A DNA stretch of 64,000 bases from Ignavibacteriales bacterium (GTDB lineage: Bacteria > Bacteroidota > Ignavibacteria > Ignavibacteriales > Ignavibacteriaceae). The position numbers and the translations under genes are program-made. Positions 1 to 64,000 of the stretch are shown in pieces; position 1 is the stretch's first letter, and each line of letters opens with the position of its first letter. The notes beneath the pieces were generated by a model. The model was given only the letters and a program-made list of their open reading frames with translations. It was not told the origin of the DNA and did not search any database. The stretch spans positions 1 through 64,000 of the forward strand of contig JAGUYG010000038.1 in NCBI GenBank assembly GCA_020061465.1, in the 5' to 3' direction.

Positions 1-56
1 AAATAAGCCTTTCCCTTTTTAAGGGAAAGGTTGGATAGAGTTCAAATTATAAGCGT
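1..56. repeat. Hairpin repeat, copy A (possibly cut by the window edge)
   Basis: A 10-bp perfect inverted repeat, CCTTTCCCTT at 8-17 and AAGGGAAAGG at 21-30, has a 3-nt loop. It is followed by GAGTTCAAATTATAAGCGTAA at about 39-59. The same layout (Y-rich arm, 3-nt loop, R-rich arm, then GAGTTCAA...GCGTAA) occurs at 18261-18361, and the hairpin core recurs at 61026-61070, so this is one copy of a dispersed family. The rest of the 1-242 leader shows no gene. Confidence 0.6.
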
Positions 57-242
57 AAAAAATCTAAGAGATATTTTCTTAAATAGTCGTATTTAAGAAA
101 CTAACAATAGAATAGCTCATCTTTATTTTGATTAGCCTACCCAAATACTTATTTTTGCTCAACATTTTTAATGAATAGCATTAACATCAAACCTGATTAA
201 AAATCACTATTTAATTTTTTTACTTAGAAGGAAATCTTTTTG

Positions 243-1937
243 ATGAGAATCAGTAAATCTTTTGTTCCTACATTAAAAGAAGTGCCGAACGATGCCGTAG
301 TAACCAGCCACATTTTAATGCTTCGTGCTGCAATGATAAGAATGGTGTCTGCAGGGATTTATTCTTTTTTGCCGTTAGGTTATAAAGCAGCTAAGAAAAT
401 TTGCGAAATAATACGCCAGGAAATGGATGCAATCGGCGGACAGGAATTTCATTTGCCTGCACTTAATCCCAAGGAGATTTGGGAAGAAACTAATCGTGTC
501 GAAGCTTTCGGTGATACTCTATTTCATATAAAGAATAGAGAATATGTTCTAGCACCCACACACGAAGAGATAATGACTTTCCATGCCCGGAATGTTCTTA
601 ACTCTTACAAAGATATGCCGCAAATCTGGTATCAAATTCAAACTAAATTTCGGAATGAAGCTCGTCCGCGCAGCGGTGTAATCAGGAGCAGACAGTTTTT
701 GATGAAGGATTCCTACTCCTTCGATACATCATGGGAAGGGCTTGATCACTCCTACGAGCTGCACGATAAAGCTTACAGAGCAATCTTTGATCGCTGTAAG
801 CTGAAATATTTTGTGGTAGGTGCATCGAGTGGTGCAATGGGTGGAACCGGCTCCGAAGAATTTATGGTTAAATCTGACGCTGGTGAAGATACAGTCGCTC
901 ACTGCGAGTCATGTGGTTATGCTGCAAATGTTGAAGTAGCAGAATCTCGTGTGAATTCAAAAATAAGAGATGAAAAAAGTAAGGATGTTTACGAAATTCA
1001 CACTCCGAACGTAAAATCGATTGACGAGCTTTGTGAGTTTTTAAATATTGATGAATCCGAATGTGCAAAGTCGAGAGTGTATATTCACAACGGTGAAGCA
1101 GTACTTGTTCTTATGCAAGGAAACGATGAAGTGAATGAATCGAAACTTACAAAAGCATTGGGAGGAAATATCCGTCCGGCTCATCCTGAAGAACTTATGG
1201 AAATTACTGGAGCCGATGCCGGTTCAATTGGACCTATCGGATACAAAGGAAGAATTATTGCAGATAATCGAATAAAAGATGCCAACAACCTATACAGCGG
1301 CGCTAATAAAAATGATTACCATCTTGGCGGAATTGATTTATTCCGCGACGTTAATAATGTGGAGTATTTAGATTTGAGAACCGTCCTTTCCGGTGAGGGA
1401 TGTCCCCGATGCGAAAATAATTTGCAAGTGTTTAGTGCTATCGAACTCGGACATATCTTTAAGCTTGGAACAAAATATTCGGAAGCAATGGGTGCAATGT
1501 TCCTTGATGAAAACGGTAAAGAAAATCCGATCATTATGGGCAGCTACGGAATCGGTGTCGAACGAATTATGGCATGCTTTATAGAACAACATAATGATGA
1601 AAACGGGATTATATGGGATAAAGTCTTAGCGCCTTTCGATGTTCATCTGATCGCACTAAATATGAAAAAGCAGCAGATAACCGAAGCGGCAGAAGAAGTG
1701 TATAACAAATTGATTAACCAAGGAGTTGATACTATTTATGATGACAGAGTTGATGCACAAGCCGGAGTAAAATTTAAAGATGCCGATTTGTTAGGAATGC
1801 CTTTGCAAATTATCATCGGTGAAAAAAAATTAAAAGAGGATTTGCTTGAAGTTAAAATAAGAAAAACCGGTAAACGTTTTGACGTACCGGTAGATGAAAT
1901 TCATAATAAAGTAAAAGAGATTTTAACGAATGATTAA
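243..1937 (+). CDS. proS: Prolyl-tRNA synthetase (bacterial type)
   Basis: Charges tRNA-Pro with proline in the cytoplasm; a class II aminoacyl-tRNA synthetase. The N-terminus MRISKSFVPTLKEVP and the motif 2 region FRNEARPRSGVIRSRQF are typical of bacterial ProRS. A YbaK-like editing insertion lies roughly at residues 225-385, and the motif 3 region GSYGIGVERIMACFIEQ is followed by the anticodon-binding domain. The length of about 564 residues is normal. A TTG at 240 is in frame immediately before ATG 243; I chose ATG because AGAAGGAAA (226-234) is well spaced for it and it matches the family N-terminus. The next gene overlaps its stop codon, suggesting co-transcription. Confidence 0.97.
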   Translation: MRISKSFVPTLKEVPNDAVVTSHILMLRAAMIRMVSAGIYSFLPLGYKAAKKICEIIRQEMDAIGGQEFHLPALNPKEIWEETNRVEAFGDTLFHIKNREYVLAPTHEEIMTFHARNVLNSYKDMPQIWYQIQTKFRNEARPRSGVIRSRQFLMKDSYSFDTSWEGLDHSYELHDKAYRAIFDRCKLKYFVVGASSGAMGGTGSEEFMVKSDAGEDTVAHCESCGYAANVEVAESRVNSKIRDEKSKDVYEIHTPNVKSIDELCEFLNIDESECAKSRVYIHNGEAVLVLMQGNDEVNESKLTKALGGNIRPAHPEELMEITGADAGSIGPIGYKGRIIADNRIKDANNLYSGANKNDYHLGGIDLFRDVNNVEYLDLRTVLSGEGCPRCENNLQVFSAIELGHIFKLGTKYSEAMGAMFLDENGKENPIIMGSYGIGVERIMACFIEQHNDENGIIWDKVLAPFDVHLIALNMKKQQITEAAEEVYNKLINQGVDTIYDDRVDAQAGVKFKDADLLGMPLQIIIGEKKLKEDLLEVKIRKTGKRFDVPVDEIHNKVKEILTND

Positions 1938-2538
1938 AAACATTATATTCGATCTTTCGGAAGTATTAATTGCAGGACTTGTCGGAATTGAAAAAAAATT
2001 AGCCGTTAATTTTAGCTTGGATGATGAAGAGCTTCTTAAAGTTTTTGCAGGCGAAAATTTAGAACGATTGCTCAAAGGCGAAATAAATGAAGATGAATAT
2101 TTAGAAACGATAATATTGAAAGAAAATTGGAATATCGATAAAGATTATCTAAAAAAACTTGTCCGTGAAAATTTTCTGACTAAAGTAGAAAGCATGGATG
2201 AAATTCTTGCTTCATTATCGGAAAATTTCAAGCTCTATTTATTATCCGATCATGCCAGTGAATGGGTAGAATTTATTCATGCTTCCCATCCTTTCCTTGA
2301 TCTGTTCCACAAGAAATATTTTTCTTATGAAATAGGCTCTACTAAAAAAGAAGAGAGAACATTCCGGCACCTCCTGGAAGAAAATAATCTTAATCCTACA
2401 GAATGTATTTTTATAGATGACAGTGCAGCAAATGTTAAAGTGGCAGAAAAGGTAGGATTAAAAGCATTTCAATTTGTTGATGCAGAAAAGCTTAAGGATA
2501 ATTTAAAGAGAGAAGGGCTTCTAAAGCACTCCCTATAA
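1930..2538 (+). CDS. HAD-superfamily hydrolase (subfamily IA-like phosphatase)
   Basis: A 202-residue single-domain HAD hydrolase, probably a small-molecule phosphatase. Motif I is FDLSEVLI with nucleophile Asp8. The usual second Asp of DxD is Ser10, as in the FDLGGVL branch that includes YihX and haloacid dehalogenases. Motif II is LLSDHASEW, the motif III Lys lies in STKKEERTF, and motif IV is FIDDSAANV. An all-alpha cap occupies about residues 15-90. The ATG overlaps the end of proS by 8 nt, so translation is probably coupled. The substrate cannot be told from sequence. Confidence 0.85.
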   Translation: MIKNIIFDLSEVLIAGLVGIEKKLAVNFSLDDEELLKVFAGENLERLLKGEINEDEYLETIILKENWNIDKDYLKKLVRENFLTKVESMDEILASLSENFKLYLLSDHASEWVEFIHASHPFLDLFHKKYFSYEIGSTKKEERTFRHLLEENNLNPTECIFIDDSAANVKVAEKVGLKAFQFVDAEKLKDNLKREGLLKHSL

Positions 2539-2547
2539 AGCCCTTCT
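2511..2547. terminator. Candidate hairpin terminator between convergent genes
   Basis: AGAAGGGCTT at 2511-2520 pairs perfectly with AAGCCCTTCT at 2538-2547 around a 17-nt loop that contains the HAD gene stop. The following sequence is pyrimidine-rich but lacks a clean T run. It sits between the ends of two convergent genes, where a bidirectional terminator would be expected. Confidence 0.45.
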
Positions 2548-2559
2548 TCTCAAATTTCA

Positions 2560-4548
2560 TTAATCTTCCGCTTTTGCCCGCATTGAATCCCATATCATGT
2601 AACCGCATAGAAGCGCAAGCATAATTAATGCTATTAATTCAGCCGAATGAGATTCGTACCATTCGGGATCGACCCAATTTATGCCGTTAAAACGGAGGAA
2701 GGCACTTACTACACCCATTAAGGCGCCTCCGGCAATAAATCCCGATGCAATTAAAGTTCCCCTCTCTCTGCGTGCGGCATTCAATCTTTCATCTTTACTT
2801 CTCGTTGTTACAAAATGATTTATCAAGCCGCCTAAGAGAATAGGAGTGTTTAATTCTAAAGGAATATACATTCCTAATGCAAAAGCTAATGCCGGTATTT
2901 TTAGCATAGTTAATACAAGTGCCATAAAAGCGCCTGCCGCATATAACATCCATGGCGCCGGTTGAGCATCCATCAACGGTTTAATTACTGCAGCCATAGC
3001 ATTTGCCTGAGGTGCTACAAGCGCATCTTTTCCCGTAAAGCCGTAGGTTTCATTTAGAATCAGTATAACGTATCCTACTGTAGCAGCGGATACCAGCGTT
3101 CCTAAAAATTTCCAGCTTTCCTGTTTGTACGGACTTGAACCTAACCAATATCCTATCTTTAAATCGGTAATGAAAGCGCCGGACATTGAAAGCGCAGTAC
3201 ATACCACCCCGCCTATTAATAGTGCGGCGATCATGCCGTCGGTACCGCTTAGCCCTACAGAAACAAGTATGACAGAAGAGAGAATCAGTGTCATCAGAGT
3301 CATGCCGGAAACCGGATTAGTTCCCACGATAGCAATAGCGGTTGCAGCTACTGTTGTGAACAAGAACGAGATTATAAGTACGATTAGTAATCCGATTAAA
3401 GCATAAGTATAATTATTCACAATACCCAAAGCAAAGAAAAGGAAAATCAATAATCCTGTAACGAGGATGCCTATTGCGATAAATTTCATCGTTAAGTCTC
3501 TTTGAGTTCTAATTTTCTTTTCGACTATTGCTTTAGCTCCCATTATTTCCTTAGCGGCTAAAGAAAAAGCCGAAGAAATAATTTTTGATGATCTGATAAT
3601 TCCGATTATACCTGCCATAGCAATTCCACCTATGCCTATATGCCGTACGTAATTGCTAAAAATTTGTTCGGCTGACATATCTTTTATTAGCAATTTTATA
3701 TTTGCACCAAGAGGTTCAGTTAGTCCTTCACCGATAAATGAAACAACCGGAATTAACAGATACCACGAAACGAACGACCCTGCCGCAATTATGCTGGCAT
3801 ATTTTAATCCGATGATGTAACCTAAACCTGTTACAGCCGCACCAACATTAATTTTAAATATTAGCTTAGTTTTGTCGGCTAACGCTTCACCTAACGGAAG
3901 CACTCTTGTTGAAAAGACTTCACTCCACCAGCCAAGTGAGGCGATAATAAAATCATACGCTCCTCCTATAATACCGCTTACAACCAGCACCAAAGCCTGC
4001 TTTCCACCTTTCTCACCTGCAACTAATACTTCGGTAGTTGCTGTGGCTTCGGGGAAAGGATATTTGCCGTGCATATCTTTAACGAAATATTTTCTGAACG
4101 GAATTAGAAATAATATTCCAAGCATTCCCCCGAACAGTGAAGCTAAAAATATCTTGTAGAAATCCGCTTCTAAATTCAGAATGAACAATGCCGGTATGGT
4201 GAAAATAGCTCCTGCCACGATAGAGCCTGAAGTAGAACCGATTGATTGAATGATTACATTTTGTCCTAACGATCCTTTTAATTTAAGTGCCGCCGATAAA
4301 CCAACAGCAATAATCGCAATAGGAATTGCGGCTTCGAATACCTGACCTATTTTCAATCCAAGATAAGCTGCTGCCGCCGAAAACAGCACAGCCATTATCA
4401 AACCTACAAAAACCGAATACGGAGTTACCTCCCTAATAGTTTGATCAGGAGACATAACCGGTTTATATTCCTCACCCGGTTGAAGTTCCTTGTAAGCGTT
4501 TGGAGGCAATCCCGTAACACTTTGCTGATGGATATTTGAGCTGCTCAT
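2560..4548 (-). CDS. OPT-family oligopeptide transporter
   Basis: A 662-residue integral membrane protein of the oligopeptide transporter (OPT) family, probably a proton-coupled importer of peptides or a metal chelate. About 14-16 hydrophobic segments follow a short soluble N-terminus. Recognisable family segments include AAYLGLKIGQVFEAAIP near residues 60-80, GKYPFPEATATTEVL near 160 and GGLINHFVTTRSKDERLN near 570. The family includes both peptide and siderophore-metal transporters, so the substrate is unresolved. The gene is monocistronic, with a long leader (4549-4975) shared with the divergent methyltransferase gene. Confidence 0.9.
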   Translation of the reverse strand: MSSSNIHQQSVTGLPPNAYKELQPGEEYKPVMSPDQTIREVTPYSVFVGLIMAVLFSAAAAYLGLKIGQVFEAAIPIAIIAVGLSAALKLKGSLGQNVIIQSIGSTSGSIVAGAIFTIPALFILNLEADFYKIFLASLFGGMLGILFLIPFRKYFVKDMHGKYPFPEATATTEVLVAGEKGGKQALVLVVSGIIGGAYDFIIASLGWWSEVFSTRVLPLGEALADKTKLIFKINVGAAVTGLGYIIGLKYASIIAAGSFVSWYLLIPVVSFIGEGLTEPLGANIKLLIKDMSAEQIFSNYVRHIGIGGIAMAGIIGIIRSSKIISSAFSLAAKEIMGAKAIVEKKIRTQRDLTMKFIAIGILVTGLLIFLFFALGIVNNYTYALIGLLIVLIISFLFTTVAATAIAIVGTNPVSGMTLMTLILSSVILVSVGLSGTDGMIAALLIGGVVCTALSMSGAFITDLKIGYWLGSSPYKQESWKFLGTLVSAATVGYVILILNETYGFTGKDALVAPQANAMAAVIKPLMDAQPAPWMLYAAGAFMALVLTMLKIPALAFALGMYIPLELNTPILLGGLINHFVTTRSKDERLNAARRERGTLIASGFIAGGALMGVVSAFLRFNGINWVDPEWYESHSAELIALIMLALLCGYMIWDSMRAKAED

Positions 4549-4975
4549 ATATTATCTCTTATTTTTGTTAAAAAAATAGACGACCCTTGAGCGGGTTTTT
4601 CCCCCCTAAATTTTAAATGAGGTTGATTATAAATCTAAACAAAGATATTTGTTCACCAAACTCCGGTGGAATAATTTTTATATCGAAATGGCTAAAGCCA
4701 ATGTGTATTTGCTTTTGAAACCGTTCACTAAAGTAAACGGTAATTTTTTTTCTATTACCGTCAGATTTACATGACCGCCGAACTTGTTCTTTGGCAGACG
4801 GATCTGACGGAACTATGATTTTATTCTGCAAATAGATTCGGTAGAAAAACTATTACCTGTATGTAAGAAATCTTGTTAAATATTTAAGGCAAAATTAGTT
4901 ACAATTATCCTATTAAGAAAACAAAATCTTTTGTAAGCGAGAATAATTTTATTTTAGAATGGTTATTTTTAGCAC
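4549..4975. other. Intergenic region with inverted repeats, divergent promoter region
   Basis: No convincing gene; a 72-codon minus-strand frame here has no family resemblance. ACCC/GGGT flank a short loop at about 4577-4590, followed by TTTTT. CCGTCAGAT at 4758-4766 is inverted as ATCTGACGG at 4802-4810. The 21-mer at 4753-4773 recurs with one mismatch at 10819-10839 in another intergenic gap, which marks this stretch as repeat-derived. Promoters for both flanking genes must lie here. Confidence 0.6.
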
Positions 4976-5668
4976 ATGAAAAGCCGTCTTTATTTGGTTG
5001 CAACTCCGATCGGTAATTATGCCGATATAACCCTGCGTGCTTTATATGTACTAAAAAATGTCGACTTCATTATCTGCGAGGAATTTAAAGAAGCTCGCCG
5101 TTTCCTTTCTCATTATCACATCGAAAAAGAATTAATTTCACTTAATGAACACAATGAAAAAGAAGTTACACCGGATATCCTAACCAAATTAGCCGAAGGA
5201 AAAAGTGCCGCATTAATCTCTGATTGCGGAACACCGTTGTTTTCGGATCCCGGTCATTTACTTGTCGAGCAATGTATTGCAAAAAGAATTGAAGTAATTC
5301 CATTGCCGGGAGCTAATTCTTTGCTTCCTGCTCTAATTGTATCCGGATTCGATTTTGAAAAATTTTATTACTACGGCTGGCTTTCTCCCAAGAAAGAAAT
5401 TAGAAGAATAGAATTACTTAACCTTAAAAATATAAATGAAGTAATAATTTTACTTGATACACCATACAGATTAAAAACTCTTCTTTCCGATGTTGTGGGC
5501 ATAATGGGAAATAAATTACCCGCCGTTCTAGCTTTTCAGATTACTATGGAAGATGAACAATTTTATCGGGGTACAGTGAAGGAAATCCTTGATATTGTAG
5601 TAAACAAAAATCTAAAAGGGGAGTTTGTGCTGATATTGAACAATAAAAAAAACCAGAGACATAGTTAG
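4976..5668 (+). CDS. RsmI-like SAM-dependent rRNA methyltransferase
   Basis: A tetrapyrrole-methylase-fold protein resembling RsmI, which 2'-O-methylates C1402 of 16S rRNA. The N-terminus LYLVATPIGNYADITLRAL and the segment ALISDCGTPLFSDPG match RsmI closely, and IPLPGANSLLPALIVSG follows. However, the usual AEDTRTT segment reads ICEEFKEARRFL, and at 230 residues it lacks the C-terminal extension of typical RsmI (about 280). It may therefore be the shorter RsmI paralogue found in Bacteroidota rather than RsmI itself, and no symbol is assigned. It converges on the rlmD-like gene with a 17-nt gap. Confidence 0.8.
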   Translation: MKSRLYLVATPIGNYADITLRALYVLKNVDFIICEEFKEARRFLSHYHIEKELISLNEHNEKEVTPDILTKLAEGKSAALISDCGTPLFSDPGHLLVEQCIAKRIEVIPLPGANSLLPALIVSGFDFEKFYYYGWLSPKKEIRRIELLNLKNINEVIILLDTPYRLKTLLSDVVGIMGNKLPAVLAFQITMEDEQFYRGTVKEILDIVVNKNLKGEFVLILNNKKNQRHS

Positions 5669-5685
5669 TGTCTTTGAACTTCAGT

Positions 5686-7155
5686 TTATGATTTCTGAAG
5701 CAATGCGACGCTTTCGATGTGATAGGTATGAGGGAACATATCAACCGGACGGATTTTTTTCAGTTCATAACCAGCCTCAGTTAATATCTTAATATCCCTT
5801 ACTTGCGTTGCCGGATTGCAGCTTACATAAACGATTTTGTCCGGATTCAGTTTAATAACATCATTTACCGTGACAGGATGCATTCCGCTTCTTGGCGGAT
5901 CAATTATTATAACATCCGGGGCAGCAAGATTTTTAGTTCGAACCACAGGCAAGAATGATTCATACAAATCTGCTTTTATTAGTTCGATATTCTTTATTTC
6001 GTTCAACTTTAAATTTTCACGGGCATCGTTTATTGCCGGGTCCGAAGACTCAAAAGCTAAAATTTTATTCGCATGTTCCGATACAAATGCGGCAATGGTA
6101 CCAGCACCGCTGTAAAGGTCATATACAATTTCATCTCCCTTAAATGACGCAAAATCCAAAGCAGTTTGATAAAGATTTTCGGCTTGCAGCGTATTGGTTT
6201 GAAAGAATGAATTGGCGCTTATCTTAAATTTATATTTCCCGATCCAATCTATAATTGAACCGGAGCCGTAAAAAACAATTTCGTATTCTCCTACGGCAAT
6301 TGCTGCTTTTCTTGTATTGATATTATTCACAACTGTAGTAATTTCCGGAATGGAATTAGTAATCAAGGCGGTATATTCTTTCATCAATTTTTCATCTTCT
6401 CTCGAAGTAACCAAATTAACCATCAAATCACTTGTTTTTGCCGATTGCCTGATTACAAGATTTCGCAAGTAACCCGAGTGGGTATTTGTAGAATAGGGCG
6501 GTATATTTTTTTTAATGAAGAATTCTCGTGTAAGGTTTACAATCTTGGAGCTTAACGCTGATTGAAGGAAACATTCTTCTATAGCTAAAACTTTATCATA
6601 AATTCTTGGAATATGAAGTCCCAAAGCAAAATTTTTCTTTTGAATATTTTCCTCATTATCACTGAATTGCTCCGATAATTCACTTTTGGTAAGCCATCTT
6701 CTAGAAGAAAATGAAAACTCCATTTTGTTGCGATAGTAAAAAGTATTGGGAGAGGGAATAATCTCTTCCACATTTAATCCTTCAAATCCGCCAAGCTGTT
6801 TGAAAATTTCTTCAACCTGCTGCTTTTTGAATCTGAGCTGTGCATCGTAATTTAAGTCTTGTTGTTTGCATCCTCCGCACGTTCCGAAATATTTGCATTC
6901 TGCTTTTGTACGTAAGTCAGATGGATTAATTAATTCTTCTGCTTTGGCTTCAGCGTACGAACTTTTTACCTTAAGTATTCTTGCTTTAACTTCATCGCCG
7001 GGGTATGCACCGCTTACAAATACTACAAAATTTTTTTCTTCTGAAGTTGACGATTCTTCTTTTCCCGGACGTGCAAAATTAATTCTAGCAATACCCTTTC
7101 CTTCGAATGCATATTTTTCAATTTGAAGTTGTATTAACTCTCCCTTTATCATCAA
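5686..7155 (-). CDS. rlmD: 23S rRNA (uracil-C5)-methyltransferase, RlmD/TrmA family
   Basis: SAM-dependent RNA m5U methyltransferase of 489 residues. An N-terminal TRAM RNA-binding domain (about 1-75) is followed by four Fe-S cysteines: C87, C93 and C96 in CKYFGTCGGC, and C195 in EECF. The Rossmann-fold domain contains YDLYSGAGTIAAF (motif I), IIIDPPRSGMHP and the catalytic Cys446 in VSCNPATQVRD. The Fe-S ligands favour RlmD (U1939 of 23S rRNA) or RlmCD over TrmA. Exact target specificity is inferred. Its start overlaps the stop of the methyltransferase gene upstream on the same strand. Confidence 0.92.
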   Translation of the reverse strand: MMIKGELIQLQIEKYAFEGKGIARINFARPGKEESSTSEEKNFVVFVSGAYPGDEVKARILKVKSSYAEAKAEELINPSDLRTKAECKYFGTCGGCKQQDLNYDAQLRFKKQQVEEIFKQLGGFEGLNVEEIIPSPNTFYYRNKMEFSFSSRRWLTKSELSEQFSDNEENIQKKNFALGLHIPRIYDKVLAIEECFLQSALSSKIVNLTREFFIKKNIPPYSTNTHSGYLRNLVIRQSAKTSDLMVNLVTSREDEKLMKEYTALITNSIPEITTVVNNINTRKAAIAVGEYEIVFYGSGSIIDWIGKYKFKISANSFFQTNTLQAENLYQTALDFASFKGDEIVYDLYSGAGTIAAFVSEHANKILAFESSDPAINDARENLKLNEIKNIELIKADLYESFLPVVRTKNLAAPDVIIIDPPRSGMHPVTVNDVIKLNPDKIVYVSCNPATQVRDIKILTEAGYELKKIRPVDMFPHTYHIESVALLQKS

Positions 7156-7766
7156 TTTATTTTCCTTAAGATAAATGAGATAAATCCTATGTGTTTATCT
7201 CCGCCGAGCTTTAGGTAAGCATTTGATTCATGACTGATTTTATTTAAGAGCTTCTTATAATATGACCTTTCTTGTTCGCTAATATTTTTTTGAACTTCTT
7301 TCAATTGATTTTGACTTTCGCTGTAAAAATTTTTCAGGGTAAAGGATAAATCAACCGAATCTAAGATCTCAAAGTGATTCTTTAAATATAATTTTGTAAG
7401 CTCTTCTTTACTCAGAGGTACAATACCGGATGCCGACCAAACATCGGTTACAAATTTTGGCGGCTGGTCGGAAAGCTTAACAATTTCTCCGATAGATAAA
7501 TAACCGCTGTCTTTTAAAATTCTTTTTATTTCATTTAAAATTTTATTTCGCGAAGAAGTAGATATTGAAGCTTGTGCATAAACAATATCGAACTCACTCT
7601 GCTTAAAGTCGGTATTTTCATAACTCATCATTTTTACGGAACAATGTTTTGATTTTCCGAGAACAAGACGAGAATTCAGCAAGGATTCATAATCATTTAA
7701 TATTAAAAATATATTTGAATCTTCCGGCATTAAAAGAGCAATTTGCTCGCAGCCTCCGCCGATCAT
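7152..7766 (-). CDS. Class I SAM methyltransferase-like protein, 5' end frameshifted
   Basis: The frame starting at ATG 7766 begins inside SAM-binding motif I (MIGGGCEQIALLMP), which is not a credible N-terminus. Upstream codons in the same frame read LIIPGSYHQLSHLAG then VTSLTGKRIL, clearly coding, but contain no ATG, GTG or TTG before a stop. Removing one base from the T9 run at 7846-7854 (A9 on this strand) joins this to an upstream frame with TTG starts at 7890 and 7881, giving KKLEIINYRFIKKNN ahead of LIIPGSY. The rest has ILKDSGYLSIGEIVKL, a methyltransferase motif. The last codons overlap the rlmD start by 4 nt. The cause could be sequencing error, mutation or slippage; the substrate is unknown. 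Confidence 0.75.
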   Translation of the reverse strand: MIGGGCEQIALLMPEDSNIFLILNDYESLLNSRLVLGKSKHCSVKMMSYENTDFKQSEFDIVYAQASISTSSRNKILNEIKRILKDSGYLSIGEIVKLSDQPPKFVTDVWSASGIVPLSKEELTKLYLKNHFEILDSVDLSFTLKNFYSESQNQLKEVQKNISEQERSYYKKLLNKISHESNAYLKLGGDKHIGFISFILRKIN

Positions 7767-8090
7767 TAAAATCCTTTTGCCTGTTAGGCTTGTAACTCCG
7801 GCTAAGTGGCTTAATTGATGATAACTTCCCGGTATTATCAGGTTATTTTTTTTTGATGAATCGATAGTTGATTATCTCCAATTTTTTCAACAGTAAACTA
7901 AGAATCAATTTATGATTAATAACAAAAAGAATGTTCAAATATACTTACATTGCCTTTGAAACCAAGTTCTGCTATTTTTTGATAGGAATTTTGTAGATCA
8001 ATGACATTCAAAAATAAAATGCCGGGAAATTAAAAACCCGATTGAGTACTGCCCTGAAATAACCAATTTGCTTAAAAAAATGAGGATTTC

Positions 8091-10127
8091 ATGAAAAAAA
8101 CGATTTTATTAATACTACTTCCGTTCTTGCTCCTTGCTCAAGAAAAAAGAGCTATAACCGTTGAAGATTTATGGTCGATGAAAAGACTCGGTAACGTAGT
8201 ACTATCACCCGACGGAAAAACTTTTGCAATGACAGTTACTTCATACGATATGGAGGCTAACAAAGGAAACACAGATATATACTTAATGGATGTGTCCAGT
8301 CAGAATTTTCGTGTATTAAAGAATTCAGAAAAGAACGAAACCGAACCGCAATTTTTACCTGACGGAAAGAGAATTTCTTACATTTTCGAAAATCAAGTTT
8401 GGTCGTGCAATATGGACGGTTCGGATGAACAGAAAATTACCGATTTATATACCGGAGTTTCGGGGCACAATTGGTCTAATGACGGTAAGAAGCTTTTATT
8501 CGTCTCTTCGGTTTATCCCGATTGTATTAGTCAGGATTGCAATAAAGAAAGAGATAAAGAAAAGGAGCAAAGCAAAGTTAAAGCAAGCTTATTTACCGAG
8601 TTAATGTACAGGCATTGGAATGCCTGGCGCGGGGAGAAACGCAGTCATTTATTCCTATATGATCTGGACTCTAAAGAATACTATGATCTTACAATATTCG
8701 GCAAGAATGATGTACCGCCGATTGCTCTTGGCAGTGCTAACGATTATAAATTCTCACCTGAAGGTTTGGAAGTAGTCTTTACAATGAACAGTACCGATTT
8801 TATTGCAACAAGTACTAACAACGATATATTCATTCTAAATCTTAAAGATGTGAAGAAGAATGCTAAAAATCCTTTCATTAAGATTAGCGAGAGCAAAGGA
8901 AACGATAACCAGCCGGTTTATTCTCCCGATGGAAAATTCATCGCTTTCTGCTCAATGGAGAGAGAAGGATTTGAATCCGATAAACAGGATATAATCATTT
9001 ATAATCGTAAAACAGGTAGCTTAAAAAATATAACCGAAAGCTTCGAGAATACAGTTGAGGAAATTGTTTGGTCGAATGACTCACAGCATATTTACTTCAC
9101 TGCCCCGAATAAAATAAACAAATCAATCTATACAGTGAATGTTTACTCAGGCAAAGTTACCTTAATACAAGAAAAACATTCCAATAGAAATGTAATGATA
9201 ACGTCGTACGGGAAATCTATTTACTTTAAGCAGCAAAGAACAAATCTGCCTGAAGAAATTTTTTCAAGTACTGCAGACGGAAGATTTTTAACACAGAGAA
9301 CCTCGCTTAACAAAGACTTATTGAGCAGGCTCGAAATGAATCCTGTCGAAACTTTTTGGGCTAAAGGAGCAGAAGGAAAAGATGTGCAGTCAATTTTGAT
9401 TAAACCTCCGTTTTTCGATGCATCAAAAAAATATCCAATGATTTTTCTTATACATGGCGGTCCACAAGGGCACTGGAGCGACGAGTTTCACTACCGTTGG
9501 AACTTGCAGTTTTTTGCTTCAAAAGGATACGTAGTAGTAGCCCCTAATCCAAGAGGCAGTACAGGTTACGGTCAAAAATTTGTTGATGAAATTTCCGGAG
9601 ATTGGGGAGGCAAGGTTTACATCGATCTCATGAATACTTATGATCACGCTGTTGATAATTTTAGTTTTGTTGATAAGAACAACACATTTGCAGCCGGTGC
9701 TTCGTACGGAGGTTATATGATAAATTGGATTGCCGGTCATACTGATCGCTTCAATGCTTTAGTTTCCCATTCAGGAGCTTTCAACCTTGAAAGCAAGTAC
9801 GGAACAACTGAGGAGCTATGGTTCCCCGAGTGGGAATTTGGAGGAACACCGTGGGAAAATAGAGAAGCTTATGAAAAGTGGTCGCCGCACATATACATTC
9901 ACAATGCTAATACTCCTATGCTTATAACACACGGTGCTAACGATTTTAGAGTAACGGTCGATCAATCAATGCAATTGTTTACAGCGCTGCAAAGGCTGGG
10001 TGTTGAAAGTCAATTCTTATATTTCCCGGATGAAACTCATTTTATTACAAAACCACAAAACGCAAGGCTGTGGTGGAATACCATTTTTGATTGGTTTGAA
10101 AAAAATAAAAAAAGGGATATACAATGA
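8091..10127 (+). CDS. Secreted S9-family peptidase (prolyl oligopeptidase/DPP-IV-like)
   Basis: Serine peptidase of 678 residues that probably cleaves oligo- or dipeptides in the periplasm. A signal peptide (MKKTILLILLPFLLLAQ) precedes a beta-propeller with PDGK-type repeats (for example LSPDGKTFA, YSPDGKFIA) over about 25-370. The C-terminal alpha/beta-hydrolase domain contains FLIHGGPQGHW. The catalytic triad is Ser538 in GASYGGY, Asp618 in HGANDFRV and His650 in DETHF. GAGGA lies just upstream of ATG 8091. Its stop overlaps the next ATG as ATGA, so the pair is co-translated. Confidence 0.93.
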   Translation: MKKTILLILLPFLLLAQEKRAITVEDLWSMKRLGNVVLSPDGKTFAMTVTSYDMEANKGNTDIYLMDVSSQNFRVLKNSEKNETEPQFLPDGKRISYIFENQVWSCNMDGSDEQKITDLYTGVSGHNWSNDGKKLLFVSSVYPDCISQDCNKERDKEKEQSKVKASLFTELMYRHWNAWRGEKRSHLFLYDLDSKEYYDLTIFGKNDVPPIALGSANDYKFSPEGLEVVFTMNSTDFIATSTNNDIFILNLKDVKKNAKNPFIKISESKGNDNQPVYSPDGKFIAFCSMEREGFESDKQDIIIYNRKTGSLKNITESFENTVEEIVWSNDSQHIYFTAPNKINKSIYTVNVYSGKVTLIQEKHSNRNVMITSYGKSIYFKQQRTNLPEEIFSSTADGRFLTQRTSLNKDLLSRLEMNPVETFWAKGAEGKDVQSILIKPPFFDASKKYPMIFLIHGGPQGHWSDEFHYRWNLQFFASKGYVVVAPNPRGSTGYGQKFVDEISGDWGGKVYIDLMNTYDHAVDNFSFVDKNNTFAAGASYGGYMINWIAGHTDRFNALVSHSGAFNLESKYGTTEELWFPEWEFGGTPWENREAYEKWSPHIYIHNANTPMLITHGANDFRVTVDQSMQLFTALQRLGVESQFLYFPDETHFITKPQNARLWWNTIFDWFEKNKKRDIQ

Positions 10128-10480
10128 CAGAGAAAGAATTAAACCTTGACGAACTCGATTTTGGCGAGCTTGATAAGCCGGAAGAAAAAGTAAAATACAT
10201 TGAAGAAAACCTCTGGGAAAAACTTGAAAGAGTAGGCAAGAAAATTTCATTTGCAAAAGACATTCTTGCTCTGTTTAACTATATGCGGGATCCGTTGGTT
10301 ACATGGCATAGAAAGGCAATTGTTATAGGCGCATTAGTCTATTTCATATCTCCGATTGATACTATTCCCGATATTGCCCCACTGATTGGATATCTTGACG
10401 ATCTTGGAGTGATTACTGCTCTGTTAAAATTTTTAGGCAGCGAGTTGATTCCTTACTATCAACCGGGTTACAGAGAGTAA
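10124..10480 (+). CDS. YkvA/DUF1232 family small membrane protein
   Basis: A 118-residue protein whose core VIGALVYFISPIDTIPDI then LIGYLDDLGVI is the DUF1232 (YkvA) signature. That module is a short amphipathic or membrane helix pair of unknown biochemical role. The first 55 residues are acidic and charged. The start overlaps the upstream peptidase stop (ATGA), with AAAGGGAT just before it as a ribosome-binding site, so expression is tied to the peptidase. Confidence 0.85.
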   Translation: MTEKELNLDELDFGELDKPEEKVKYIEENLWEKLERVGKKISFAKDILALFNYMRDPLVTWHRKAIVIGALVYFISPIDTIPDIAPLIGYLDDLGVITALLKFLGSELIPYYQPGYRE

Positions 10481-11103
10481 ACTTTTTTGCCGACAGCGTG
10501 ATTGAATTACAAGATAGAAGATTATACAAAAAACTTGAACTCAGATCTCTATCGCTAAGGTGAACGGAATGTAGAGGATGACCATGAAGTAAAAGTTGTA
10601 ACTTCCGAAGAATTGAGATTGTGTAATCAGAATGATCCTTCGGAAAAGTGCTATTGTAATTTTGACTCCGAATGCTTTTTTGAAGGAGCCTACGTTCGGA
10701 GGAAAAATCTAATTTTTTACATTCTGAGGAAAGATTTCTCGATCGAAGACTTCCTCCTGCCTGCAGCAGGCAGGCGAAATGATAAAAGTCATTGTTTTTG
10801 GTCGCCCTCGAGTTTGTTTATTACCTTCAGATTTACATGCTGATACGACGAATCAAATAGCAGGCTGAAAAAAGAGGTTTGAAATTTCGAATTTGTTTTT
10901 TGGTGCTTATTTGTTTTTTGTGATTTGTCCTATGGATCCTTTGGATTTTTTGGAATTTAGTGCCGGTTAAATTTCTCGAAAAGAGTCCTTTCCGAAGTCC
11001 TATGGATCCTTGGAGAACCCTTTGGGTCGGACAAATATGTTTGGTTAGGATTTAATACAATTCTTCTTTTAACAACATTCACCATTATCAAGTAATAAAT
11101 CTT
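10481..11103. repeat. Mosaic of short palindromic repeats in a gene-free gap
   Basis: A gene-free stretch packed with short repeats. ACAAAAAACTTGAACTC (10526-10542) equals the inverted arm of the hairpin element at 18341-18356. GATCCTTCGG (about 10635-10644) recurs twice at 22810-22840. CCTGCCTG/CAGGCAGG flank CAG at 10756-10774. A 21-mer at 10819-10839 is shared with 4753-4773. GGATCC-centred palindromes lie at 10928-10945 and 10998-11014. A 76-codon plus-strand frame at 10613-10843 runs through this repeat DNA and is not credible. TATGTTTG at 11036-11043 resembles a Bacteroidota -7 element for the NUDIX gene. Confidence 0.6.
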
Positions 11104-11634
11104 ATGAACTTCAAACTAATTAAAAGTGAGATACTATTCAGAGGAAAAGTATTCGACCTGCAAGTTGACGAATTAGAATACAATACCGGCAACAGAGGAA
11201 TTAGAGAAATTGCCGTTCATCCGGGAGGAGCAGTGGTTGTTCCGGTTAAGAATGACGGCAAGATTGTAATGGTTCGACAGTTTAGGTATCCGTTCCAAAA
11301 ATTCTTCCTGGAGCTTCCCGCCGGCAAATTGGATAAAGGAGAAGACCCTTTAACATGCGCAGCAAGAGAACTTGAGGAGGAAACGGGTTATTCCACAGGG
11401 GATATTGTTAAACTTGGAAAAATTTCTACTACGCCCGGCTTTTGCACCGAGGTTTTACACATTTACTTAACCCGTAATCTTAAGGAAGGCAGGCATAACA
11501 GGGAAGAGGGAGAGTACGGAATGGAGATATTAGAATTTTCCCCTCAAGAGATTGAAGAAAAAATAATAGGCGGCAATATTATAGATGCTAAAACAATTTG
11601 TGGAATTTTTATGGCTAAAGGATATTTAAGTTGA
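11104..11634 (+). CDS. NUDIX hydrolase, ADP-ribose pyrophosphatase-like
   Basis: Probably hydrolyses ADP-ribose or a related nucleoside diphosphate sugar to AMP plus sugar phosphate. The Nudix box is complete: G74, E80, R88-E89, E92-E93 and G95, in GKLDKGEDPLTCAAREL and EEETGY. The preceding segment MVRQFRYPFQKFFLELPAG is typical of NudF-type enzymes, and the length of 176 residues is usual for that group. The ribosome-binding site is weak. It precedes recN by 145 nt on the same strand. Confidence 0.9.
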   Translation: MNFKLIKSEILFRGKVFDLQVDELEYNTGNRGIREIAVHPGGAVVVPVKNDGKIVMVRQFRYPFQKFFLELPAGKLDKGEDPLTCAARELEEETGYSTGDIVKLGKISTTPGFCTEVLHIYLTRNLKEGRHNREEGEYGMEILEFSPQEIEEKIIGGNIIDAKTICGIFMAKGYLS

Positions 11635-11779
11635 ATTTTGTAATCGAAGAAAGAGAGGACATTGTAATGGAAATTGTAATTAAATCATCAAGTCCAATTG
11701 ACAGTTTTTATCTCCTCCTCCCGTCTTTAAATTGCAGCTAAAACTGCCTAAATTTACCCCGAAAAATCCTGGTGAATAA

Positions 11780-13486
11780 ATGTTAAAATCTCTTCAAGTG
11801 ATAGATTATGCCCTCATTGAGAAAATTGATGTTGAGTTCGGTGCGGGGTTAAACATCATTACAGGCGAGACAGGTGCGGGCAAATCAATACTAATTGACG
11901 CAATGGGATTAATATTAGGCGATAGAGCTTCAACCGAAGTAGTAAGGAAAGGTGCTGCAAAATCAATCGTTGAAGGTATTTTTGAAGTTGAATCTAACAA
12001 AAAAGTTAAAGCGCTGCTTGAAGAGAATGAAATTGAATTTTATCCCGAGCTAATAATCAGAAGAGAAATTTCCGCAAAAGGAACCAACCGCTGCTTTATA
12101 AATGATACTCCCGTTCCTCTCACATTAATTAAAGACGCCGGAAAACTGCTTGTTGATCTGCATGGACAGCATGAACACCAATCTCTTCTTCGAAACGAAA
12201 CACACATAGAGTTTTTAGATGAATTCGGAAATCTTTCAATCGATTTGGAGAATTACCGCAAGATTTTTTCTGAATTAAAAGCTTCAATTAATGAACTCAA
12301 AACTTTAAAGGAAAAAGAAATTTCTCTCAAAGAGAAAAAAGATCTTTATGCATTTCAAATAAATGAGATTGATGCCGTTTCGCCTGCAGTGGATGAAGAA
12401 GAAAAACTTTTAGACGAACTTAAGGTGCTGGAAAATTCAGAGAAGCTCATGGCTTTAACCTCGGATGTTTATCAGGAATTATACGAAACGGAAAGTTCTT
12501 TGTATGATTCACTTGCCAAAATAAAAAGCAAGCTTGAAGAGCTTACCGAAATCGACAAATCTTTTGAAGACGTTAACAGTGAATGTGAATCTGCTTTAAC
12601 ATTAATAAAAGATATAGCTGTATTCGTCCGCAGTTATAACGAAAAGATTGACCTCGAACCTGCTTACACAGAAGAAATAAGAGAAAGATTAGGCAGCATA
12701 AGCATGCTAAAGAAAAAATACGGCGGATCCATTAAATCGGTAATTGAGTATCGAAAGAAAATAGGTGCTGAATTTGAGCTTGCAGAAAATTATGCCGATA
12801 GCATATTGAAACTCAAAGAGGAAATTAAACAATTGAGAATTAAATGCGGCAAATTAGCCCAAACGCTATCCGAAAAAAGGAAAAAGATTTTACAGACAGT
12901 TCAAAAAGAGGTAAAAAAAGTTTTGTCGGTTTTAGGTATACCCGATTCTATTTTTGAGGTAAGAATTACACAAACTTCCGCTGAAACCGATGATGAGCTT
13001 TATGTTATATGTAACAATAAAAATTTTGCAGCGGGACTTAACGGTATTGATGAGGTTGAATTTTATATCTCAACAAACTTGGGTGAAGATCCGAAGCCTT
13101 TGTCCAAAGTTGCATCCGGCGGCGAAGTATCAAGAATAATGCTTTCGCTTAAATCTATACTTGCAAAGAACGATAAGCTTCCGCTGCTTATCTTTGATGA
13201 AATTGATACGGGCGTAAGCGGACGTATAGCAGCTAAAGTAGGTGAAGCTTTAAAATCTTTAGCATCCTATCATCAAATAATTGCAATTACACATCTGCCG
13301 CAAATTGCGGGCTTGGGCGATCTTCATTATTCAGTTGAGAAAATAACATCCGGTAATAGAGTAATAAGCACTATTAAAAAATTGAACGATAAAGAACGCA
13401 TGCAGGAAATTGCCAAATTAATCAGCGGCGAAGCCGTTACTCAAACAAGCCTTGAAGGGGCAAAAGAGCTGCTCAAAAAAGGCTGA
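11780..13486 (+). CDS. recN: DNA repair protein RecN
   Basis: SMC-like ATPase acting in double-strand break repair. Walker A is GETGAGKS (residues 29-36), followed by the long central coiled coil (about 150-400). The ABC signature is SKVASGGEVSRIMLSLKSI and Walker B is LLIFDEIDTGVSGRIAAKV. The segment AITHLPQIAGLGDLHYSVEK is strongly RecN-like, and 568 residues is normal. GGTGA lies 5 nt before ATG 11780. Regulation is not evident; no LexA box was recognised. Confidence 0.96.
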   Translation: MLKSLQVIDYALIEKIDVEFGAGLNIITGETGAGKSILIDAMGLILGDRASTEVVRKGAAKSIVEGIFEVESNKKVKALLEENEIEFYPELIIRREISAKGTNRCFINDTPVPLTLIKDAGKLLVDLHGQHEHQSLLRNETHIEFLDEFGNLSIDLENYRKIFSELKASINELKTLKEKEISLKEKKDLYAFQINEIDAVSPAVDEEEKLLDELKVLENSEKLMALTSDVYQELYETESSLYDSLAKIKSKLEELTEIDKSFEDVNSECESALTLIKDIAVFVRSYNEKIDLEPAYTEEIRERLGSISMLKKKYGGSIKSVIEYRKKIGAEFELAENYADSILKLKEEIKQLRIKCGKLAQTLSEKRKKILQTVQKEVKKVLSVLGIPDSIFEVRITQTSAETDDELYVICNNKNFAAGLNGIDEVEFYISTNLGEDPKPLSKVASGGEVSRIMLSLKSILAKNDKLPLLIFDEIDTGVSGRIAAKVGEALKSLASYHQIIAITHLPQIAGLGDLHYSVEKITSGNRVISTIKKLNDKERMQEIAKLISGEAVTQTSLEGAKELLKKG

Positions 13487-13619
13487 TTTACTTTCATTAA
13501 ATGTGATTCGGGTAAGAATGATTAAAAGTATTATTTACATCTTACCAATGATTTCACTATTTTTCCGTCAGAAATTTGCGTTACAAATAATCCAATTCAT
13601 TAACAATCGGGAGAGTTCC

Positions 13620-14498
13620 ATGAAAAAAGCATGGCTCTTTATATTGGTCATTTTGTTTGGTATTCAGGGATATGCTCAAGTGGGGGATAGATTCAACTTC
13701 CTCAAAGAGTCCGAAGCCGAAAATTACGCGAAGCCGCTGGCTACAACTCTAGGTACCGCACTGCATTCCGGTACTTATCACTCGGCAGATATACCGGACC
13801 TTTTTGGCTTTTCTATTAGCTTCAAGGGGATGTTCATTTTTGTTCCTGACGACCAAACTTCCTTTACTCCAAATCTTCCGCAAGGTTACACTGCAAAAGA
13901 AAAAACCGCTACTATTTACGGCGATAGAGGCGGTGCCTATGCCGGACCAAACGGATATATAACTTATCCGCCCGGCATTAATGAAACTTCAATTCCTTTT
14001 GTGATGCCTCAAATTACTGCCAGCTTATTGGGTACTGAAGTTTTATTGAGATTTGTTCCCAAAATTTCGGTCGGCGAAAGAGATATTGATTTTTTAGGAA
14101 TTGGTGTGAGACATAAAATCAGCCGTTACATTCCTTTAGTTCCGCTTGATTTTGCGGCACAGATACTCTATCATAGATTCACAATTACCGATCTTGTTGA
14201 ATCGAAAAACCTTGCGTTTAACGTTCACGCAAGTAAAACTTTCGGAATAGTGACTGCTTATGGCGGACTGCAATTGGAATCCTCCAGTATCGATTTGGAA
14301 TACTCAATTAAAGGAGATCCAGACAGCGGCGATCCGGAATTGCAAAAAGATAAGGACGTTAAACTTTCGCTCGATGGGAAAAATAAATTTAGGTTTACTT
14401 TAGGTGCGGCAGCTAAGCTTGGGTTCTTCGTATTAAATGCCGACCTCAATTTGGGCAGTCAAACTGTTGCAGGCTTTGGTTTATCATTTGAATTTTAG
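13620..14498 (+). CDS. DUF6588-like secreted outer-membrane protein
   Basis: Starts at ATG 13620, behind GGGAGAG, with a clear signal peptide (MKKAWLFILVILFGIQGYAQ). The open frame extends upstream to 13452 into recN, but that extension has no ribosome-binding site. The mature part begins with a sequence resembling the DUF6588 family (AENYAKPLATTLGTAL then HSGTYHSA), and the C-terminus ends in alternating strands with a final Phe (GFGLSFEF), as in outer-membrane barrels. It is followed at 12 and 34 nt by two paralogous lipoprotein genes and a terminator, forming a three-gene envelope cassette. The function is unknown. Confidence 0.8.
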   Translation: MKKAWLFILVILFGIQGYAQVGDRFNFLKESEAENYAKPLATTLGTALHSGTYHSADIPDLFGFSISFKGMFIFVPDDQTSFTPNLPQGYTAKEKTATIYGDRGGAYAGPNGYITYPPGINETSIPFVMPQITASLLGTEVLLRFVPKISVGERDIDFLGIGVRHKISRYIPLVPLDFAAQILYHRFTITDLVESKNLAFNVHASKTFGIVTAYGGLQLESSSIDLEYSIKGDPDSGDPELQKDKDVKLSLDGKNKFRFTLGAAAKLGFFVLNADLNLGSQTVAGFGLSFEF

Positions 14499-14510
14499 AA
14501 AGGGATAACA

Positions 14511-15059
14511 ATGAAAAAATATTTTTCAATCATCGTTTTAACACCGTTCCTATTATACATTCTCTCGGTGAACGGCTGCATTCTTGATGCATTCAATACC
14601 TTCTTTGTGAATATTCCTTACAGCATCAATATTAGTACTTCGGGCGTATTAAGCACAATCTCTGAATCAAAATCATTTTGTTTGGATGAATCTAAAACTT
14701 ATGAGGATTATAAAGATGATATAAAATCTATTAAGCTGATAAGAATAACATTCAGACCAACATTTGTAGATCCTAGTAACCTGAGTGGCGACGTAACGGT
14801 GAATGTAATGACTTCCACCGGCACTATGTTGTTTACTCATACTCTAAACAATGTAGCAGTTTCAAATTATTTACCCCCAAATGCACCGTATGAATTAGAG
14901 TTATCTCCAGGCGTATTCGATGGTGTGAACAATTACCTTGAGGGAGGCGGGCGCTGCTTTAGAGCTGAGTTGATAGTAAATAATATTGTACCGGCTGTCG
15001 GAACAAAAACATTAGAAGCTTCCATCGATATTGTGTTTGAAGCTGAAACCGAACCTTAG
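14511..15059 (+). CDS. Lipoprotein, paralogue of the next gene
   Basis: A 182-residue predicted lipoprotein with a hydrophobic signal and lipobox Cys23 (SVNGC). The body has two further cysteines, C57 in FCLDES and C149 in RCFRAEL, likely one disulphide. It aligns along its whole length with the next protein: NIPYSINISTSGV versus NIPIKMELTVSGM, YEDYKDDIKSIKLIRI versus YDEYKNKIESIKYVKA, and the same end, IDIVFEAETEP versus IDILFEADVKP. No family is recognised; the beta-rich pattern suggests a small periplasmic or surface domain. Confidence 0.8.
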   Translation: MKKYFSIIVLTPFLLYILSVNGCILDAFNTFFVNIPYSINISTSGVLSTISESKSFCLDESKTYEDYKDDIKSIKLIRITFRPTFVDPSNLSGDVTVNVMTSTGTMLFTHTLNNVAVSNYLPPNAPYELELSPGVFDGVNNYLEGGGRCFRAELIVNNIVPAVGTKTLEASIDIVFEAETEP

Positions 15060-15093
15060 CAGTTTAAATTTTATCTTAGAAAGCTGATATTTT

Positions 15094-15633
15094 ATGAAAC
15101 AGAAAAATAATTTCTTACTGTTGATTGGCTCACTGATAGTCTTAACTTTTCCGAGTTGTGATTCGGTAGAGAGCAACTTTCCCGTTAATATTCCTATTAA
15201 GATGGAGCTGACTGTAAGCGGGATGAGTACCTCTGCGAATGCGACCGGTACTTATTGTTTGGAAGGCACTTCAACGTACGATGAGTATAAAAACAAGATA
15301 GAATCGATCAAGTATGTTAAAGCTTCATATCGAACTGTGAACGTAACCCCGCAAGGTTTGCAGGGCAACATAAAGATAACAGTAAAAGATCAAGCCGGAA
15401 ATGTTTTATTTAACCAAGATATTTTGGGTGTTGTAATAATCGATTACAAGAATTCTCCATACGAAATAACACTCTCTCAGAACGAAATAAATACTATAAA
15501 CGAGTACATTTCTTCCTTAGGCAGCAATTGCTTTGAAGCTACGCTGCTTGTTGATAATATTTCCGGAGGAGATCCACCGTATGAAGTTAAAGGGGCAATC
15601 GACATATTGTTTGAAGCGGATGTTAAACCCTAA
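15094..15633 (+). CDS. Lipoprotein, tandem duplicate of the preceding gene
   Basis: A 179-residue predicted lipoprotein with lipobox Cys22 (TFPSC). Its conserved cysteine pair C55 and C146 aligns with that of the neighbour. The two copies have diverged to perhaps 35-40% identity by eye, so the duplication is old. It is the last gene of the cassette starting at 13620 and is followed 20 nt later by a strong intrinsic terminator. No known family is recognised; a structural partner role with the barrel-like protein is an inference from position only. Confidence 0.8.
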   Translation: MKQKNNFLLLIGSLIVLTFPSCDSVESNFPVNIPIKMELTVSGMSTSANATGTYCLEGTSTYDEYKNKIESIKYVKASYRTVNVTPQGLQGNIKITVKDQAGNVLFNQDILGVVIIDYKNSPYEITLSQNEINTINEYISSLGSNCFEATLLVDNISGGDPPYEVKGAIDILFEADVKP

Positions 15634-15653
15634 TTAATCGATTCAATTATTTA

Positions 15654-15686
15654 AAATCCTTGGAGACTTTACTCCAAGGATTTTTT
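15654..15686 (+). terminator. Intrinsic terminator of the DUF6588/lipoprotein cassette
   Basis: A perfect 12-bp stem, AAATCCTTGGAG (15654-15665) with CTCCAAGGATTT (15672-15683), has a 6-nt loop and runs into TTTTTTATTT. Confidence 0.92.
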
Positions 15687-15801
15687 ATTTACGGATGAAA
15701 TCAAAAGATAAATTTTCCCGGCGTCAGTGCGTCTTTACGGTATAATAAATCATGATGGCGCAAAATTTTTAGAGATCATCATCTTACCAATCGTAATAAC
15801 G

Positions 15802-16932
15802 TTGAAAGAATTAGCCGTCTATATACATATTCCGTTTTGCGATCATAAGTGCATCTACTGCGATTTCTATTCTATTATTACAACCGACAATATCAACCCT
15901 TTTCTAACTGCGTTAAAAAAAGAAATTGAACATTACGCTCAACAATTTTCTCCCGGTAAAAAAGTAATATCAATTTATTTTGGCGGCGGAACTCCATCGT
16001 TGATGAATCCGGAATATATTCATGATATTATCACCGCAGTTAAAAACAATTTTCAGATAACGGGTAATGTTGAAATCACATTGGAAACTAATCCCGGTAC
16101 AGTGAACCCGGAAAAGTTACATGCATTTAAGGAATCGGGTATAAACAGATTAAGCATCGGTATCCAATCTTTCCACGAGGATGAATTAAAATTTTTAACT
16201 CGAATTCACGACAGCGAAACTGCTATCAAAACGGTGAATGATTCATATTTAGCGGGCTTCGAGAATATTAGCATTGATTTAATTTTCAACCTTCCCGGGC
16301 AATCAAAAGAAAAGTGGAAAGAAAATTTACAAAAAGCGGTTTCTTTGCCGATCAAACATATTTCGGCATACAGCTTAATCCTTGAACGGGGAACTATTCT
16401 TAACAAGATGGTTCTTGACGGAAGGGTAAGAATGCAGGATGAAGATTACGATGCCGACTTGTATGAATTAACAATTGATTTTCTTTCCTCAACCGGATTT
16501 AAACAGTACGAAGTATCGAATTTCTGCAGAGAAGGCTATGAATGTATTCATAATAATGCCTATTGGCGGTATAAAGAATATCTTGGCTTTGGAACATCGT
16601 CTCATTCATTCGTTGAAGAAAAGCGATGGTGGAATTATTCAAGCTTAAAAAGATACATCTCTGAAATAGAACAAAACAAATTGGCAGAAGCAGGGTATGA
16701 ATATCTTTCCGACAAAAAAAGATTTTCGGAATACGTTATGCTCGCACTAAGAAGCAGCGGAATTGAAATTGACGATTTGAAGAAAAATTTCGGTGAGGTA
16801 TGGATAAACGAAAAATATCACTATTTTAAAATGTTAATGAATCAAAACCTTGTTACTTTTGATAGGGGTTACATCAGACTGACAAAAAAAGGTTATGCAA
16901 TCTGCGATGAAATTATTGCATCGATCCTTTAA
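15802..16932 (+). CDS. hemW: HemW-like radical SAM heme chaperone
   Basis: Radical SAM protein related to coproporphyrinogen III oxidase. The N-terminal motif YIHIPFCDHKCIYCDFYS carries the CxxxCxxC cluster ligands; HemN has a fourth nearby Cys (CxC) that is absent here, favouring HemW, which delivers heme to cytochromes. Other family segments are ISIYFGGGTPSL, INRLSIGIQSF and HNNAYWRYKEYLGFGTSSHSF in the middle. The frame is open from GTG 15727, but homology starts at about TTG 15802 (LKELAVYIHI); neither has a good ribosome-binding site, so the start is uncertain. The cytochrome c genes in the window fit a heme role. Confidence 0.88.
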   Translation: MKELAVYIHIPFCDHKCIYCDFYSIITTDNINPFLTALKKEIEHYAQQFSPGKKVISIYFGGGTPSLMNPEYIHDIITAVKNNFQITGNVEITLETNPGTVNPEKLHAFKESGINRLSIGIQSFHEDELKFLTRIHDSETAIKTVNDSYLAGFENISIDLIFNLPGQSKEKWKENLQKAVSLPIKHISAYSLILERGTILNKMVLDGRVRMQDEDYDADLYELTIDFLSSTGFKQYEVSNFCREGYECIHNNAYWRYKEYLGFGTSSHSFVEEKRWWNYSSLKRYISEIEQNKLAEAGYEYLSDKKRFSEYVMLALRSSGIEIDDLKKNFGEVWINEKYHYFKMLMNQNLVTFDRGYIRLTKKGYAICDEIIASIL

Positions 16933-16963
16933 TTATGTTTTCTCAAAAAACCAGGATTAATTC

Positions 16964-18199
16964 ATGTTTCGAATAAAATTACACTGGCAAATTCTTATTG
17001 CTTTTACACTTGCTATTATTTACGGCTTAGCGTTTACTGATTATGTAGAATACGTAAGCTGGATGGGGGAGCTGTTTCTGCGGGCATTAAAAATGATTAT
17101 CGTGCCGTTGATTCTCACATCGGTTACCTCCGGGGTGGCTAACATCGGTAATGCGCAGAACCTTGGTAAGTTAGGGCTTAAGACACTTACATATTATATC
17201 TCAACCAGCTTTCTTGCCATAATTGCCGGATTGACGCTTGTAAACCTGATTAAGCCTGGCTTAGGCGCAGATCTCGGATTCACGAGGGAAGTCGATGAAA
17301 TGAGCGCTGTTTCAGACAGTTTCGGAAATATTTTATTACGAATGATTCCAACTAACATTGTTGATGCAATGGCTTCGGCGGATATGCTGGCAATTATTTT
17401 CTTTGCTATTCTTATTGGTTTTTTTATTACAAAAATTAGCTCTGAATATCAAAATACTCTTGTTAATTTGTTTAATGCTGGATTCGAAGTGATAATGAAA
17501 ATAACCTCTTTCATCATCAAATTTGCTCCAATCGGAATCTTTGGAATTGTTGCAGGCATAGTTGCAGAGCAGGCAGGCGATAAAGATGCTTTGTTAGGTA
17601 TTGTTGAAAGGTTAGGGCTTTACATGATGGCTGTATTGTTCGGATTGATTTTTCATGCAACTATTACTTTGCCGTTAATATTAAGATTCATCGGCAAGGT
17701 TAATCCATGGAGTCATTTTCAAGCAATGACAACTCCGCTGCTTACCGCATTTTCTACATCTTCTTCATCCGCTACTCTGCCACTCACAATGGATGCTGTA
17801 GAAAATAATTCAGGTGTTTCAAATAAAATAACCAGCTTTGTTCTTCCGCTTGGTGCTACGGTCAATATGGACGGCACAGCATTATACGAATGCGTTGCCG
17901 CAATGTTTATTGCTCAGGCTTATGGAATAGACTTAACCTTTTTGCAGCAAATGATTGTTGTTGTAACAGCTTTGCTCGCATCAATCGGTGCTGCAGGTAT
18001 TCCGATGGCAGGACTTGTGATGATCTCTGTTATTTTATCGGCGGTTGGTTTACCCTTAGAAGGTGTAGGACTTATTCTTGCAGTAGATAGAATTCTAGAT
18101 ATGTGCAGAACCACCGTAAATGTGTGGAGCGACTCGTGCGGTGCAACCGTAATAGCCCAAACTGAAGGTGAAACTCTAAAGGTTCAAATTAATTCTTAA
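16964..18199 (+). CDS. Dicarboxylate/amino acid:cation symporter (DAACS family)
   Basis: Inner-membrane Na+- or H+-coupled importer of glutamate, aspartate or C4-dicarboxylates. Eight membrane helices and two re-entrant hairpins are expected over 411 residues. The first hairpin has the Ser-rich FSTSSSSATLPLTM, and the conserved VLPLGATVNMDGTALYE and RTTVNVWSDSCGATVIA segments form the substrate and cation sites. Of the specificity positions, the Arg of the GltPh-type site is not obvious near the final motif, so glutamate versus dicarboxylate preference is left open. It follows hemW by 31 nt on the same strand. Confidence 0.92.
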   Translation: MFRIKLHWQILIAFTLAIIYGLAFTDYVEYVSWMGELFLRALKMIIVPLILTSVTSGVANIGNAQNLGKLGLKTLTYYISTSFLAIIAGLTLVNLIKPGLGADLGFTREVDEMSAVSDSFGNILLRMIPTNIVDAMASADMLAIIFFAILIGFFITKISSEYQNTLVNLFNAGFEVIMKITSFIIKFAPIGIFGIVAGIVAEQAGDKDALLGIVERLGLYMMAVLFGLIFHATITLPLILRFIGKVNPWSHFQAMTTPLLTAFSTSSSSATLPLTMDAVENNSGVSNKITSFVLPLGATVNMDGTALYECVAAMFIAQAYGIDLTFLQQMIVVVTALLASIGAAGIPMAGLVMISVILSAVGLPLEGVGLILAVDRILDMCRTTVNVWSDSCGATVIAQTEGETLKVQINS

Positions 18200-18260
18200 T
18201 TAAAAATATAATATGGTTGTATTGAAAATGAAAAGCAAAACTTTAACTTATACACTTATG

Positions 18261-18361
18261 CTACGCAGAAGTTGTCATTCATACAAAAAACTCATCCCCC
18301 TCACCCCCTTCTCTTACCAAGAGAAGGGGGGCGGGGGGTTGAGTTCAAGTTTTTTGCGTAA
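18261..18361. repeat. MITE-like hairpin element, copy B, at the 5' end of a peptidase gene
   Basis: A long imperfect inverted repeat. The core CCCCCTTCTCTT (18304-18315) pairs with AAGAGAAGGGGG (18319-18330) around ACC. Outer arms include ACAAAAAACTCA (from about 18283) against TTGAGTTCAAGTTTTTTG (18339-18356), and TACGC (18262-18266) against GCGTA (18356-18360). Related copies lie at 1-56 and 61026-61070, with an arm fragment at 10526-10542. It contains no transposase, so it would have to be moved in trans. Confidence 0.75.
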
Positions 18362-18362
18362 C

Positions 18363-21068
18363 ATGAGTTACTTATTAGTTTTATCACTTCTTCTCTCATT
18401 TAATGCATTTGCACAAAACTATAAAAAAGTAAAAATTTATCTTCAAAGTCCAAAAGATATTCCCTCGCTTATTCAAGCCGGAGTTGATGTTGATCATTTC
18501 CATTTACCTGCTAAAAATATTGTAGAAGCTTTTGTGAGTGACGATCAGTTCGAAGCGTTGAAGGAATCGGGATTTTCTTACACGATTGAGATTGATGATT
18601 GGTACAAATACTATAAGAATCTTCCGAGACTTTCCGATGGGCAAATGGCTCAATACAAAACTTCTACAAGACTCAACTATAATGTAACCCGCTTTGGATT
18701 TGGTTCAATGGGCGGGTATTATACACTTAATGAGGTTATAGCTCATTTAGATACCATGAGGATGGTGTTTCCGAATATCATCTCAGAAAAAATCAGCATT
18801 GGCACTTCAATCGAAGGGCGCCCTATTTATGTAGTGAAAATTTCCGACAGTCCTGATATTGATGAAGATGAATCCGAAGTATTGTATACGGCATTGCATC
18901 ACGCAAGAGAACCACAAAGCATGATGCAAATGATTTACTTCATGTATTATTTGCTTGAGAACTATGCTACAGATCCGGTTGTAAAATATTTAGTTGATAA
19001 TAGACAGATGTATTTTATCCCGGTAGTTAATCCCGATGGATACGAATACAATAGAACTATCGCACCAAATGGAGGGGGGATGTGGAGAAAGAACCGCCGC
19101 GTAAACGGGGGCGGGACTTTTGGAGTTGATTTGAATAGAAATTATGGACCTGATTACTATTGGAATGCACCGAACGGCGGCTCAAGCTTAAGTACTTCGG
19201 CAGAAACTTACAGAGGAACCGCACCTTTCTCGGAACCTGAAACTCAAGCGATACGCGATTTTTTAGCTTCAAGGAAAATTAAAACTGCGTTAAACTATCA
19301 TACATATAGTAATTTGTTAATTTACCCTTACGGTGCTTTGAATGTTGAAACACCGGATTCACTGATATTCCGGGAGTATGCAGCGGATATGACAAAGTAT
19401 AATAATTATCTGTACGGAACTGATTTGCAAACGGTTGGATATGCAACCAGAGGGAACAGCGACGATTATTTTTACGACGGCGATACTCTTGCCAACAGCG
19501 GCAAAATTTTTGCGATGACACCTGAGGTCGGCACACCCGATGATTATTTTTGGCCCCCGATGCATAGAATATTCCCGCTTGCCGAAGAAAATGTTCATCC
19601 GAATCTTTATTACGCATGGGCTGCAGGCGGTTTTGCAGCAGTTGTAAATCCGGGATTTCAGCAATCGGTATTCAATCAATCGGATGTTGTAGAACTTTAT
19701 CCAATAATTAAAAATAAAGGGCAATCCGGCATTGAGAATATAATCGTTGAATTAAGTTCAGCTAGTCCTTACATAAACATTTCAAGTGGAAGCTATTCAA
19801 TTTCCGCTTTATCCGCACAGACCTCGTTTACTTTGTCTCAGGCATTTGTTTTCCAAATTTCATCTACAGCTCCCACAGAAGAGGATATTGATTTAATTTT
19901 ATCAACGCGAATTAATAATGTATTTATGTCGAAAGATACATTTTCGATAACGATTGGGATTCCTCATTACATATTCTTTGACAGCTCGAATGATATAAAC
20001 GATAATTGGACGCTGACAGCCACCAACACACAAAAGCGATGGAGCCGAACCACGGCGGATTATTACTCTCCCCCTTCATCTATAACCGACAGTGAAAACT
20101 CCGATTATGATAATAACATGTCGGTTTCGATGCAGCTTAAAAACAATATTAGCCTTGCAGGGTATACATATCCAAAGCTTACTTTCTGGACAAAGTATAG
20201 CATTGAAGCGAATTGGGATTATGGGCAAGTGCTCGTTTCAACCGATAATGGTGCTACATGGAATCCGCAAAAAGGAAAATATACGAAAATTGGTGGGGGC
20301 GGTTTTCAACCTGTTGGGCAGCCGGTTTATGACGGAATTAAAAATACTTGGGTTCGGGAAGAGATTGACTTGAGTGAATATTCGGGAAAACAAATTAAGG
20401 TAAAATTCAGTCTGCATTCAGATGAATATGTGAACCGCGATGGCTGGTATCTTGACGATATTGGTATTATTGTTTATTTAGAAATTCCAGTTGAATTAAC
20501 CTCTTTTTCTGCCGAAGAAGAATCCCAAAAGATTGTGCTTAAGTGGAGCACAGCAACTGAGTTGAATAATAATGGTTTTGAAGTGCAGCGCGCAATAAAT
20601 GATAACGAAACAAAACTAAGCTGGAAAACTATCGGTTTTGTCAAAGGAAAAGGTACATCGCAGGAACAAAATACTTATCGCTTTATTGATGAAAACCCGC
20701 CATTCGGTAAAATTCTTTATCGATTAAAGCAAGTCGATTTTGACGGCACATTCACGTTACATGATGCGGTTGAAGTGAACTTTAGCGGTGTATCTGTGTA
20801 CACACTCGAACAAAATTATCCGAATCCATTTAATCCTTCAACTGTAATTGAATATGCTCTTCCCAAAAGCGGATTTGTATCAATAAAAGTGTATAATTCA
20901 TTGGGAGAAGAGGTAGTTACTTTGTTTAACGAGTTTAAGGAATCCGGTCGGTACAAAGTCGAATTCAATACTGAAGAATTAAACGTTAATTTGAGTTCAG
21001 GAATTTATTATTACGTGCTAACCATAAACGGTTTTACACAAGCCCGAAAGATGCTGTTGCTACGTTAA
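18363..21068 (+). CDS. Secreted M14 zinc carboxypeptidase with T9SS sorting domain
   Basis: Exported metallocarboxypeptidase. ATG 18363 begins a clean signal peptide (MSYLLVLSLLLSFNAFAQ). The frame is open back to 18213, but that part is made of the hairpin repeat. The zinc ligands are H180 and E183 in HHAREP and H313 in LNYHTYSN. Substrate-binding VDLNRNYG and the catalytic Glu388 in MTPEVGTPDD are present. Beta-sandwich modules follow the catalytic domain. The C-terminus has NYPNPFNPSTVIEYALPKSG and ends GFTQARKMLLLR, a type A T9SS sorting signal for export across the outer membrane. No good ribosome-binding site precedes either candidate start; ATG 18228 is an alternative. Confidence 0.92.
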   Translation: MSYLLVLSLLLSFNAFAQNYKKVKIYLQSPKDIPSLIQAGVDVDHFHLPAKNIVEAFVSDDQFEALKESGFSYTIEIDDWYKYYKNLPRLSDGQMAQYKTSTRLNYNVTRFGFGSMGGYYTLNEVIAHLDTMRMVFPNIISEKISIGTSIEGRPIYVVKISDSPDIDEDESEVLYTALHHAREPQSMMQMIYFMYYLLENYATDPVVKYLVDNRQMYFIPVVNPDGYEYNRTIAPNGGGMWRKNRRVNGGGTFGVDLNRNYGPDYYWNAPNGGSSLSTSAETYRGTAPFSEPETQAIRDFLASRKIKTALNYHTYSNLLIYPYGALNVETPDSLIFREYAADMTKYNNYLYGTDLQTVGYATRGNSDDYFYDGDTLANSGKIFAMTPEVGTPDDYFWPPMHRIFPLAEENVHPNLYYAWAAGGFAAVVNPGFQQSVFNQSDVVELYPIIKNKGQSGIENIIVELSSASPYINISSGSYSISALSAQTSFTLSQAFVFQISSTAPTEEDIDLILSTRINNVFMSKDTFSITIGIPHYIFFDSSNDINDNWTLTATNTQKRWSRTTADYYSPPSSITDSENSDYDNNMSVSMQLKNNISLAGYTYPKLTFWTKYSIEANWDYGQVLVSTDNGATWNPQKGKYTKIGGGGFQPVGQPVYDGIKNTWVREEIDLSEYSGKQIKVKFSLHSDEYVNRDGWYLDDIGIIVYLEIPVELTSFSAEEESQKIVLKWSTATELNNNGFEVQRAINDNETKLSWKTIGFVKGKGTSQEQNTYRFIDENPPFGKILYRLKQVDFDGTFTLHDAVEVNFSGVSVYTLEQNYPNPFNPSTVIEYALPKSGFVSIKVYNSLGEEVVTLFNEFKESGRYKVEFNTEELNVNLSSGIYYYVLTINGFTQARKMLLLR

Positions 21069-21130
21069 TCTTTACCATTCCGGTGTTATGCGGTTATGAT
21101 GGAATTTTAAGTAGTTACCTTATGCTTGGT

Positions 21131-21180
21131 AGAGATGACATCTTTTGGTTTCTTGTCCCGCCGTGAAAGATGTCATCTCT
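21131..21180. repeat. Inverted repeat AGAGATGACATCTTT, copy 1
   Basis: AGAGATGACATCTTT at 21131-21145 is perfectly inverted at 21166-21180 with a 20-nt spacer. The same 15-mer pair occurs at 51086-51183. It lies between convergent genes and could fold into a terminator-like hairpin, but there is no T run. Confidence 0.75.
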
Positions 21181-21194
21181 TAGCCGTACAAATC

Positions 21195-21860
21195 TCACTT
21201 AAGCGGTAAGATTGTTCTAAGCTCACCAGGATTGTTAATTAAAAAATCCGGTATATATTTAACAAGCTCATCTTTTGAACGATACCCGTACGTAACTGCG
21301 CCAGTAAGTGTTCCTGCATTTTTTCCGCATAGTATATCTAATTCAGTGTCGCCTATTATCAATGTATTTTCCGGGGGGATTTTCAATTCATTACAAATAT
21401 AAATCAGCGGTTCAGGATCAGGTTTTATTTTAAAGCCGTTTCTTCTGCCCATAATTACCGAAAAGTATTTTGATATAGCGAAGTGTTCTAAAATTTTTTC
21501 CGCTTGATCCTGTGCTTTTGTGGTTAGCAATGAAACTTTAATTCCATGAAGTAGGCATTCATCAAGAAATGAAATAATTCCGTCGTATAATTCCGAATCG
21601 TCAATGAAATCAAAATAATTTTTTTTATAGGTGCTTATAAATTTTTCGATATCGGTTACGGGAATGTTTAATTCGGTAAATATCTCTCTGAAATGGTGTC
21701 CGATTCTTTTTTTGAATTCATTATCCTGCAGTGAATAAGGAATATTCAAATCATTGAGAGTTTTTTCTGTGCAATTAAAAATGGTTCTGTAAGAGTCCAT
21801 CAATGTTCCGTCAAGGTCAAAGCAAAGATGCTTAATCTGTTGTATTGTTTTCGTGTTCAT
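21195..21860 (-). CDS. HAD-family phosphatase, phosphoglycolate phosphatase-like
   Basis: A 221-residue HAD phosphatase of the Gph/PGP type. Motif I CFDLDGTLMDSY, motif II LLTTKAQDQ, motif III Lys in FKIKPDPEPL and motif IV LIIGDTELDILCGKNAG are all intact. A helical cap lies between motifs I and II (about residues 20-85). The likely substrate is 2-phosphoglycolate or another small phosphate ester; this is an inference from family. The start overlaps the end of the Cys-rich small gene by 29 nt in a different frame. Confidence 0.88.
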   Translation of the reverse strand: MNTKTIQQIKHLCFDLDGTLMDSYRTIFNCTEKTLNDLNIPYSLQDNEFKKRIGHHFREIFTELNIPVTDIEKFISTYKKNYFDFIDDSELYDGIISFLDECLLHGIKVSLLTTKAQDQAEKILEHFAISKYFSVIMGRRNGFKIKPDPEPLIYICNELKIPPENTLIIGDTELDILCGKNAGTLTGAVTYGYRSKDELVKYIPDFLINNPGELRTILPLK

Positions 21861-22047
21861 CTAGTTTAGATTCATTGTTTGGAATTTGGGTGACAGCAGA
21901 ACAAACCTCCCCTCTGCAGCATTCCTCAGTGTTTATATTGCAAATGCCGCATTGTCCATGCCCATGTACCCAAATGATTTGTGAAATATGTCCGCACCAC
22001 GGGCAGATGATTAGCTGGTTGTTTTGTTCATTCATAAAAAATTTCAC
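21832..22047 (-). CDS. Small Cys-rich (zinc-ribbon-like) protein
   Basis: A 71-residue protein with CPWCGH, then HGHGQCGIC, then ECCRGEVC. Spaced CxxC pairs suggest a small zinc-binding fold. It may start at GTG 22047 or, more likely, at ATG 22035 (MNEQNNQLIICPWCGH). It overlaps the phosphatase start by 29 nt, which implies coupled translation. The pattern of pairs plus HGHGQC argues that it is real rather than a chance frame. The function is unknown. Confidence 0.6.
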   Translation of the reverse strand: MKFFMNEQNNQLIICPWCGHISQIIWVHGHGQCGICNINTEECCRGEVCSAVTQIPNNESKLDEHENNTTD

Positions 22048-22238
22048 TAATTATTTCAAAATTTAAAGAGTTCTAACTTGAATTAAAACTTTGGCAAGAA
22101 AATAAAAATTCAGTATAAATTACAATATGAAATTAAAAAGCTTATACTTATTTTGGCGGAGAGAAATATAGAACTTGCGTAAACAATCCCTCGCTCTTAA
22201 TTAAATAACTAATCTCAAGAAATTTCAAGGAGTAAAAT

Positions 22239-22658
22239 ATGAAACCGAAATCCGTACTCTTGTTAGCGGTGTTCTTAAATATTTTTGCAGGCGGTTCACA
22301 GGTTGCTAATGCACAAAGCGAACCGGTTCTTTACTTTTGCGAGGTTTATAATGAAAATGGGGAAGAAGGGGTAAGCGACAGATTTACAAAAGGTTATTTA
22401 ACGGTAATTATAAAATGTGATTATGAGCTTGGTTTAACCGATGTTTCAATTCAGTTTGATAAATATAATCCCTTGAGCGGTAAATTCGATTATTATAAAA
22501 AATTTTCTTACTCGGTTACTCCGGATATGAATTACATATTTTTTTCGAAGAATGACGACAGCGATATGAGCTTTGACCAAGCCGGCATTTATCGTGTTTT
22601 CCTTTTAGATGAGCAGGACCGAACTGTTGCAAGCGCTATTGTAGAAATAATTGATTGA
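22239..22658 (+). CDS. Small secreted protein of unknown function
   Basis: A 139-residue protein with a signal peptide ending near residue 26 (VANAQ) and a mature beta-rich domain, from EPVLYFCEVYNENGEEGVSD to YRVFLLDEQDRTVASAIVEI at the end. It has one Cys in the mature part. A strong ribosome-binding site (AAGGAG) precedes ATG 22239 and an intrinsic terminator follows the stop, so it is a standalone transcription unit. No family is recognised. Confidence 0.8.
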   Translation: MKPKSVLLLAVFLNIFAGGSQVANAQSEPVLYFCEVYNENGEEGVSDRFTKGYLTVIIKCDYELGLTDVSIQFDKYNPLSGKFDYYKKFSYSVTPDMNYIFFSKNDDSDMSFDQAGIYRVFLLDEQDRTVASAIVEIID

Positions 22659-22673
22659 AGAATCTTACAAAGT

Positions 22674-22705
22674 AAAAGGACGGTACTTTAGTGCCGTCCT
22701 TTTCA
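22674..22705 (+). terminator. Intrinsic terminator
   Basis: AAAAGGACGGTAC (22674-22686) pairs with GTGCCGTCCTTTT (22691-22703), including one G-U pair, around the tetraloop TTTA. It is followed by C and A-rich sequence, and lies 16 nt after the stop of the small secreted protein. Confidence 0.88.
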
Positions 22706-23063
22706 ACTGCCCTATAGTGCAAATTAAGATTAAAGAATCGGAAGTATTCTGTAATCTTTGCAAAGGAACGTTCGCCCGGAAAAGATTTCTCCTTTCAGCC
22801 GATCAAAATGATCCTTCGGTCTAAAAGATCCTTCGGAAAATAACAAATACCCTTTTTACATAATATAAAACTTTCAGGTTCATCATTCATCCCCTCATTC
22901 AGAATTGCATGAAGCAGAAAGAACACAACATAATTATCATTGAAAATGTATGCGAATGCGCAAAAGCAATATTCCGGCTCAATTGAATCCAAGCTGGTTT
23001 AAGGTTATTTTTGGAATGTAAATACAATTTTTGATGTTCATAATATAAATAATGGAGTGCTAA
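22704..23063. other. Intergenic region with repeated GATCCTTCGG and the fbaB promoter
   Basis: After the terminator, two near copies of GATCCTTCGG lie about 20 nt apart around 22810-22840; a further copy is at about 10635. The minus-strand 65-codon frame at 22795-22992 is not credible. The right end carries the candidate promoter listed separately. Confidence 0.5.
22983..23013 (+). promoter_or_regulatory. Candidate Bacteroidota-type sigma-A promoter for the aldolase gene
   Basis: TTG at 22983-22985, a 20-nt spacer, then TATTTTTG at 23006-23013 matches the TTTG-N19-21-TANNTTTG pattern known from Bacteroides. It would start transcription about 40 nt before ATG 23064. Use of this consensus in this lineage is assumed. 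Confidence 0.4.
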
Positions 23064-24113
23064 ATGTTAGATAAAATTAAAGAACTATTGGGAAGCGAAG
23101 CTGAATCGCTGCTTACTTACAAGGCAAAATTTCCAAAGGGACAATTAAATTTACCGGGACCGGATTTTGTTGACCGGGTTTTTGCTCAAACCGATAGAAA
23201 TATTAATGTGCTTAAAAATTTACAGTGGATTATTATGTCGGGACGCTTATCCGGCACAGGTTATTTATCAATCCTTCCTGTCGATCAGGGAATTGAGCAT
23301 TCTGCCGGTGCATCCTTTGCGCCTAATCCTGCATATTTTGATCCTGAAAATATTGTGAAGCTGGCAATAGAAGGCGGATGCAATGCGGTTGCTTCTACGG
23401 TCGGTGTGCTCGGTATGGCGTCAAGAAAATACGCGCACAAAATTCCTTTCATAGTAAAAATTAATCACAACGAACTATTAACCTATCCGAATAAATTTGA
23501 CCAAATTATGTTTGCCGGAATTCGACAGGCATACGACCTCGGCGCTGCCGCTGTCGGTGCTACAATTTACTTCGGTTCTGAAGAAAGTGCACGGCAAATT
23601 ATTGAAGTGAGCGAAGCATTTCAATATGCACATGAATTGGGAATGGCAACAGTTCTTTGGTGCTACCTTCGAAATTCTGCTTTCAAAACCAAAGAAAAAG
23701 ATTACCACGCTGCTGCAGATTTAACCGGACAGGCAAATCATTTAGGCGTTACAATTGAAGCCGATATTATTAAGCAAAAGCTGCCCGAAAATAACGGCGG
23801 TTATGAAGCGTTAAAATTTGGTAAAACACACAAGAAAGTTTATTCGGAGCTTACTTCGGATCACCCAATCGACTTAACACGCTACCAGGTAATAAATAAT
23901 TACATGGGACGAGCCGGTTTGATAAACAGCGGAGGCGCATCTGGTGAAAATGATTTTGCCGAAGCTGCTAAAACTGCGGTTATTAACAAACGAGCCGGCG
24001 GCATGGGTTTAATTTCCGGCAGGAAAGCATTCCAGCGCCCGATGAGCGAAGGAGTGAAACTGTTGAATACAATCCAGGATGTTTATTTAACTAAGGAAAT
24101 AACAGTAGCTTAA
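23064..24113 (+). CDS. fbaB: Class I fructose-bisphosphate aldolase (DhnA/FbaB type)
   Basis: Cleaves fructose 1,6-bisphosphate to DHAP and glyceraldehyde 3-phosphate through a Schiff-base Lys; cytoplasmic, glycolysis and gluconeogenesis. Family segments are [54 protein letters not shown] and [16 protein letters not shown]. The 349-residue length fits the DhnA-type class I enzymes common in archaea and some bacteria. GGAG is well spaced before ATG 23064 and a terminator follows, so it is monocistronic. Confidence 0.93.
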
Positions 24114-24124
24114 CACAAAAAATT

Positions 24125-24178
24125 AACCCCACCATCATTCTAATTTGCAATGCTGAATTACGGTGGGGTTTTGATTTT
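24125..24178. terminator. Bidirectional terminator after the aldolase gene
   Basis: AACCCCACC (24125-24133) pairs with GGTGGGGTT (24162-24170), followed by TTGATTTTT on the plus strand. On the minus strand the same stem runs into AATTTTTT, so it can also end the convergent gene at 24217. Confidence 0.8.
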
Positions 24179-24216
24179 TAAATGAACATTTCTCTAAAAG
24201 TTGTTCCACTGAACTT

Positions 24217-25566
24217 TTAACGAAGGAGTATCATCTTCTTCGTTTCTACAAAACGACTGGCTTGCCTGCCGATAGGCATGGCTATTAGCTGGTAGAAATA
24301 CACTCCGCTTGTCAGATTGCTCGCAGCTCCAAAGGATCCTACGGAGAAATTAACTGAGTGAGTGCCGGCGGGTTTTTCTTCGTTAACCAGTGTTGCTATT
24401 TCTCTGCCGAGGATATCGTAAACTTTTATTGTTACTTTGCCATCTTCGGGTAGAGAGTATCTGATGGTTGTGATTGAATTAAATGGGTTGGGATAATTTT
24501 GGTATAAAATATATTCTTTTGGGGATTGTGTTCCTTCGTTAATAGAAGTTGTACTTCCGTTTGTCGTTTTGAGAATTAGACCGCTGGCACCTACTGCATA
24601 AGCTACATCCTTATTGATTATTTGAACACGCTCAATTCCGGGAAAAACATTGCGGGGAATCTGTTCAATCCACGTTTTGCCGCCATCGTCGGTTCTAAAA
24701 ATTGCACCTTGAGTGGAAGAAACAATTGCTGTAGAGTAATCTAAGGCATCGATGCTTTTAAAAGCATCGCTCATAATTGGCTTCGGTGATTGATCCTCCC
24801 AGGTATTTCCACCATCCGTGGTTCTTAGTATTGTGCGGTATTCCCCCGTTATCCAGCCATAGTCTTTGTCTATAAATTTTACATCTATCATCCGTGAAAA
24901 CTCAATAGGGAACGGTATTTCACTCCAGTTATCCCCGCCATCTGAGGTGTAAATAAGCTGAAATCCACAAAGTGCAAAAACGATCTGGTTGTTAACTATT
25001 GATAATCCTTTATAACTTAAGTCGGAACGTACAAACTCTGGCTGTTTTAATTCCCATGTTAAACCGGCATCGGTTGACTTAAGTATAGTTCCTTGGGTTC
25101 CGCTTCCCCAAACAATACTATCGCTGGCGAACTCCATTCTAACGATCGATCCACCACCAATTGAGCCAACCGATACTGCTTTTTCCCATGTTTGACCCCC
25201 ATTTATGGTACGAATTACTGCACCTTCTCCTGTTAGTCCTACTTGACCATCATTAGAAAAAGTGATAAATAAACCTCTACCCATTTGAATTATAGTAGTA
25301 TCCCAATTTAAAAAACCATTTTTTGTATATGCTATTACATTTCTATTTCCATTTCCGATACGCGTCATGCTGCAAATCCAACCTGTACTGTCGTTAAAAA
25401 AATGCAAATCGTAAAAACGTGCATAAATAGAATCGGGCAATGGTATTTGATGCCAAACATAGTTTTGTTCAACTAAATGCTGGCTGAAAGTAAATGAAAG
25501 TAATAAACAAAAGGGAGAAAAAATCAGCCATCTAAATTTTTTACCAATCTTATACATCGTTTTCAA
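24217..25566 (-). CDS. Secreted YCF48-like/BNR-repeat protein with T9SS sorting domain
   Basis: A 449-residue exported protein with a signal peptide ending near residue 29 (SFTFSQ). It then has about six beta-propeller repeats of the YCF48/BNR type (VIRTINGGQTWE, ILKSTDAGLTWE, ILRTTDGGNTWE, IFRTDDGGKTWI). The C-terminal T9SS domain has YQNYPNPFNSITTIRYSLPE and ends KKMILLR. Two palindromic inserts interrupt this domain in frame: residues about 407-414 (DNA 24327-24346) and 430-437, MPIGRQAS (DNA 24263-24278). The other three T9SS domains in the window lack them. The ligand is unknown; propellers of this type often act as binding scaffolds. Confidence 0.88.
   Translation of the reverse strand: MKTMYKIGKKFRWLIFSPFCLLLSFTFSQHLVEQNYVWHQIPLPDSIYARFYDLHFFNDSTGWICSMTRIGNGNRNVIAYTKNGFLNWDTTIIQMGRGLFITFSNDGQVGLTGEGAVIRTINGGQTWEKAVSVGSIGGGSIVRMEFASDSIVWGSGTQGTILKSTDAGLTWELKQPEFVRSDLSYKGLSIVNNQIVFALCGFQLIYTSDGGDNWSEIPFPIEFSRMIDVKFIDKDYGWITGEYRTILRTTDGGNTWEDQSPKPIMSDAFKSIDALDYSTAIVSSTQGAIFRTDDGGKTWIEQIPRNVFPGIERVQIINKDVAYAVGASGLILKTTNGSTTSINEGTQSPKEYILYQNYPNPFNSITTIRYSLPEDGKVTIKVYDILGREIATLVNEEKPAGTHSVNFSVGSFGAASNLTSGVYFYQLIAMPIGRQASRFVETKKMILLR
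24263..24278. repeat. In-frame palindrome (GGCAGGCA type) within a sorting domain
   Basis: TGCCTGCCGATAGGCA is a 16-bp imperfect palindrome encoding part of MPIGRQAS on the minus strand. A related CCTGCCTG/CAGGCAGG palindrome lies at 10756-10774. The residues are absent from the three other T9SS domains of the window at the equivalent site. Confidence 0.65.
24327..24346. repeat. In-frame palindrome (AGGATCCT-centred) within a sorting domain
   Basis: CTCCAAAGGATCCTACGGAG is a 20-bp palindrome with two mismatched pairs, read as SVGSFGA on the minus strand. Intergenic relatives centred on GGATCC are at 10928-10945 and 10998-11014. Confidence 0.65.
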
Positions 25567-25937
25567 ACCCTATTTTATTAACAGTAACTTCTTAGAGGAT
25601 ATAAAAATGGAATTGGAAGAAGTGTTCTAATTAAGTTTTTAATAATACCACCCCAAAATTTAATTAGTAAATAATAGGAGATATAAAGGTTCTAATAAAG
25701 TTTATTGTTTCCTTATCTCCTTTCAAAAACAAACTAATATATTTTTATGGAAAAAGCAATGATTTTTATTTTCAGCACTGCATTTATTATTGTTCATAAA
25801 TGTCTTGCGGCGAAATTTATCTACCGATTTATTTACCCATGCACAGATTCCGATACGCAAGCGATGCGCCTAATTTGTGCTGCGAATATATATTTGCAGC
25901 CGAACTCTAATCGAGTGATTTTAAATTGTAGTTATTT
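25567..25937. other. Intergenic region, little recognisable
   Basis: AGGAGATA (25677-25684) and TATCTCCT (25714-25721) form an inverted repeat, possibly a hairpin. The plus-strand frame at 25747-26082 overlaps the cytochrome gene antisense and has no coding character. Nothing else was recognised. Confidence 0.4.
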
Positions 25938-26354
25938 CTATAACTGCAATAAATACTCCGCAATCTTGCCTAAATCTTTCACATCAATATTTCCGAAGGC
26001 TGGCATTAACACATTCGGGTATTCTTTCTTGAATGCTTTGAATCTATCCGAATCCATAAATGAAGAAGGATTACGCAAATAGTTAATTAACTTGTCCCTG
26101 CTCCAAAAAGCAGAAAGTCCGCTTAATGCAGGACCCATATTTGTGCCTTTTAAATCCGGTCCATGGCATGTAATGCAGCCAAGTTTGGTAAGCAATTCCG
26201 GGGCTGTAAGGTCTCCTGAAGATAAATCCGTTTGTGGAACGGGATTAGTGACCGGAGAAGTTGTTTGATCAATATTTTTCGATACTCTTGCTAATAAAAA
26301 AAGCAAAATAAAAAGAACTAAAAAAGCGGCAACCCAAATTTGAGGTTTTGTCAT
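25938..26354 (-). CDS. Membrane-anchored monoheme cytochrome c
   Basis: A 138-residue class I cytochrome c with an uncleaved N-terminal membrane helix (about residues 6-23), then a flexible Pro/Thr linker. The heme site is C60-I-T-C63-H64, and M117 in VLMPAF is the probable sixth ligand. It faces the periplasm and would shuttle electrons to a terminal oxidase or other complex. It lies 30 nt downstream of the SIMPL gene on the same strand and is probably co-transcribed. Confidence 0.9.
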   Translation of the reverse strand: MTKPQIWVAAFLVLFILLFLLARVSKNIDQTTSPVTNPVPQTDLSSGDLTAPELLTKLGCITCHGPDLKGTNMGPALSGLSAFWSRDKLINYLRNPSSFMDSDRFKAFKKEYPNVLMPAFGNIDVKDLGKIAEYLLQL

Positions 26355-26384
26355 AATAATCTTTACCGATAGTGAGTGAAGTAA

Positions 26385-27116
26385 TTAATTTATTTCGAAC
26401 GATGCATTGACCACAGCAGTAATTTCTTTTTCGATAGAGCTGAGATCGTTGATACCGTAATCTGAAATTAGGTTTGATAATTTCGGAGTAATTTGAAGAA
26501 CTCCCATTCGTGCACTTCGCATCGGACCCAACGTTCTTCCCGTCGATCCGGCAATCTTTTCTGCTCTTATCATTGCATCCTTTGCGGCATCTGCCTGTAT
26601 TTGCACTTTTAACTCCGCTAATTTCGTATAGTGATATTCAGGTATTTCCACATTAAAGTTTACCCCCTTCTCGATAAGCGAGGGAATGTCAAGTGAAATC
26701 TCTTTAATCTTATTAACATCTTCGGCTTGTATTTCAATCCGCTGGCTGTAAACATAAGCACGTATATTTCCCGTTTGATAACCGGATGAGCTAATCTCAT
26801 AAACCGGGTAGCTGTTTATAGTAAAAAATTCTATTTTATCGTGTGGAAAACCCTTAGCTGCCAAGTAAGAGATCAATTTTGGTTTTTGTGCTTGCAAGTC
26901 TCTATAAGCATCTCCTGCAGTTAATGCCTGCGCTGAAATTGTTCCTCGCAAAACGCCAAGATCAGATACAATATCTTTTTTCGCAGAGCCTGTTACAGTA
27001 ATTGTTTGGTTCATGGTGTAGTTCGATCTCCAAACGGAGACGAAGATAATTACGCAAATAATTAAACTTGCGCCGACGATTATTGCCGGTAAGAGAAGGT
27101 TATTTTTTCCGTTCAT
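26385..27116 (-). CDS. SIMPL (DUF541) domain protein
   Basis: A 243-residue protein with one N-terminal membrane helix (about 8-28) and a periplasmic SIMPL domain. Family features are ITVTGSAKKDIVSDLGVLRG at the domain start, alternating strands, and AAKDAMIRAEKIAGSTGRTL before the C-terminal strands. SIMPL proteins occur widely in envelopes (for example the E. coli YggE family, linked to oxidative stress), but the mechanism is unknown. It forms a probable two-gene unit with the downstream cytochrome c. Confidence 0.88.
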   Translation of the reverse strand: MNGKNNLLLPAIIVGASLIICVIIFVSVWRSNYTMNQTITVTGSAKKDIVSDLGVLRGTISAQALTAGDAYRDLQAQKPKLISYLAAKGFPHDKIEFFTINSYPVYEISSSGYQTGNIRAYVYSQRIEIQAEDVNKIKEISLDIPSLIEKGVNFNVEIPEYHYTKLAELKVQIQADAAKDAMIRAEKIAGSTGRTLGPMRSARMGVLQITPKLSNLISDYGINDLSSIEKEITAVVNASFEIN

Positions 27117-27217
27117 GTTTATTATTTCATTTATTAAAAAATTCAGTATAAATTTAACTATTGAAATAGATTATTCAAACATCAAAATATTCGGGCATTA
27201 TTTGCAGAGAGTTAATC

Positions 27218-29305
27218 ATGGCAAAAAATCGTTTAGCACAAGAGAAGAGTCCATACCTTCTGCAGCATGCAGAGAATCCGGTTGATTGGTATCCGTGGAG
27301 TGAAGAAGCTTTCAAAAAAGCAGCCGAAGAAGACAAACCTGTTTTCCTTTCGATAGGTTATTCAACGTGCCATTGGTGCCATGTAATGGAAAAAGAGTCT
27401 TTTATGGATGAAGAGGCTGCACAGCTTTTAAATGACGCTTTTGTCTGTATAAAAGTCGATAGAGAGGAAAGACCTGATATTGACGGCATTTATATGCGGG
27501 TTTGTCAAATGTTAACAGGCAGCGGAGGCTGGCCTCTAACTATTATTATGACGCCTGATAAAAAACCATTCTTTGCCGGCACCTACTTTCCTAAGGAAAG
27601 CAGGTTCGGAAGAATCGGAATCTTGGAGCTTGTTCCGCGTATCAAAGAAATTTGGCATACAAAACGAATTGAAATTATTCAATCATCAAACGAAATAGCA
27701 AATGCCATTAGCTCTGTTTCGATCGATAAAAACGAGGAAGTATTTACGGAAGATACATTACACTTTGCATTCCGAGAATTTCAATCTAAATATGATAAGC
27801 AAAACGGCGGATTCGGCTCTGCCCCAAAATTTCCTTCGCCGCATAATATTATTTTTCTCTTAAGATATTGGAAAAAGACAGGAAAAATGGAAGCGCTAAA
27901 TATGGTTGTGAATACTTTAGAGCAAATGCGTTTAGGGGGAATTTATGATCATGCGGGATTTGGATTTCACCGCTATTCTACCGATGCTCAATGGCTGGTT
28001 CCGCATTTCGAAAAAATGTTATATGATCAGGCTTTGCTTTCTCTCGCTTATATTGATGCATACCAGGCTTCCGGAAATAATTTATTCCGAAAAACTGCGG
28101 AAGAAATATTAGAATACGTTAGTAGAGATATGACATCGGAAGATGGTGCATTTTATTCTGCCGAAGATGCTGACAGTGAAGGAGAGGAAGGGAAATTTTA
28201 TTTATGGACTGAACAAGAAATAGATTCGATTTTTACGTTGCAAGATTCGGTTCTTGTGAAAAAAATATTCAATATTAAGTCTGAAGGAAATTGGATTGAT
28301 CCGATGGGGGGCAGTAATAACGGAACTAACATTCTTCACTTAAAAGATAATTATACGAATCTAAGCAGACAATTGAATATAAATGAAGAAAGCCTCATGC
28401 AAAAAGTTGATACTTTGCGGAAAAAACTTTATGAAGTAAGAAAACAAAGGATACACCCATATAAAGATGATAAAATTTTAACCGATTGGAACGGTTTAAT
28501 GATTTCTGCATTTGCACGCGCTGTTTCTGTTTTTAATAACGAGAAGTATTTAAACATCGCTGAAAAATCCCTTTCCTTTTTTTTGAATACGATGATGAAG
28601 CCAACTGGTGAACTCCTCCACCGCTTTAGAGATGATGAAGCAGCTATTTCCGGATTCCTTGATGATTATGCTTTTTTAGTACAGGCTCTGCTTGATCTTT
28701 TCGAAGCATCCGGCAAGACCTACTATCTGCAGCAAGCTGTCCAATTAAATTCTGTTATGATTGATAAATTTTTTGATTCCCAAAATGGCGGATTCTTTTT
28801 TTCACCGAATGATGGAGAAGAATTAATTTCACGGCAAAAGGAAATTTACGACGGTGCAATTCCGTCCGGAAATTCTGTCGCAATAATGAACTTGCTTCGA
28901 CTGAGTAAAATTACCGGTGATAATAAGTTTGAGCGTATGGCGGATTCATCTATGAAGCCTTTTGTTTCTCAAATATTAAATGCACCAATATATTTCTCTC
29001 AATTTTTATCGGCATTGAGCTTTGCGATCGGTCCTTCTTATGAAATTGTTATTGTTGGCGATAAGAGTGAAACAATAATGGAGAAGATGACTAATTATAT
29101 CAATAACACTTACGTGCCACACAAGGTGCTTATAATAAAAGATCAGAATGACAATCTTTTGGAACAACTAGCTCCATATACAGCAGATATGAAACTGATT
29201 AATGGTAAACCGGCGGTTTATATTTGCAAAAATTTTATGTGCAATTTACCGATTACAGAGTTCGATGATTTGAAAAACTATATTGAAATAACTTTAGCCC
29301 GATAG
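27218..29305 (+). CDS. DUF255 thioredoxin-domain protein (YyaL/SPATA20 family)
   Basis: A 695-residue protein with an N-terminal thioredoxin-like domain (about 1-170). Its start [20 protein letters not shown] and redox motif STC51HWC54HVM are signatures of the YyaL/SPATA20 group. The remainder is an (alpha/alpha)6 barrel resembling glycosidase or N-acylglucosamine 2-epimerase folds ([35 protein letters not shown]). No signal peptide, so cytoplasmic. The reaction is not established for the family. Monocistronic. Confidence 0.92.
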
Positions 29306-29481
29306 AAATAATTTGAAGTGAAATCCTATAAGAGTAATTTAGGAAGAAGGACAAATATCTGCATGCATGATTATTGATAATCCTGTGTAGATTAAATCAG
29401 TTGCATAGTGTAAATTTGGTCAACAAAAATAAAAAGCTTTTGTTAGTTCCATTGCTCTAAGAAGATAAAATAGGAGTTACC

Positions 29482-30387
29482 CTGGAACACGATAATAAAT
29501 TCATTCGCTCGCTTGTTCATAACTCTCAAAGCGGTAATAAATCTGCCTTTGAGCAATTATTCAATATCACTTATGATCGGGTACATGCAGTTGCACTTAG
29601 GTTGCTTGTTCAGCCTAACATAGCCGAAAAAATTACCACTGAAGTTTTTTATAAAGCATGGTTAGAGCTGCGTGCCTTTAGAGAAGATTGTCCTGTGCAG
29701 ATGTGGCTCTCTGCAATTACCGTGTATGTTGTGCTTGATGAACTAAGAAGAGACAAGATGAGAAGGTTACTGTTTAAGCAAGATAAAGAGTTTAAAGAGA
29801 AAGAGTTAGCAACTGTTCATCCTATATACATCAATTCACTAGAAAGAGAAATCGCAAATTTGCCTTTTTTAGAGCGCGTCATTTTTGTACTGCATGATAT
29901 GGAAAAATATTCGCTTGAAGAAATAGCAGCAATGCTCGATGAACCCGTTCCGGCGGTCAAAAATAAATTAGATAAAGCTCGTAAGGAAGTGATAGCAAGT
30001 GACGAGACTATTAGTTCGGTATCAATTATGCTGCTAAAGGTTGCTGCCTTGCCCGATAAAATAGAACCTAAGAAAAAATTGTGGATAGAAATATCTCAAA
30101 TGATCCAAACTAAAGAAGCTTTGATGAAGCACGAAAGGGAAGAAGCGGAAAGCGATAGATCATCTCTTGCCAGCAAAGAAAGAAAAGAAAAGAAACGACT
30201 GAAAAAAGAATGGCAGCGGACAGAAAAAGAGATTGAGAAAAAATTTAAGAAAATTGATTTTGCGAATATCGAAAAGATTCCTCATACCTCCCGCACAATG
30301 AGATGGTTGAAATTCTTTGTTTACCTCATTTTAATTACCGTAGGCATTTTGGCAGCTTTATATTTCATCTACGGAGGATATTTCTGA
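29482..30387 (+). CDS. Sigma-70 family (ECF-like) factor fused to an anti-sigma-like, membrane-anchored tail
   Basis: The frame shows sigma region 2 (AFEQLFNITYDRVHAVALR through AWLELRAFREDCPVQMWL) and region 4 (PFLERVIFVLHDMEKYSLEE, then AAMLDEPVPAVKNKLDKARK). Region 2 begins upstream of the first TTG (29602). The only plausible start is CTG 29482 behind AGGAG (29472-29476), because the frame is open only from 29461. After region 4 comes VAALPDKIEPKKKLWIEI, typical of the linker of membrane anti-sigma factors, then a highly charged coiled coil (about 215-265) and a final membrane helix FFVYLILITVGILAALYF. This suggests a self-tethered sigma factor. No separate anti-sigma gene is adjacent. 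Confidence 0.8.
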   Translation: MEHDNKFIRSLVHNSQSGNKSAFEQLFNITYDRVHAVALRLLVQPNIAEKITTEVFYKAWLELRAFREDCPVQMWLSAITVYVVLDELRRDKMRRLLFKQDKEFKEKELATVHPIYINSLEREIANLPFLERVIFVLHDMEKYSLEEIAAMLDEPVPAVKNKLDKARKEVIASDETISSVSIMLLKVAALPDKIEPKKKLWIEISQMIQTKEALMKHEREEAESDRSSLASKERKEKKRLKKEWQRTEKEIEKKFKKIDFANIEKIPHTSRTMRWLKFFVYLILITVGILAALYFIYGGYF

Positions 30388-30484
30388 GCTTAGTTCATCT
30401 TTATGCATTCCGCTTTATTCTATTTCTTGAACTCCAGATTGCGTTAAGAATTTGGGTGGTCCAAAAATAAGCCATGATAATTTT

Positions 30485-31918
30485 TTATCTCTTCGGTCTA
30501 TAAGTATGCGTGCTCTGTCCGAAAAATACTTCGGCAGCTTCCATAAGAGTTTCGGATAAAGTTGGATGCGGATGAATAGTCATTTTTAAATCTGTTGCAT
30601 TTGCACCCATTTCAATTGCAAGAACACCTTCGGAAATTAATTCGCCTGCCCCTGGTCCACAAATTCCGACACCGAGTATTCTCTCGTTTTCCGGATCTAA
30701 AATTAATTTTGTAACTCCATCGCTTCTGCCGAGGGTTAATGCTCTTCCGGAGGCTGCCCAGGGAAACTTAGCGACAGAATATTTTATATTTTTTTCCTTA
30801 GCTTCATTCTCGGTCAAACCCGCCCATGCAATTTCAGGATCGGTAAATACAACCGCAGGAATTGCCATTGGTTCGAATGCTGCTTTGTGTCCGGCAATTA
30901 CTTCAACCGCCGTTCTGCCTTCGTGCGAAGCTTTATGGGCTAACATCGGTTCTCCCACAATGTCTCCGATTGCGAAAATATTTGGATCGTCTGTTCTCAT
31001 CTGGTTGTTAACTTTTATCCAGCCGCGCTCATTCAATTTTACTTTTGTGTTTTCCAGTCCCAATCCGGAAGTATCCGGTTTTCTTCCAACTGACATTAAG
31101 ACGTAATTGTAAGTATTCTCAGTTGTCTTTCCTTCGTTATCTTCAATCTTAACTTTAATTCCGCCTTTAACTTCCTTTATCTCAACCACTTTAGAGTTAA
31201 GCATTATTCTTTCAAACTTTGTGCTAAGTCTTTTAGCAAGATGAGAAACAAGATCGCGGTCTGCACCAGGCAGCAACCCGTCTAACATTTCCACAACCGA
31301 GACCTTTGAACCAAGCGCTTGATAAACTGAGCCAAGCTCTAAACCGATATATCCTCCGCCAATAACTAAAAGACTTTTTGGTATTTCAGGTAAATCCAAT
31401 GCAGTTGTGGAATTTAAAACTCTGCTGCTTTTTATATCAAGTGAAGGGATAAAGGCAATCCTTGAACCGGTAGCTATAATTGCGTTTTCGAATGAGAGTT
31501 CTTCCTCTGAAGAATCAGTTCTAACAATTTTTAGTTTTGAAGAAGAGATGAAACTTGCGGTAGCTTGTATATAGTTAATCTTTCTCTGCTTAGCTAATTG
31601 ACCCACGCCGCCGGTTAGTTTAGCTACTACCGAATTTTTCCACTCTCGCAGCTTATTAATATTAATTTTTGGTTTCGAAAATTCAATTCCAAATTCGCCG
31701 GCTTCGGAAGCTTCGTTAATTACCTTAGCGGCATGAAGAAGTGCTTTTGAAGGGATGCAGCCTCTGTAAAGACAAACACCGCCGGGATTTTTTTCTTTGT
31801 CTATTAAAGTAACATTTCCAAAGGATACTTCGGACAATCCTAAATCGGCGGCTAAAAATGCGGCAGCGTAACCGCCGGGTCCTGCACCGATTACAACTAA
31901 ATTTGCGCTTGATGACAT
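30485..31918 (-). CDS. lpdA: Dihydrolipoyl dehydrogenase (E3)
   Basis: FAD-dependent E3 that reoxidises dihydrolipoamide of the PDH and other 2-oxoacid complexes with NAD+. It has the FAD-binding VVIGAGPGGYAAAFLAADLG, a redox disulphide GGVCLYRGCIPSKALL, a second dinucleotide motif LLVIGGGYIGLELGSVY, FAIGDIVGEPMLAHKASHEG and the C-terminal active-site HPHPTLSE. A TTG at 31930 is in frame; ATG 31918 (MSSSANLVVIG) is the better start. It lies downstream of aceE-aceF on the same strand but is separated from them by a nuclease gene on the opposite strand. Confidence 0.95.
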   Translation of the reverse strand: MSSSANLVVIGAGPGGYAAAFLAADLGLSEVSFGNVTLIDKEKNPGGVCLYRGCIPSKALLHAAKVINEASEAGEFGIEFSKPKININKLREWKNSVVAKLTGGVGQLAKQRKINYIQATASFISSSKLKIVRTDSSEEELSFENAIIATGSRIAFIPSLDIKSSRVLNSTTALDLPEIPKSLLVIGGGYIGLELGSVYQALGSKVSVVEMLDGLLPGADRDLVSHLAKRLSTKFERIMLNSKVVEIKEVKGGIKVKIEDNEGKTTENTYNYVLMSVGRKPDTSGLGLENTKVKLNERGWIKVNNQMRTDDPNIFAIGDIVGEPMLAHKASHEGRTAVEVIAGHKAAFEPMAIPAVVFTDPEIAWAGLTENEAKEKNIKYSVAKFPWAASGRALTLGRSDGVTKLILDPENERILGVGICGPGAGELISEGVLAIEMGANATDLKMTIHPHPTLSETLMEAAEVFFGQSTHTYRPKR

Positions 31919-32180
31919 AATCTTATCCAAGTTTTATGATTTGAAATGATGGGTTAAAAATAAGAAAAAGCTGTTAGAAATTGTAGATTTCTTTATGGCT
32001 TTACCGCAATGAGAAATGAAAAGCACATGAGAAAAAGAAACTCACTCAAGAATAATGTTAAAGGCAATGAATAATTGCCTTGGTGATAAAATAATTCTAA
32101 TTTGGAAAGAGAAAACTTAAAATTTTTACTCCTCAATCCGATTTTAATAACTAAGGCAAATAATAAAAAGAGTAAATAAA

Positions 32181-33314
32181 ATGCCAAACAAAAATATTAG
32201 TCTGTATTCGGAAGTAAAGCAGTTAATTGAAGAAGCTAAAACATTCGTTGTTCAAAACGTAAATACAATTCTTGTTTTTACAAATTATCACATAGGAAAG
32301 ATTATAGTTGAAGATGAACAGCGCGGAAAAGAAAGAGCTAAGTATGCGGAAAAGACTCTGAAAAATTTATCTAAGAGATTGACTAAAGACTTCGGAAGAG
32401 GATACTCTGAAGATAATCTTAATAGAATGAGAAATTTTTATCTTTTATTTAACTCTCGAATTTCCGCAACACCGTTGCGGAAATCTCAAGAGCCAATTAA
32501 AAAATACGCGACAGTGTTGCGGAAATTTACAGCTGTAAAATCTCGAAGGCAAAATGCACTATTAATGTGGCAGACAGCGTTTGCAGAATTTCAATTTCAT
32601 TTTCCGCTTAGCTGGTCACATTATTTATTTTTAATGAGAATTAGTAATGAAGATGAACGGAATTTTTATGAAATAGAATCTGCTCAAAACAAGTGGTCAA
32701 TTCGCGAACTACAAAGGCAATTTAATACATCTTTATATGAACGGATTGCATTAAGCAAGGATAAAAAGGCTGTAAGAGCATTGAGTAAAAAAGGGCTAAC
32801 AATTACGAAACCTATTGATATGCTTAAAGACCCGTACGTATTAGAATTTTTGGATTTGAGGGAAGAATCTGTTTATACCGAAAGTGAATTAGAAACGGCA
32901 ATTATAAACCGATTAGAAAATTTTCTATTGGAGTTGGGTAAAGGATATTTATTTCAAAGCCGGCAGCAAAGGTTAACGCTTAACAGCAAGAATTATCATA
33001 TCGATTTAGTTTTCTATAATCGCCTTCTAAGATGTTTTGTTATTATTGATTTAAAGATTGGTGAATTGACTCACGAAGATATCGGTCAAATGCAAATGTA
33101 TGTCAACTATTACGATCGAGAAGTAAAAAACAAAAATGAAAATAAAACTGTAGGCATAATATTATGCAAGCAGGCAAACACTGCAATAATTGAATACACT
33201 CTGCCTAAAAACAATAAACATATTTTTGCAAGAGAGTATAAACTTTATTTGCCAAGCAAGAAACAATTACAGAAATTATTACAATACAGTGGCGAGACTT
33301 TAATCACAAAATAA
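32181..33314 (+). CDS. YhcG family protein (DUF1016, PD-(D/E)XK nuclease)
   Basis: A 377-residue YhcG-type protein. An N-terminal DUF1016_N domain (YSEVKQLIEEAKTFVVQNVN, GRGYSEDNLNRMRNFYLLF) precedes a C-terminal PD-(D/E)XK-like nuclease domain: YHIDLVFYNRLLRCFVIIDL then KIGELTHEDIGQMQMYVNYY. The family is common in mobile and defence islands, and its exact role is unsettled. The middle linker (about residues 93-118) holds a duplicated element, ISATPLRKS and KYATVLRKF; its DNA forms a palindrome around GTTGCGGAAA (32460-32484). It sits on the opposite strand between aceF and lpdA, consistent with insertion into a PDH cluster. Confidence 0.88.
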   Translation: MPNKNISLYSEVKQLIEEAKTFVVQNVNTILVFTNYHIGKIIVEDEQRGKERAKYAEKTLKNLSKRLTKDFGRGYSEDNLNRMRNFYLLFNSRISATPLRKSQEPIKKYATVLRKFTAVKSRRQNALLMWQTAFAEFQFHFPLSWSHYLFLMRISNEDERNFYEIESAQNKWSIRELQRQFNTSLYERIALSKDKKAVRALSKKGLTITKPIDMLKDPYVLEFLDLREESVYTESELETAIINRLENFLLELGKGYLFQSRQQRLTLNSKNYHIDLVFYNRLLRCFVIIDLKIGELTHEDIGQMQMYVNYYDREVKNKNENKTVGIILCKQANTAIIEYTLPKNNKHIFAREYKLYLPSKKQLQKLLQYSGETLITK

Positions 33315-33354
33315 ATTAAGTCCAATTGTATACAAGCCCGATGACGTCACTCCT

Positions 33355-35031
33355 TTAAATCAACATTATCGGATTCTCTAACGCCTGACAAACCCATCTC
33401 AAAAACCTCGCAGCATCTGCGCCGTCAATTATTCTATGATCGTACGATAGTGATAAGGGCAGCATTAACCTCGGGTTAAATTCTCCTGCTTCTTTATCAA
33501 ATACCGGTTCATAGCTGCTTCTTGAGACTCCGAGTATTGCCACTTCAGGCACATTTACAATCGGTGTAAAGGCTGTTCCGCCGATGCCGCCTAAGTTTGT
33601 AATCGTGATACAGCCGCCTTGCAGCTCTTCAAGAGAAATTTTTCTTATGCGTGCTTTCTCGGCTAATGAGGTAAGCTCAACCGATAATTCGGTTAAATTT
33701 TTCTTATCGACATTTTTTATAACCGGTACTATCAAACCGTGTTCGGTATCTACGGCTATTCCGATGTTAAAATATTTTTTATAAATGATTTCTTTCTTAT
33801 CCATATCTATACTGCTGTTAAACTGCGGAAAACTTTTTAGAGCAGCCGTTAATACTTTTAAGAGAATTGAAGTGATTGTAAGTTTGCCGCCTGCTTTTTC
33901 CACTTTCGGATTAAGCTCTTTCCGCATCTTCTCTAACCCGGTAATATCAGCTTTGTCGTGTTGTGTTACGTGAGGTATAGATGCCCAGGCATAGCTTAAA
34001 TGATCTGCAGCAGTTGAACGAATTTTAGACATAGCCTTGCGTTCTATTTCGCCATAGACCGAAAAGTCCGAAAGCTTTTTCTGCTTTACAGCAAAAGCAG
34101 CACCGGTGCCGCGCTCTTCATTTAACTTTTTTACATAGGCTTTTACATCGTCCATCGAAATTCTTCCGCCGGGACCGGAACCGGAAACTAAATTGATCTC
34201 AACGCCAAGCTCTCTGGCAATTCTGCGTACCGATGGTGCGGCAGGTGCTGCTCCTTTAGTAATTGGCGGCTGTCTATCTTCAATTTCGCCCGGGGCTAAA
34301 GTTTCTTTCTTCCCTTCATAAGCGGCTGTTTCTTTTTCATCTTCTTCGAGTTTTACCTCGTCTTTTTGTTTTGATGCTTCGGATTTCTCAACCGATTCCG
34401 GTCTTTCCTTTTGAGCTGCGGACTCCGAAGTTTCAATTTTTAAAATAACCTCACCGACCTTTGCTTTGCTGCCCTCCTTAATTAAAATTTCAACCACCTT
34501 TCCGCTTATGTTCGAAGGCACTTCGATTGTTGCTTTGTCTGTTTCAATTTCAATAAGCCCCTGATCTTTTTCGATTACATCGCCGGATTTAACTAATACA
34601 GAAACCACATCGGCAGATTCAATATTCTCACCTAAATCGGGAACTTTAAATTCAACAATGTTTCCATCAGAAGGTATATCCGAAGAAGCTGGAACTTCTG
34701 CGGTTTCTTTCTTATTCGATTCCTTAGCTTTTTCGGTTTTTTCTTTCGATTCCTTAACCGATGAAACTTTAGATTCTTTCTCTTTCACCTCACCGCTTTC
34801 TTCGAAGAGAATAATTGTTTGATGTACTTTTATGTTATCGCCCGTTTTAACCAACACTTCTTTAACCACGCCATTTGCCGGTGCGGGTACTTCGATGGTA
34901 GCCTTATCCGTTTCTATTTCAATTACAGCCTGATCCTTTTCAATTTTATCGCCGGCTTTCACAAGCACGCTCACTACATCAGCCGATTCTATATTTTCTC
35001 CCAGGTCGGGAAGCTTAAATTCTTTTGCCAT
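33355..35031 (-). CDS. aceF: Dihydrolipoyllysine acetyltransferase (PDH E2)
   Basis: E2 core of pyruvate dehydrogenase, 558 residues. Two lipoyl domains (about 1-80 and 125-205) carry lipoyl Lys43 and Lys166 in ETDKATIEVP. They are joined by a charged Lys/Glu/Ser-rich linker. The E1/E3-binding domain (about 263-300) has SVRRIARELGVEINLVSGSG, and the C-terminal catalytic domain ends with His532 in SYDHRIIDGADAARFL. It is 41 nt downstream of aceE on the same strand and surely co-transcribed with it. The two lipoyl domains are near-duplicates. Confidence 0.95.
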   Translation of the reverse strand: MAKEFKLPDLGENIESADVVSVLVKAGDKIEKDQAVIEIETDKATIEVPAPANGVVKEVLVKTGDNIKVHQTIILFEESGEVKEKESKVSSVKESKEKTEKAKESNKKETAEVPASSDIPSDGNIVEFKVPDLGENIESADVVSVLVKSGDVIEKDQGLIEIETDKATIEVPSNISGKVVEILIKEGSKAKVGEVILKIETSESAAQKERPESVEKSEASKQKDEVKLEEDEKETAAYEGKKETLAPGEIEDRQPPITKGAAPAAPSVRRIARELGVEINLVSGSGPGGRISMDDVKAYVKKLNEERGTGAAFAVKQKKLSDFSVYGEIERKAMSKIRSTAADHLSYAWASIPHVTQHDKADITGLEKMRKELNPKVEKAGGKLTITSILLKVLTAALKSFPQFNSSIDMDKKEIIYKKYFNIGIAVDTEHGLIVPVIKNVDKKNLTELSVELTSLAEKARIRKISLEELQGGCITITNLGGIGGTAFTPIVNVPEVAILGVSRSSYEPVFDKEAGEFNPRLMLPLSLSYDHRIIDGADAARFLRWVCQALENPIMLI

Positions 35032-35072
35032 ATTTCACCTTGATAATTTTATTTTCAGAGAATGAAAGACGA

Positions 35073-37745
35073 TCATGAAATCATCGGATTAGCTTTATCT
35101 GGAATTATATCCAGATCTTTAATCGCTTTTTGAAGCTGTGCTATTTTTATTTTATCTTCTTTATATAAAGCATACAATACCGCAAGCACAATATGTTTTG
35201 CATCTACTTCGAAGAAGTCGCGTAACTCTGCTCTTCCTTCACTCCTGCCGAAACCATCGGTACCTAATGATGTTAACGGTTTTGGGAACCATTTACTAAC
35301 GGAATCCGGCAAGGCTTTTAAGTAATCGGAAGCTGCAACAAAAACTCCATCCTCGTTCTTTAACATTTTTGATATGTAAGATACTTTTGGTTTTTTATCC
35401 GGGTTAAGCATGTTCCATCTATCAATATTAAGTCCGTCGCGTCTAAGCTCCTTGTAGCTTGTTACGCTCCAGACATCGGCTGCTACCTTATAATCGTCTG
35501 CAAGAACTTCTTGTGCTTTAAGAACTTCATTTAAGATGGTTCCGCTTCCGAATAGTTGAGCTTTTAATTTAGCATTCTTTTTTTCAGAAGCTTTGAATTT
35601 ATACATACCCTTTACAATGCCTTCCTTAGCACCTTCAGGCATAGGAGGCATCGGGTAATTTTCATTCATAACTGTTAGATAATAGAAAATGCTTTCCTGC
35701 TCTTCGTACATTCTTCTGATTCCATCGCGGATAATTACTGCAAGTTCAAATGCGAATGCCGGATCATAAGTTACAAGATTCGGCAAAGGATATGCAAGCA
35801 GATGACTGTGCCCGTCCTGGTGCTGCAGCCCTTCACCATTAAGTGTGGTTCTCCCGGCGGTTCCCCCTACAAGAAAACCTTTTGCGCGCATATCGCCTCC
35901 AGCCCAAATTAAATCGCCGATGCGCTGGAAACCGAACATTGAATAATAAATGAAGAAGGGAATCATATTTATCCCATGTGTTGCATAAGCGGTGCCTGCA
36001 GCTAAAAATGATGACATGGAACCGGCTTCGGTAATTCCTTCTTCAAGTATCTGACCGTTTTGTGCTTCCTTATAATAAAGCAAACTATCCTTGTCAACCG
36101 GTTCATACAACTGACCCACGTGAGAGTAAATTCCTACCTGTCTAAACAATGCCTCCATACCGAATGTTCGAGCTTCATCCGGCACAATCGGAACAATGTA
36201 CTTACCGATTTCTTTATCCTTCAGAAGTTTTGTAAGGATTCTAACAAAAGCCATAGTAGATGATACTTCTCTGCCTTCAGTTCCTTTATAGAATTCTTCA
36301 AAGATATCTTCGGGCGGAGTCTTCAAGGGACGAATATCAGTTTTTCTGGTCGGAACAAAACCGCCAAGCTTTTCTCTTCTCTCCTTTAAGTATCTAATTT
36401 CAGGACTGTCTTCGGATGGTCTATAAAAAGGTGCATTAGCAATTTGATCATCGGAGATAGGTATACCGAATCTCGTTCTAAATTCTTTTAACTCTTCCTC
36501 ATTCAATTTTTTCTGCTGATGAGTGATATTCTTCCCTTCGCCGCTTTCACCCAATCCGTAACCTTTTATTGTTTTTGCGAGAATGACAGTTGGCTGTCCC
36601 TTGTGTTCAACTGCTGCTTTATAAGCTGCAAAAACTTTTTCCGGATCATGCCCGCCCCGTTTCATTTTTCTTAGCTGTTCATCAGTTAAATTTTCTAATA
36701 TTTTAAGCAGGTCTTCATCAACACTGCAAAGATGCTGCCGAATATATTCACCGGTTTCAACGGAGTATTTTTGATATTGTCCGTCGACGATTTCTCCAAA
36801 ACGTTTTACTAGTTTTCCTTCGGTGTCTTTATCAAGAACAGGATCCCAATCGCTGCCCCAGATTACTTTAATTACATTCCAGCCTGCACCTCTGAATATC
36901 GCTTCAAGCTCTTGAATGATTTTTCCATTACCACGAACGGGTCCATCCAATCTCTGTAAGTTGCAATTAATAACGAAAATTAAATTATCTAATTTTTCAC
37001 GGGAAGCAAGAGTGATTGCACCGAGGGATTCGGGTTCATCGGTTTCACCGTCACCCAAAAAAGCCCATACCTTACCTGTGTTTTTCTTAATTCCTCTGTC
37101 TTCTAAATATCTATTAAAACGAGCTTGATAGATTGCCATGATAGGACCCAAGCCCATTGAAACAGTCGGAAATTCCCAGAAGTTCGGCATCAGCCAAGGG
37201 TGAGGATATGAAGATAAACCACCATTTGGTTTTAGTTCTCTTCTGAAATTTTCTAATTGCTTGCTTGTTAATCTTCCTTCTAAAAAAGCACGGGCATATA
37301 AGCCGGGCGATGCGTGACCCTGGAAGTATATTTGGTCGCCGTCATATTCTTCACCTTTACCCTTGAAGAAATGATTAAATCCGATCTCAAATAAAGTTGC
37401 CGCCGAAGCATAAGTAGAAATGTGTCCGCCTATTCCGCTTTCCATTTTGTTCGCCTTAACTACCATAGCCATGGCATTCCATCTTATCAAGCTTTTAATT
37501 CTTCTTTCGATTTCTCTATCGCCTGGGAATGGCGGCTGTTTTTGACGTGGTATTGTATTGATGTATGGTGTATTAGCCGAAAATGGTATTTCGACGCCGG
37601 CTTTGTGAGCACGGATTTGCAGCTGCTGTAATAATTCTTTAACTCTTTCCGGTCCGCTGTGTTCTAATACATAATCTAAAGAATACAGCCACTCTTTTGT
37701 TTCTACCTCGTTTATTTGATCTTTTTTATTCTTTTCGTTACTCAT
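35073..37745 (-). CDS. aceE: Pyruvate dehydrogenase E1, homodimeric type
   Basis: Thiamine diphosphate-dependent decarboxylase of pyruvate feeding acetyl-CoA synthesis. The 890-residue single chain is the AceE type, not the split alpha/beta E1. The ThDP-binding GDGETDEPESLGAITLASRE then NLIFVINCNLQRLDGPVRGN and the E. coli-like GQLYEPVDKDSLLYYKEAQN are clear, as is the N-terminal ALIFE-type region at SLIRWNAMAMVVKANK. First gene of the minus-strand PDH operon; the upstream gap 37746-38033 holds its promoter but no obvious motif. Confidence 0.96.
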   Translation of the reverse strand: MSNEKNKKDQINEVETKEWLYSLDYVLEHSGPERVKELLQQLQIRAHKAGVEIPFSANTPYINTIPRQKQPPFPGDREIERRIKSLIRWNAMAMVVKANKMESGIGGHISTYASAATLFEIGFNHFFKGKGEEYDGDQIYFQGHASPGLYARAFLEGRLTSKQLENFRRELKPNGGLSSYPHPWLMPNFWEFPTVSMGLGPIMAIYQARFNRYLEDRGIKKNTGKVWAFLGDGETDEPESLGAITLASREKLDNLIFVINCNLQRLDGPVRGNGKIIQELEAIFRGAGWNVIKVIWGSDWDPVLDKDTEGKLVKRFGEIVDGQYQKYSVETGEYIRQHLCSVDEDLLKILENLTDEQLRKMKRGGHDPEKVFAAYKAAVEHKGQPTVILAKTIKGYGLGESGEGKNITHQQKKLNEEELKEFRTRFGIPISDDQIANAPFYRPSEDSPEIRYLKERREKLGGFVPTRKTDIRPLKTPPEDIFEEFYKGTEGREVSSTMAFVRILTKLLKDKEIGKYIVPIVPDEARTFGMEALFRQVGIYSHVGQLYEPVDKDSLLYYKEAQNGQILEEGITEAGSMSSFLAAGTAYATHGINMIPFFIYYSMFGFQRIGDLIWAGGDMRAKGFLVGGTAGRTTLNGEGLQHQDGHSHLLAYPLPNLVTYDPAFAFELAVIIRDGIRRMYEEQESIFYYLTVMNENYPMPPMPEGAKEGIVKGMYKFKASEKKNAKLKAQLFGSGTILNEVLKAQEVLADDYKVAADVWSVTSYKELRRDGLNIDRWNMLNPDKKPKVSYISKMLKNEDGVFVAASDYLKALPDSVSKWFPKPLTSLGTDGFGRSEGRAELRDFFEVDAKHIVLAVLYALYKEDKIKIAQLQKAIKDLDIIPDKANPMIS

Positions 37746-38033
37746 TTACTTAACCTCATAATCAGATTGATCTACAATAATTTGTTGCTTACAAACGAAC
37801 TCAATAACCTGAAGAAATAAAATCGAAAATTATGGAATTTTATCATCTTCGCGTGGTTTTTTCGAATTGTTTTGTAGTGAAAATTTGTGAAGAAACTTAA
37901 TCCTTTTTGCTTAAAATTACAAGAAAAGGGAAGTTTCAACTCACAGATGTTTTGCAAAGCTAAGCATTATCAGATGTGATTTTAATATCGAAGTACAATA
38001 CAAATGTAAACTGTTTAGTGTATAAATTTTTTA

Positions 38034-38894
38034 TTACCGCAGATATTTATCAAACCACGCTTTTCTTAAGCTGTCAACTTCTTTTCTATGTGATTTAAGA
38101 AAATGATCACCTCCTTCAAGCATTATCAGCCTGAATGGTATGTAGTAGTTGAGTAATTTGTATGATAAGTCAAGTGAATCATGCGGCAGAACACGTTTAT
38201 CATTTGTGCCATGAATTAAAAGAAGAGGAGTAGTTTTAGGCAGCTTATCGGCAAAGTTGATTATTGACCTAGTATTGCATGCTGACCTAAATTCTTCACT
38301 ACCGGGATTTCCCAATGCTGCACGGTAGATTTTATTCATAACAATACTCTCCTCAGCATTGCATCGTAGATTTGCTATTCCGCCGGTTATAATAGCAGCT
38401 TTAAAATTGTTATTTCGCGTAAGAGTTAAATAAGTCATCATTCCGCCGCGGCTCCAGCCCTCTATTCCCCATACGGAACTATCAGCTAATTCAATTTCAT
38501 CTGCCAACGGAATTAAATTGAGGACATCATTTAAGTCCGAACCGCCAAATTCATCTTTACCTTCTCCTCCGTCATTTCCTCTGTATTGAGACGCAAAAAC
38601 CACATATCCCCAACTTGCAATTTGTCCGAATATTCCATAAGCATTAAAGTTACTAATTGCCCCTTTATTTTCAAAACCGCCTCTGTTCCAGATAATACAC
38701 GGATATTTTTTCGAATTATCTTTTGGGTAGGCGATGTAACCTTTAACCCTAAGTCCGTCCGATAAATAAGTAATCTTCTCAACAATTGCATTTTCAATCA
38801 CTTCATTACCCCAGCCGCTGGCAACCATTTTTTGAAGAGAATTATCCAACTCAATTTTTGATCTTGAAATAATTTTACTTGAAATTTCGTTCAT
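38034..38894 (-). CDS. Alpha/beta hydrolase, S9-like peptidase/esterase
   Basis: A 286-residue cytoplasmic alpha/beta hydrolase resembling the catalytic domain of prolyl oligopeptidases without the propeller. The strand CIIWNRGGFENKG replaces the usual HGGP. The nucleophile Ser lies in GIEGWSRGGMMTYL, the Asp in LLLIHGTNDKRVLPHDS and the His in EGGDHFLKSHR. Activity on a short peptide or ester is inferred. Its start codon is only 6 nt from the divergent DUF192 start, so the two promoters must overlap each other's coding region. Confidence 0.85.
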   Translation of the reverse strand: MNEISSKIISRSKIELDNSLQKMVASGWGNEVIENAIVEKITYLSDGLRVKGYIAYPKDNSKKYPCIIWNRGGFENKGAISNFNAYGIFGQIASWGYVVFASQYRGNDGGEGKDEFGGSDLNDVLNLIPLADEIELADSSVWGIEGWSRGGMMTYLTLTRNNNFKAAIITGGIANLRCNAEESIVMNKIYRAALGNPGSEEFRSACNTRSIINFADKLPKTTPLLLIHGTNDKRVLPHDSLDLSYKLLNYYIPFRLIMLEGGDHFLKSHRKEVDSLRKAWFDKYLR

Positions 38895-38900
38895 ATTAAA

Positions 38901-39542
38901 ATGTCATATAATAATTATGAAAAGAGTATATTTAACCGCAAGCTAACTGATTTTTTTACAAATATCGGAAAATTAAGATTGGCTAAAAAGCACAAGCAAA
39001 AAACAAAGACCGGACAACCGCAGCAGCTTAAGAAATCACTCTCCAAAAGATTGTATATTTTTATTTCAATTATTGTTCTTCTTTCGATTATAATTTGGTT
39101 AGTATTACCGGCTCTCAATAATAACACGGGATCAGGTGAAATGCACGCATTCAAAAAAGAAGGTGAACTGGTTTTTTTCAATGAAGAGAAGGAGATAAAA
39201 AAAATTGATATTGAAATTGCCGATACCGATTATGACCGGCAATTGGGTCTGATGTACAGAGAAAAAATGACCGAAGATGAGGGGATGTTGTTTATTTTTC
39301 CGTATGAGATCATTCAATCGTTTTGGATGAGGAATACAAAAATTTCGCTTGATATGATCTTTGTTAATTCACAAAAAGAAATTGTTACGATTCATAAAAA
39401 TACTACGCCATATTCTGAACAGTCTTATGCTTCCGATCAACCCTCAAAGTATGTTGTAGAAGTAGTTGCAGGTTTTACCGATAAATTCGGAATTAAAGTG
39501 GGTGATAAAGTTAATTGGTTGGAAACAAAAATTAATTTTTAA
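38901..39542 (+). CDS. DUF192 domain protein, membrane-anchored
   Basis: A 213-residue protein: a basic N-terminus (about 1-50), a membrane helix (about 50-69, YIFISIIVLLSIIIWLVL) and a C-terminal DUF192 domain (about 95-210). DUF192 signatures are RQLGLMYREKMTEDEGMLFI, SFWMRNTKISLDMIFV and KYVVEVVAGFTDKFGIKVGD. The family is of unknown function and usually extracytoplasmic. The long basic segment before the helix is unusual; most relatives start near the membrane helix, so an internal start cannot be excluded. Confidence 0.85.
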   Translation: MSYNNYEKSIFNRKLTDFFTNIGKLRLAKKHKQKTKTGQPQQLKKSLSKRLYIFISIIVLLSIIIWLVLPALNNNTGSGEMHAFKKEGELVFFNEEKEIKKIDIEIADTDYDRQLGLMYREKMTEDEGMLFIFPYEIIQSFWMRNTKISLDMIFVNSQKEIVTIHKNTTPYSEQSYASDQPSKYVVEVVAGFTDKFGIKVGDKVNWLETKINF

Positions 39543-39551
39543 GATTTTTAA

Positions 39552-40142
39552 TTAGTCTTTATCTCCATAAAGTTCAGTTTCCACAATCTCGCAAATAATA
39601 TGAGCAACAGTAATGTGTCCTTCTTGAATGCGCTGTGTATTTTCAGAGGGTATTACTACGGTATGATCTACCAAATATTTTAATTTACCTCCGCTTCCGC
39701 CGAGAAATCCTATGGTTATCAATCCTTTCAATTTAGCTTCATTAACCGCATTGATTACGTTTGACGAATTCCCGCTTGTTGAAATAGCAATTAAAACGTC
39801 GCCTGTATTGCCCAGTCCTTGTACACTCCGGGCAAAAACATTTTCAAAGCCGATGTCGTTTCCGCCTGCAGTTAAGTTTGAAGTATCGGTAGTTAATGCA
39901 ATAGCAGGCAGTGCGGGTCTATTGATATGATGACTAAGTCTAATCATCAGTTCAGTTGCAATGTGCTGACAGTCGGCAGCACTTCCGCCGTTTCCACATA
40001 GTAAAACCTTCTTATTGTTTTTATAGGCGTTGGTAAGAATGTTTACCGCTTTAAGTATATCATCCAAACATTCTTCCTGAATTTTCAGTTTTGTTTGAGA
40101 GCTTTCATTTAGCGAGTCGATGATGAATTGAGTTTTTTTCAT
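39552..40142 (-). CDS. gmhA: D-sedoheptulose 7-phosphate isomerase
   Basis: SIS-domain isomerase making D-glycero-D-manno-heptose 7-phosphate, the first step of LPS inner-core heptose synthesis. The motifs VLLCGNGGSAADCQHIATEL, ALTTDTSNLTAGGNDIGFEN, LIAISTSGNSSNV and EGHITVAHIICEIVE include the Zn and substrate residues of GmhA. A TTG at 40154 is in frame, but ATG 40142 (MKKTQFIIDSL) is preferred. It supports an LPS-type outer membrane. It is 73 nt downstream of the GGGP synthase gene on the same strand. Confidence 0.92.
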   Translation of the reverse strand: MKKTQFIIDSLNESSQTKLKIQEECLDDILKAVNILTNAYKNNKKVLLCGNGGSAADCQHIATELMIRLSHHINRPALPAIALTTDTSNLTAGGNDIGFENVFARSVQGLGNTGDVLIAISTSGNSSNVINAVNEAKLKGLITIGFLGGSGGKLKYLVDHTVVIPSENTQRIQEGHITVAHIICEIVETELYGDKD

Positions 40143-40214
40143 ATTAATACTCAAATAATTAAAAATTTAAATTAAATTCTGCCGGATATTCTGAAAACAT
40201 CTGCTCTAAAAGAA

Positions 40215-40973
40215 TTACACACTTACCGGCAGCTTTATATGAACCGCATCAGCGAACAGCTTGATCAGGTTATGATTAGTTTTGTTTTCAAAAAAGTTTC
40301 CTACTACAATTACCTTTGCACCGTTGTTGACCATTTCTCTTGCAGTGTTCGGGTCTTTAATTCCTCCTCCAACAATTATAGGAATAGAGCAAACAGACGA
40401 TACTGCCTTAACCATTTCGAACGGAACGGTTAACTCAGCACCTGAACCTGCCTCTAAATAAACAAACTTCATTCCGAAATATTCTGCAGCTAATGCGGTT
40501 GCGGCAGCTATTTCACTCTTTTTTCTCGGAACCGGTAAACTGCCGCTCATATATTCTGCGGTGGTTCTTTGACCGGATTCAACTATGATGTAACCTGTTG
40601 AAATCGGCTCGAGTCCGCACTTTTTAATAAGCGGTGCAGATAAGACGTGTCTTCCTATAAGGTGTTCCGGATTTCTGCCGCTGATTACTGAAATAAACAA
40701 AATAGCATCAGCCAATTTAGTTACTTGTGTTACTGCTCCAGGGAATATAATAGCAGGTAAATTGGTCGCGGTTTTTACTGTTTCAAGATAAAGTTCAAAA
40801 TCGTTTTCAAGAATTAAGCTGCCTCCGATTAGAAAAGCATCAACACCGGATTTTTCGCAGTTATATATAAAAGCGGGAAGTTCGCTGCGGTTTATTTTGT
40901 CAGGGTCAATCAAGACTAAAAATACCGCTCCCTTAGTTTCGATTATATTAAGCAGGTAGTTGTAAATTTTCAT
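40215..40973 (-). CDS. Geranylgeranylglyceryl phosphate synthase-like protein (GGGPS/PcrB family)
   Basis: A TIM-barrel prenyltransferase of the archaeal GGGP synthase family, 252 residues. It links a polyprenyl diphosphate to sn-glycerol 1-phosphate to form an ether lipid precursor. Motifs: FLVLIDPDKINRSELPAF, DAFLIGGSL, IIFPGAVTQVT, the substrate loop GYIIVESGQRTTAEY, FVYLEAGSGAEL and IPIIVGGGIKDPNTAREM. Bacteroidota members of this family (group II) are known. The prenyl chain length and in vivo product are not predictable, and no second-step (DGGGPS) gene is in the window. Confidence 0.9.
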   Translation of the reverse strand: MKIYNYLLNIIETKGAVFLVLIDPDKINRSELPAFIYNCEKSGVDAFLIGGSLILENDFELYLETVKTATNLPAIIFPGAVTQVTKLADAILFISVISGRNPEHLIGRHVLSAPLIKKCGLEPISTGYIIVESGQRTTAEYMSGSLPVPRKKSEIAAATALAAEYFGMKFVYLEAGSGAELTVPFEMVKAVSSVCSIPIIVGGGIKDPNTAREMVNNGAKVIVVGNFFENKTNHNLIKLFADAVHIKLPVSV

Positions 40974-41119
40974 AACAAAATAATTTAGCTCTGGTTGAAT
41001 ATATCAATTTTGAGTTATTAAATCACTCAAAGTTCTATTTGAGGAGAAGATTTTTTAGCAAATTTGAATATCTGCCAGCAATCATGAAATTGTTTCTTTA
41101 ATGCCAAATCCGATATATT

Positions 41120-41512
41120 ATGATTGGAAGATCAATCTTAATTTTAAACGGAGAATACAAAACGAAAAAAATCACGGTCTATGAAAAACCTACTTGCACA
41201 ACTTGCAGATCGCTTTCAAAAATTCTTAATGAAAATGGAATCGATTTCGAAAAAGTGAATTATTATATAAAGCCGTTTTCAAAAAGTAAATTACAATCTT
41301 TACTGAAAAAAATGAAGATGAAACCCGCAGAAATTCTAAGAACAAAGGAAAAAATTTATAAGCAGCTTGATCTAAAAAACAAAATTTACAGCGATGAAGA
41401 TTTAATTGACTTAATGATTAAATATCCTGATCTGGTACAAAGACCGATTGTTGAAACAGGAGAACGGGCAGTGCTTGCTCGTCCGCCCGAGAAAGTAAAA
41501 GTACTTATTTAA
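41120..41512 (+). CDS. ArsC/YfgD-family thioredoxin-like reductase
   Basis: A 130-residue member of the arsenate-reductase-like (ArsC/Spx/YffB) family: ITVYEKPTCTTCRSLSKILN carries CxxC at the active site, and the family ending RPIVETGERAVLARPPEKV is intact. Arsenate reduction is not established for this group. Family members start at about MITVYEKPTC. Here the matching position is ACG 41162, with a perfectly spaced GGAG (41150-41153), whereas ATG 41120 has no ribosome-binding site and adds 14 atypical residues. The stop overlaps the convergent PPK2 gene by 4 nt. Confidence 0.85.
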   Translation: MIGRSILILNGEYKTKKITVYEKPTCTTCRSLSKILNENGIDFEKVNYYIKPFSKSKLQSLLKKMKMKPAEILRTKEKIYKQLDLKNKIYSDEDLIDLMIKYPDLVQRPIVETGERAVLARPPEKVKVLI

Positions 41513-42375
41513 CTTTTTTCATTAAGCAGTAAATTCCGGCAGTATTCTAAGCGCTTAAGCTGATCGTCGCTAAGTTTAGGATAATCAATGTTCAACGAAC
41601 CCAAAGTTTCTATTATTATTTCTGAGATAATTAATCGTGTGAACCATTTATTATCGGCAGGAATTATAAACCAGGGTGCATAACTTGTGCCTGTATTTGA
41701 GATCATTTCCTCATAAGCGGTCTGATATTCAGCCCAGTACTCCCTTTCACTTATATCAGTTTCAGAAAATTTCCAATTTTTACTTGTGTTATCTATTCTT
41801 CTTAAGAATCTTTTTTTCTGTTCTTCTTTTGAAAGATGCAGAAAGAATTTTAATATAATCGTGCCGTTCTCAAATAAATGCTTTTCGAAATCATTTATCT
41901 GGCGGAATCTGTTTTGCCAAATATTCTTATCAATCAAATCAACCGGAATTTTTTGTTTTGAGATTAAATTATGAACTCTAACTATCAGCACTTCTTCATA
42001 GTGTGACCGATTGAAGATACCGATTCTTCCGCGCTCGGGTGTGCATTTATGGATTCTCCACAAATAGTCATGGTCTAATTCAACTGCGGATGGTTCCTTA
42101 AAGCTGAATACCTGCGTGCCTTGAGGATTTAGTCCGGTCATCACGTGCTTTATTGCACTGTCTTTCCCGGCTGCATCCATAGCCTGAAAAATAATTAAAA
42201 GCGAATATTTATCGAATGCATATAATTTAGATTGCAGCTCAAACATCTTTTGAATGTTCTTATTCAGAAGCTTTTTAGCAAGCTTTTTATCATATTCATT
42301 ACCTGTATATGAAGTTGCGTATTTCGAAAGCTCTGCCTTGCTCTCTGGCACTACGCGGTAGACATCTGTAGTCAT
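41509..42375 (-). CDS. Polyphosphate kinase 2 family protein
   Basis: P-loop kinase of the PPK2 family transferring phosphate between polyphosphate and nucleotides. Walker A lies in FQAMDAAGKDSAIKHVMTGL (residues about 65-73), Walker B/lid in GRIGIFNRSHYEEVLIVRVH, and RFLRRIDNTSKNWKFSETD is the conserved lid segment. The 288-residue single domain fits class I or III; nucleotide preference (ADP versus AMP) is not resolved. Predicted to balance nucleotide pools from stored polyphosphate. Confidence 0.92.
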   Translation of the reverse strand: MTTDVYRVVPESKAELSKYATSYTGNEYDKKLAKKLLNKNIQKMFELQSKLYAFDKYSLLIIFQAMDAAGKDSAIKHVMTGLNPQGTQVFSFKEPSAVELDHDYLWRIHKCTPERGRIGIFNRSHYEEVLIVRVHNLISKQKIPVDLIDKNIWQNRFRQINDFEKHLFENGTIILKFFLHLSKEEQKKRFLRRIDNTSKNWKFSETDISEREYWAEYQTAYEEMISNTGTSYAPWFIIPADNKWFTRLIISEIIIETLGSLNIDYPKLSDDQLKRLEYCRNLLLNEKS

Positions 42376-42511
42376 AACCGTTACCTCAATTTCATTTTAT
42401 TTATGCATTAATCTAATGAATTTTATGAAAAAATTTCTGAATTATTCATTCAATAATTAAATTTGCTGCCAAATTTATGAAAACATAATTACCAAATTTA
42501 ATGGGGACGAA

Positions 42512-43342
42512 ATGAGTAAAAATGTCATCTTTTGGATTATTTCCTTCTTAATAACAATTACAAGCGCTTACTATCAGAGAGTAACCGGTCCATCTTATCC
42601 TATTACCGGCACTCTAAATTTCGGAAATGAAAATATAGATTATGAGCTTCACAGAAGTCATGGGGAAAAATCGAACCATGATATTTCAATTGTAACTGCC
42701 AACAAACAAATTAAAGGAATTATATTCTGGAAAAGATTTAAAACCGATGATGATTGGCAGATTGTTCAAATGAATAACGACGACGGAAAATTAACAGGTT
42801 CACTTCCCCTGCAGCCGCCCGCCGGAAAATTGGAGTACAAAATTATTTTGATTGATAATGGTAATTCAATTACCATCCCGGAGGATGGTGGTGTAATAAT
42901 TCGGTTTCGCGGTGCCGTTCCTGCATTCATTTTAATTCCGCATATAATCTTTATGTTTGGAGCAATGCTGTTATCTACACGCACCGGTTTGGAAATATTT
43001 AACGATAAAATGAAATTGAAACAATATACAATTTGGACTATCGCGGTTCTAATTATCGGCGGATTAATCTTAGGTCCAATCACTCAACTTTATGCATTCG
43101 GTGCATTGTGGACAGGTTTTCCGTTCGGGCATGATTTAACCGATAATAAAACATTAATCGCTTTTCTTGGTTGGCTAATAGCAGCAGCAGCCGTTTACAA
43201 ATCAAAAAATCCAAAACCGTTTGTAATCGGAGCAGCTATAATAATGCTTATAGTATTTTTAATTCCTCACAGTCTGTTAGGCTCGGAGTTAGATTACTCG
43301 AAGCTTGATGAAACTGATAAAATTGAACAAGTAATTGAATAG
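42512..43342 (+). CDS. Membrane protein of unknown function with a periplasmic beta domain
   Basis: No family was recognised. The 276-residue protein has an N-terminal helix (about 5-20), a soluble region (about 25-135) rich in beta strands with IKGIIFWKRFKTDDDWQIVQ and GSLPLQPPAGKLEYKI. Four membrane helices follow (about 137-155, 172-195, 213-228, 235-255). A conserved-looking loop LYAFGALWTGFPFGHDLTDN between helices contains His and Asp, reminiscent of redox or metal membrane proteins. It stands alone and converges on the diheme cytochrome gene. Function left open. Confidence 0.75.
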   Translation: MSKNVIFWIISFLITITSAYYQRVTGPSYPITGTLNFGNENIDYELHRSHGEKSNHDISIVTANKQIKGIIFWKRFKTDDDWQIVQMNNDDGKLTGSLPLQPPAGKLEYKIILIDNGNSITIPEDGGVIIRFRGAVPAFILIPHIIFMFGAMLLSTRTGLEIFNDKMKLKQYTIWTIAVLIIGGLILGPITQLYAFGALWTGFPFGHDLTDNKTLIAFLGWLIAAAAVYKSKNPKPFVIGAAIIMLIVFLIPHSLLGSELDYSKLDETDKIEQVIE

Positions 43343-43358
43343 GGAAAGAAATTAAATC

Positions 43359-43390
43359 AAAAAGGCTGAAGACCTTTCGGCATTCAGCCC
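43359..43390 (-). terminator. Intrinsic terminator of the diheme cytochrome gene
   Basis: On the minus strand GGGCTGAA (from 43390-43383) pairs with TTCAGCC (43370-43364), with an inner CC/GG pair around GAAA, and is followed by TTTTT (43363-43359). It lies about 20 nt after the stop at 43409. Confidence 0.82.
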
Positions 43391-43408
43391 TTGCATAATT
43401 TTAATTTA

Positions 43409-44401
43409 TTATTTGCTTGCGACGGTTTTATGCGGAGTAAATCGCTCTACAAAATGATCGACCGGTTTAACTGTTCTTAAAAATTCATAAATAGCACCTA
43501 AATCATCTTCCGTCATGCCTGCATACATAGTCCACGGCATGGGTGTATTGAAGTCAGTCATCTTGGTAGCCACAATATTTGAATCCACAGTAAAAAATTT
43601 AAATCTGTTTATAAAATCTTCTTTTGTCCATTTTCCCAAACCGGTTTCATCATGAGGTGTGAGGTTTGCAGATTTAACCAAACCCCCCGGTAAATTAAAT
43701 TCCATTCCACCGGCGAAATCCATCCCCGGCTGCCGAACCCCTTTATCTGAAAGTGTATGACATTCAATACATCCTCCGATGGTACTTAAATACTTACCAT
43801 AATTTATTACATCCGATTTATCAACTGCTTTCACAGGATTATACGATTCCACAGCCATAGTTTTTACAATAAAGTTGAGAGGAAAATTTAGTTTTGTTTC
43901 AGGCACCGTGTTTTCAATTGGTTTAAGTGATCTAAGATAGGCAACAATTGAGTACATATCCTCTTCACTAAGATTATTATACAGCGGGAAGGGCATCATC
44001 GGGAATATCACATTGTTATCCTTGTTCACACCTTGAGTAACTAAACGAATAATCTCACCATCAGTCCAGTGACCTATACCGGCAGGAGTAATATTCTTTG
44101 CGGAAACCGTACCCGGAAATCCCATATCTTCATTAAAGATGTCTCCTCCCATACCCAAGGTTCTTAGGGTAATTGGACCGGAAAATTTCGACCAATCACG
44201 AGTGGAATGACAATCCATACAAGCTGTTACATGGTTAGCAAGATAATCTCCACGGCTTATTCGTTCCGGTGTCATTTCAACTTTGACATTCATCGGTCCT
44301 TCAGCTTTCGGAAAAGTGAGATTAAAATAAACCAAGACGGCAATAATTAGAACAACTGCCAATCCGCCAAGAATGGCAAGAATTTTTAGGAATTTTTTCA
44401 T
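43409..44401 (-). CDS. Membrane-anchored diheme cytochrome c
   Basis: A 330-residue cytochrome c with one N-terminal membrane helix (about 6-27) and two class I heme domains. Heme sites are C61-M-D-C64-H65 and C211-I-E-C214-H215; candidate axial Met residues are in IFPMMPFPLYN and TPMPWTMYAGM. The layout resembles the cytochrome subunits of membrane dehydrogenases (alcohol or aldehyde type), but no dehydrogenase gene is adjacent. It is monocistronic: GAGGG before the start, a terminator after. Confidence 0.9.
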   Translation of the reverse strand: MKKFLKILAILGGLAVVLIIAVLVYFNLTFPKAEGPMNVKVEMTPERISRGDYLANHVTACMDCHSTRDWSKFSGPITLRTLGMGGDIFNEDMGFPGTVSAKNITPAGIGHWTDGEIIRLVTQGVNKDNNVIFPMMPFPLYNNLSEEDMYSIVAYLRSLKPIENTVPETKLNFPLNFIVKTMAVESYNPVKAVDKSDVINYGKYLSTIGGCIECHTLSDKGVRQPGMDFAGGMEFNLPGGLVKSANLTPHDETGLGKWTKEDFINRFKFFTVDSNIVATKMTDFNTPMPWTMYAGMTEDDLGAIYEFLRTVKPVDHFVERFTPHKTVASK

Positions 44402-44725
44402 TAGACCCTCATTTGTTTTTATATATGTTTATTACCTGCGAATTTTTTCTATTCGCAGAAAATTTAAGCCATAATTGTTAGGAAAGATTGCTTAGCCTTG
44501 CTGAAGAAGATTAGAAGAAATTTCATTGCAAATATTATACATTATGTGTGACAATGCAATAAATTTAAATCACAGTTTCTGGAAATTTTAAGGCTTATTT
44601 CAACATTGAATTTGTTGTATAGTATAACGTCATCACCGTAAATAGATGACCTGCAGAATTTGCAATTACTCTATATATTTAAGAAAATTTAGTTAATTTT
44701 ATACTAAAGCTATTAGGAGATAAAA
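44402..44725. other. Divergent intergenic region with a hairpin
   Basis: CTGCGAA (44436-44442) is inverted as TTCGCAG (44452-44458) with a 9-nt loop, 35-57 nt upstream of the cytochrome start. It could be an operator or leader hairpin. No gene or other repeat is visible. Confidence 0.4.
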
Positions 44726-44941
44726 ATGATCAGTAAGGAATTATTGGAAATTCTATGCTGTCCGGAAACCAAAGCAGATTTAGTTTTAGACGGAGATACA
44801 TTAGTTTCAACAGACAAAGAAACACGCCGCCGTTACAGAATAGTAGAAGATATTCCTGTAATGCTAATAGATGAATCAGAGCAGCTAAGCATGGAAGAGT
44901 GGAAATCGATTATGCAAAAGCACAATCGGAAAATTGAATAG
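44726..44941 (+). CDS. Trm112-family (UPF0434-like) small protein
   Basis: A 71-residue protein of the Trm112/YcaR type: LLEILCCPETKADLVLDGDT then RRRYRIVEDIPVMLIDES. In other organisms these small zinc-ribbon-like proteins activate methyltransferases. Here the second Cys pair of the zinc site is missing, as in YcaR-like bacterial members. AGGAG is well placed before ATG 44726. The next gene is 33 nt downstream. Confidence 0.85.
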   Translation: MISKELLEILCCPETKADLVLDGDTLVSTDKETRRRYRIVEDIPVMLIDESEQLSMEEWKSIMQKHNRKIE

Positions 44942-44974
44942 TGAGCTAACAATAACAAACAAGCAAAATTTTTT

Positions 44975-45553
44975 ATGGATCCTTTAAATATTATTGCCGG
45001 TCTCAATCTTATTGCTTCTTTCGGTGCGAATATCTCAGGTGCAAAGAAAGGTTTAAAATCAACATTTACCGCAGTTAAAGAACGTCCTCAAACCTATTTG
45101 CAAAAAGTACCGGTCGTCATTTCTACGGTAATACTTTTTGCATTCATACTTGGAATTTTCCAAGTCGGAACAGTGGAATATGAAGAAAAATATTTTAGCC
45201 TCAGATTAATCGGTCTTATCATTTATTTATTTTTTTCATGGATTCAAGTTTGGGCTTATAGATCGCTCGGAGATAATTATTCACAGGAGATGGTAATATT
45301 TAAAGAGCATAAACTAATACAGAAAGGACCATTTGGAGTTATAAGACATCCACAATACCTTTCACAAATATTAATGGATACCGGAGCGGGCTTAACAACT
45401 CTAAGCTATATTGTGTTACCGCTTGCCATCATCCAAATTCCATTCTTGATGATGCGTGCTTCGACAGAAGACAAAATGCTTTCCAAACATTTTAAGGATG
45501 AGTTCGTTGAATACAAAAAAAGAACAGGTTTTATTTTACCGTTCATAGGTTAA
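44975..45553 (+). CDS. Isoprenylcysteine carboxyl methyltransferase (ICMT)-like membrane protein
   Basis: A 192-residue membrane protein with about four helices and the ICMT/PEMT signature near the C-terminus: KGPFGVIRHPQYLSQILMDT with the SAM-binding RHPxY, then LMMRASTEDKMLSKHFKDEF with EDxML and EFVEYKKRTGFILPFI. It probably methylates a membrane-associated substrate. Bacterial substrates are generally unknown. The stop TAA overlaps the next ATG (TAATG at 45551-45555), so it is co-translated with the amidase. Confidence 0.85.
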   Translation: MDPLNIIAGLNLIASFGANISGAKKGLKSTFTAVKERPQTYLQKVPVVISTVILFAFILGIFQVGTVEYEEKYFSLRLIGLIIYLFFSWIQVWAYRSLGDNYSQEMVIFKEHKLIQKGPFGVIRHPQYLSQILMDTGAGLTTLSYIVLPLAIIQIPFLMMRASTEDKMLSKHFKDEFVEYKKRTGFILPFIG

Positions 45554-47124
45554 TGAATTTTAGTATAATGAAAATATCGGCTCTCATATTTCTGTTTGTT
45601 TTAAATTTCGGTTCAGAGGTTCTTGCTCAATCCGAAAACACTTTAAGTGTCGAGACCTCCAGGGGAACGTACTATCTACCGGTTCATCAAAGGCAGGGCA
45701 CAGTTTATTTCTCTATTCAGAAATTAGCTAAAATTTTATTAGTAAACTATACGCTTAATTCTGAAACTGAAAAAATTGAATTTAATTTTCCCCATGCAAA
45801 ATTACTCGTAACCGCGAAGAATCCCTTTCTTATAATTATATCGGATGAAAAAGCAGAAGCTTATCAACTGCCTACTTCAACCTACATAAAGGATCAGCAA
45901 ATATTCATACCGCTAATTTATTCAATCGAGATATTAAAGAAATCTATAAGTGAAGAACTAACATTAGCTTCAGATAATAAATTAATTATTAAAGATAAAC
46001 CGTCGTCCATTATTGTTAAAGAAGAAGTTGAAACCCCGCCGGTACTTTCTCCCTCCGTATTTGATATATCGAATATTTTAATTGATGAAAAAGCAAACGG
46101 AACTTTAATAAGACTTAAATCAAAAAAGAAAATCCGTTCATATTCAAGCAGCTACAGAAATGAAATTCTTTCCGTAACTCTGAAAAACGTTAATGCAGAT
46201 ACCGGCTTAATAAATAAATCAGCAGTTAAAGGGTTGATTAAACAAATTGCCGCGCGTAACATTAAAACAGATCTTGAACTAAAATTTCAGCTTGGTAAAG
46301 AATATTCAACCCACGAAGTAATAGGCATTGAAGGAAGTAATGATGTTTTAATTACCATTCATAATAAAATTTTTTCTAAGTCGGTTGAGCGAGAGAAGAT
46401 TAAAGCGAAGTGGAATTTTGATGTTATTGTAATTGATCCTGGACACGGCGGAAAAGATGCCGGCACCATAGGAGTTAACGGAGTTAAAGAAAAGGATATT
46501 AATCTTGCGATAGGATTAAAACTGGGACAGCTTCTTGAAAATAATGTTCCTGATGTTAAAGTAGTTTATACAAGAAGAGCGGATAAATTTGTTGAGTTGT
46601 ATCGACGAGGGAAAATAGCCAATGAAGCTGGCGGAAAGCTTTTCATTTCAATTCATTGCAACTCGACTCCGAAAAAACCGAGTGATGCTAACGGATTTGA
46701 AGTGTATCTTCTCAGACCGGGTCGAACTCAAGAGGCGATTGCTATTGCGGAAAGAGAAAACAGTGTAATTCAATATGAGGATAACCCTGAGAGATATCAA
46801 CAATTAACCGACGAAAATTTTATTCTTGTTAGCATGGCGCACTCCGCTTATATGCAGTATTCCGAAAAATTTTCGGATCTTCTTAATAAACAATTTGGCA
46901 GCGATCTAGCTTTATCCTCACGAGGAATAAAGCAAGCCGGCTTTTATGTTTTAGTAGGTGCTTCAATGCCGAGCGTGCTAATAGAAGCAGGCTTTCTTTC
47001 CAATAAAAAGGATGCGGACTATCTTAAAAGTGTTAGAGGACAGCAAGACATTGCGCAGGCAATTTACCGCGCAATTGTTAGATATAAAGAATACTATGAT
47101 AAGATAATGGAATTCGAAATATAA
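45553..47124 (+). CDS. N-acetylmuramoyl-L-alanine amidase (Amidase_3)
   Basis: Periplasmic zinc amidase that removes stem peptides from peptidoglycan, used in cell separation. A signal peptide ends near residue 25 (SEVLAQ). The N-terminal half (about 30-275) resembles the copper-amine-oxidase-N/AMIN-type targeting domains. The catalytic domain has H298 in IDPGHGGKDAG, E348 in FVELYRRG and H368 in FISIHCNS as zinc ligands, and the catalytic Glu478 in VLIEAGFLSN. The 523-residue length is normal for AMIN-containing forms. Confidence 0.92.
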   Translation: MNFSIMKISALIFLFVLNFGSEVLAQSENTLSVETSRGTYYLPVHQRQGTVYFSIQKLAKILLVNYTLNSETEKIEFNFPHAKLLVTAKNPFLIIISDEKAEAYQLPTSTYIKDQQIFIPLIYSIEILKKSISEELTLASDNKLIIKDKPSSIIVKEEVETPPVLSPSVFDISNILIDEKANGTLIRLKSKKKIRSYSSSYRNEILSVTLKNVNADTGLINKSAVKGLIKQIAARNIKTDLELKFQLGKEYSTHEVIGIEGSNDVLITIHNKIFSKSVEREKIKAKWNFDVIVIDPGHGGKDAGTIGVNGVKEKDINLAIGLKLGQLLENNVPDVKVVYTRRADKFVELYRRGKIANEAGGKLFISIHCNSTPKKPSDANGFEVYLLRPGRTQEAIAIAERENSVIQYEDNPERYQQLTDENFILVSMAHSAYMQYSEKFSDLLNKQFGSDLALSSRGIKQAGFYVLVGASMPSVLIEAGFLSNKKDADYLKSVRGQQDIAQAIYRAIVRYKEYYDKIMEFEI

Positions 47125-47212
47125 CTCCCGCCGGATTTTCATCCCGCAAATATTTGAAACCTATTGACTGTAACAGCATCAAACAATCGCAAAATTAGAA
47201 AGGAACAATAAT

Positions 47213-47548
47213 ATGAAATATACAATTGAAGGCACTGAAGCAAATTTTGATAAAGAAGTCCTGAAATCTGACATGCCTGTCGTGGTTGATTTTTGGGCGC
47301 CATGGTGCGGTCCTTGCAGAATAGTTGCTCCAATAGTCGATGAAATTGCACAAGACTACCAGGGTCAAATAAAAGTTGTAAAAGTAAATACGGATGAAAA
47401 TCAAGGACTCGCTTATAGATACGGTATTAGAAGCATACCAACATTAGGCATTTTTCATAAAGGTGAAATTGTAGATGGAGTAATTGGTGCGGTGCCCCGA
47501 AATATGCTTGAGCAGAAAATTAAACCGTATTTAAATACGATTAATTAA
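47213..47548 (+). CDS. trxA: Thioredoxin
   Basis: Cytoplasmic disulphide reductase of 111 residues. The active site is WAPWC32GPC35RIVAP; the cis-Pro lies in [15 protein letters not shown]. It also has [10 protein letters not shown] and [21 protein letters not shown] is well spaced before ATG 47213. It lacks a signal peptide and matches the standard TrxA length. Confidence 0.95.
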
Positions 47549-47608
47549 AAAGTTTTAATTTATAAGAACTGCTATCCGGGATTGATGATTCTTCATCTTA
47601 GATAAAAT

Positions 47609-48067
47609 TTATTTTATTACAACTTTATTCGATAGTTCGTTATAATCATCCGGTTTTATGGGGAAGTGTTTGCTTAACACTTTTCCGATCTCTTCTATTC
47701 CAAAGATTATTCCGCGGCAAAACTCGCCGCGGGAGAATTTCTCTTTCATGTTATTCCGCAAAGTATCCCATGTATCAGGGTCTACTTTATTGTTAATCCC
47801 TTCATCGGCAAGAATATAGAATTGTCTTTCTTTCAGCAGCATAAAGATTAATATACCGGTTTTATCCCGTGTCTTATGAATTCCAAGCCGGTAAAATTCT
47901 TTCTCGGCAAGTGATTGGATATCCGACCATCTATTCAGAAACGGTTTTGTTTCTTTTATGCTTACGCAAATTTCACCGGAGGTTAATTTTTCCTGTTCTT
48001 TAATCTTATTTGAAATTCTTAACAGATCGTCATCTGTAAAAAAGTTGTAAATAATTTGAATTTTCAT
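47609..48067 (-). CDS. TPM-domain protein
   Basis: A 152-residue protein with a TPM domain: FFTDDDLLRISNKIKEQEKL, TSGEICVSIKET, FYRLGIHKTRDKTGILIFML and FYILADEGINNKVDPDTWDT. TPM proteins in bacteria are often envelope-associated, but this one has no signal or C-terminal membrane segment. The function is unknown; the family name reflects an early phosphatase annotation. It lies 166 nt downstream of the DUF4097 gene on the same strand. Confidence 0.85.
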   Translation of the reverse strand: MKIQIIYNFFTDDDLLRISNKIKEQEKLTSGEICVSIKETKPFLNRWSDIQSLAEKEFYRLGIHKTRDKTGILIFMLLKERQFYILADEGINNKVDPDTWDTLRNNMKEKFSRGEFCRGIIFGIEEIGKVLSKHFPIKPDDYNELSNKVVIK

Positions 48068-48158
48068 AATAAAGCTTTATTTACTTTGAATAATTAACTA
48101 ACGTAAAATAAGCATATTATGTTAAACGCGCTTTTAACAAACTGGAAAATAATGAAAG

Positions 48159-48216
48159 GCGCAGCAGATGTTTAGCTTAGCGTTTAGATTGATAGGAATT
48201 CAACTGCTGCGCTTTT
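48159..48216. terminator. Long-loop hairpin between two minus-strand genes
   Basis: GCGCAGCAG (48159-48167) is perfectly inverted as CTGCTGCGC (48204-48212), followed by TTTTT on the plus strand. On the minus strand the stem leads to CTTTCATTATTTT, which could end the DUF4097 transcript. The 36-nt loop and the better plus-strand T run leave its direction uncertain. Confidence 0.45.
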
Positions 48217-48233
48217 TGATGAGCTCGATGCGG

Positions 48234-49163
48234 CTAATTTTTTCTTACTTTTATACTTCCACCCGAAGTTTTTACGAGGAACGGTTTTCCGCCTTTGTTC
48301 AAATCCGCTTCAAATTTTGACGAAGATATTTTCACTACATTACTTGTATTTAAATCGCAGCTTATACTTCCGCCCGCAGTTCGTAAATCGGCGCTTGCAT
48401 TAAAGTCGGAAGGAACTTTTATCTGAATATCTCCGCCGGAAGTTGAAAGTTCAATACCTTTGTTTTCACCGGTGTAGTGCAGTGTTATATCTCCACCGGA
48501 AGTCTTCGCTTCAATTTTGGCATTTCTTCCTGATAAATCAATATCACCGCCGGAAGTAGCAGCCTTTAAATATCCTTCGAAGTTTTTACACTTAATATCT
48601 CCACCTGAAGTAGAAAGAGATGCCTCACCAAAAATTTTTTCAATGGTAATATCACCGCCTGAAGTGCTTAAAATCAGCACCCCGCTCGTTTCTTTTGCTG
48701 AAATGTCTCCGCCGGAAGTTTTGATTTTGTTTTCACCTTTAATTCCTCCAATTCGTACATCGCCGCCGCTTGTACGCACTTGAGTATTAAAACTTGACGG
48801 AACTTTTATTTCGAACCTCAATCTCATTCCGTTTGAAGACCAGCCCCAAAAAGATTTTTCATGTTTAGCAATAATTTCTATTTGATCATTGCTGCCGTCG
48901 AAGGAGAAGATTACTTTTTCGGCTGTCTTTTTATTGCCCAAAACTTTAATATAAACTTCATTTTTTTCCCAGGGCGTTATCATCACATCTCCGAAAGAAG
49001 TTTCGAGATTCAGATTTTCCCCCGGCTGAATCGTAAAAGTTTTTTCATGAATTACTTGGAGATTGTTGTCGAATTTGGATATATAGTCGATAGAGCAGGC
49101 ATTGAGAGTTATTGAGATAAAAACAAAACAAATTATTAAAATTGCATTAAAAGATTTTATCAT
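48234..49163 (-). CDS. DUF4097-type lipoprotein with TSGGD beta-solenoid repeats
   Basis: A 309-residue predicted lipoprotein (lipobox Cys23 in SITLNACS). Its core is a right-handed beta-helix-like repeat. TSGGD occurs at residues 131, 149, 167, 185, 203 and 221, an exact 18-residue period, then at 241, with degenerate TAGGS at 262 and TSGGS at 299. A related TSFGD is at 55. The DUF4097 (putative adhesin) family has this architecture; the function is unknown. The DNA is repetitive enough that the opposite strand stays open over 48517-48783 (SPPEV repeats), which I treat as a shadow. Confidence 0.85.
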   Translation of the reverse strand: MIKSFNAILIICFVFISITLNACSIDYISKFDNNLQVIHEKTFTIQPGENLNLETSFGDVMITPWEKNEVYIKVLGNKKTAEKVIFSFDGSNDQIEIIAKHEKSFWGWSSNGMRLRFEIKVPSSFNTQVRTSGGDVRIGGIKGENKIKTSGGDISAKETSGVLILSTSGGDITIEKIFGEASLSTSGGDIKCKNFEGYLKAATSGGDIDLSGRNAKIEAKTSGGDITLHYTGENKGIELSTSGGDIQIKVPSDFNASADLRTAGGSISCDLNTSNVVKISSSKFEADLNKGGKPFLVKTSGGSIKVRKN

Positions 49164-49422
49164 ATCTGATTCTCCTTTTTATCGGTTAGACTATCCGGAC
49201 TAAGAAAAGGTTACCCATGAATTTTTACGCTCGAATAATAATCTTTCTAGTTTATGTAAGCTTTTTATTTTTGATTAAGCCAAAAAAGAAGATGATATCC
49301 GGTAAAATAGATATGCGGGTAGACTTAAATTTACTGCTAAAACAAATGGTATTTGACAAATATTACTGTCGGGAAATATTTATATTCACGTTGGTTAAAA
49401 TTTTTTCATCGTAAGGGTTTAT

Positions 49423-49923
49423 ATGGTAGAGATTCATTCTAATCGCTTAGAGATCAGAAAAATAGCTTCTGATGCTGAGGCAAAAATTTGTGCCGAAATT
49501 ATGTCGTCATCCGAACCGTGGATAACCTACCGGTTTACTTACGAAATGGCATTAGAGTATTTCATGAACAAAACGTTTGAAATTTATGTCGCTATGAGTT
49601 CAGGAAAGATCGTTGGCTTTTTGGTCATTGAGAAGGAAGGGACATTTACCGGATACATTAAGAGTATCGGAGTTCACACCGCATGGCGGGGAAAAGGTGT
49701 AGGCAAGCACCTAATGCAATATGCTGAGGATAAAATATTCGCAGTTAAACCAAACGTTTTTCTTTGTGTATCAAGCTTCAACACCGAAGCGAAAATGTTT
49801 TATGAAAAATTAGGTTATGAAACCATAGGTGAATTGAAGGATTTTCTTTTAAAAGGTTACTCGGAAATCCTGATGAGGAAATCAATAAGCTCCATCCTTG
49901 AATTTCGAGGTGGTAAAAAGTAG
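49423..49923 (+). CDS. GNAT-family N-acetyltransferase
   Basis: A 166-residue GNAT enzyme: an N-terminal strand-helix (IHSNRLEIRKIASDAEAKIC), then VGFLVIEKEG, the acetyl-CoA-binding motif A VHTAWRGKGVGKHLMQYAED, and NTEAKMFYEKLGYETIGEL, which is typical of the RimI-like C-terminal part. The substrate is not predictable. A weak 65-codon frame upstream (49217-49414) has no ribosome-binding site and is not annotated. Confidence 0.88.
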   Translation: MVEIHSNRLEIRKIASDAEAKICAEIMSSSEPWITYRFTYEMALEYFMNKTFEIYVAMSSGKIVGFLVIEKEGTFTGYIKSIGVHTAWRGKGVGKHLMQYAEDKIFAVKPNVFLCVSSFNTEAKMFYEKLGYETIGELKDFLLKGYSEILMRKSISSILEFRGGKK

Positions 49924-50097
49924 GTTACCTCTATGTTATAAAGCGTTTCGCTGATGGAGTTGTTTTCTTTTATAATTTTCTTAATTAGTGAGATTATAAA
50001 ATATTTTTAATCAACCCCAGAATCATTACTTAAAGCGTAATTTCAAATGCTATTTAAGCCGCTGTGTCTTTGCATCATAAATTAGTTTAAAAATTTA

Positions 50098-51030
50098 ATG
50101 AATACCTTTCCCTCACAAAAATTAAAAGCTATACTGCAGGCATTGTTAGTTACATTCCTTTGGTCAACTTCGTTCATAATAATTAAGCTTGGCTTATACG
50201 AACTCCCCCCTATGACTTTTGCGGGACTTCGTTATGTAATTGCTTTTATGTGTTTGCTTCCGTTTGCCTTGACTAAGAAGAATATTATTAAAATAAAAAA
50301 ACTTAAGAAGCCCGATATGAAAAAGCTGATTGTTCTTGGAATTATTTTTTATTCCGTCACGCAAGGTGCGCAGTTTTTAGGTCTTTCACTCCTACCGGCA
50401 GTAACCGTCAGTTTACTTTTAAATTTTACTCCCGTAATAGTTGCGGCAGCAGCTCTATTTTTTCTTAATGAAATTCCTACAGGCATTCAATGGATAGGAA
50501 CAGTGCTCTTTATGGCAGGCACAGTGCTGTATTTTTTCCCGGTTGATTTTTCTTCCGGTCAAATAGCGGGTTTAATAGTTATGGCTGCCGGCGTATCTGC
50601 GAATGCAGCATCGTCGGTGCTTGGACGAAGCATCAATAGAACGGAAAAGATAAGTCCCTTAATAGTTACCGTAATAAGCATGGGAATAGGTTCATTTTTA
50701 CTTCTCGTAACAGGAGTAATCATTGAAGAGACTGTATCAATCAGCTTAACGAATGCCGGTTATCTGCTTTGGTTAGCAGTTATTAACACAGCGCTTGCAT
50801 TTACATTGTGGAATAAAACTCTGCGGACATTAACGGCAATGGAATCGAGTATAATTAACGGGACAATGCTTATCCAAATTGCAATCCTTGCCTGGCTTTT
50901 CATTGATGAACCTGTTTCGCTCAAAGAGGGAATAGGTATGTTAATAGCCGCAATCGGTGCTGTTTTAGTTCAGTTGAAGTTTAAATCCTTCTTGAGCAGG
51001 TCTGTTATTACCGATAGAAATGTTAGATGA
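50098..51030 (+). CDS. EamA/DMT-superfamily transporter
   Basis: A 310-residue inner-membrane protein with ten predicted helices made of two EamA repeats (about 10-140 and 155-295). Family segments are LLVTFLWSTSFIIIKLGL, FAGLRYVIAFMCLLPFAL and the second-repeat AFTLWNKTLRTLTAMESSII. Members export amino acids, nucleosides or drugs; the substrate is unknown. It stands alone, followed by the inverted repeat at 51086-51183. Confidence 0.9.
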   Translation: MNTFPSQKLKAILQALLVTFLWSTSFIIIKLGLYELPPMTFAGLRYVIAFMCLLPFALTKKNIIKIKKLKKPDMKKLIVLGIIFYSVTQGAQFLGLSLLPAVTVSLLLNFTPVIVAAAALFFLNEIPTGIQWIGTVLFMAGTVLYFFPVDFSSGQIAGLIVMAAGVSANAASSVLGRSINRTEKISPLIVTVISMGIGSFLLLVTGVIIEETVSISLTNAGYLLWLAVINTALAFTLWNKTLRTLTAMESSIINGTMLIQIAILAWLFIDEPVSLKEGIGMLIAAIGAVLVQLKFKSFLSRSVITDRNVR

Positions 51031-51085
51031 AATGGATGAGTAATTTCTCGTACAAGTTACATTTAGTAAAAAAGATTCGGAAATT

Positions 51086-51183
51086 AGAGATGACATCTTT
51101 ATTCTTGAATCGAAACTGAATAAAGATAGAATGTAAACTTAGAAATCGCGAAGTAAGCTCTATTGGTAAAAGATGTCATCTCT
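51086..51183. repeat. Inverted repeat AGAGATGACATCTTT, copy 2
   Basis: AGAGATGACATCTTT (51086-51100) and its inverse (51169-51183) bound a 68-nt interior. The same arms with a 20-nt interior occur at 21131-21180, so the arms are conserved and the interior is not. The rest of the gap 51031-51397 shows no gene. Confidence 0.75.
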
Positions 51184-51397
51184 TCACTGCTTTTAAGGTT
51201 AGTTTCAATGATTTTTCAGTTACACTAAATTCTTACTCTAAGTAAATCACGAAGAATTTCCCGTTACGAAATTTCCAATGATGTCTGCTAAAATAATAAG
51301 CATGAACGCAGTTCTTCAAATACGAAAAATGAAATTAATAACTGCTAACAAATTAGATTCAAGCCGTTTGAGAGTAAGTTAACCTTAATTTTTGCAC

Positions 51398-51871
51398 TTA
51401 CACTTTCGACTTCATCGAAAACGGCAGCTTCTTTGGCTGAACCAATCGCTCAAAATCTTTATAAGACATTTTTATTAATTCTGTATGTGTGCCTGCATTG
51501 AAGGCAATTTCTTCATCTTCCGATAAATTTTCTGCAACATATACTTCCATGTTGTAGAGATTCCCAAATGGCGGCATTGCTCCAACATCACAGCCGGGGA
51601 ATTTATTTATAAATTCCTGTTCCTGGGCAAGACGAACACTTTCCGCTGCTGTTGCTTCTTTGAGAGCATCTAAATCAACTTTATCCGAAGCGGGTAATAC
51701 CGTCATTACCATTTTGCCGTCGATTTTTACGAGCACTGTTTTAGCCATCTCTTTTCCTGGAATGTGAGCCATGGCTGCAATCTCCTGTGCAGTATAAGCG
51801 GGAGAATGTGTAATTGTAACGTACTTAATTCCGTTTTCGTTCAGAAATTCTTTGATCTTTTGAGCCGGCAT
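51398..51871 (-). CDS. YbaK/EbsC-type aminoacyl-tRNA deacylase
   Basis: A 157-residue trans-editing domain protein that hydrolyses mischarged tRNAs. It has YVTITHSPAYTAQEIAAMAH, KEMAKTVLVKIDGKMVMTVL with the catalytic Lys region, and GAMPPFGNLYNMEVYV then EEIAFNAGTHTELIKM. It could act on Ala- or Cys-charged tRNA; the family assignment is firm, the specificity is not. It is 35 nt downstream of the GYD-domain gene on the same strand. Confidence 0.9.
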   Translation of the reverse strand: MPAQKIKEFLNENGIKYVTITHSPAYTAQEIAAMAHIPGKEMAKTVLVKIDGKMVMTVLPASDKVDLDALKEATAAESVRLAQEQEFINKFPGCDVGAMPPFGNLYNMEVYVAENLSEDEEIAFNAGTHTELIKMSYKDFERLVQPKKLPFSMKSKV

Positions 51872-51906
51872 ATTAACCTCCTCAACAAAATGTTAATAAA
51901 TATGAG

Positions 51907-52203
51907 TTAAATTTCTGCAGTTAGTTCTAAAAACCTTTTATAAGGAATTGCAATCAAGCTCTCCGCTTGAAAAGCGCCGTTTAGCAGACTTATCATAGAC
52001 ACTTTTGCAGCACTTTCTTCATCAGGTGCTTCGTAAATATCTAAGAAGTCGTATGCACCGAGGAGCGCATAATGCTCGATGAATTTTACTTCGGGACATT
52101 TTTCCTTTACCTGATCAAGCCATTGCCTGCCAAGTTTTGCCCTGTCTTTCATTTGTCTGGAAATTTCCGGAGAAAGTTTTGTTAGTAATACGAAAGTTTT
52201 CAT
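51907..52203 (-). CDS. GYD-domain protein
   Basis: A 98-residue ferredoxin-fold-like protein with the GYD signature as LLGAYDFLDIYEAPDEESAA, after FVLLTKLSPEISRQMKDRAK. The family is of unknown function and small, and usually stands beside unrelated genes. The frame is open to ATG 52218, but GGGA sits 6-7 nt before ATG 52203 (MKTFVLL), which is also the usual family start, so I chose the latter. Probably co-transcribed with the YbaK gene. Confidence 0.88.
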   Translation of the reverse strand: MKTFVLLTKLSPEISRQMKDRAKLGRQWLDQVKEKCPEVKFIEHYALLGAYDFLDIYEAPDEESAAKVSMISLLNGAFQAESLIAIPYKRFLELTAEI

Positions 52204-52218
52204 GGCTTTCCCTTTCAT

Positions 52219-52579
52219 GTATGGTTAATGTTTAGAATTGTTTCTCAATCCTTTGTGCCATACGTCTTAAGCCGCGAAAAATATGAGGACGGTTTAAGGT
52301 GTTATATTCTCATATGGAAAATAAAATAAGCCGCTGATATTTTCAATGAATATCAGGCGATACTTTGAATTAATAAATGAATTGCCATTAAATCAACACT
52401 TTCAATTTTGTTTGCTTGACCGCCTAATAAAATTTATTTAAGTTTTATACGGGCAGATGCTGATGTCCTGTTTCCATGCCCAACATTTTCTTAAGTTTTA
52501 GAGAACTAGTAGCATAGAATTAGAAAATTGTTATTTATATAACCTGACAATGCTGAAAAGCAAAGTAGTTGATTAAAAT
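52219..52579. other. Intergenic region with one hairpin
   Basis: CTGATATT (52334-52341) is inverted as AATATCAG (52349-52356) with a 7-nt loop. No gene or dispersed repeat was recognised in the rest. It separates the divergent GYD and PIN genes and should hold both promoters. Confidence 0.4.
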
Positions 52580-53029
52580 ATGAGATTATACCTTGGTACA
52601 TCAATTTTTGGCGGTTATTTTGAGAATGAATTCTCTGAATGGACTGTTAAGCTTATAAAAAGAATACTAAATGGCGAAGAAATTGCCGTCATTTCTGATA
52701 TTACGTTACGTGAGTTAGAGAAAGCACCTGAAGTAATCCGTAAATTGTCCGAACGAGTAATGAAAGTGAATGCAGAATTAGTTCAACTAACTGAAGAAGC
52801 AGAAAAACTTGCACTGACATATATTAGTGAAAAAGTGGTTACGATGAAATATTTTGCCGATGCTGTGCACATTGCCATAGCAACAATTAATAAAGTTGAT
52901 GTATTAGTTAGTTGGAATTTTCAGCATATAGTTAATCTCAAGAGAATCCGTTTGTATAATTCAGTAAATTTAAAAAGCGGATATTCGTTATTAGAAATAA
53001 GAAGCCCAATGGAGATGATATATGATTGA
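52580..53029 (+). CDS. PIN-domain (VapC-like) toxin with altered first active-site residue
   Basis: A 149-residue PIN-domain ribonuclease-like protein. It has the usual order: an N-terminal strand, E45 in ITLRELEKA, D94 in YFADAVHIAIA and the SWNFQHIVN ending. The first catalytic position normally reads YLDTS, but here it is MRLYLG6TS, with Gly (GGT) for Asp (GAT/GAC). This may abolish metal binding and activity. The next gene overlaps its stop by 8 nt and is the likely antitoxin, so the order is toxin first. The cell's RNA target is unknown. Confidence 0.85.
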   Translation: MRLYLGTSIFGGYFENEFSEWTVKLIKRILNGEEIAVISDITLRELEKAPEVIRKLSERVMKVNAELVQLTEEAEKLALTYISEKVVTMKYFADAVHIAIATINKVDVLVSWNFQHIVNLKRIRLYNSVNLKSGYSLLEIRSPMEMIYD

Positions 53030-53192
53030 TAAAAATGAAAATATACCCGATGCCGTAAAATTTATGCGTGAGCAGCGGGAAAAATTGAGCAAAGAGTATC
53101 AAGAGTCACCATCAAAATTTAGAAAATCATTAGAGTCAATTCGATTAAAATATAGAAAGTTGTTTCGCAAGAAAGAAAAGCATTTAGCTTGA
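53022..53192 (+). CDS. Probable antitoxin partner of the PIN protein (56 residues)
   Basis: A small frame starting at ATG 53022 inside the end of the PIN gene: MIDKNENIPDAVKFMREQRE at the start, then a highly basic tail ending KLFRKKEKHLA. The first half (DAVKFMREQREKLSKEY) matches the short helical antitoxin-like proteins often found directly after PIN genes in Bacteroidota. The 8-nt overlap implies translational coupling. The lack of a DNA-binding domain means autoregulation is uncertain. Confidence 0.65.
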   Translation: MIDKNENIPDAVKFMREQREKLSKEYQESPSKFRKSLESIRLKYRKLFRKKEKHLA

Positions 53193-53428
53193 TATGGAGT
53201 ATTTCCGGATTTTAGGTATTAAAACTCAATATCAATTTCCAAAATATCCAATGAATCTTTGCTCGATGAGAAAGAAATTTTTACAGTGCTAATAATCTCT
53301 TAGTTCTGATTGTTAGTTTGATACAGATTCAATTATTCTCACCTCAAAACTCTCTAAACCATTAGCAAAAAATGAAATAAACTGATAGATTAGAATCAGA
53401 GTATTTTAAAATTTAGCCGGGGATTTCC

Positions 53429-54451
53429 ATGAAAGTATCACACTATTTATTAATCTTAATTTTCCTTTTTTCATTAGAATTAATTGCACAGTCAACGCAA
53501 CAATTTGCCGATTTAGGAGAATTTCGTTTGGTAAGCGGGGAGGTGATTAAAGACTGTAAACTCGGTTACAGAACATTCGGAACGTTGAATGAAGAGAAAT
53601 CTAACGTCATTTTGTTTCCCACATGGTTTGGAGGCAAATCTGAAAGTTTAGCCAATCATGTAGGTCAAGGTAAAATTGCCGACAACACAAAATTTTACGT
53701 TATTACCGTAGATGCTTTAGGGAATGGCATTTCTTCTTCACCGTCAAACAGTAAAGACCAAGCCGGAGAGATATTTCCTGAGATAACAATTCTCGATATG
53801 GTGAACAGTCAGTATCAACTTTTAACAGAAGTGTTCGGATTCAAAAAAATATACGGAATGATCGGCGGTTCAATGGGAGGCATGCAGGTGATGCAATGGA
53901 TTGTAACTTATCCCGATTTCATGGAAAGGGCGGTATCGTATGTGGGAACTCCATTCCTAACTTCCTATGATAAGCTACTATGGCAAACCGAATTAAACAT
54001 AATCGATTTGGCGAAAGCATGCCCTTCCGATGAAAAAGAGTTATTAAAAGCAATCGCAGGTTTACACAACTATGCACTTCAAACACCTTCCTACCGCATT
54101 AGTAAAACCGCCCCGCATGAATTCGATGAGTTCATCAATACCATTTATGATAACTATACTAAAATATTTAATTCCGATGATTGGAAATCACAATTAAAAG
54201 CAATGATGAACCACGACATAACAAAATCATTTAACGGTTCGCTTAAGGAAGCGGCATCGGCTGTACGTGCAAAAATACTTATTATTGTTGGAACTCAAGA
54301 TCACATGGTTAATCCAACCCCGTCTGTTGAGTTTGCTGAGATACTTAATGCGGAATTATACCAATTTAAAAATGACTGCGGGCATTTAGCTCCAGGTTGT
54401 GAGATGGAAAAGTTCGTTCAACTTGTAAACAATTTCTTTGCATTGCAGTAA
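53429..54451 (+). CDS. Secreted alpha/beta hydrolase of the homoserine O-acetyltransferase (MetX)-like family
   Basis: A 340-residue alpha/beta hydrolase with a signal peptide (MKVSHYLLILIFLFSLELIAQ), then a MetX-like domain: KLGYRTFGTLNEEKSNVILF, nucleophile Ser in MIGGSMGGMQVMQWI, Asp in IIVGTQDHMVNPTPS and His in DCGHLAPGCEMEKF. MetX itself is cytoplasmic, so an exported relative is probably not a methionine biosynthesis enzyme but an esterase or acyltransferase. The next gene starts 16 nt downstream and has its own ribosome-binding site. Confidence 0.88.
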   Translation: MKVSHYLLILIFLFSLELIAQSTQQFADLGEFRLVSGEVIKDCKLGYRTFGTLNEEKSNVILFPTWFGGKSESLANHVGQGKIADNTKFYVITVDALGNGISSSPSNSKDQAGEIFPEITILDMVNSQYQLLTEVFGFKKIYGMIGGSMGGMQVMQWIVTYPDFMERAVSYVGTPFLTSYDKLLWQTELNIIDLAKACPSDEKELLKAIAGLHNYALQTPSYRISKTAPHEFDEFINTIYDNYTKIFNSDDWKSQLKAMMNHDITKSFNGSLKEAASAVRAKILIIVGTQDHMVNPTPSVEFAEILNAELYQFKNDCGHLAPGCEMEKFVQLVNNFFALQ

Positions 54452-54467
54452 TGAGGAGGAATGTTTA

Positions 54468-55598
54468 GTGAAAAAAGTTGTATTACTTGGTGCAGGTCTA
54501 ATCGGTAAAACAATTGCAGCAGATTTATGTAAAGATTATTCCGTCCTCGCTGTTGATGTCGACCGGAAAAAACTAGATAGACTTAAATCACTCTATCCTG
54601 TAGAAACTATTTTAAGCAGCGTGACCGATTGGGAAAGAACTTCTAAATTCCTTTCTGATGCTGATTTAATCATCGGGGCAGTTCCGGGCTTTTTAGGATT
54701 TCAAACATTGAAGAACATAATTCAATTGAAAAAAGATGTTGTCGATATCTCTTTCTTCGGGGAAGATCCTTTTGAGCTTGATTCATTAGCAAAACAGAAT
54801 AAAGTAACGGCTGTGGTGGACTGCGGTGTAGCTCCCGGGCTGAGTAATATTATAATTGGATATTTTAACTCGAAGATGAAGATAGATTCGTTCAAGTGTT
54901 ATGTGGGAGGTTTACCTGTTGAAAGAGAATGGCCCTTCGAATATAAAGCGCCTTTCTCTCCGTCGGATGTAATTGAGGAATATACCCGTCCCGCGAGAAT
55001 AGTTGAAAACGGCAATATGGTTGTAAAACCCGCTCTATCAGAACCGGAATTAATTGAATTTAAATCTATTGGCAAATTAGAAGCTTTCAATACAGATGGA
55101 TTACGTTCGTTAATTACCACCATGAAAATTCCTAACATGATTGAGAAAACACTGCGTTATCCGGGTCATATAGAATACATGAGAGTACTGCGTGAAGCGG
55201 GTTTCTTCAATAAAGAGCCAATGGAAATTGGTGGACAAAAAATTAAACCGATCGATTTTACCTCTAAACTTTTATTCCCGCTTTGGCATTTAGATGAAAA
55301 TGAACCCGAATTTACCGTGTTAAGATTGATTATTGAAGGAAATGATAAGCAAAAGAAAAAACAAATAATTTTCGATTTATATGATAAGTATGATGAACGA
55401 AAAAATCTCTCCTCTATGGCACGAACTACGGGTTTCACTTGCACTGCCGCCGCAAGATTGATACTAAATGAAAAATTTAACAGAAAAGGAATTTGTCCGC
55501 CGGAGTTTATAGGTGAAAATGAAGAATGTTATAATAAAGTTCTCAATGATCTTCGACATCGGGGAATTGAAATGACTTTTTCTGAAAAAGAGATTTAA
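54468..55598 (+). CDS. Saccharopine dehydrogenase-family oxidoreductase
   Basis: An NAD(P)-binding protein of 376 residues: N-terminal VVLLGAGLIGKTIAADL and DYSVLAVDVDRKKLDRL (Rossmann), then VVDCGVAPGLSNIIIGYFN and GLPVEREWPFEYKAPFSPSD, typical of lysine 6-dehydrogenase and saccharopine dehydrogenase-like enzymes. It may act in lysine catabolism, but the substrate is not certain. The frame is open to ATG 54438, but AGGAGG is 8 nt before GTG 54468 (start of KKVVLLGAG), so I chose GTG. It follows the MetX-like gene by 16 nt, in the same operon. Confidence 0.88.
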   Translation: MKKVVLLGAGLIGKTIAADLCKDYSVLAVDVDRKKLDRLKSLYPVETILSSVTDWERTSKFLSDADLIIGAVPGFLGFQTLKNIIQLKKDVVDISFFGEDPFELDSLAKQNKVTAVVDCGVAPGLSNIIIGYFNSKMKIDSFKCYVGGLPVEREWPFEYKAPFSPSDVIEEYTRPARIVENGNMVVKPALSEPELIEFKSIGKLEAFNTDGLRSLITTMKIPNMIEKTLRYPGHIEYMRVLREAGFFNKEPMEIGGQKIKPIDFTSKLLFPLWHLDENEPEFTVLRLIIEGNDKQKKKQIIFDLYDKYDERKNLSSMARTTGFTCTAAARLILNEKFNRKGICPPEFIGENEECYNKVLNDLRHRGIEMTFSEKEI

Positions 55599-55709
55599 TA
55601 CTAAAACAACCAACTTATTACAAATGCATTTTAATCGCTTAGGTTCATTAAAGTACAGAGGCATTCTTTAAGAAATTCTTTCCTGAAATTAAAATGAGGT
55701 AAATAAATC

Positions 55710-58526
55710 ATGCAACGGTACAATATAAACTTTTCGGCTAACTTCGTATTTAGCGTAATTATTTTTATTACTCTGTTGATCACCGGAACAATAAACTCTC
55801 AAATCAATGAGATCCCGTTTTATCCTAACGGGATTTATGATGAAAAAATTCCAACACCGGCATCGGTAATCGGTTTTGAAATTGGGGAGAAACCGGTAAG
55901 ATATTCAGATGTATATCTTTACTTTAACACTCTGGCAGATAAATCGGAACGAGTAAGGATAATTGAATCCGGTCAAACTTATGAAGGACGAAAACTATTC
56001 TATTTAATGATAAGCTCACCTGAAAATATTTTAAAGCTTGACGAAATTAAAATAAATCTTGCAAAGTTATCCGATGTTCGCAAATTAACTGCGGATGCCG
56101 AAGCACAAAAAATCATTGAATCTACTCCCGGCTCTGCGATGATGATGTACAGCATACATGGCGATGAACTATCAGGCACCGATGCCTCTGTTCAGCTTGC
56201 ATATCAGTTAGCTGCAAGTATTGATACATTAACAAATAAATTGCTGAAAGAATTAATAATCGGAATTTATCCGATGGAAAATCCCGACGGCAGAGAAAGA
56301 TATCTTGCGCAGATGGAACAATGGAAGAGTCATTTTCCTAATTCCGATGTTCAAAGCATTCAGCATAAAGGTGTTTGGCCCTGGGGAAGAACGAATCATT
56401 ACTTATTCGATCTTAACCGCGATTGGTTTATTCTGGCTCACCCCGAAAGCCGCGAGCGTGTAAAAGCAGTGCTTGAATGGAAACCGCAGCTTGTAGTAGA
56501 TGCGCATGAAATGGGCTCGCTCGATACTTATCTTTTCAATCCTCCTAGAGAGCCATTCAATCCCAACCTTAGCCCTTTGATAAAGCAATGGTGGAATGTG
56601 TTTGCTTCCGGACAGGCAAGAGCATTTGACAAATACGGCTGGAGCTATTATACAAGAGAATGGCTTGACGAATGGTACCCGGGTTACGGCAGTTCATGGC
56701 CCGGATTTACAGGAACACTGAGTATCCTTTATGAGCAAGCATCCACAGATGGTTCAATCGTTAAAAGACAAGACGGAACTACGTTATCTTTCAGAGAAGC
56801 AGTGCATAAACAGTTTACTAGTTCTTTAGCTAATCTTACAACTGCAGCGGAAAATCGTAAGGCTTTGTTGAACAGTTATTATCAGATTAATAAAGATGCA
56901 ACAGCACCTCAGCGCGGTAAAGATGTAATGGCTTATGTAATAGATCCGGGTAAAAATTTGTCAAGAGCAGAAAGGTTAATAGGCAAACTCTTATTGCAGG
57001 GGATAGAAGTTCATCGTGCAGAGTCTGATTTCACCTTGAGCGGCGCAAGCAGTTATTGGGATTCGAAACCCGCTCAGAAAAATTTCTCTAAAGGAAGCTT
57101 CATTATTCGGCTGGATCAACCGATGAGACATTTAATTAATGCAATTCTTGAATTCGATCCACGAATGACAAACTCGTTCCTTAAATGGGAAAGAGAATCC
57201 TTAGAAAAAGGTGAAGGTACCCGCATGTATGAGATAAGTTCATGGTCGATGCTGATGGCTTATGGATTGGATGCTTATTCATCTAAAGAAATGCCTAAAG
57301 TTGAAATGAAATTAGTGACTGAGATATCCAAACCTGCCGGCAGTGTAATAAATTCAAATGCTTCTTTCGGATATTTGATTGACTATCATGAAGACAAAGC
57401 AATTGATGCATTAATAAAATTATTTGAGTCGGGTTATAATGTTCGATCGGCACTAAAACCGTTTAAGATAGGAGGGCAATCGTTTCAGCGAGGAACATTG
57501 CTAATCAGAAGGAATGAAAATCCTAATCTTAAGCTGAGCGAATTAGAAAAAATAGCAAGTGAAGCCGGAGTGCAAATTGTTGGTGTGAATACAGCATTGA
57601 GTGAAGACGGACCAGATTTAGGAGGGAATGAGTTTCGCTTGCTTGCGGCACCTAAAACAGCAATCTTAACAGGTCCTGCAATTAGTTCAGGAAGCTTTGG
57701 TTCATTGTGGTATATGCTCGACAATGAAGTAAAAATGAAATATTCAATAATAAATCACGATTATTTTTCCGGAGTCGATCTAAGAAAATATAATGTCTTA
57801 GTTCTTCCTTCTTTGTTTTCGGGAGAAAGAATTTTCGGAAAAGACGGTGTAAAGAAATTAAAAGATTGGGTTTCGAACGGTGGAACATTAATAGCAATCG
57901 GAGGAGCGGCAGCCTTTCTTGCCGATACTTCAACAGGGTTTAGTTCAGTTAGATTGAAAAGACAAGCGTTAAAAGATCTGAAAACTTATGAACATGCACT
58001 TAAGCTTGAGCAAGCTATTGGGAAATATTCGCTTGATAGTTTAACAATTTGGGAAGGAAAGGAAACTCTGCAGACTGAAAAAACGGAGAAAGCAGTTAAA
58101 GAATTAAGCAAAGGGGAATTAACCGAATTGCAGCAGTTAGATGAATTTCAACGAAGATTTATGCCGCGAGGCTCTATCTTCAGAATAGATTTGAATGAAG
58201 AACACTGGCTGAATTTTGGTTTGAGCGATAAAGTACCTGCAATCTTTTATACTCATAACGCATTTCTTTCAAAAAGACCGGTGGAGACAGCCGGAAGACT
58301 TACAAGTGCAGATAAATTGAGATTATCCGGTCTAATTTGGCCCGAGGCTAAGAAGCGTTGGGAGAATACTGCCTATGCCACGAGAGAATCGTTAGGAAAA
58401 GGACAATTAATTCTATTTGCAGATGAAGTAAATTTCCGTTCATATTTTTATGGAACGGGAAGGATTTTTATTAATGCTATGCTGTTAGGTCCCGGTTTAG
58501 GCACTCAGCAAATTGTCGAGTGGTAA
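55710..58526 (+). CDS. Large secreted M14-family metallopeptidase
   Basis: A 938-residue zinc carboxypeptidase-like protein with an N-terminal hydrophobic signal (about 8-30). Zinc ligands are H150 and E153 in MYSIHGDELSGTDA and H266 in VVDAHEMGSLDT. Substrate residues are in ENPDGRERY and FDLNRDWF. The second half has SGEYILV-type beta-rich modules and a glutamine-amidotransferase-like fold (VLVLPSLFSGERIFG, GGTLIAIGGAAAFLA). It has no T9SS sorting signal, unlike the other M14 peptidase here, so it is probably periplasmic. Likely degrades peptides for nutrition. Confidence 0.92.
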   Translation: MQRYNINFSANFVFSVIIFITLLITGTINSQINEIPFYPNGIYDEKIPTPASVIGFEIGEKPVRYSDVYLYFNTLADKSERVRIIESGQTYEGRKLFYLMISSPENILKLDEIKINLAKLSDVRKLTADAEAQKIIESTPGSAMMMYSIHGDELSGTDASVQLAYQLAASIDTLTNKLLKELIIGIYPMENPDGRERYLAQMEQWKSHFPNSDVQSIQHKGVWPWGRTNHYLFDLNRDWFILAHPESRERVKAVLEWKPQLVVDAHEMGSLDTYLFNPPREPFNPNLSPLIKQWWNVFASGQARAFDKYGWSYYTREWLDEWYPGYGSSWPGFTGTLSILYEQASTDGSIVKRQDGTTLSFREAVHKQFTSSLANLTTAAENRKALLNSYYQINKDATAPQRGKDVMAYVIDPGKNLSRAERLIGKLLLQGIEVHRAESDFTLSGASSYWDSKPAQKNFSKGSFIIRLDQPMRHLINAILEFDPRMTNSFLKWERESLEKGEGTRMYEISSWSMLMAYGLDAYSSKEMPKVEMKLVTEISKPAGSVINSNASFGYLIDYHEDKAIDALIKLFESGYNVRSALKPFKIGGQSFQRGTLLIRRNENPNLKLSELEKIASEAGVQIVGVNTALSEDGPDLGGNEFRLLAAPKTAILTGPAISSGSFGSLWYMLDNEVKMKYSIINHDYFSGVDLRKYNVLVLPSLFSGERIFGKDGVKKLKDWVSNGGTLIAIGGAAAFLADTSTGFSSVRLKRQALKDLKTYEHALKLEQAIGKYSLDSLTIWEGKETLQTEKTEKAVKELSKGELTELQQLDEFQRRFMPRGSIFRIDLNEEHWLNFGLSDKVPAIFYTHNAFLSKRPVETAGRLTSADKLRLSGLIWPEAKKRWENTAYATRESLGKGQLILFADEVNFRSYFYGTGRIFINAMLLGPGLGTQQIVEW

Positions 58527-58531
58527 TTAAA

Positions 58532-58577
58532 GTAGAGACGCCCTGTCCAAAGGATCGTTCCGACTGGACGTCTCTAC
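58532..58577. repeat. GTAGAGACG-type palindromic repeat
   Basis: GTAGAGACG and CGTCTCTAC, separated by 28 nt that include GGATCGTTCC. Palindromes beginning GTAGAGACG are widespread intergenic elements in several bacterial phyla. The second in the window is at 63291-63315. Confidence 0.7.
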
Positions 58578-58605
58578 ATGTATGAACAGTAGAATATTTT
58601 TCAAA

Positions 58606-58788
58606 TTACAATTCTGCTCTAACACCAATTCCGAGTTTTATCAAATAATTCACCTTCCATGAATTCTCGATCCATTTCTCCTCAGTAAACATCTCCGAGC
58701 TTTTTGAATATTCACTCTGCAATGGCAGCGAATATTGTAAGCTTATAAAACCATGCTTTAAAAAAACAAATCTTACTCCTAAATAAAT
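58606..58788 (-). pseudogene. C-terminal fragment of an outer-membrane barrel-like gene
   Basis: The minus strand reads 60 sense codons without a start, ending at TAA 58606-58608: IYLGVRFVFLKHGFISLQYS, then EEKWIENSWKVNYLIKLGIG and VRAEL. It has the alternating hydrophobic pattern and length of the last strands of an outer-membrane beta-barrel. A stop lies just upstream (58789-58791) and there is no ATG or ribosome-binding site at its beginning, so it looks like a decayed relic. A chance frame cannot be excluded. Confidence 0.5.
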
Positions 58789-58886
58789 TTACAGTATTTC
58801 TGATGCAAATAAATTTTACTTTCTTAACATCAATTTCTTTCTTACTATTAGCATAAAGATTCAAAATAAAATCTCATTTATCCGTC

Positions 58887-60689
58887 ATGAATTATTTAAG
58901 TAGAAGCTTATTGTTTATTCTTTTGATTATTTCCGCTTCAGTGCAGAATGCACAAGAAGCCGGCGACCGCTTCTCATCACAAAAATTAATTGAAGAAAAA
59001 AAGTTAAAATGGAAAACTGCCATTGATTCAATTTGGGGGGAAGGTCCTTCAACAGAAAAGAAATTGGAAATCTTCGATACCGTTTGGAACGCAGTGAACG
59101 AGCGCTTCGCCTGCTTTCAGAATCTTAATTTCAATATTGATCTATTTAAAAAATTTTATCGGGCTGAAATTGAAAATGGCGCCAGCCAGGGAAGATTCGC
59201 AGCAATATTAAATCATTTTGCAATTAACCTTCGCGAGACTCACACAATCTTTTATAACGATGAAGTAAATAAATTAACAGTGGCGGTAAAGGATGTTCCG
59301 TTAATTTTTTGCGGAGGGTGGGGAGATAACAGCCGCTTCGGTGCTGCACTTACACCGCTTCCCGACAGCACGCTGTTAGTTTATCAAGTTGTCGATAATC
59401 ATCCGTTAGGTTTAGAAAGAGGCGACAAAATTATCGGATACGAAGATATACCATGGAAAATTCTTTATAGAGAATTACTCGATGCCGAATTGCCGATTGC
59501 CGTTAATGACAGCGGACATTTCAGATGGGGAGCGAATGAAACAGCTTTCGCTCACTCGTGGCTTATGAGCGCCGGGCTTAATTGGCATCTGTTCAATACT
59601 ATCGATTTAGTAAAATATTCTTCGGAAGATACATTACATTTACCTACTGACCTTCTGACCAATTTTAATAATGATATTTATTCTACAGAACAATTACCCG
59701 TCAACGGTGTCTCTTTTCCTAATTACAGAAATAACGAATACATAAGCTGGGGAATAGTTGACGGAACAAACATTGGTTACATTTATGTCTGGAGCTGGCT
59801 GAAAGGAAGACCGTTTGCTCTTTTCAAAAATGCCGTAGATGTCTTAATGAAACTTAAAACAGAAGGTTTGATAATAGATTTTAGATACAACACCGGAGGA
59901 ATAGTTAGTCATGCAGATTCAGGTTTATCATTGTTATTTAATTCAGAAGTGGAAAATTTAATTTTGTCGAAGAGAAGCAATCCCAATAACCGATTCCAAT
60001 TGGAAAGATGGAATGAATTTAATTTGTCACCAAATCAATCAACTTATTACGATAAACCGATTGCAGTGCTGTTAGGTCCGGGCGCTTTTAGTGCGGGAGA
60101 TTTTGTTGCATTACGCTTGATGGAACATCCCCATGCACGCGTATTCGGTAAAACATCCTCAGGCTCATTTGCGTCGGCATGGAGCTTCAAATTACATGAT
60201 GAAGGGTGGAATGTAGATTTTGCCTGGCTTAACGGTTCAATTGACTCTAAGCCGGAGGAGTATTTAACAAGGACCGAGCTTAGAACGGACTCGCCGGTTT
60301 GGCTTACACCCGATGATGTGCGCAACAATGACGACACGATGGTTAAAGCTGCAATAAATTGGATTAAAGGAAACGTTGTGAAAGTTGATGAAAAATCGCT
60401 GCCGCAAAAATTTATACTCTATCAAAATTATCCTAATCCGTTTAATCCGTTTACGGTTATTAAATATACTTTACCTTCGAGCGTATCGGTTAAACTGAAA
60501 GTCTTTGATATGCTTGGAAGAGAAATAATTACTCTTGTAAATGAAGAACAAGAAGCCGGAAGTTATGAAATAAAGTTTGACGGAAGCGTGCTCTCTCAAA
60601 AGGGATCAAGTCTCACAAGCGGAATTTATATCTATAAATTACAAGCAAATAGTTTTTCTGTTTCGAAGAAAATGATTTTATTGCAATGA
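58887..60689 (+). CDS. Secreted S41-family peptidase with T9SS sorting domain
   Basis: A 600-residue exported serine peptidase. The signal peptide ends near residue 22 (SVQNAQ). The S41 (tail-specific/C-terminal processing) catalytic domain has GLIIDFRYNTGGIVSHADSG, and the nucleophile Ser402 in GPGAFSAGDFVALR. The C-terminus is a T9SS sorting domain: YQNYPNPFNPFTVIKYTLPS and ending SKKMILLQ. The sorting domain also carries a short insert GSVLSQKGSSLTSG before the last strands. It probably processes proteins at the cell surface. No PDZ domain was recognised. Confidence 0.9.
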   Translation: MNYLSRSLLFILLIISASVQNAQEAGDRFSSQKLIEEKKLKWKTAIDSIWGEGPSTEKKLEIFDTVWNAVNERFACFQNLNFNIDLFKKFYRAEIENGASQGRFAAILNHFAINLRETHTIFYNDEVNKLTVAVKDVPLIFCGGWGDNSRFGAALTPLPDSTLLVYQVVDNHPLGLERGDKIIGYEDIPWKILYRELLDAELPIAVNDSGHFRWGANETAFAHSWLMSAGLNWHLFNTIDLVKYSSEDTLHLPTDLLTNFNNDIYSTEQLPVNGVSFPNYRNNEYISWGIVDGTNIGYIYVWSWLKGRPFALFKNAVDVLMKLKTEGLIIDFRYNTGGIVSHADSGLSLLFNSEVENLILSKRSNPNNRFQLERWNEFNLSPNQSTYYDKPIAVLLGPGAFSAGDFVALRLMEHPHARVFGKTSSGSFASAWSFKLHDEGWNVDFAWLNGSIDSKPEEYLTRTELRTDSPVWLTPDDVRNNDDTMVKAAINWIKGNVVKVDEKSLPQKFILYQNYPNPFNPFTVIKYTLPSSVSVKLKVFDMLGREIITLVNEEQEAGSYEIKFDGSVLSQKGSSLTSGIYIYKLQANSFSVSKKMILLQ

Positions 60690-61227
60690 TTATGTAAACG
60701 TTATTTTTGTCGTACTGTAAAGTCTTGATGGAGTAATTTCTTCTTTTCTCTGTTCAAGGCTTCAGAAAGATTTAAAGGGAAAAAAAACATCACTTGTAAT
60801 TATTTAGAATAATTGATAGAATTAAAATTAGAAACTGGGAGTATTCAAATTGATCAAATCGATAATCATTCTGTTCAATTAAAAATAAATCTAAATGATA
60901 ATTTAAAACCGACCAATTTGGAAATCAGCTTTTCCATATAATTATCAGTACTGCCCAAATTAATTTTGTTAAAGAAATTTTATTGTGAATAATTAAAATA
61001 TTACATTGTTTTTACACTACAATGGAACTCATCCCAACCCTTCTCTTAAAAAGAGAAGGGCTTATTAAAACTTATGACTTGTATTAAATATTCTGTCAGA
61101 ACATAGTCATATAAGGTTTTATTGACAATAAGTCTCTCTCTTTTTAAGAGAGAGATTAGAGAGAGTTAAATTTATTTTGGACAGATATGATAATTATAAA
61201 AGTAATATTATTTACACAGAGACTAAA
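60690..61227. other. Intergenic region with a hairpin repeat (copy C) and TCTC/GAGA runs
   Basis: Copy C of the MITE-like hairpin (61026-61070) lies here. A second inverted run, CTCTCTCTTTTTAAGAGAGAG, spans about 61134-61154. No gene was recognised. The leader up to the outer-membrane protein start at 61228 is AT-rich. Confidence 0.5.
61026..61070. repeat. Hairpin repeat, copy C
   Basis: CCCTTCTCTT (61038-61047) and AAGAGAAGGG (61051-61060) form a perfect 10-bp stem with a 3-nt loop. The left flank GAACTCATCCCAACCC resembles the left arm of copy B (ACTCATCCCCCTCACCCC). Confidence 0.65.
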
Positions 61228-61881
61228 ATGAAGAAATTATTTGTTCTTCCCTTCTTATTCATCTTCAATTTTAACTATGCACAGATAAAAGATAATTCAT
61301 CTCCATTTTCTAATTTTGATTACGGCGTTTACAGCGGTATTAATCTAAATGCCGGTTCAAGCACCGGCGGTGATTTGCTGCTTGAGCTTAAAACCAATTT
61401 AATTTCAGATTTTAACTTGAGGTTTTCTCTTGGCTATCATAAATCATACAAAGGTGAATCGTATATCGTTAGATCTTACGGAAGCGGTGTTATTGAAGGT
61501 ACGCAATATTATTTTGCAACTGAGTATAATGTGGATGAAAAAGGATATGATGTTTTTCCGCTGGCATTAGGCATACAATACGTTTATAAGAATGAGGTTC
61601 TTTCTCCATACTTAATGCTTGATGCAGGCTACAATATTATTGAGTCAAGAATTTATCACTCGTCCGGACGTACGTGGTCTTATAATTCATTAGAAGAAGT
61701 GCCGGATGAATTCAAAGTAAAACAAAGCGAAACACTTCCGGATAATTCTATAGGTATCAATGTTGGAATCGGAACAATTTATCACTTGACTAATAGAATA
61801 AATTTAGAGCTGCGGTATTTCTATAAATATGACAGTGAGATAATTAATACTCATCATTTTTTAGCAGGTATATCTTTTTAA
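61228..61881 (+). CDS. Outer-membrane beta-barrel protein
   Basis: A 217-residue protein starting at ATG 61228 with a signal peptide (MKKLFVLPFLFIFNFNYAQ). The frame is open upstream to TTG 61177 but without a signal. The mature part has alternating beta strands (GVYSGINLNAGSSTGGDLLL, FSLGYHKSYKGESYIVRSYG, LEKRYFYKYDSEI-like end) and ends with GISF, an aromatic C-terminus of outer-membrane barrels. It precedes a T9SS protein by 10 nt and is probably co-transcribed. The ligand is unknown. Confidence 0.8.
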   Translation: MKKLFVLPFLFIFNFNYAQIKDNSSPFSNFDYGVYSGINLNAGSSTGGDLLLELKTNLISDFNLRFSLGYHKSYKGESYIVRSYGSGVIEGTQYYFATEYNVDEKGYDVFPLALGIQYVYKNEVLSPYLMLDAGYNIIESRIYHSSGRTWSYNSLEEVPDEFKVKQSETLPDNSIGINVGIGTIYHLTNRINLELRYFYKYDSEIINTHHFLAGISF

Positions 61882-61891
61882 TGTTTAATTT

Positions 61892-63241
61892 ATGCAAAGC
61901 ATCATCTTAATGACTAAACTTAATAATTTCCATTTTGTATGGTTTTTGCTTTTATTAGTCACGACATCTAATCCACAAGAAGCAAATAAAAATTATTTCA
62001 TACAGAATTATTCGCGTGCACTACTTCCGCATTCATTAACTCAAACCGTCGGGTTTAATTTGTTACATGGATTGAACAAAACTGCTTATATTCAAAAGTT
62101 AACATCATCATCAACTTCAGTAATGATTGACAGCATCATTTATGGAACTCCACCAGATTCAAAAGGCAAAGTTACATTTGAGTATAATCAGAATGGACAA
62201 ATTCATTCATTCACCATCTTTTTCAGAACAAACAATTTGTGGGAGAATAGCTTACGAGTGATTTATACATACGATTCTTCAGGTAATGTCATTCAAACTT
62301 TACATGAATCATGGTCTAACAGCAATTGGGAAAGTTTTATTAAAGAGAGTTTTACCTACGATGACAACGGAAAATTAGTTTTGCATCTGATTCAGTTCAA
62401 AAATGAAGGCATGTGGGTGGATGACTTAAAGATAAGTAATGAATATGACTCACAAGACAACTTATGGATTTCAACATCGCAAAGATGGGTCGATTCGGCT
62501 TGGGTTAATTCTTCCAAAAGTATGCGGGAATATAATCCAAACGGATTGATGGCTTTCGGCACTCTGAAAATTTGGGATGGAAATGACTGGCAAAATTATT
62601 GGTTGAGCATTTTTGAATATGACGACAATTGGCAGTTGACCACCGTGTTAGCAAATCTTTGGGAAGGAAATTCGTGGAATAACTACATCAGAATATTATT
62701 TACTTACAGTCAATTTCAGCCGCAAACAACCGGTGTGATTGAACTATTGCAGAATAAACAATGGAACACCTCCGAACGATACATGTATTCATACAATAAT
62801 GAAAATTATTTTCTGAACGGCATTTATGAGTACTGGATAAATGACAATTGGGAACCCGGAGTTGGCGTAATCAATGTTTATAATCCTGACGGTTTCGATA
62901 TGCATTTCTTAACCCATAGGGTGGAAGTTCATTACGCACAAACCACATATGTAAATGAAGAAGATAAAATCCATCCGCAAGGATATATGCTCTTACAGAA
63001 TTTTCCCAATCCATTTAATCCGGCTACAACAATATCCTTTTCGATTGCGGAAAGTGAATTTGTTACTTTAAAAGTTTACGATGTTTTAGGGAAGGAAATA
63101 GAGCTGCTTGTGAACGAAGAAAAACCCGCCGGAAATTACAAGATTCAGTTTGATGCTAATTCATTACCAAGCGGAATATATTTTTATTCCATTTCCGCGG
63201 GCGGATTTCATCAAACCAAAAAGATGATATTAGTTCGTTAG
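61892..63241 (+). CDS. Secreted repeat protein with T9SS sorting domain
   Basis: A 449-residue exported protein. A signal-like segment (FHFVWFLLLLVTTSNPQ) follows M1 or M7 (61910). The body has about eight tandem repeats of roughly 34 residues, each with a Trp and a YxYDxxG-like core: VIYTYDSSGNVIQTLHESWS, FTYDDNGKLVLHLIQFKNEG and so on, resembling RHS/YD-type repeats. The C-terminus is a T9SS domain (LQNFPNPFNPATTISFSIAE, ending KKMILVR). Export to the cell surface is expected; the ligand is unknown. Confidence 0.85.
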   Translation: MQSIILMTKLNNFHFVWFLLLLVTTSNPQEANKNYFIQNYSRALLPHSLTQTVGFNLLHGLNKTAYIQKLTSSSTSVMIDSIIYGTPPDSKGKVTFEYNQNGQIHSFTIFFRTNNLWENSLRVIYTYDSSGNVIQTLHESWSNSNWESFIKESFTYDDNGKLVLHLIQFKNEGMWVDDLKISNEYDSQDNLWISTSQRWVDSAWVNSSKSMREYNPNGLMAFGTLKIWDGNDWQNYWLSIFEYDDNWQLTTVLANLWEGNSWNNYIRILFTYSQFQPQTTGVIELLQNKQWNTSERYMYSYNNENYFLNGIYEYWINDNWEPGVGVINVYNPDGFDMHFLTHRVEVHYAQTTYVNEEDKIHPQGYMLLQNFPNPFNPATTISFSIAESEFVTLKVYDVLGKEIELLVNEEKPAGNYKIQFDANSLPSGIYFYSISAGGFHQTKKMILVR

Positions 63242-63290
63242 CATGATGAAATTGCTATTACGAAAAATTCATCATTCCGAATCGATTGTT

Positions 63291-63315
63291 GTAGAGACTG
63301 GGCATGCCCCGTCTC
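63291..63315. repeat. GTAGAGAC-type palindrome
   Basis: GAGACTGGGCATGCCCCGTCTC (63294-63315) is nearly a perfect palindrome with one mismatch, preceded by GTA. It belongs to the same class as 58532-58577 and lies between convergent genes. Confidence 0.7.
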
Positions 63316-63439
63316 AATGGTTAGGATTGGATGTTATCGTGTTCATATAATTGGAAATTTTAAATCAATTATGTGTGCCCTGCATCTGAACCATTGCCCA
63401 GATTTATTAATTTGGGATACAAGATGGAATCAACAAATT

Positions 63440-64000
63440 TCATTTCCCGTCAAGATACTCAAAAGCTTTATCCACAGCATTGTGAGTGCCTGTAATTACC
63501 AGAGTATCTCCACCAAGTATTTTTTCTTTCCCTGAAGGATTTGAAATTGTAGTACCGTTTCTTACAATTGCAATTATAGTCGCATCGGTTTTAGCACGCA
63601 GATTAAGTTCACTAAGCGTCTTATCCAAATGAAGATTATCCGAATTAAGGTAGTAAGTTTCTGTCAATCCCGCAGCCAATATTTCATTTAAGTGAACAAA
63701 AGATTGCTGGATGTTGGTAGCTTCCTTCACCATTAAGCTGTAAGATTCTCCGCGAAGAATTGATACCTGCTTCATTATTACGTTAAGAGGGATGTGGTAC
63801 TTTTCCAGCACCTTGTTGAAAATCTGTAGTGATGTCTCAAATTCTTCCGGAATAACAACATCGGCGCCGATTGCCATTAAATCCTCAATCTCGCTGGTAT
63901 AACGGGTTCTTACTATTGCGTGGACCGACGGATTTAATCTTTTAGCTAACTGCAAACCTATACGCGTTGATTGCGGATCCGATATTGCGAATACAATTAC
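63440..64000 (-). CDS. KefB/CPA2-type cation:proton antiporter, C-terminal part (runs off the window)
   Basis: The frame enters from beyond the window end and stops at 63440. The visible part is a regulatory region: an RCK/TrkA-N domain (VIVFAISDPQSTRIGLQLAK, VHAIVRTRYTSEIEDLMAIG, ADVVIPEEFETSLQIFNKVL), then a TrkA-C domain (DKTLSELNLRAKTDATIIAI, GGDTLVITGTHNAVDKAFEY). This is the tail of a CPA2 monovalent cation:proton antiporter or K+ efflux protein of the KefB/YbaL type, ligand-gated by NAD(H) or nucleotides. The membrane part lies outside. Confidence 0.85.
   Translation of the reverse strand, partial: VIVFAISDPQSTRIGLQLAKRLNPSVHAIVRTRYTSEIEDLMAIGADVVIPEEFETSLQIFNKVLEKYHIPLNVIMKQVSILRGESYSLMVKEATNIQQSFVHLNEILAAGLTETYYLNSDNLHLDKTLSELNLRAKTDATIIAIVRNGTTISNPSGKEKILGGDTLVITGTHNAVDKAFEYLDGK

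Follow-up and report, generated by a model that had tools for sequence, protein, structure and literature searches.

Is the joining of a sigma factor to anti-sigma-like sequence and a membrane helix in one chain a genuine fusion, and how might such a protein be held in check? The question is raised by a gene in a 64,000-nucleotide stretch of DNA from an Ignavibacteriales bacterium (hereafter the window). The gene, at positions 29482–30387 of the forward strand, has a probable CTG start and a TGA stop, and its 301-residue product combines a sigma factor, a putative anti-sigma remnant and a membrane helix. A previous sequence-only reading had proposed an ECF-type sigma factor that tethers itself to the membrane. 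The fusion architecture is now well supported at the level of the family, and for the regulation of the window protein we infer a scheme from comparison with known systems.

The reading frame is open from 29461, following an in-frame TAA at 29458–29460, to the TGA at 30385–30387. The CTG at 29482, preceded by a Shine-Dalgarno-like AGGAGT found in the sequence (29472–29477, forward strand), is most likely the start codon, with ATA at 29470 as the alternative; the CTG was favored because most relatives align with the protein from residues 1–4 onward. A default open reading frame caller, which accepts only ATG, GTG, and TTG, starts the gene at 29602 and misses the first 40 residues. Non-ATG starts (GTG, TTG, CTG, or ATT) were found in 20 of the 26 fused-type genes whose start could be placed by rule, compared with ATG in all six placed split sigma genes, a comparison within these genes only, which share ancestry. 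Five fused-type genes were dropped because they offered no anchor (three have a methionine near the start place and one reads CTG), and six split sigma genes could not be placed. Upstream, a TAnnTTTG-like sequence was seen by eye at about 29411–29418 and in front of several relatives; it is reminiscent of Bacteroidota housekeeping promoters.

Profile searches with Pfam and NCBIfam located both of the sigma regions that had been read from the sequence. Region 2 spans residues 29–92 (29566–29757, forward strand; Pfam Sigma70_r2, E = 3.3e-5) and region 4 spans residues 119–169 (29836–29988, forward strand; Sigma70_r4_2, E = 7.9e-11). Two such regions joined by a short linker are the arrangement of ECF (group IV) sigma factors, and the NCBIfam sigma70-ECF score of 42.9 bits equals the cut-off of that model. 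Beyond the Pfam end of region 4 at residue 169, the chain continues with 20 residues, LPDKIEPKKKLWIEISQMI, a charged stretch, a hydrophobic helix, and four final residues. The charged stretch (residues 213–277; 30118–30312, forward strand) was delimited from the sequence and is largely helical in a low-confidence model. The predicted membrane helix at residues ~278–297 (30313–30372, forward strand), with basic residues on its N-terminal side and four residues after it, has a best 19-residue Kyte-Doolittle mean of 2.63, in agreement with the C-terminal helix proposed before. The single-sequence AlphaFold model of the protein has a mean pLDDT of 53, too poor to show docking, and was for this reason kept out of any fold search.

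Relatives were sought in a family set of 80 genomes, the window genome included. The window protein found matches at E 1e-20 in 30 of the 80, and 31 fused-type proteins were recognized in 29 genomes: the window protein itself, 20 fused copies with an open frame of ~518–538 residues in 18 genomes, and 10 helix-less copies of 219–291 residues in 10 genomes. A sigma profile (A4) ranks the fused-type copies first, at about E 1e-48 or better, followed by two sigma genes of another locus (1e-43 to 1e-44) and a zinc-keeping fusion in genome G011 (1e-41); because this fall-off is gradual, length, tail, and neighbors were also used in sorting the copies. The count omits other-locus fusions of the same family (the second copy of G010 and those of G011, G074, and G076). 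No copy of the fused type was recognized in the remaining family genomes, some of which may be explained by incomplete drafts. Within the stretch fetched around each gene, DUF255 and/or lpdA lies beside 27 of the 31 fused-type genes, the exceptions being two copies each in G003 and G005. Thus, relatives carry the same kind of tail at the same kind of locus, and the tail of the window protein is not artefactual.

In other relatives, the same parts are split between two genes. There, the sigma gene adjoins a gene for a zinc anti-sigma factor with HxxxCxxC, an LPxxIxP-LW segment, a coil, a membrane helix, and a FecR-like domain; the anti-sigma gene lies 3' of the sigma gene, with a 4-base overlap in loci L050, L051, and L052. 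Split relatives also occur at the DUF255–lpdA locus (L050 and L094): the split copies of genomes G078 and G079 lie between DUF255 and lpdA and that of G010 lies beside DUF255, while those of G059 and G060 have neither alongside. Moreover, in 21 of 40 loci chosen from matches to the C-terminal profile (L060–L099), a sigma ORF stands beside an ORF with HxxxCxxC and a FecR-like domain.

The split relatives allowed the anti-sigma-like segment to be interpreted. The anti-sigma profile was built from 14 of 24 domains, the HxxxCxxC pattern itself having been used to extract all 24. Of the other 10, about 8 (about a third of the 24) lack the P-x4-P motif as judged by eye. Invariant among the 14 aligned domains are H29, C33, and C36 (by construction) and P54 and P59; 13 of the 14 match zf-HC2, and the alignment of the profile with RsiW runs from one end to the other (E = 9.3e-7). 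In the crystal structure of SigW with RsiW, helices alpha1'–alpha3' are described as binding zinc and L4'-alpha4' as lying on sigma region 2 (PMC5358783), and in class I anti-sigma domains helix 4 is described as covering the RNA polymerase-facing surface of sigma2 (PMC7406223). LPDKIEP together with KKKLWIEISQMIQTKE in the window protein (residues 190–212; 30049–30117, forward strand) is aligned as the counterpart of L4'-alpha4', although its own score is marginal: against a profile from separate zinc anti-sigma proteins only, KVAALPDKIEPKKKLWIEISQMI scored 8.9 bits, and the best of 930 shuffled tails scored 8.5. With the split-derived profile of the alpha3' end and L4'-alpha4', 17 of the 31 fused-type proteins, the window protein included, scored above the best of 930 shuffles and 14 scored below it; six of the 31 reached 20–37 bits (maximum 36.8). 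None of the 31 exceeded the best shuffle of the zinc-bundle profile, and HxxxCxxC was not found in the window protein, as had been noted before. The zinc bundle that precedes the LPxxIxP-LW segment in the split relatives is therefore absent from the fusion. Of the 15 fused-type rows in A4, 11 have a junction of 24 residues, three of 23, and one of 20. In terms of the zf-HC2/ZAS family, the window protein has neither the zinc site nor the three-helix bundle; the sigma2-contacting L4'-alpha4' is present at family level, the window protein itself being marginal.

Since the split relatives carry the same segment within a zinc anti-sigma protein, its resemblance to anti-sigma factors is homology at family level. 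The sequence-only reading had noticed this resemblance as a motif, which holds, but had taken it for the linker between a cytoplasmic domain and a membrane helix, and the segment is more than that. The fusion, having no zinc bundle, retains the sigma2-contacting arm. It had also been suggested that any inhibition may come from tethering alone; as the counterpart of the segment in RsiW contacts sigma region 2 of SigW, this need not be so.

The fused and split relatives share a C-terminal domain, which matches Pfam FecR in 5 of 12 cases (best 1.5e-5). Its profile found nothing significant in the PDB, the top matches being an unrelated deacylase (E = 0.13) and a putative anti-sigma factor (0.16). 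At E 1e-5, the domain was detected in 31 of the 80 family genomes and in 95 of 391 sampled class genomes, and no match was found in the window genome or in any of the ten genomes that carry a helix-less copy. A periplasmic FecR-type sensor domain is present in 20 relatives, one with an interrupted frame, and is absent from the window gene. The 97 bases between its stop codon and the end of lpdA (30388–30484) hold no credible FecR-like trace, the best domain match there being 5.7 bits on the other strand. The window lineage has thus lost a FecR-like domain that relatives possess. The only Pfam FecR hit of the window genome (C56) was rejected as the domain in another place: it precedes a gene read by eye as TonB-receptor-like, and the window genome has no match to profile A2 at E 1e-5. 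The earlier proposal, in which a sigma factor, sequence of anti-sigma origin, and a membrane helix are joined, was sound in outline, and missed both the FecR-like domain and the helix-less relatives. As a separate observation, the fused frame of one relative (L099, genome G044) is interrupted within the FecR-like domain, the remainder of which lies in an overlapping frame.

The neighbor-gene tree has 30 rows, of which 8 are less than half filled; judged by its starred branches, at least three changes are needed to explain the helix-less state. The helix-less copy of G066 groups with fused G067/G068 (100/100), that of G061 groups with fused G046/G048/G050 (100/99), and seven helix-less copies form one clade (100/100). 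We read these lineages as separate losses, a regain of helix and domain being unlikely. The helix-less copies end in short, basic, aromatic tails. By a criterion set post hoc (a net charge of at least 5 and at least three large hydrophobic residues in the last 14 residues), 8 of the 10 passed, compared with 4 of 347 control genes, none of 16 other sigma ORFs, and none of 15 split or bare sigma proteins. When the charge limit was lowered to 3, all ten passed, but so did 56/347, 4/16, and 4/15 of the respective controls. The 347-gene control replaced a smaller one that gave 4/138, in which three of the four were orthologue tails. That such tails bind the membrane is a guess.

A tree of 46 rows, with paralogues left out, groups the nearest split copies, those of G010, G078, and G079, and the fused types in one clade of 34 rows (99/98), and leaves split G059 and G060 outside it. 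In the sigma tree, the window protein is weakly paired with the G010 split copy (76/63), and a single fused clade was not rejected by the AU test (p-AU 0.11). Sigma-domain identity to the window protein in A4 is 23–38%. The trees omit the other-locus fusions L069, L070, L071, L078, L090–L092, and L106. Among these, L071 (G010) and L106 (G011) retain the HxxxCxxC zinc site, and L069, L070, L078, L090, L091, and L092 are long sigma and FecR-like fusions of 564–659 residues in which HxxxCxxC was not found; the latter six are possibly more independent fusions. A Halalkalibacter contig (L038) with 26% identity was taken for a generic member of the ECF group and set aside. Virus contigs, scanned with one pattern per profile, gave 19 and 10 pattern matches, of which none was a relative.

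Selection was estimated from ten close pairs, which share sequences and of which several have dS values near saturation. In the eight fused pairs, dN/dS of the arm was 0.02–0.13 in the six that were computable, compared with 0.03–0.16 for the sigma domain in all eight; the arm value was not computable in G046–G048 and G041–G045, where dS is saturated. Constraint was looser on the charged stretch and helix, at 0.07–0.43 (seven of eight computable), and on the C-terminal domain, at 0.07–0.49. Two helix-less pairs also showed weaker constraint, with arm values of 0.13 and 0.23 and a sigma value of 0.28 from the only pair that allowed one. These figures describe the relatives only, the window's genus having one genome in the set. 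Purifying selection acts on the relatives' fused genes.

Around the window gene, Pfam assigned the neighbors tested to DUF255, SIMPL, Pyr_redox (an lpdA-like protein), and YhcG (a nuclease). A TonB-dependent receptor gene, the companion of IutY (ECF243), was not found next door; the rest of the window was read by eye only. The YhcG/DUF1016 nuclease gene (Pfam 2.4e-55; 32181–33314, opposite strand) lies between lpdA and an E2-like gene. Among relatives, 15 loci contain both of these genes, which lie side by side in 12 and are separated by an M29 peptidase gene in L041 and by a small ORF in L050 and L057. From the sequence, genes in the window were read as putative PDH E1 and E2 genes, and the style of the secretion tails as probably Ignavibacteria-like.

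Sigma/anti-sigma fusions are already known, and the window architecture is a variant of that kind. Those described are IutY (ECF243), some ECF36, ECF48, ECF52, and ECF53 (PMC8999054, PMC5826349). IutY of Pseudomonas putida is described as a sigma and anti-sigma hybrid joined by a helix, with the anti-sigma domain in the periplasm, and is freed by Prc and RseP; a figure legend names its sigma, transmembrane, and periplasmic anti-sigma domains (PMC5411451). The full-length relatives here likewise unite an ECF sigma domain, a single membrane helix, and a FecR-type periplasmic anti-sigma domain in one chain, and the truncated IutY forms resemble the window protein, which has no periplasmic domain. 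All nine truncated forms are reported as highly active, and all but the form without the membrane segment as wholly RseP-dependent; membrane-bearing truncated forms are undetectable without RseP (PMC5411451), so that this dependence may partly be one of stability. IutY differs in answering to the TonB-dependent receptor IutA encoded by the adjacent gene, whereas the conserved neighbors here are DUF255 and lpdA; in addition, the split relatives here carry an RsiW-type zinc anti-sigma domain, and the window copy lost its sensor naturally. The actinobacterial ECF52, ECF53, and ECF48 also join sigma to anti-sigma and membrane parts, but are described with a zinc finger and, in ECF52, a carbohydrate-binding domain (PMC8999054, PMC5826349), whereas the window protein has neither a zinc site nor a zinc bundle, and Pfam found no carbohydrate-binding domain in it. 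SigW and RsiW of Bacillus subtilis, the latter aligned with the split relatives' cytoplasmic domain over nearly its whole length, are two proteins, unlike the single, bundle-less chain of the window. In the literature searched, which stopped short of the large ECF classification, no fusion with a retained arm but without the zinc bundle was described, nor was the DUF255–lpdA locus.

We therefore propose, with somewhat better than even confidence, that the window gene encodes a sigma factor that is tethered to the membrane, bears a reduced anti-sigma arm in cis, and is released by a site-2 protease. The ancestor would have been a two-gene module of an ECF sigma factor and a zinc anti-sigma factor with a membrane helix and a FecR-like domain. 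A deletion would have made one gene of it, removing the zinc bundle but sparing L4'-alpha4' and the parts that follow it, from the charged stretch through the helix to the FecR-like domain; a single such event may have given rise to the fused form, and the FecR-like domain would then have been lost in the window's lineage. The retained arm probably folds back onto its own sigma region 2, and arm and tether together would keep the sigma part away from RNA polymerase. As its chain ends only about four residues past the helix, the protein, if inserted in the membrane, would be a direct substrate of a site-2 protease, and its activity would be set by the rate of release and, possibly, by a low rate of synthesis from the weak start codon. 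As a natural counterpart of truncated IutY with an arm added, the window protein would be expected to behave as a tethered, arm-damped, site-2-protease-freed sigma factor. M50/site-2 protease family members are present in the window genome, which says little, as they were found in 14 of 14 control genomes too. Folding back, membrane insertion, cleavage, and activity are all predictions for the window protein.

Other accounts have to be weighed against this one. The remnant could be a mere spacer behind a fully competent sigma factor, with control, if any, exerted through membrane attachment and proteolysis only; the marginal segment match of the window protein and the activity of truncated IutY once RseP acts are in keeping with it, but in the close fused pairs (six of eight computable) constraint on the segment is about equal to that on the sigma domain, and six of 31 proteins score 20–37 bits on the split-derived profile, and we consider a pure tether rather unlikely. 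A point against the favored reading is that truncation gives IutY constant activity, so that the window protein may lack regulation altogether. A constitutive sigma factor on its way out, whose switch went with the sensor, whose helix is a leftover, and whose gene is drifting towards a soluble sigma factor, would account for the absence of the FecR-like domain from the window gene and from ten relatives that also lack the helix (by at least three changes), and for the fast divergence of the sigma domains; the intact 301-codon frame, the good match of region 4 (4.9e-11), and the recurrence of basic, aromatic tails in separate helix-less lineages (8/10 vs 4/347, post hoc) tell against such decay, which we hold to be unlikely. 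Finally, a sequencing error behind the tail or the missing domain is scarcely credible. The draft state of the genome (122 contigs) and the interrupted gene of one relative (G044) would be in line with it, but sigma-to-helix fusion recurs in 20 relatives, no frame in the 97 bases before lpdA has a credible domain match, and the domain was not found in the window genome at E 1e-5; on these grounds an assembly artefact was rejected.

The favored reading of a tethered, arm-damped sigma factor can be carried further, to a zinc-free minimal self-inhibitor in which the sigma2-binding arm alone survives in cis, membrane residence is the conserved property, and basic, aromatic tails resembling those that bind membranes replaced the lost helix in several lineages; we regard this as possible but doubtful. 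The DUF255–lpdA locus displays what appear to be the steps of a rebuilding, from split pair to zinc-less fusion, loss of the sensor, and loss of the helix. It offers a natural experiment on two points: the smallest part of an anti-sigma domain that still suffices to hold a sigma factor, and whether a location at the membrane brings the sigma factor any advantage.
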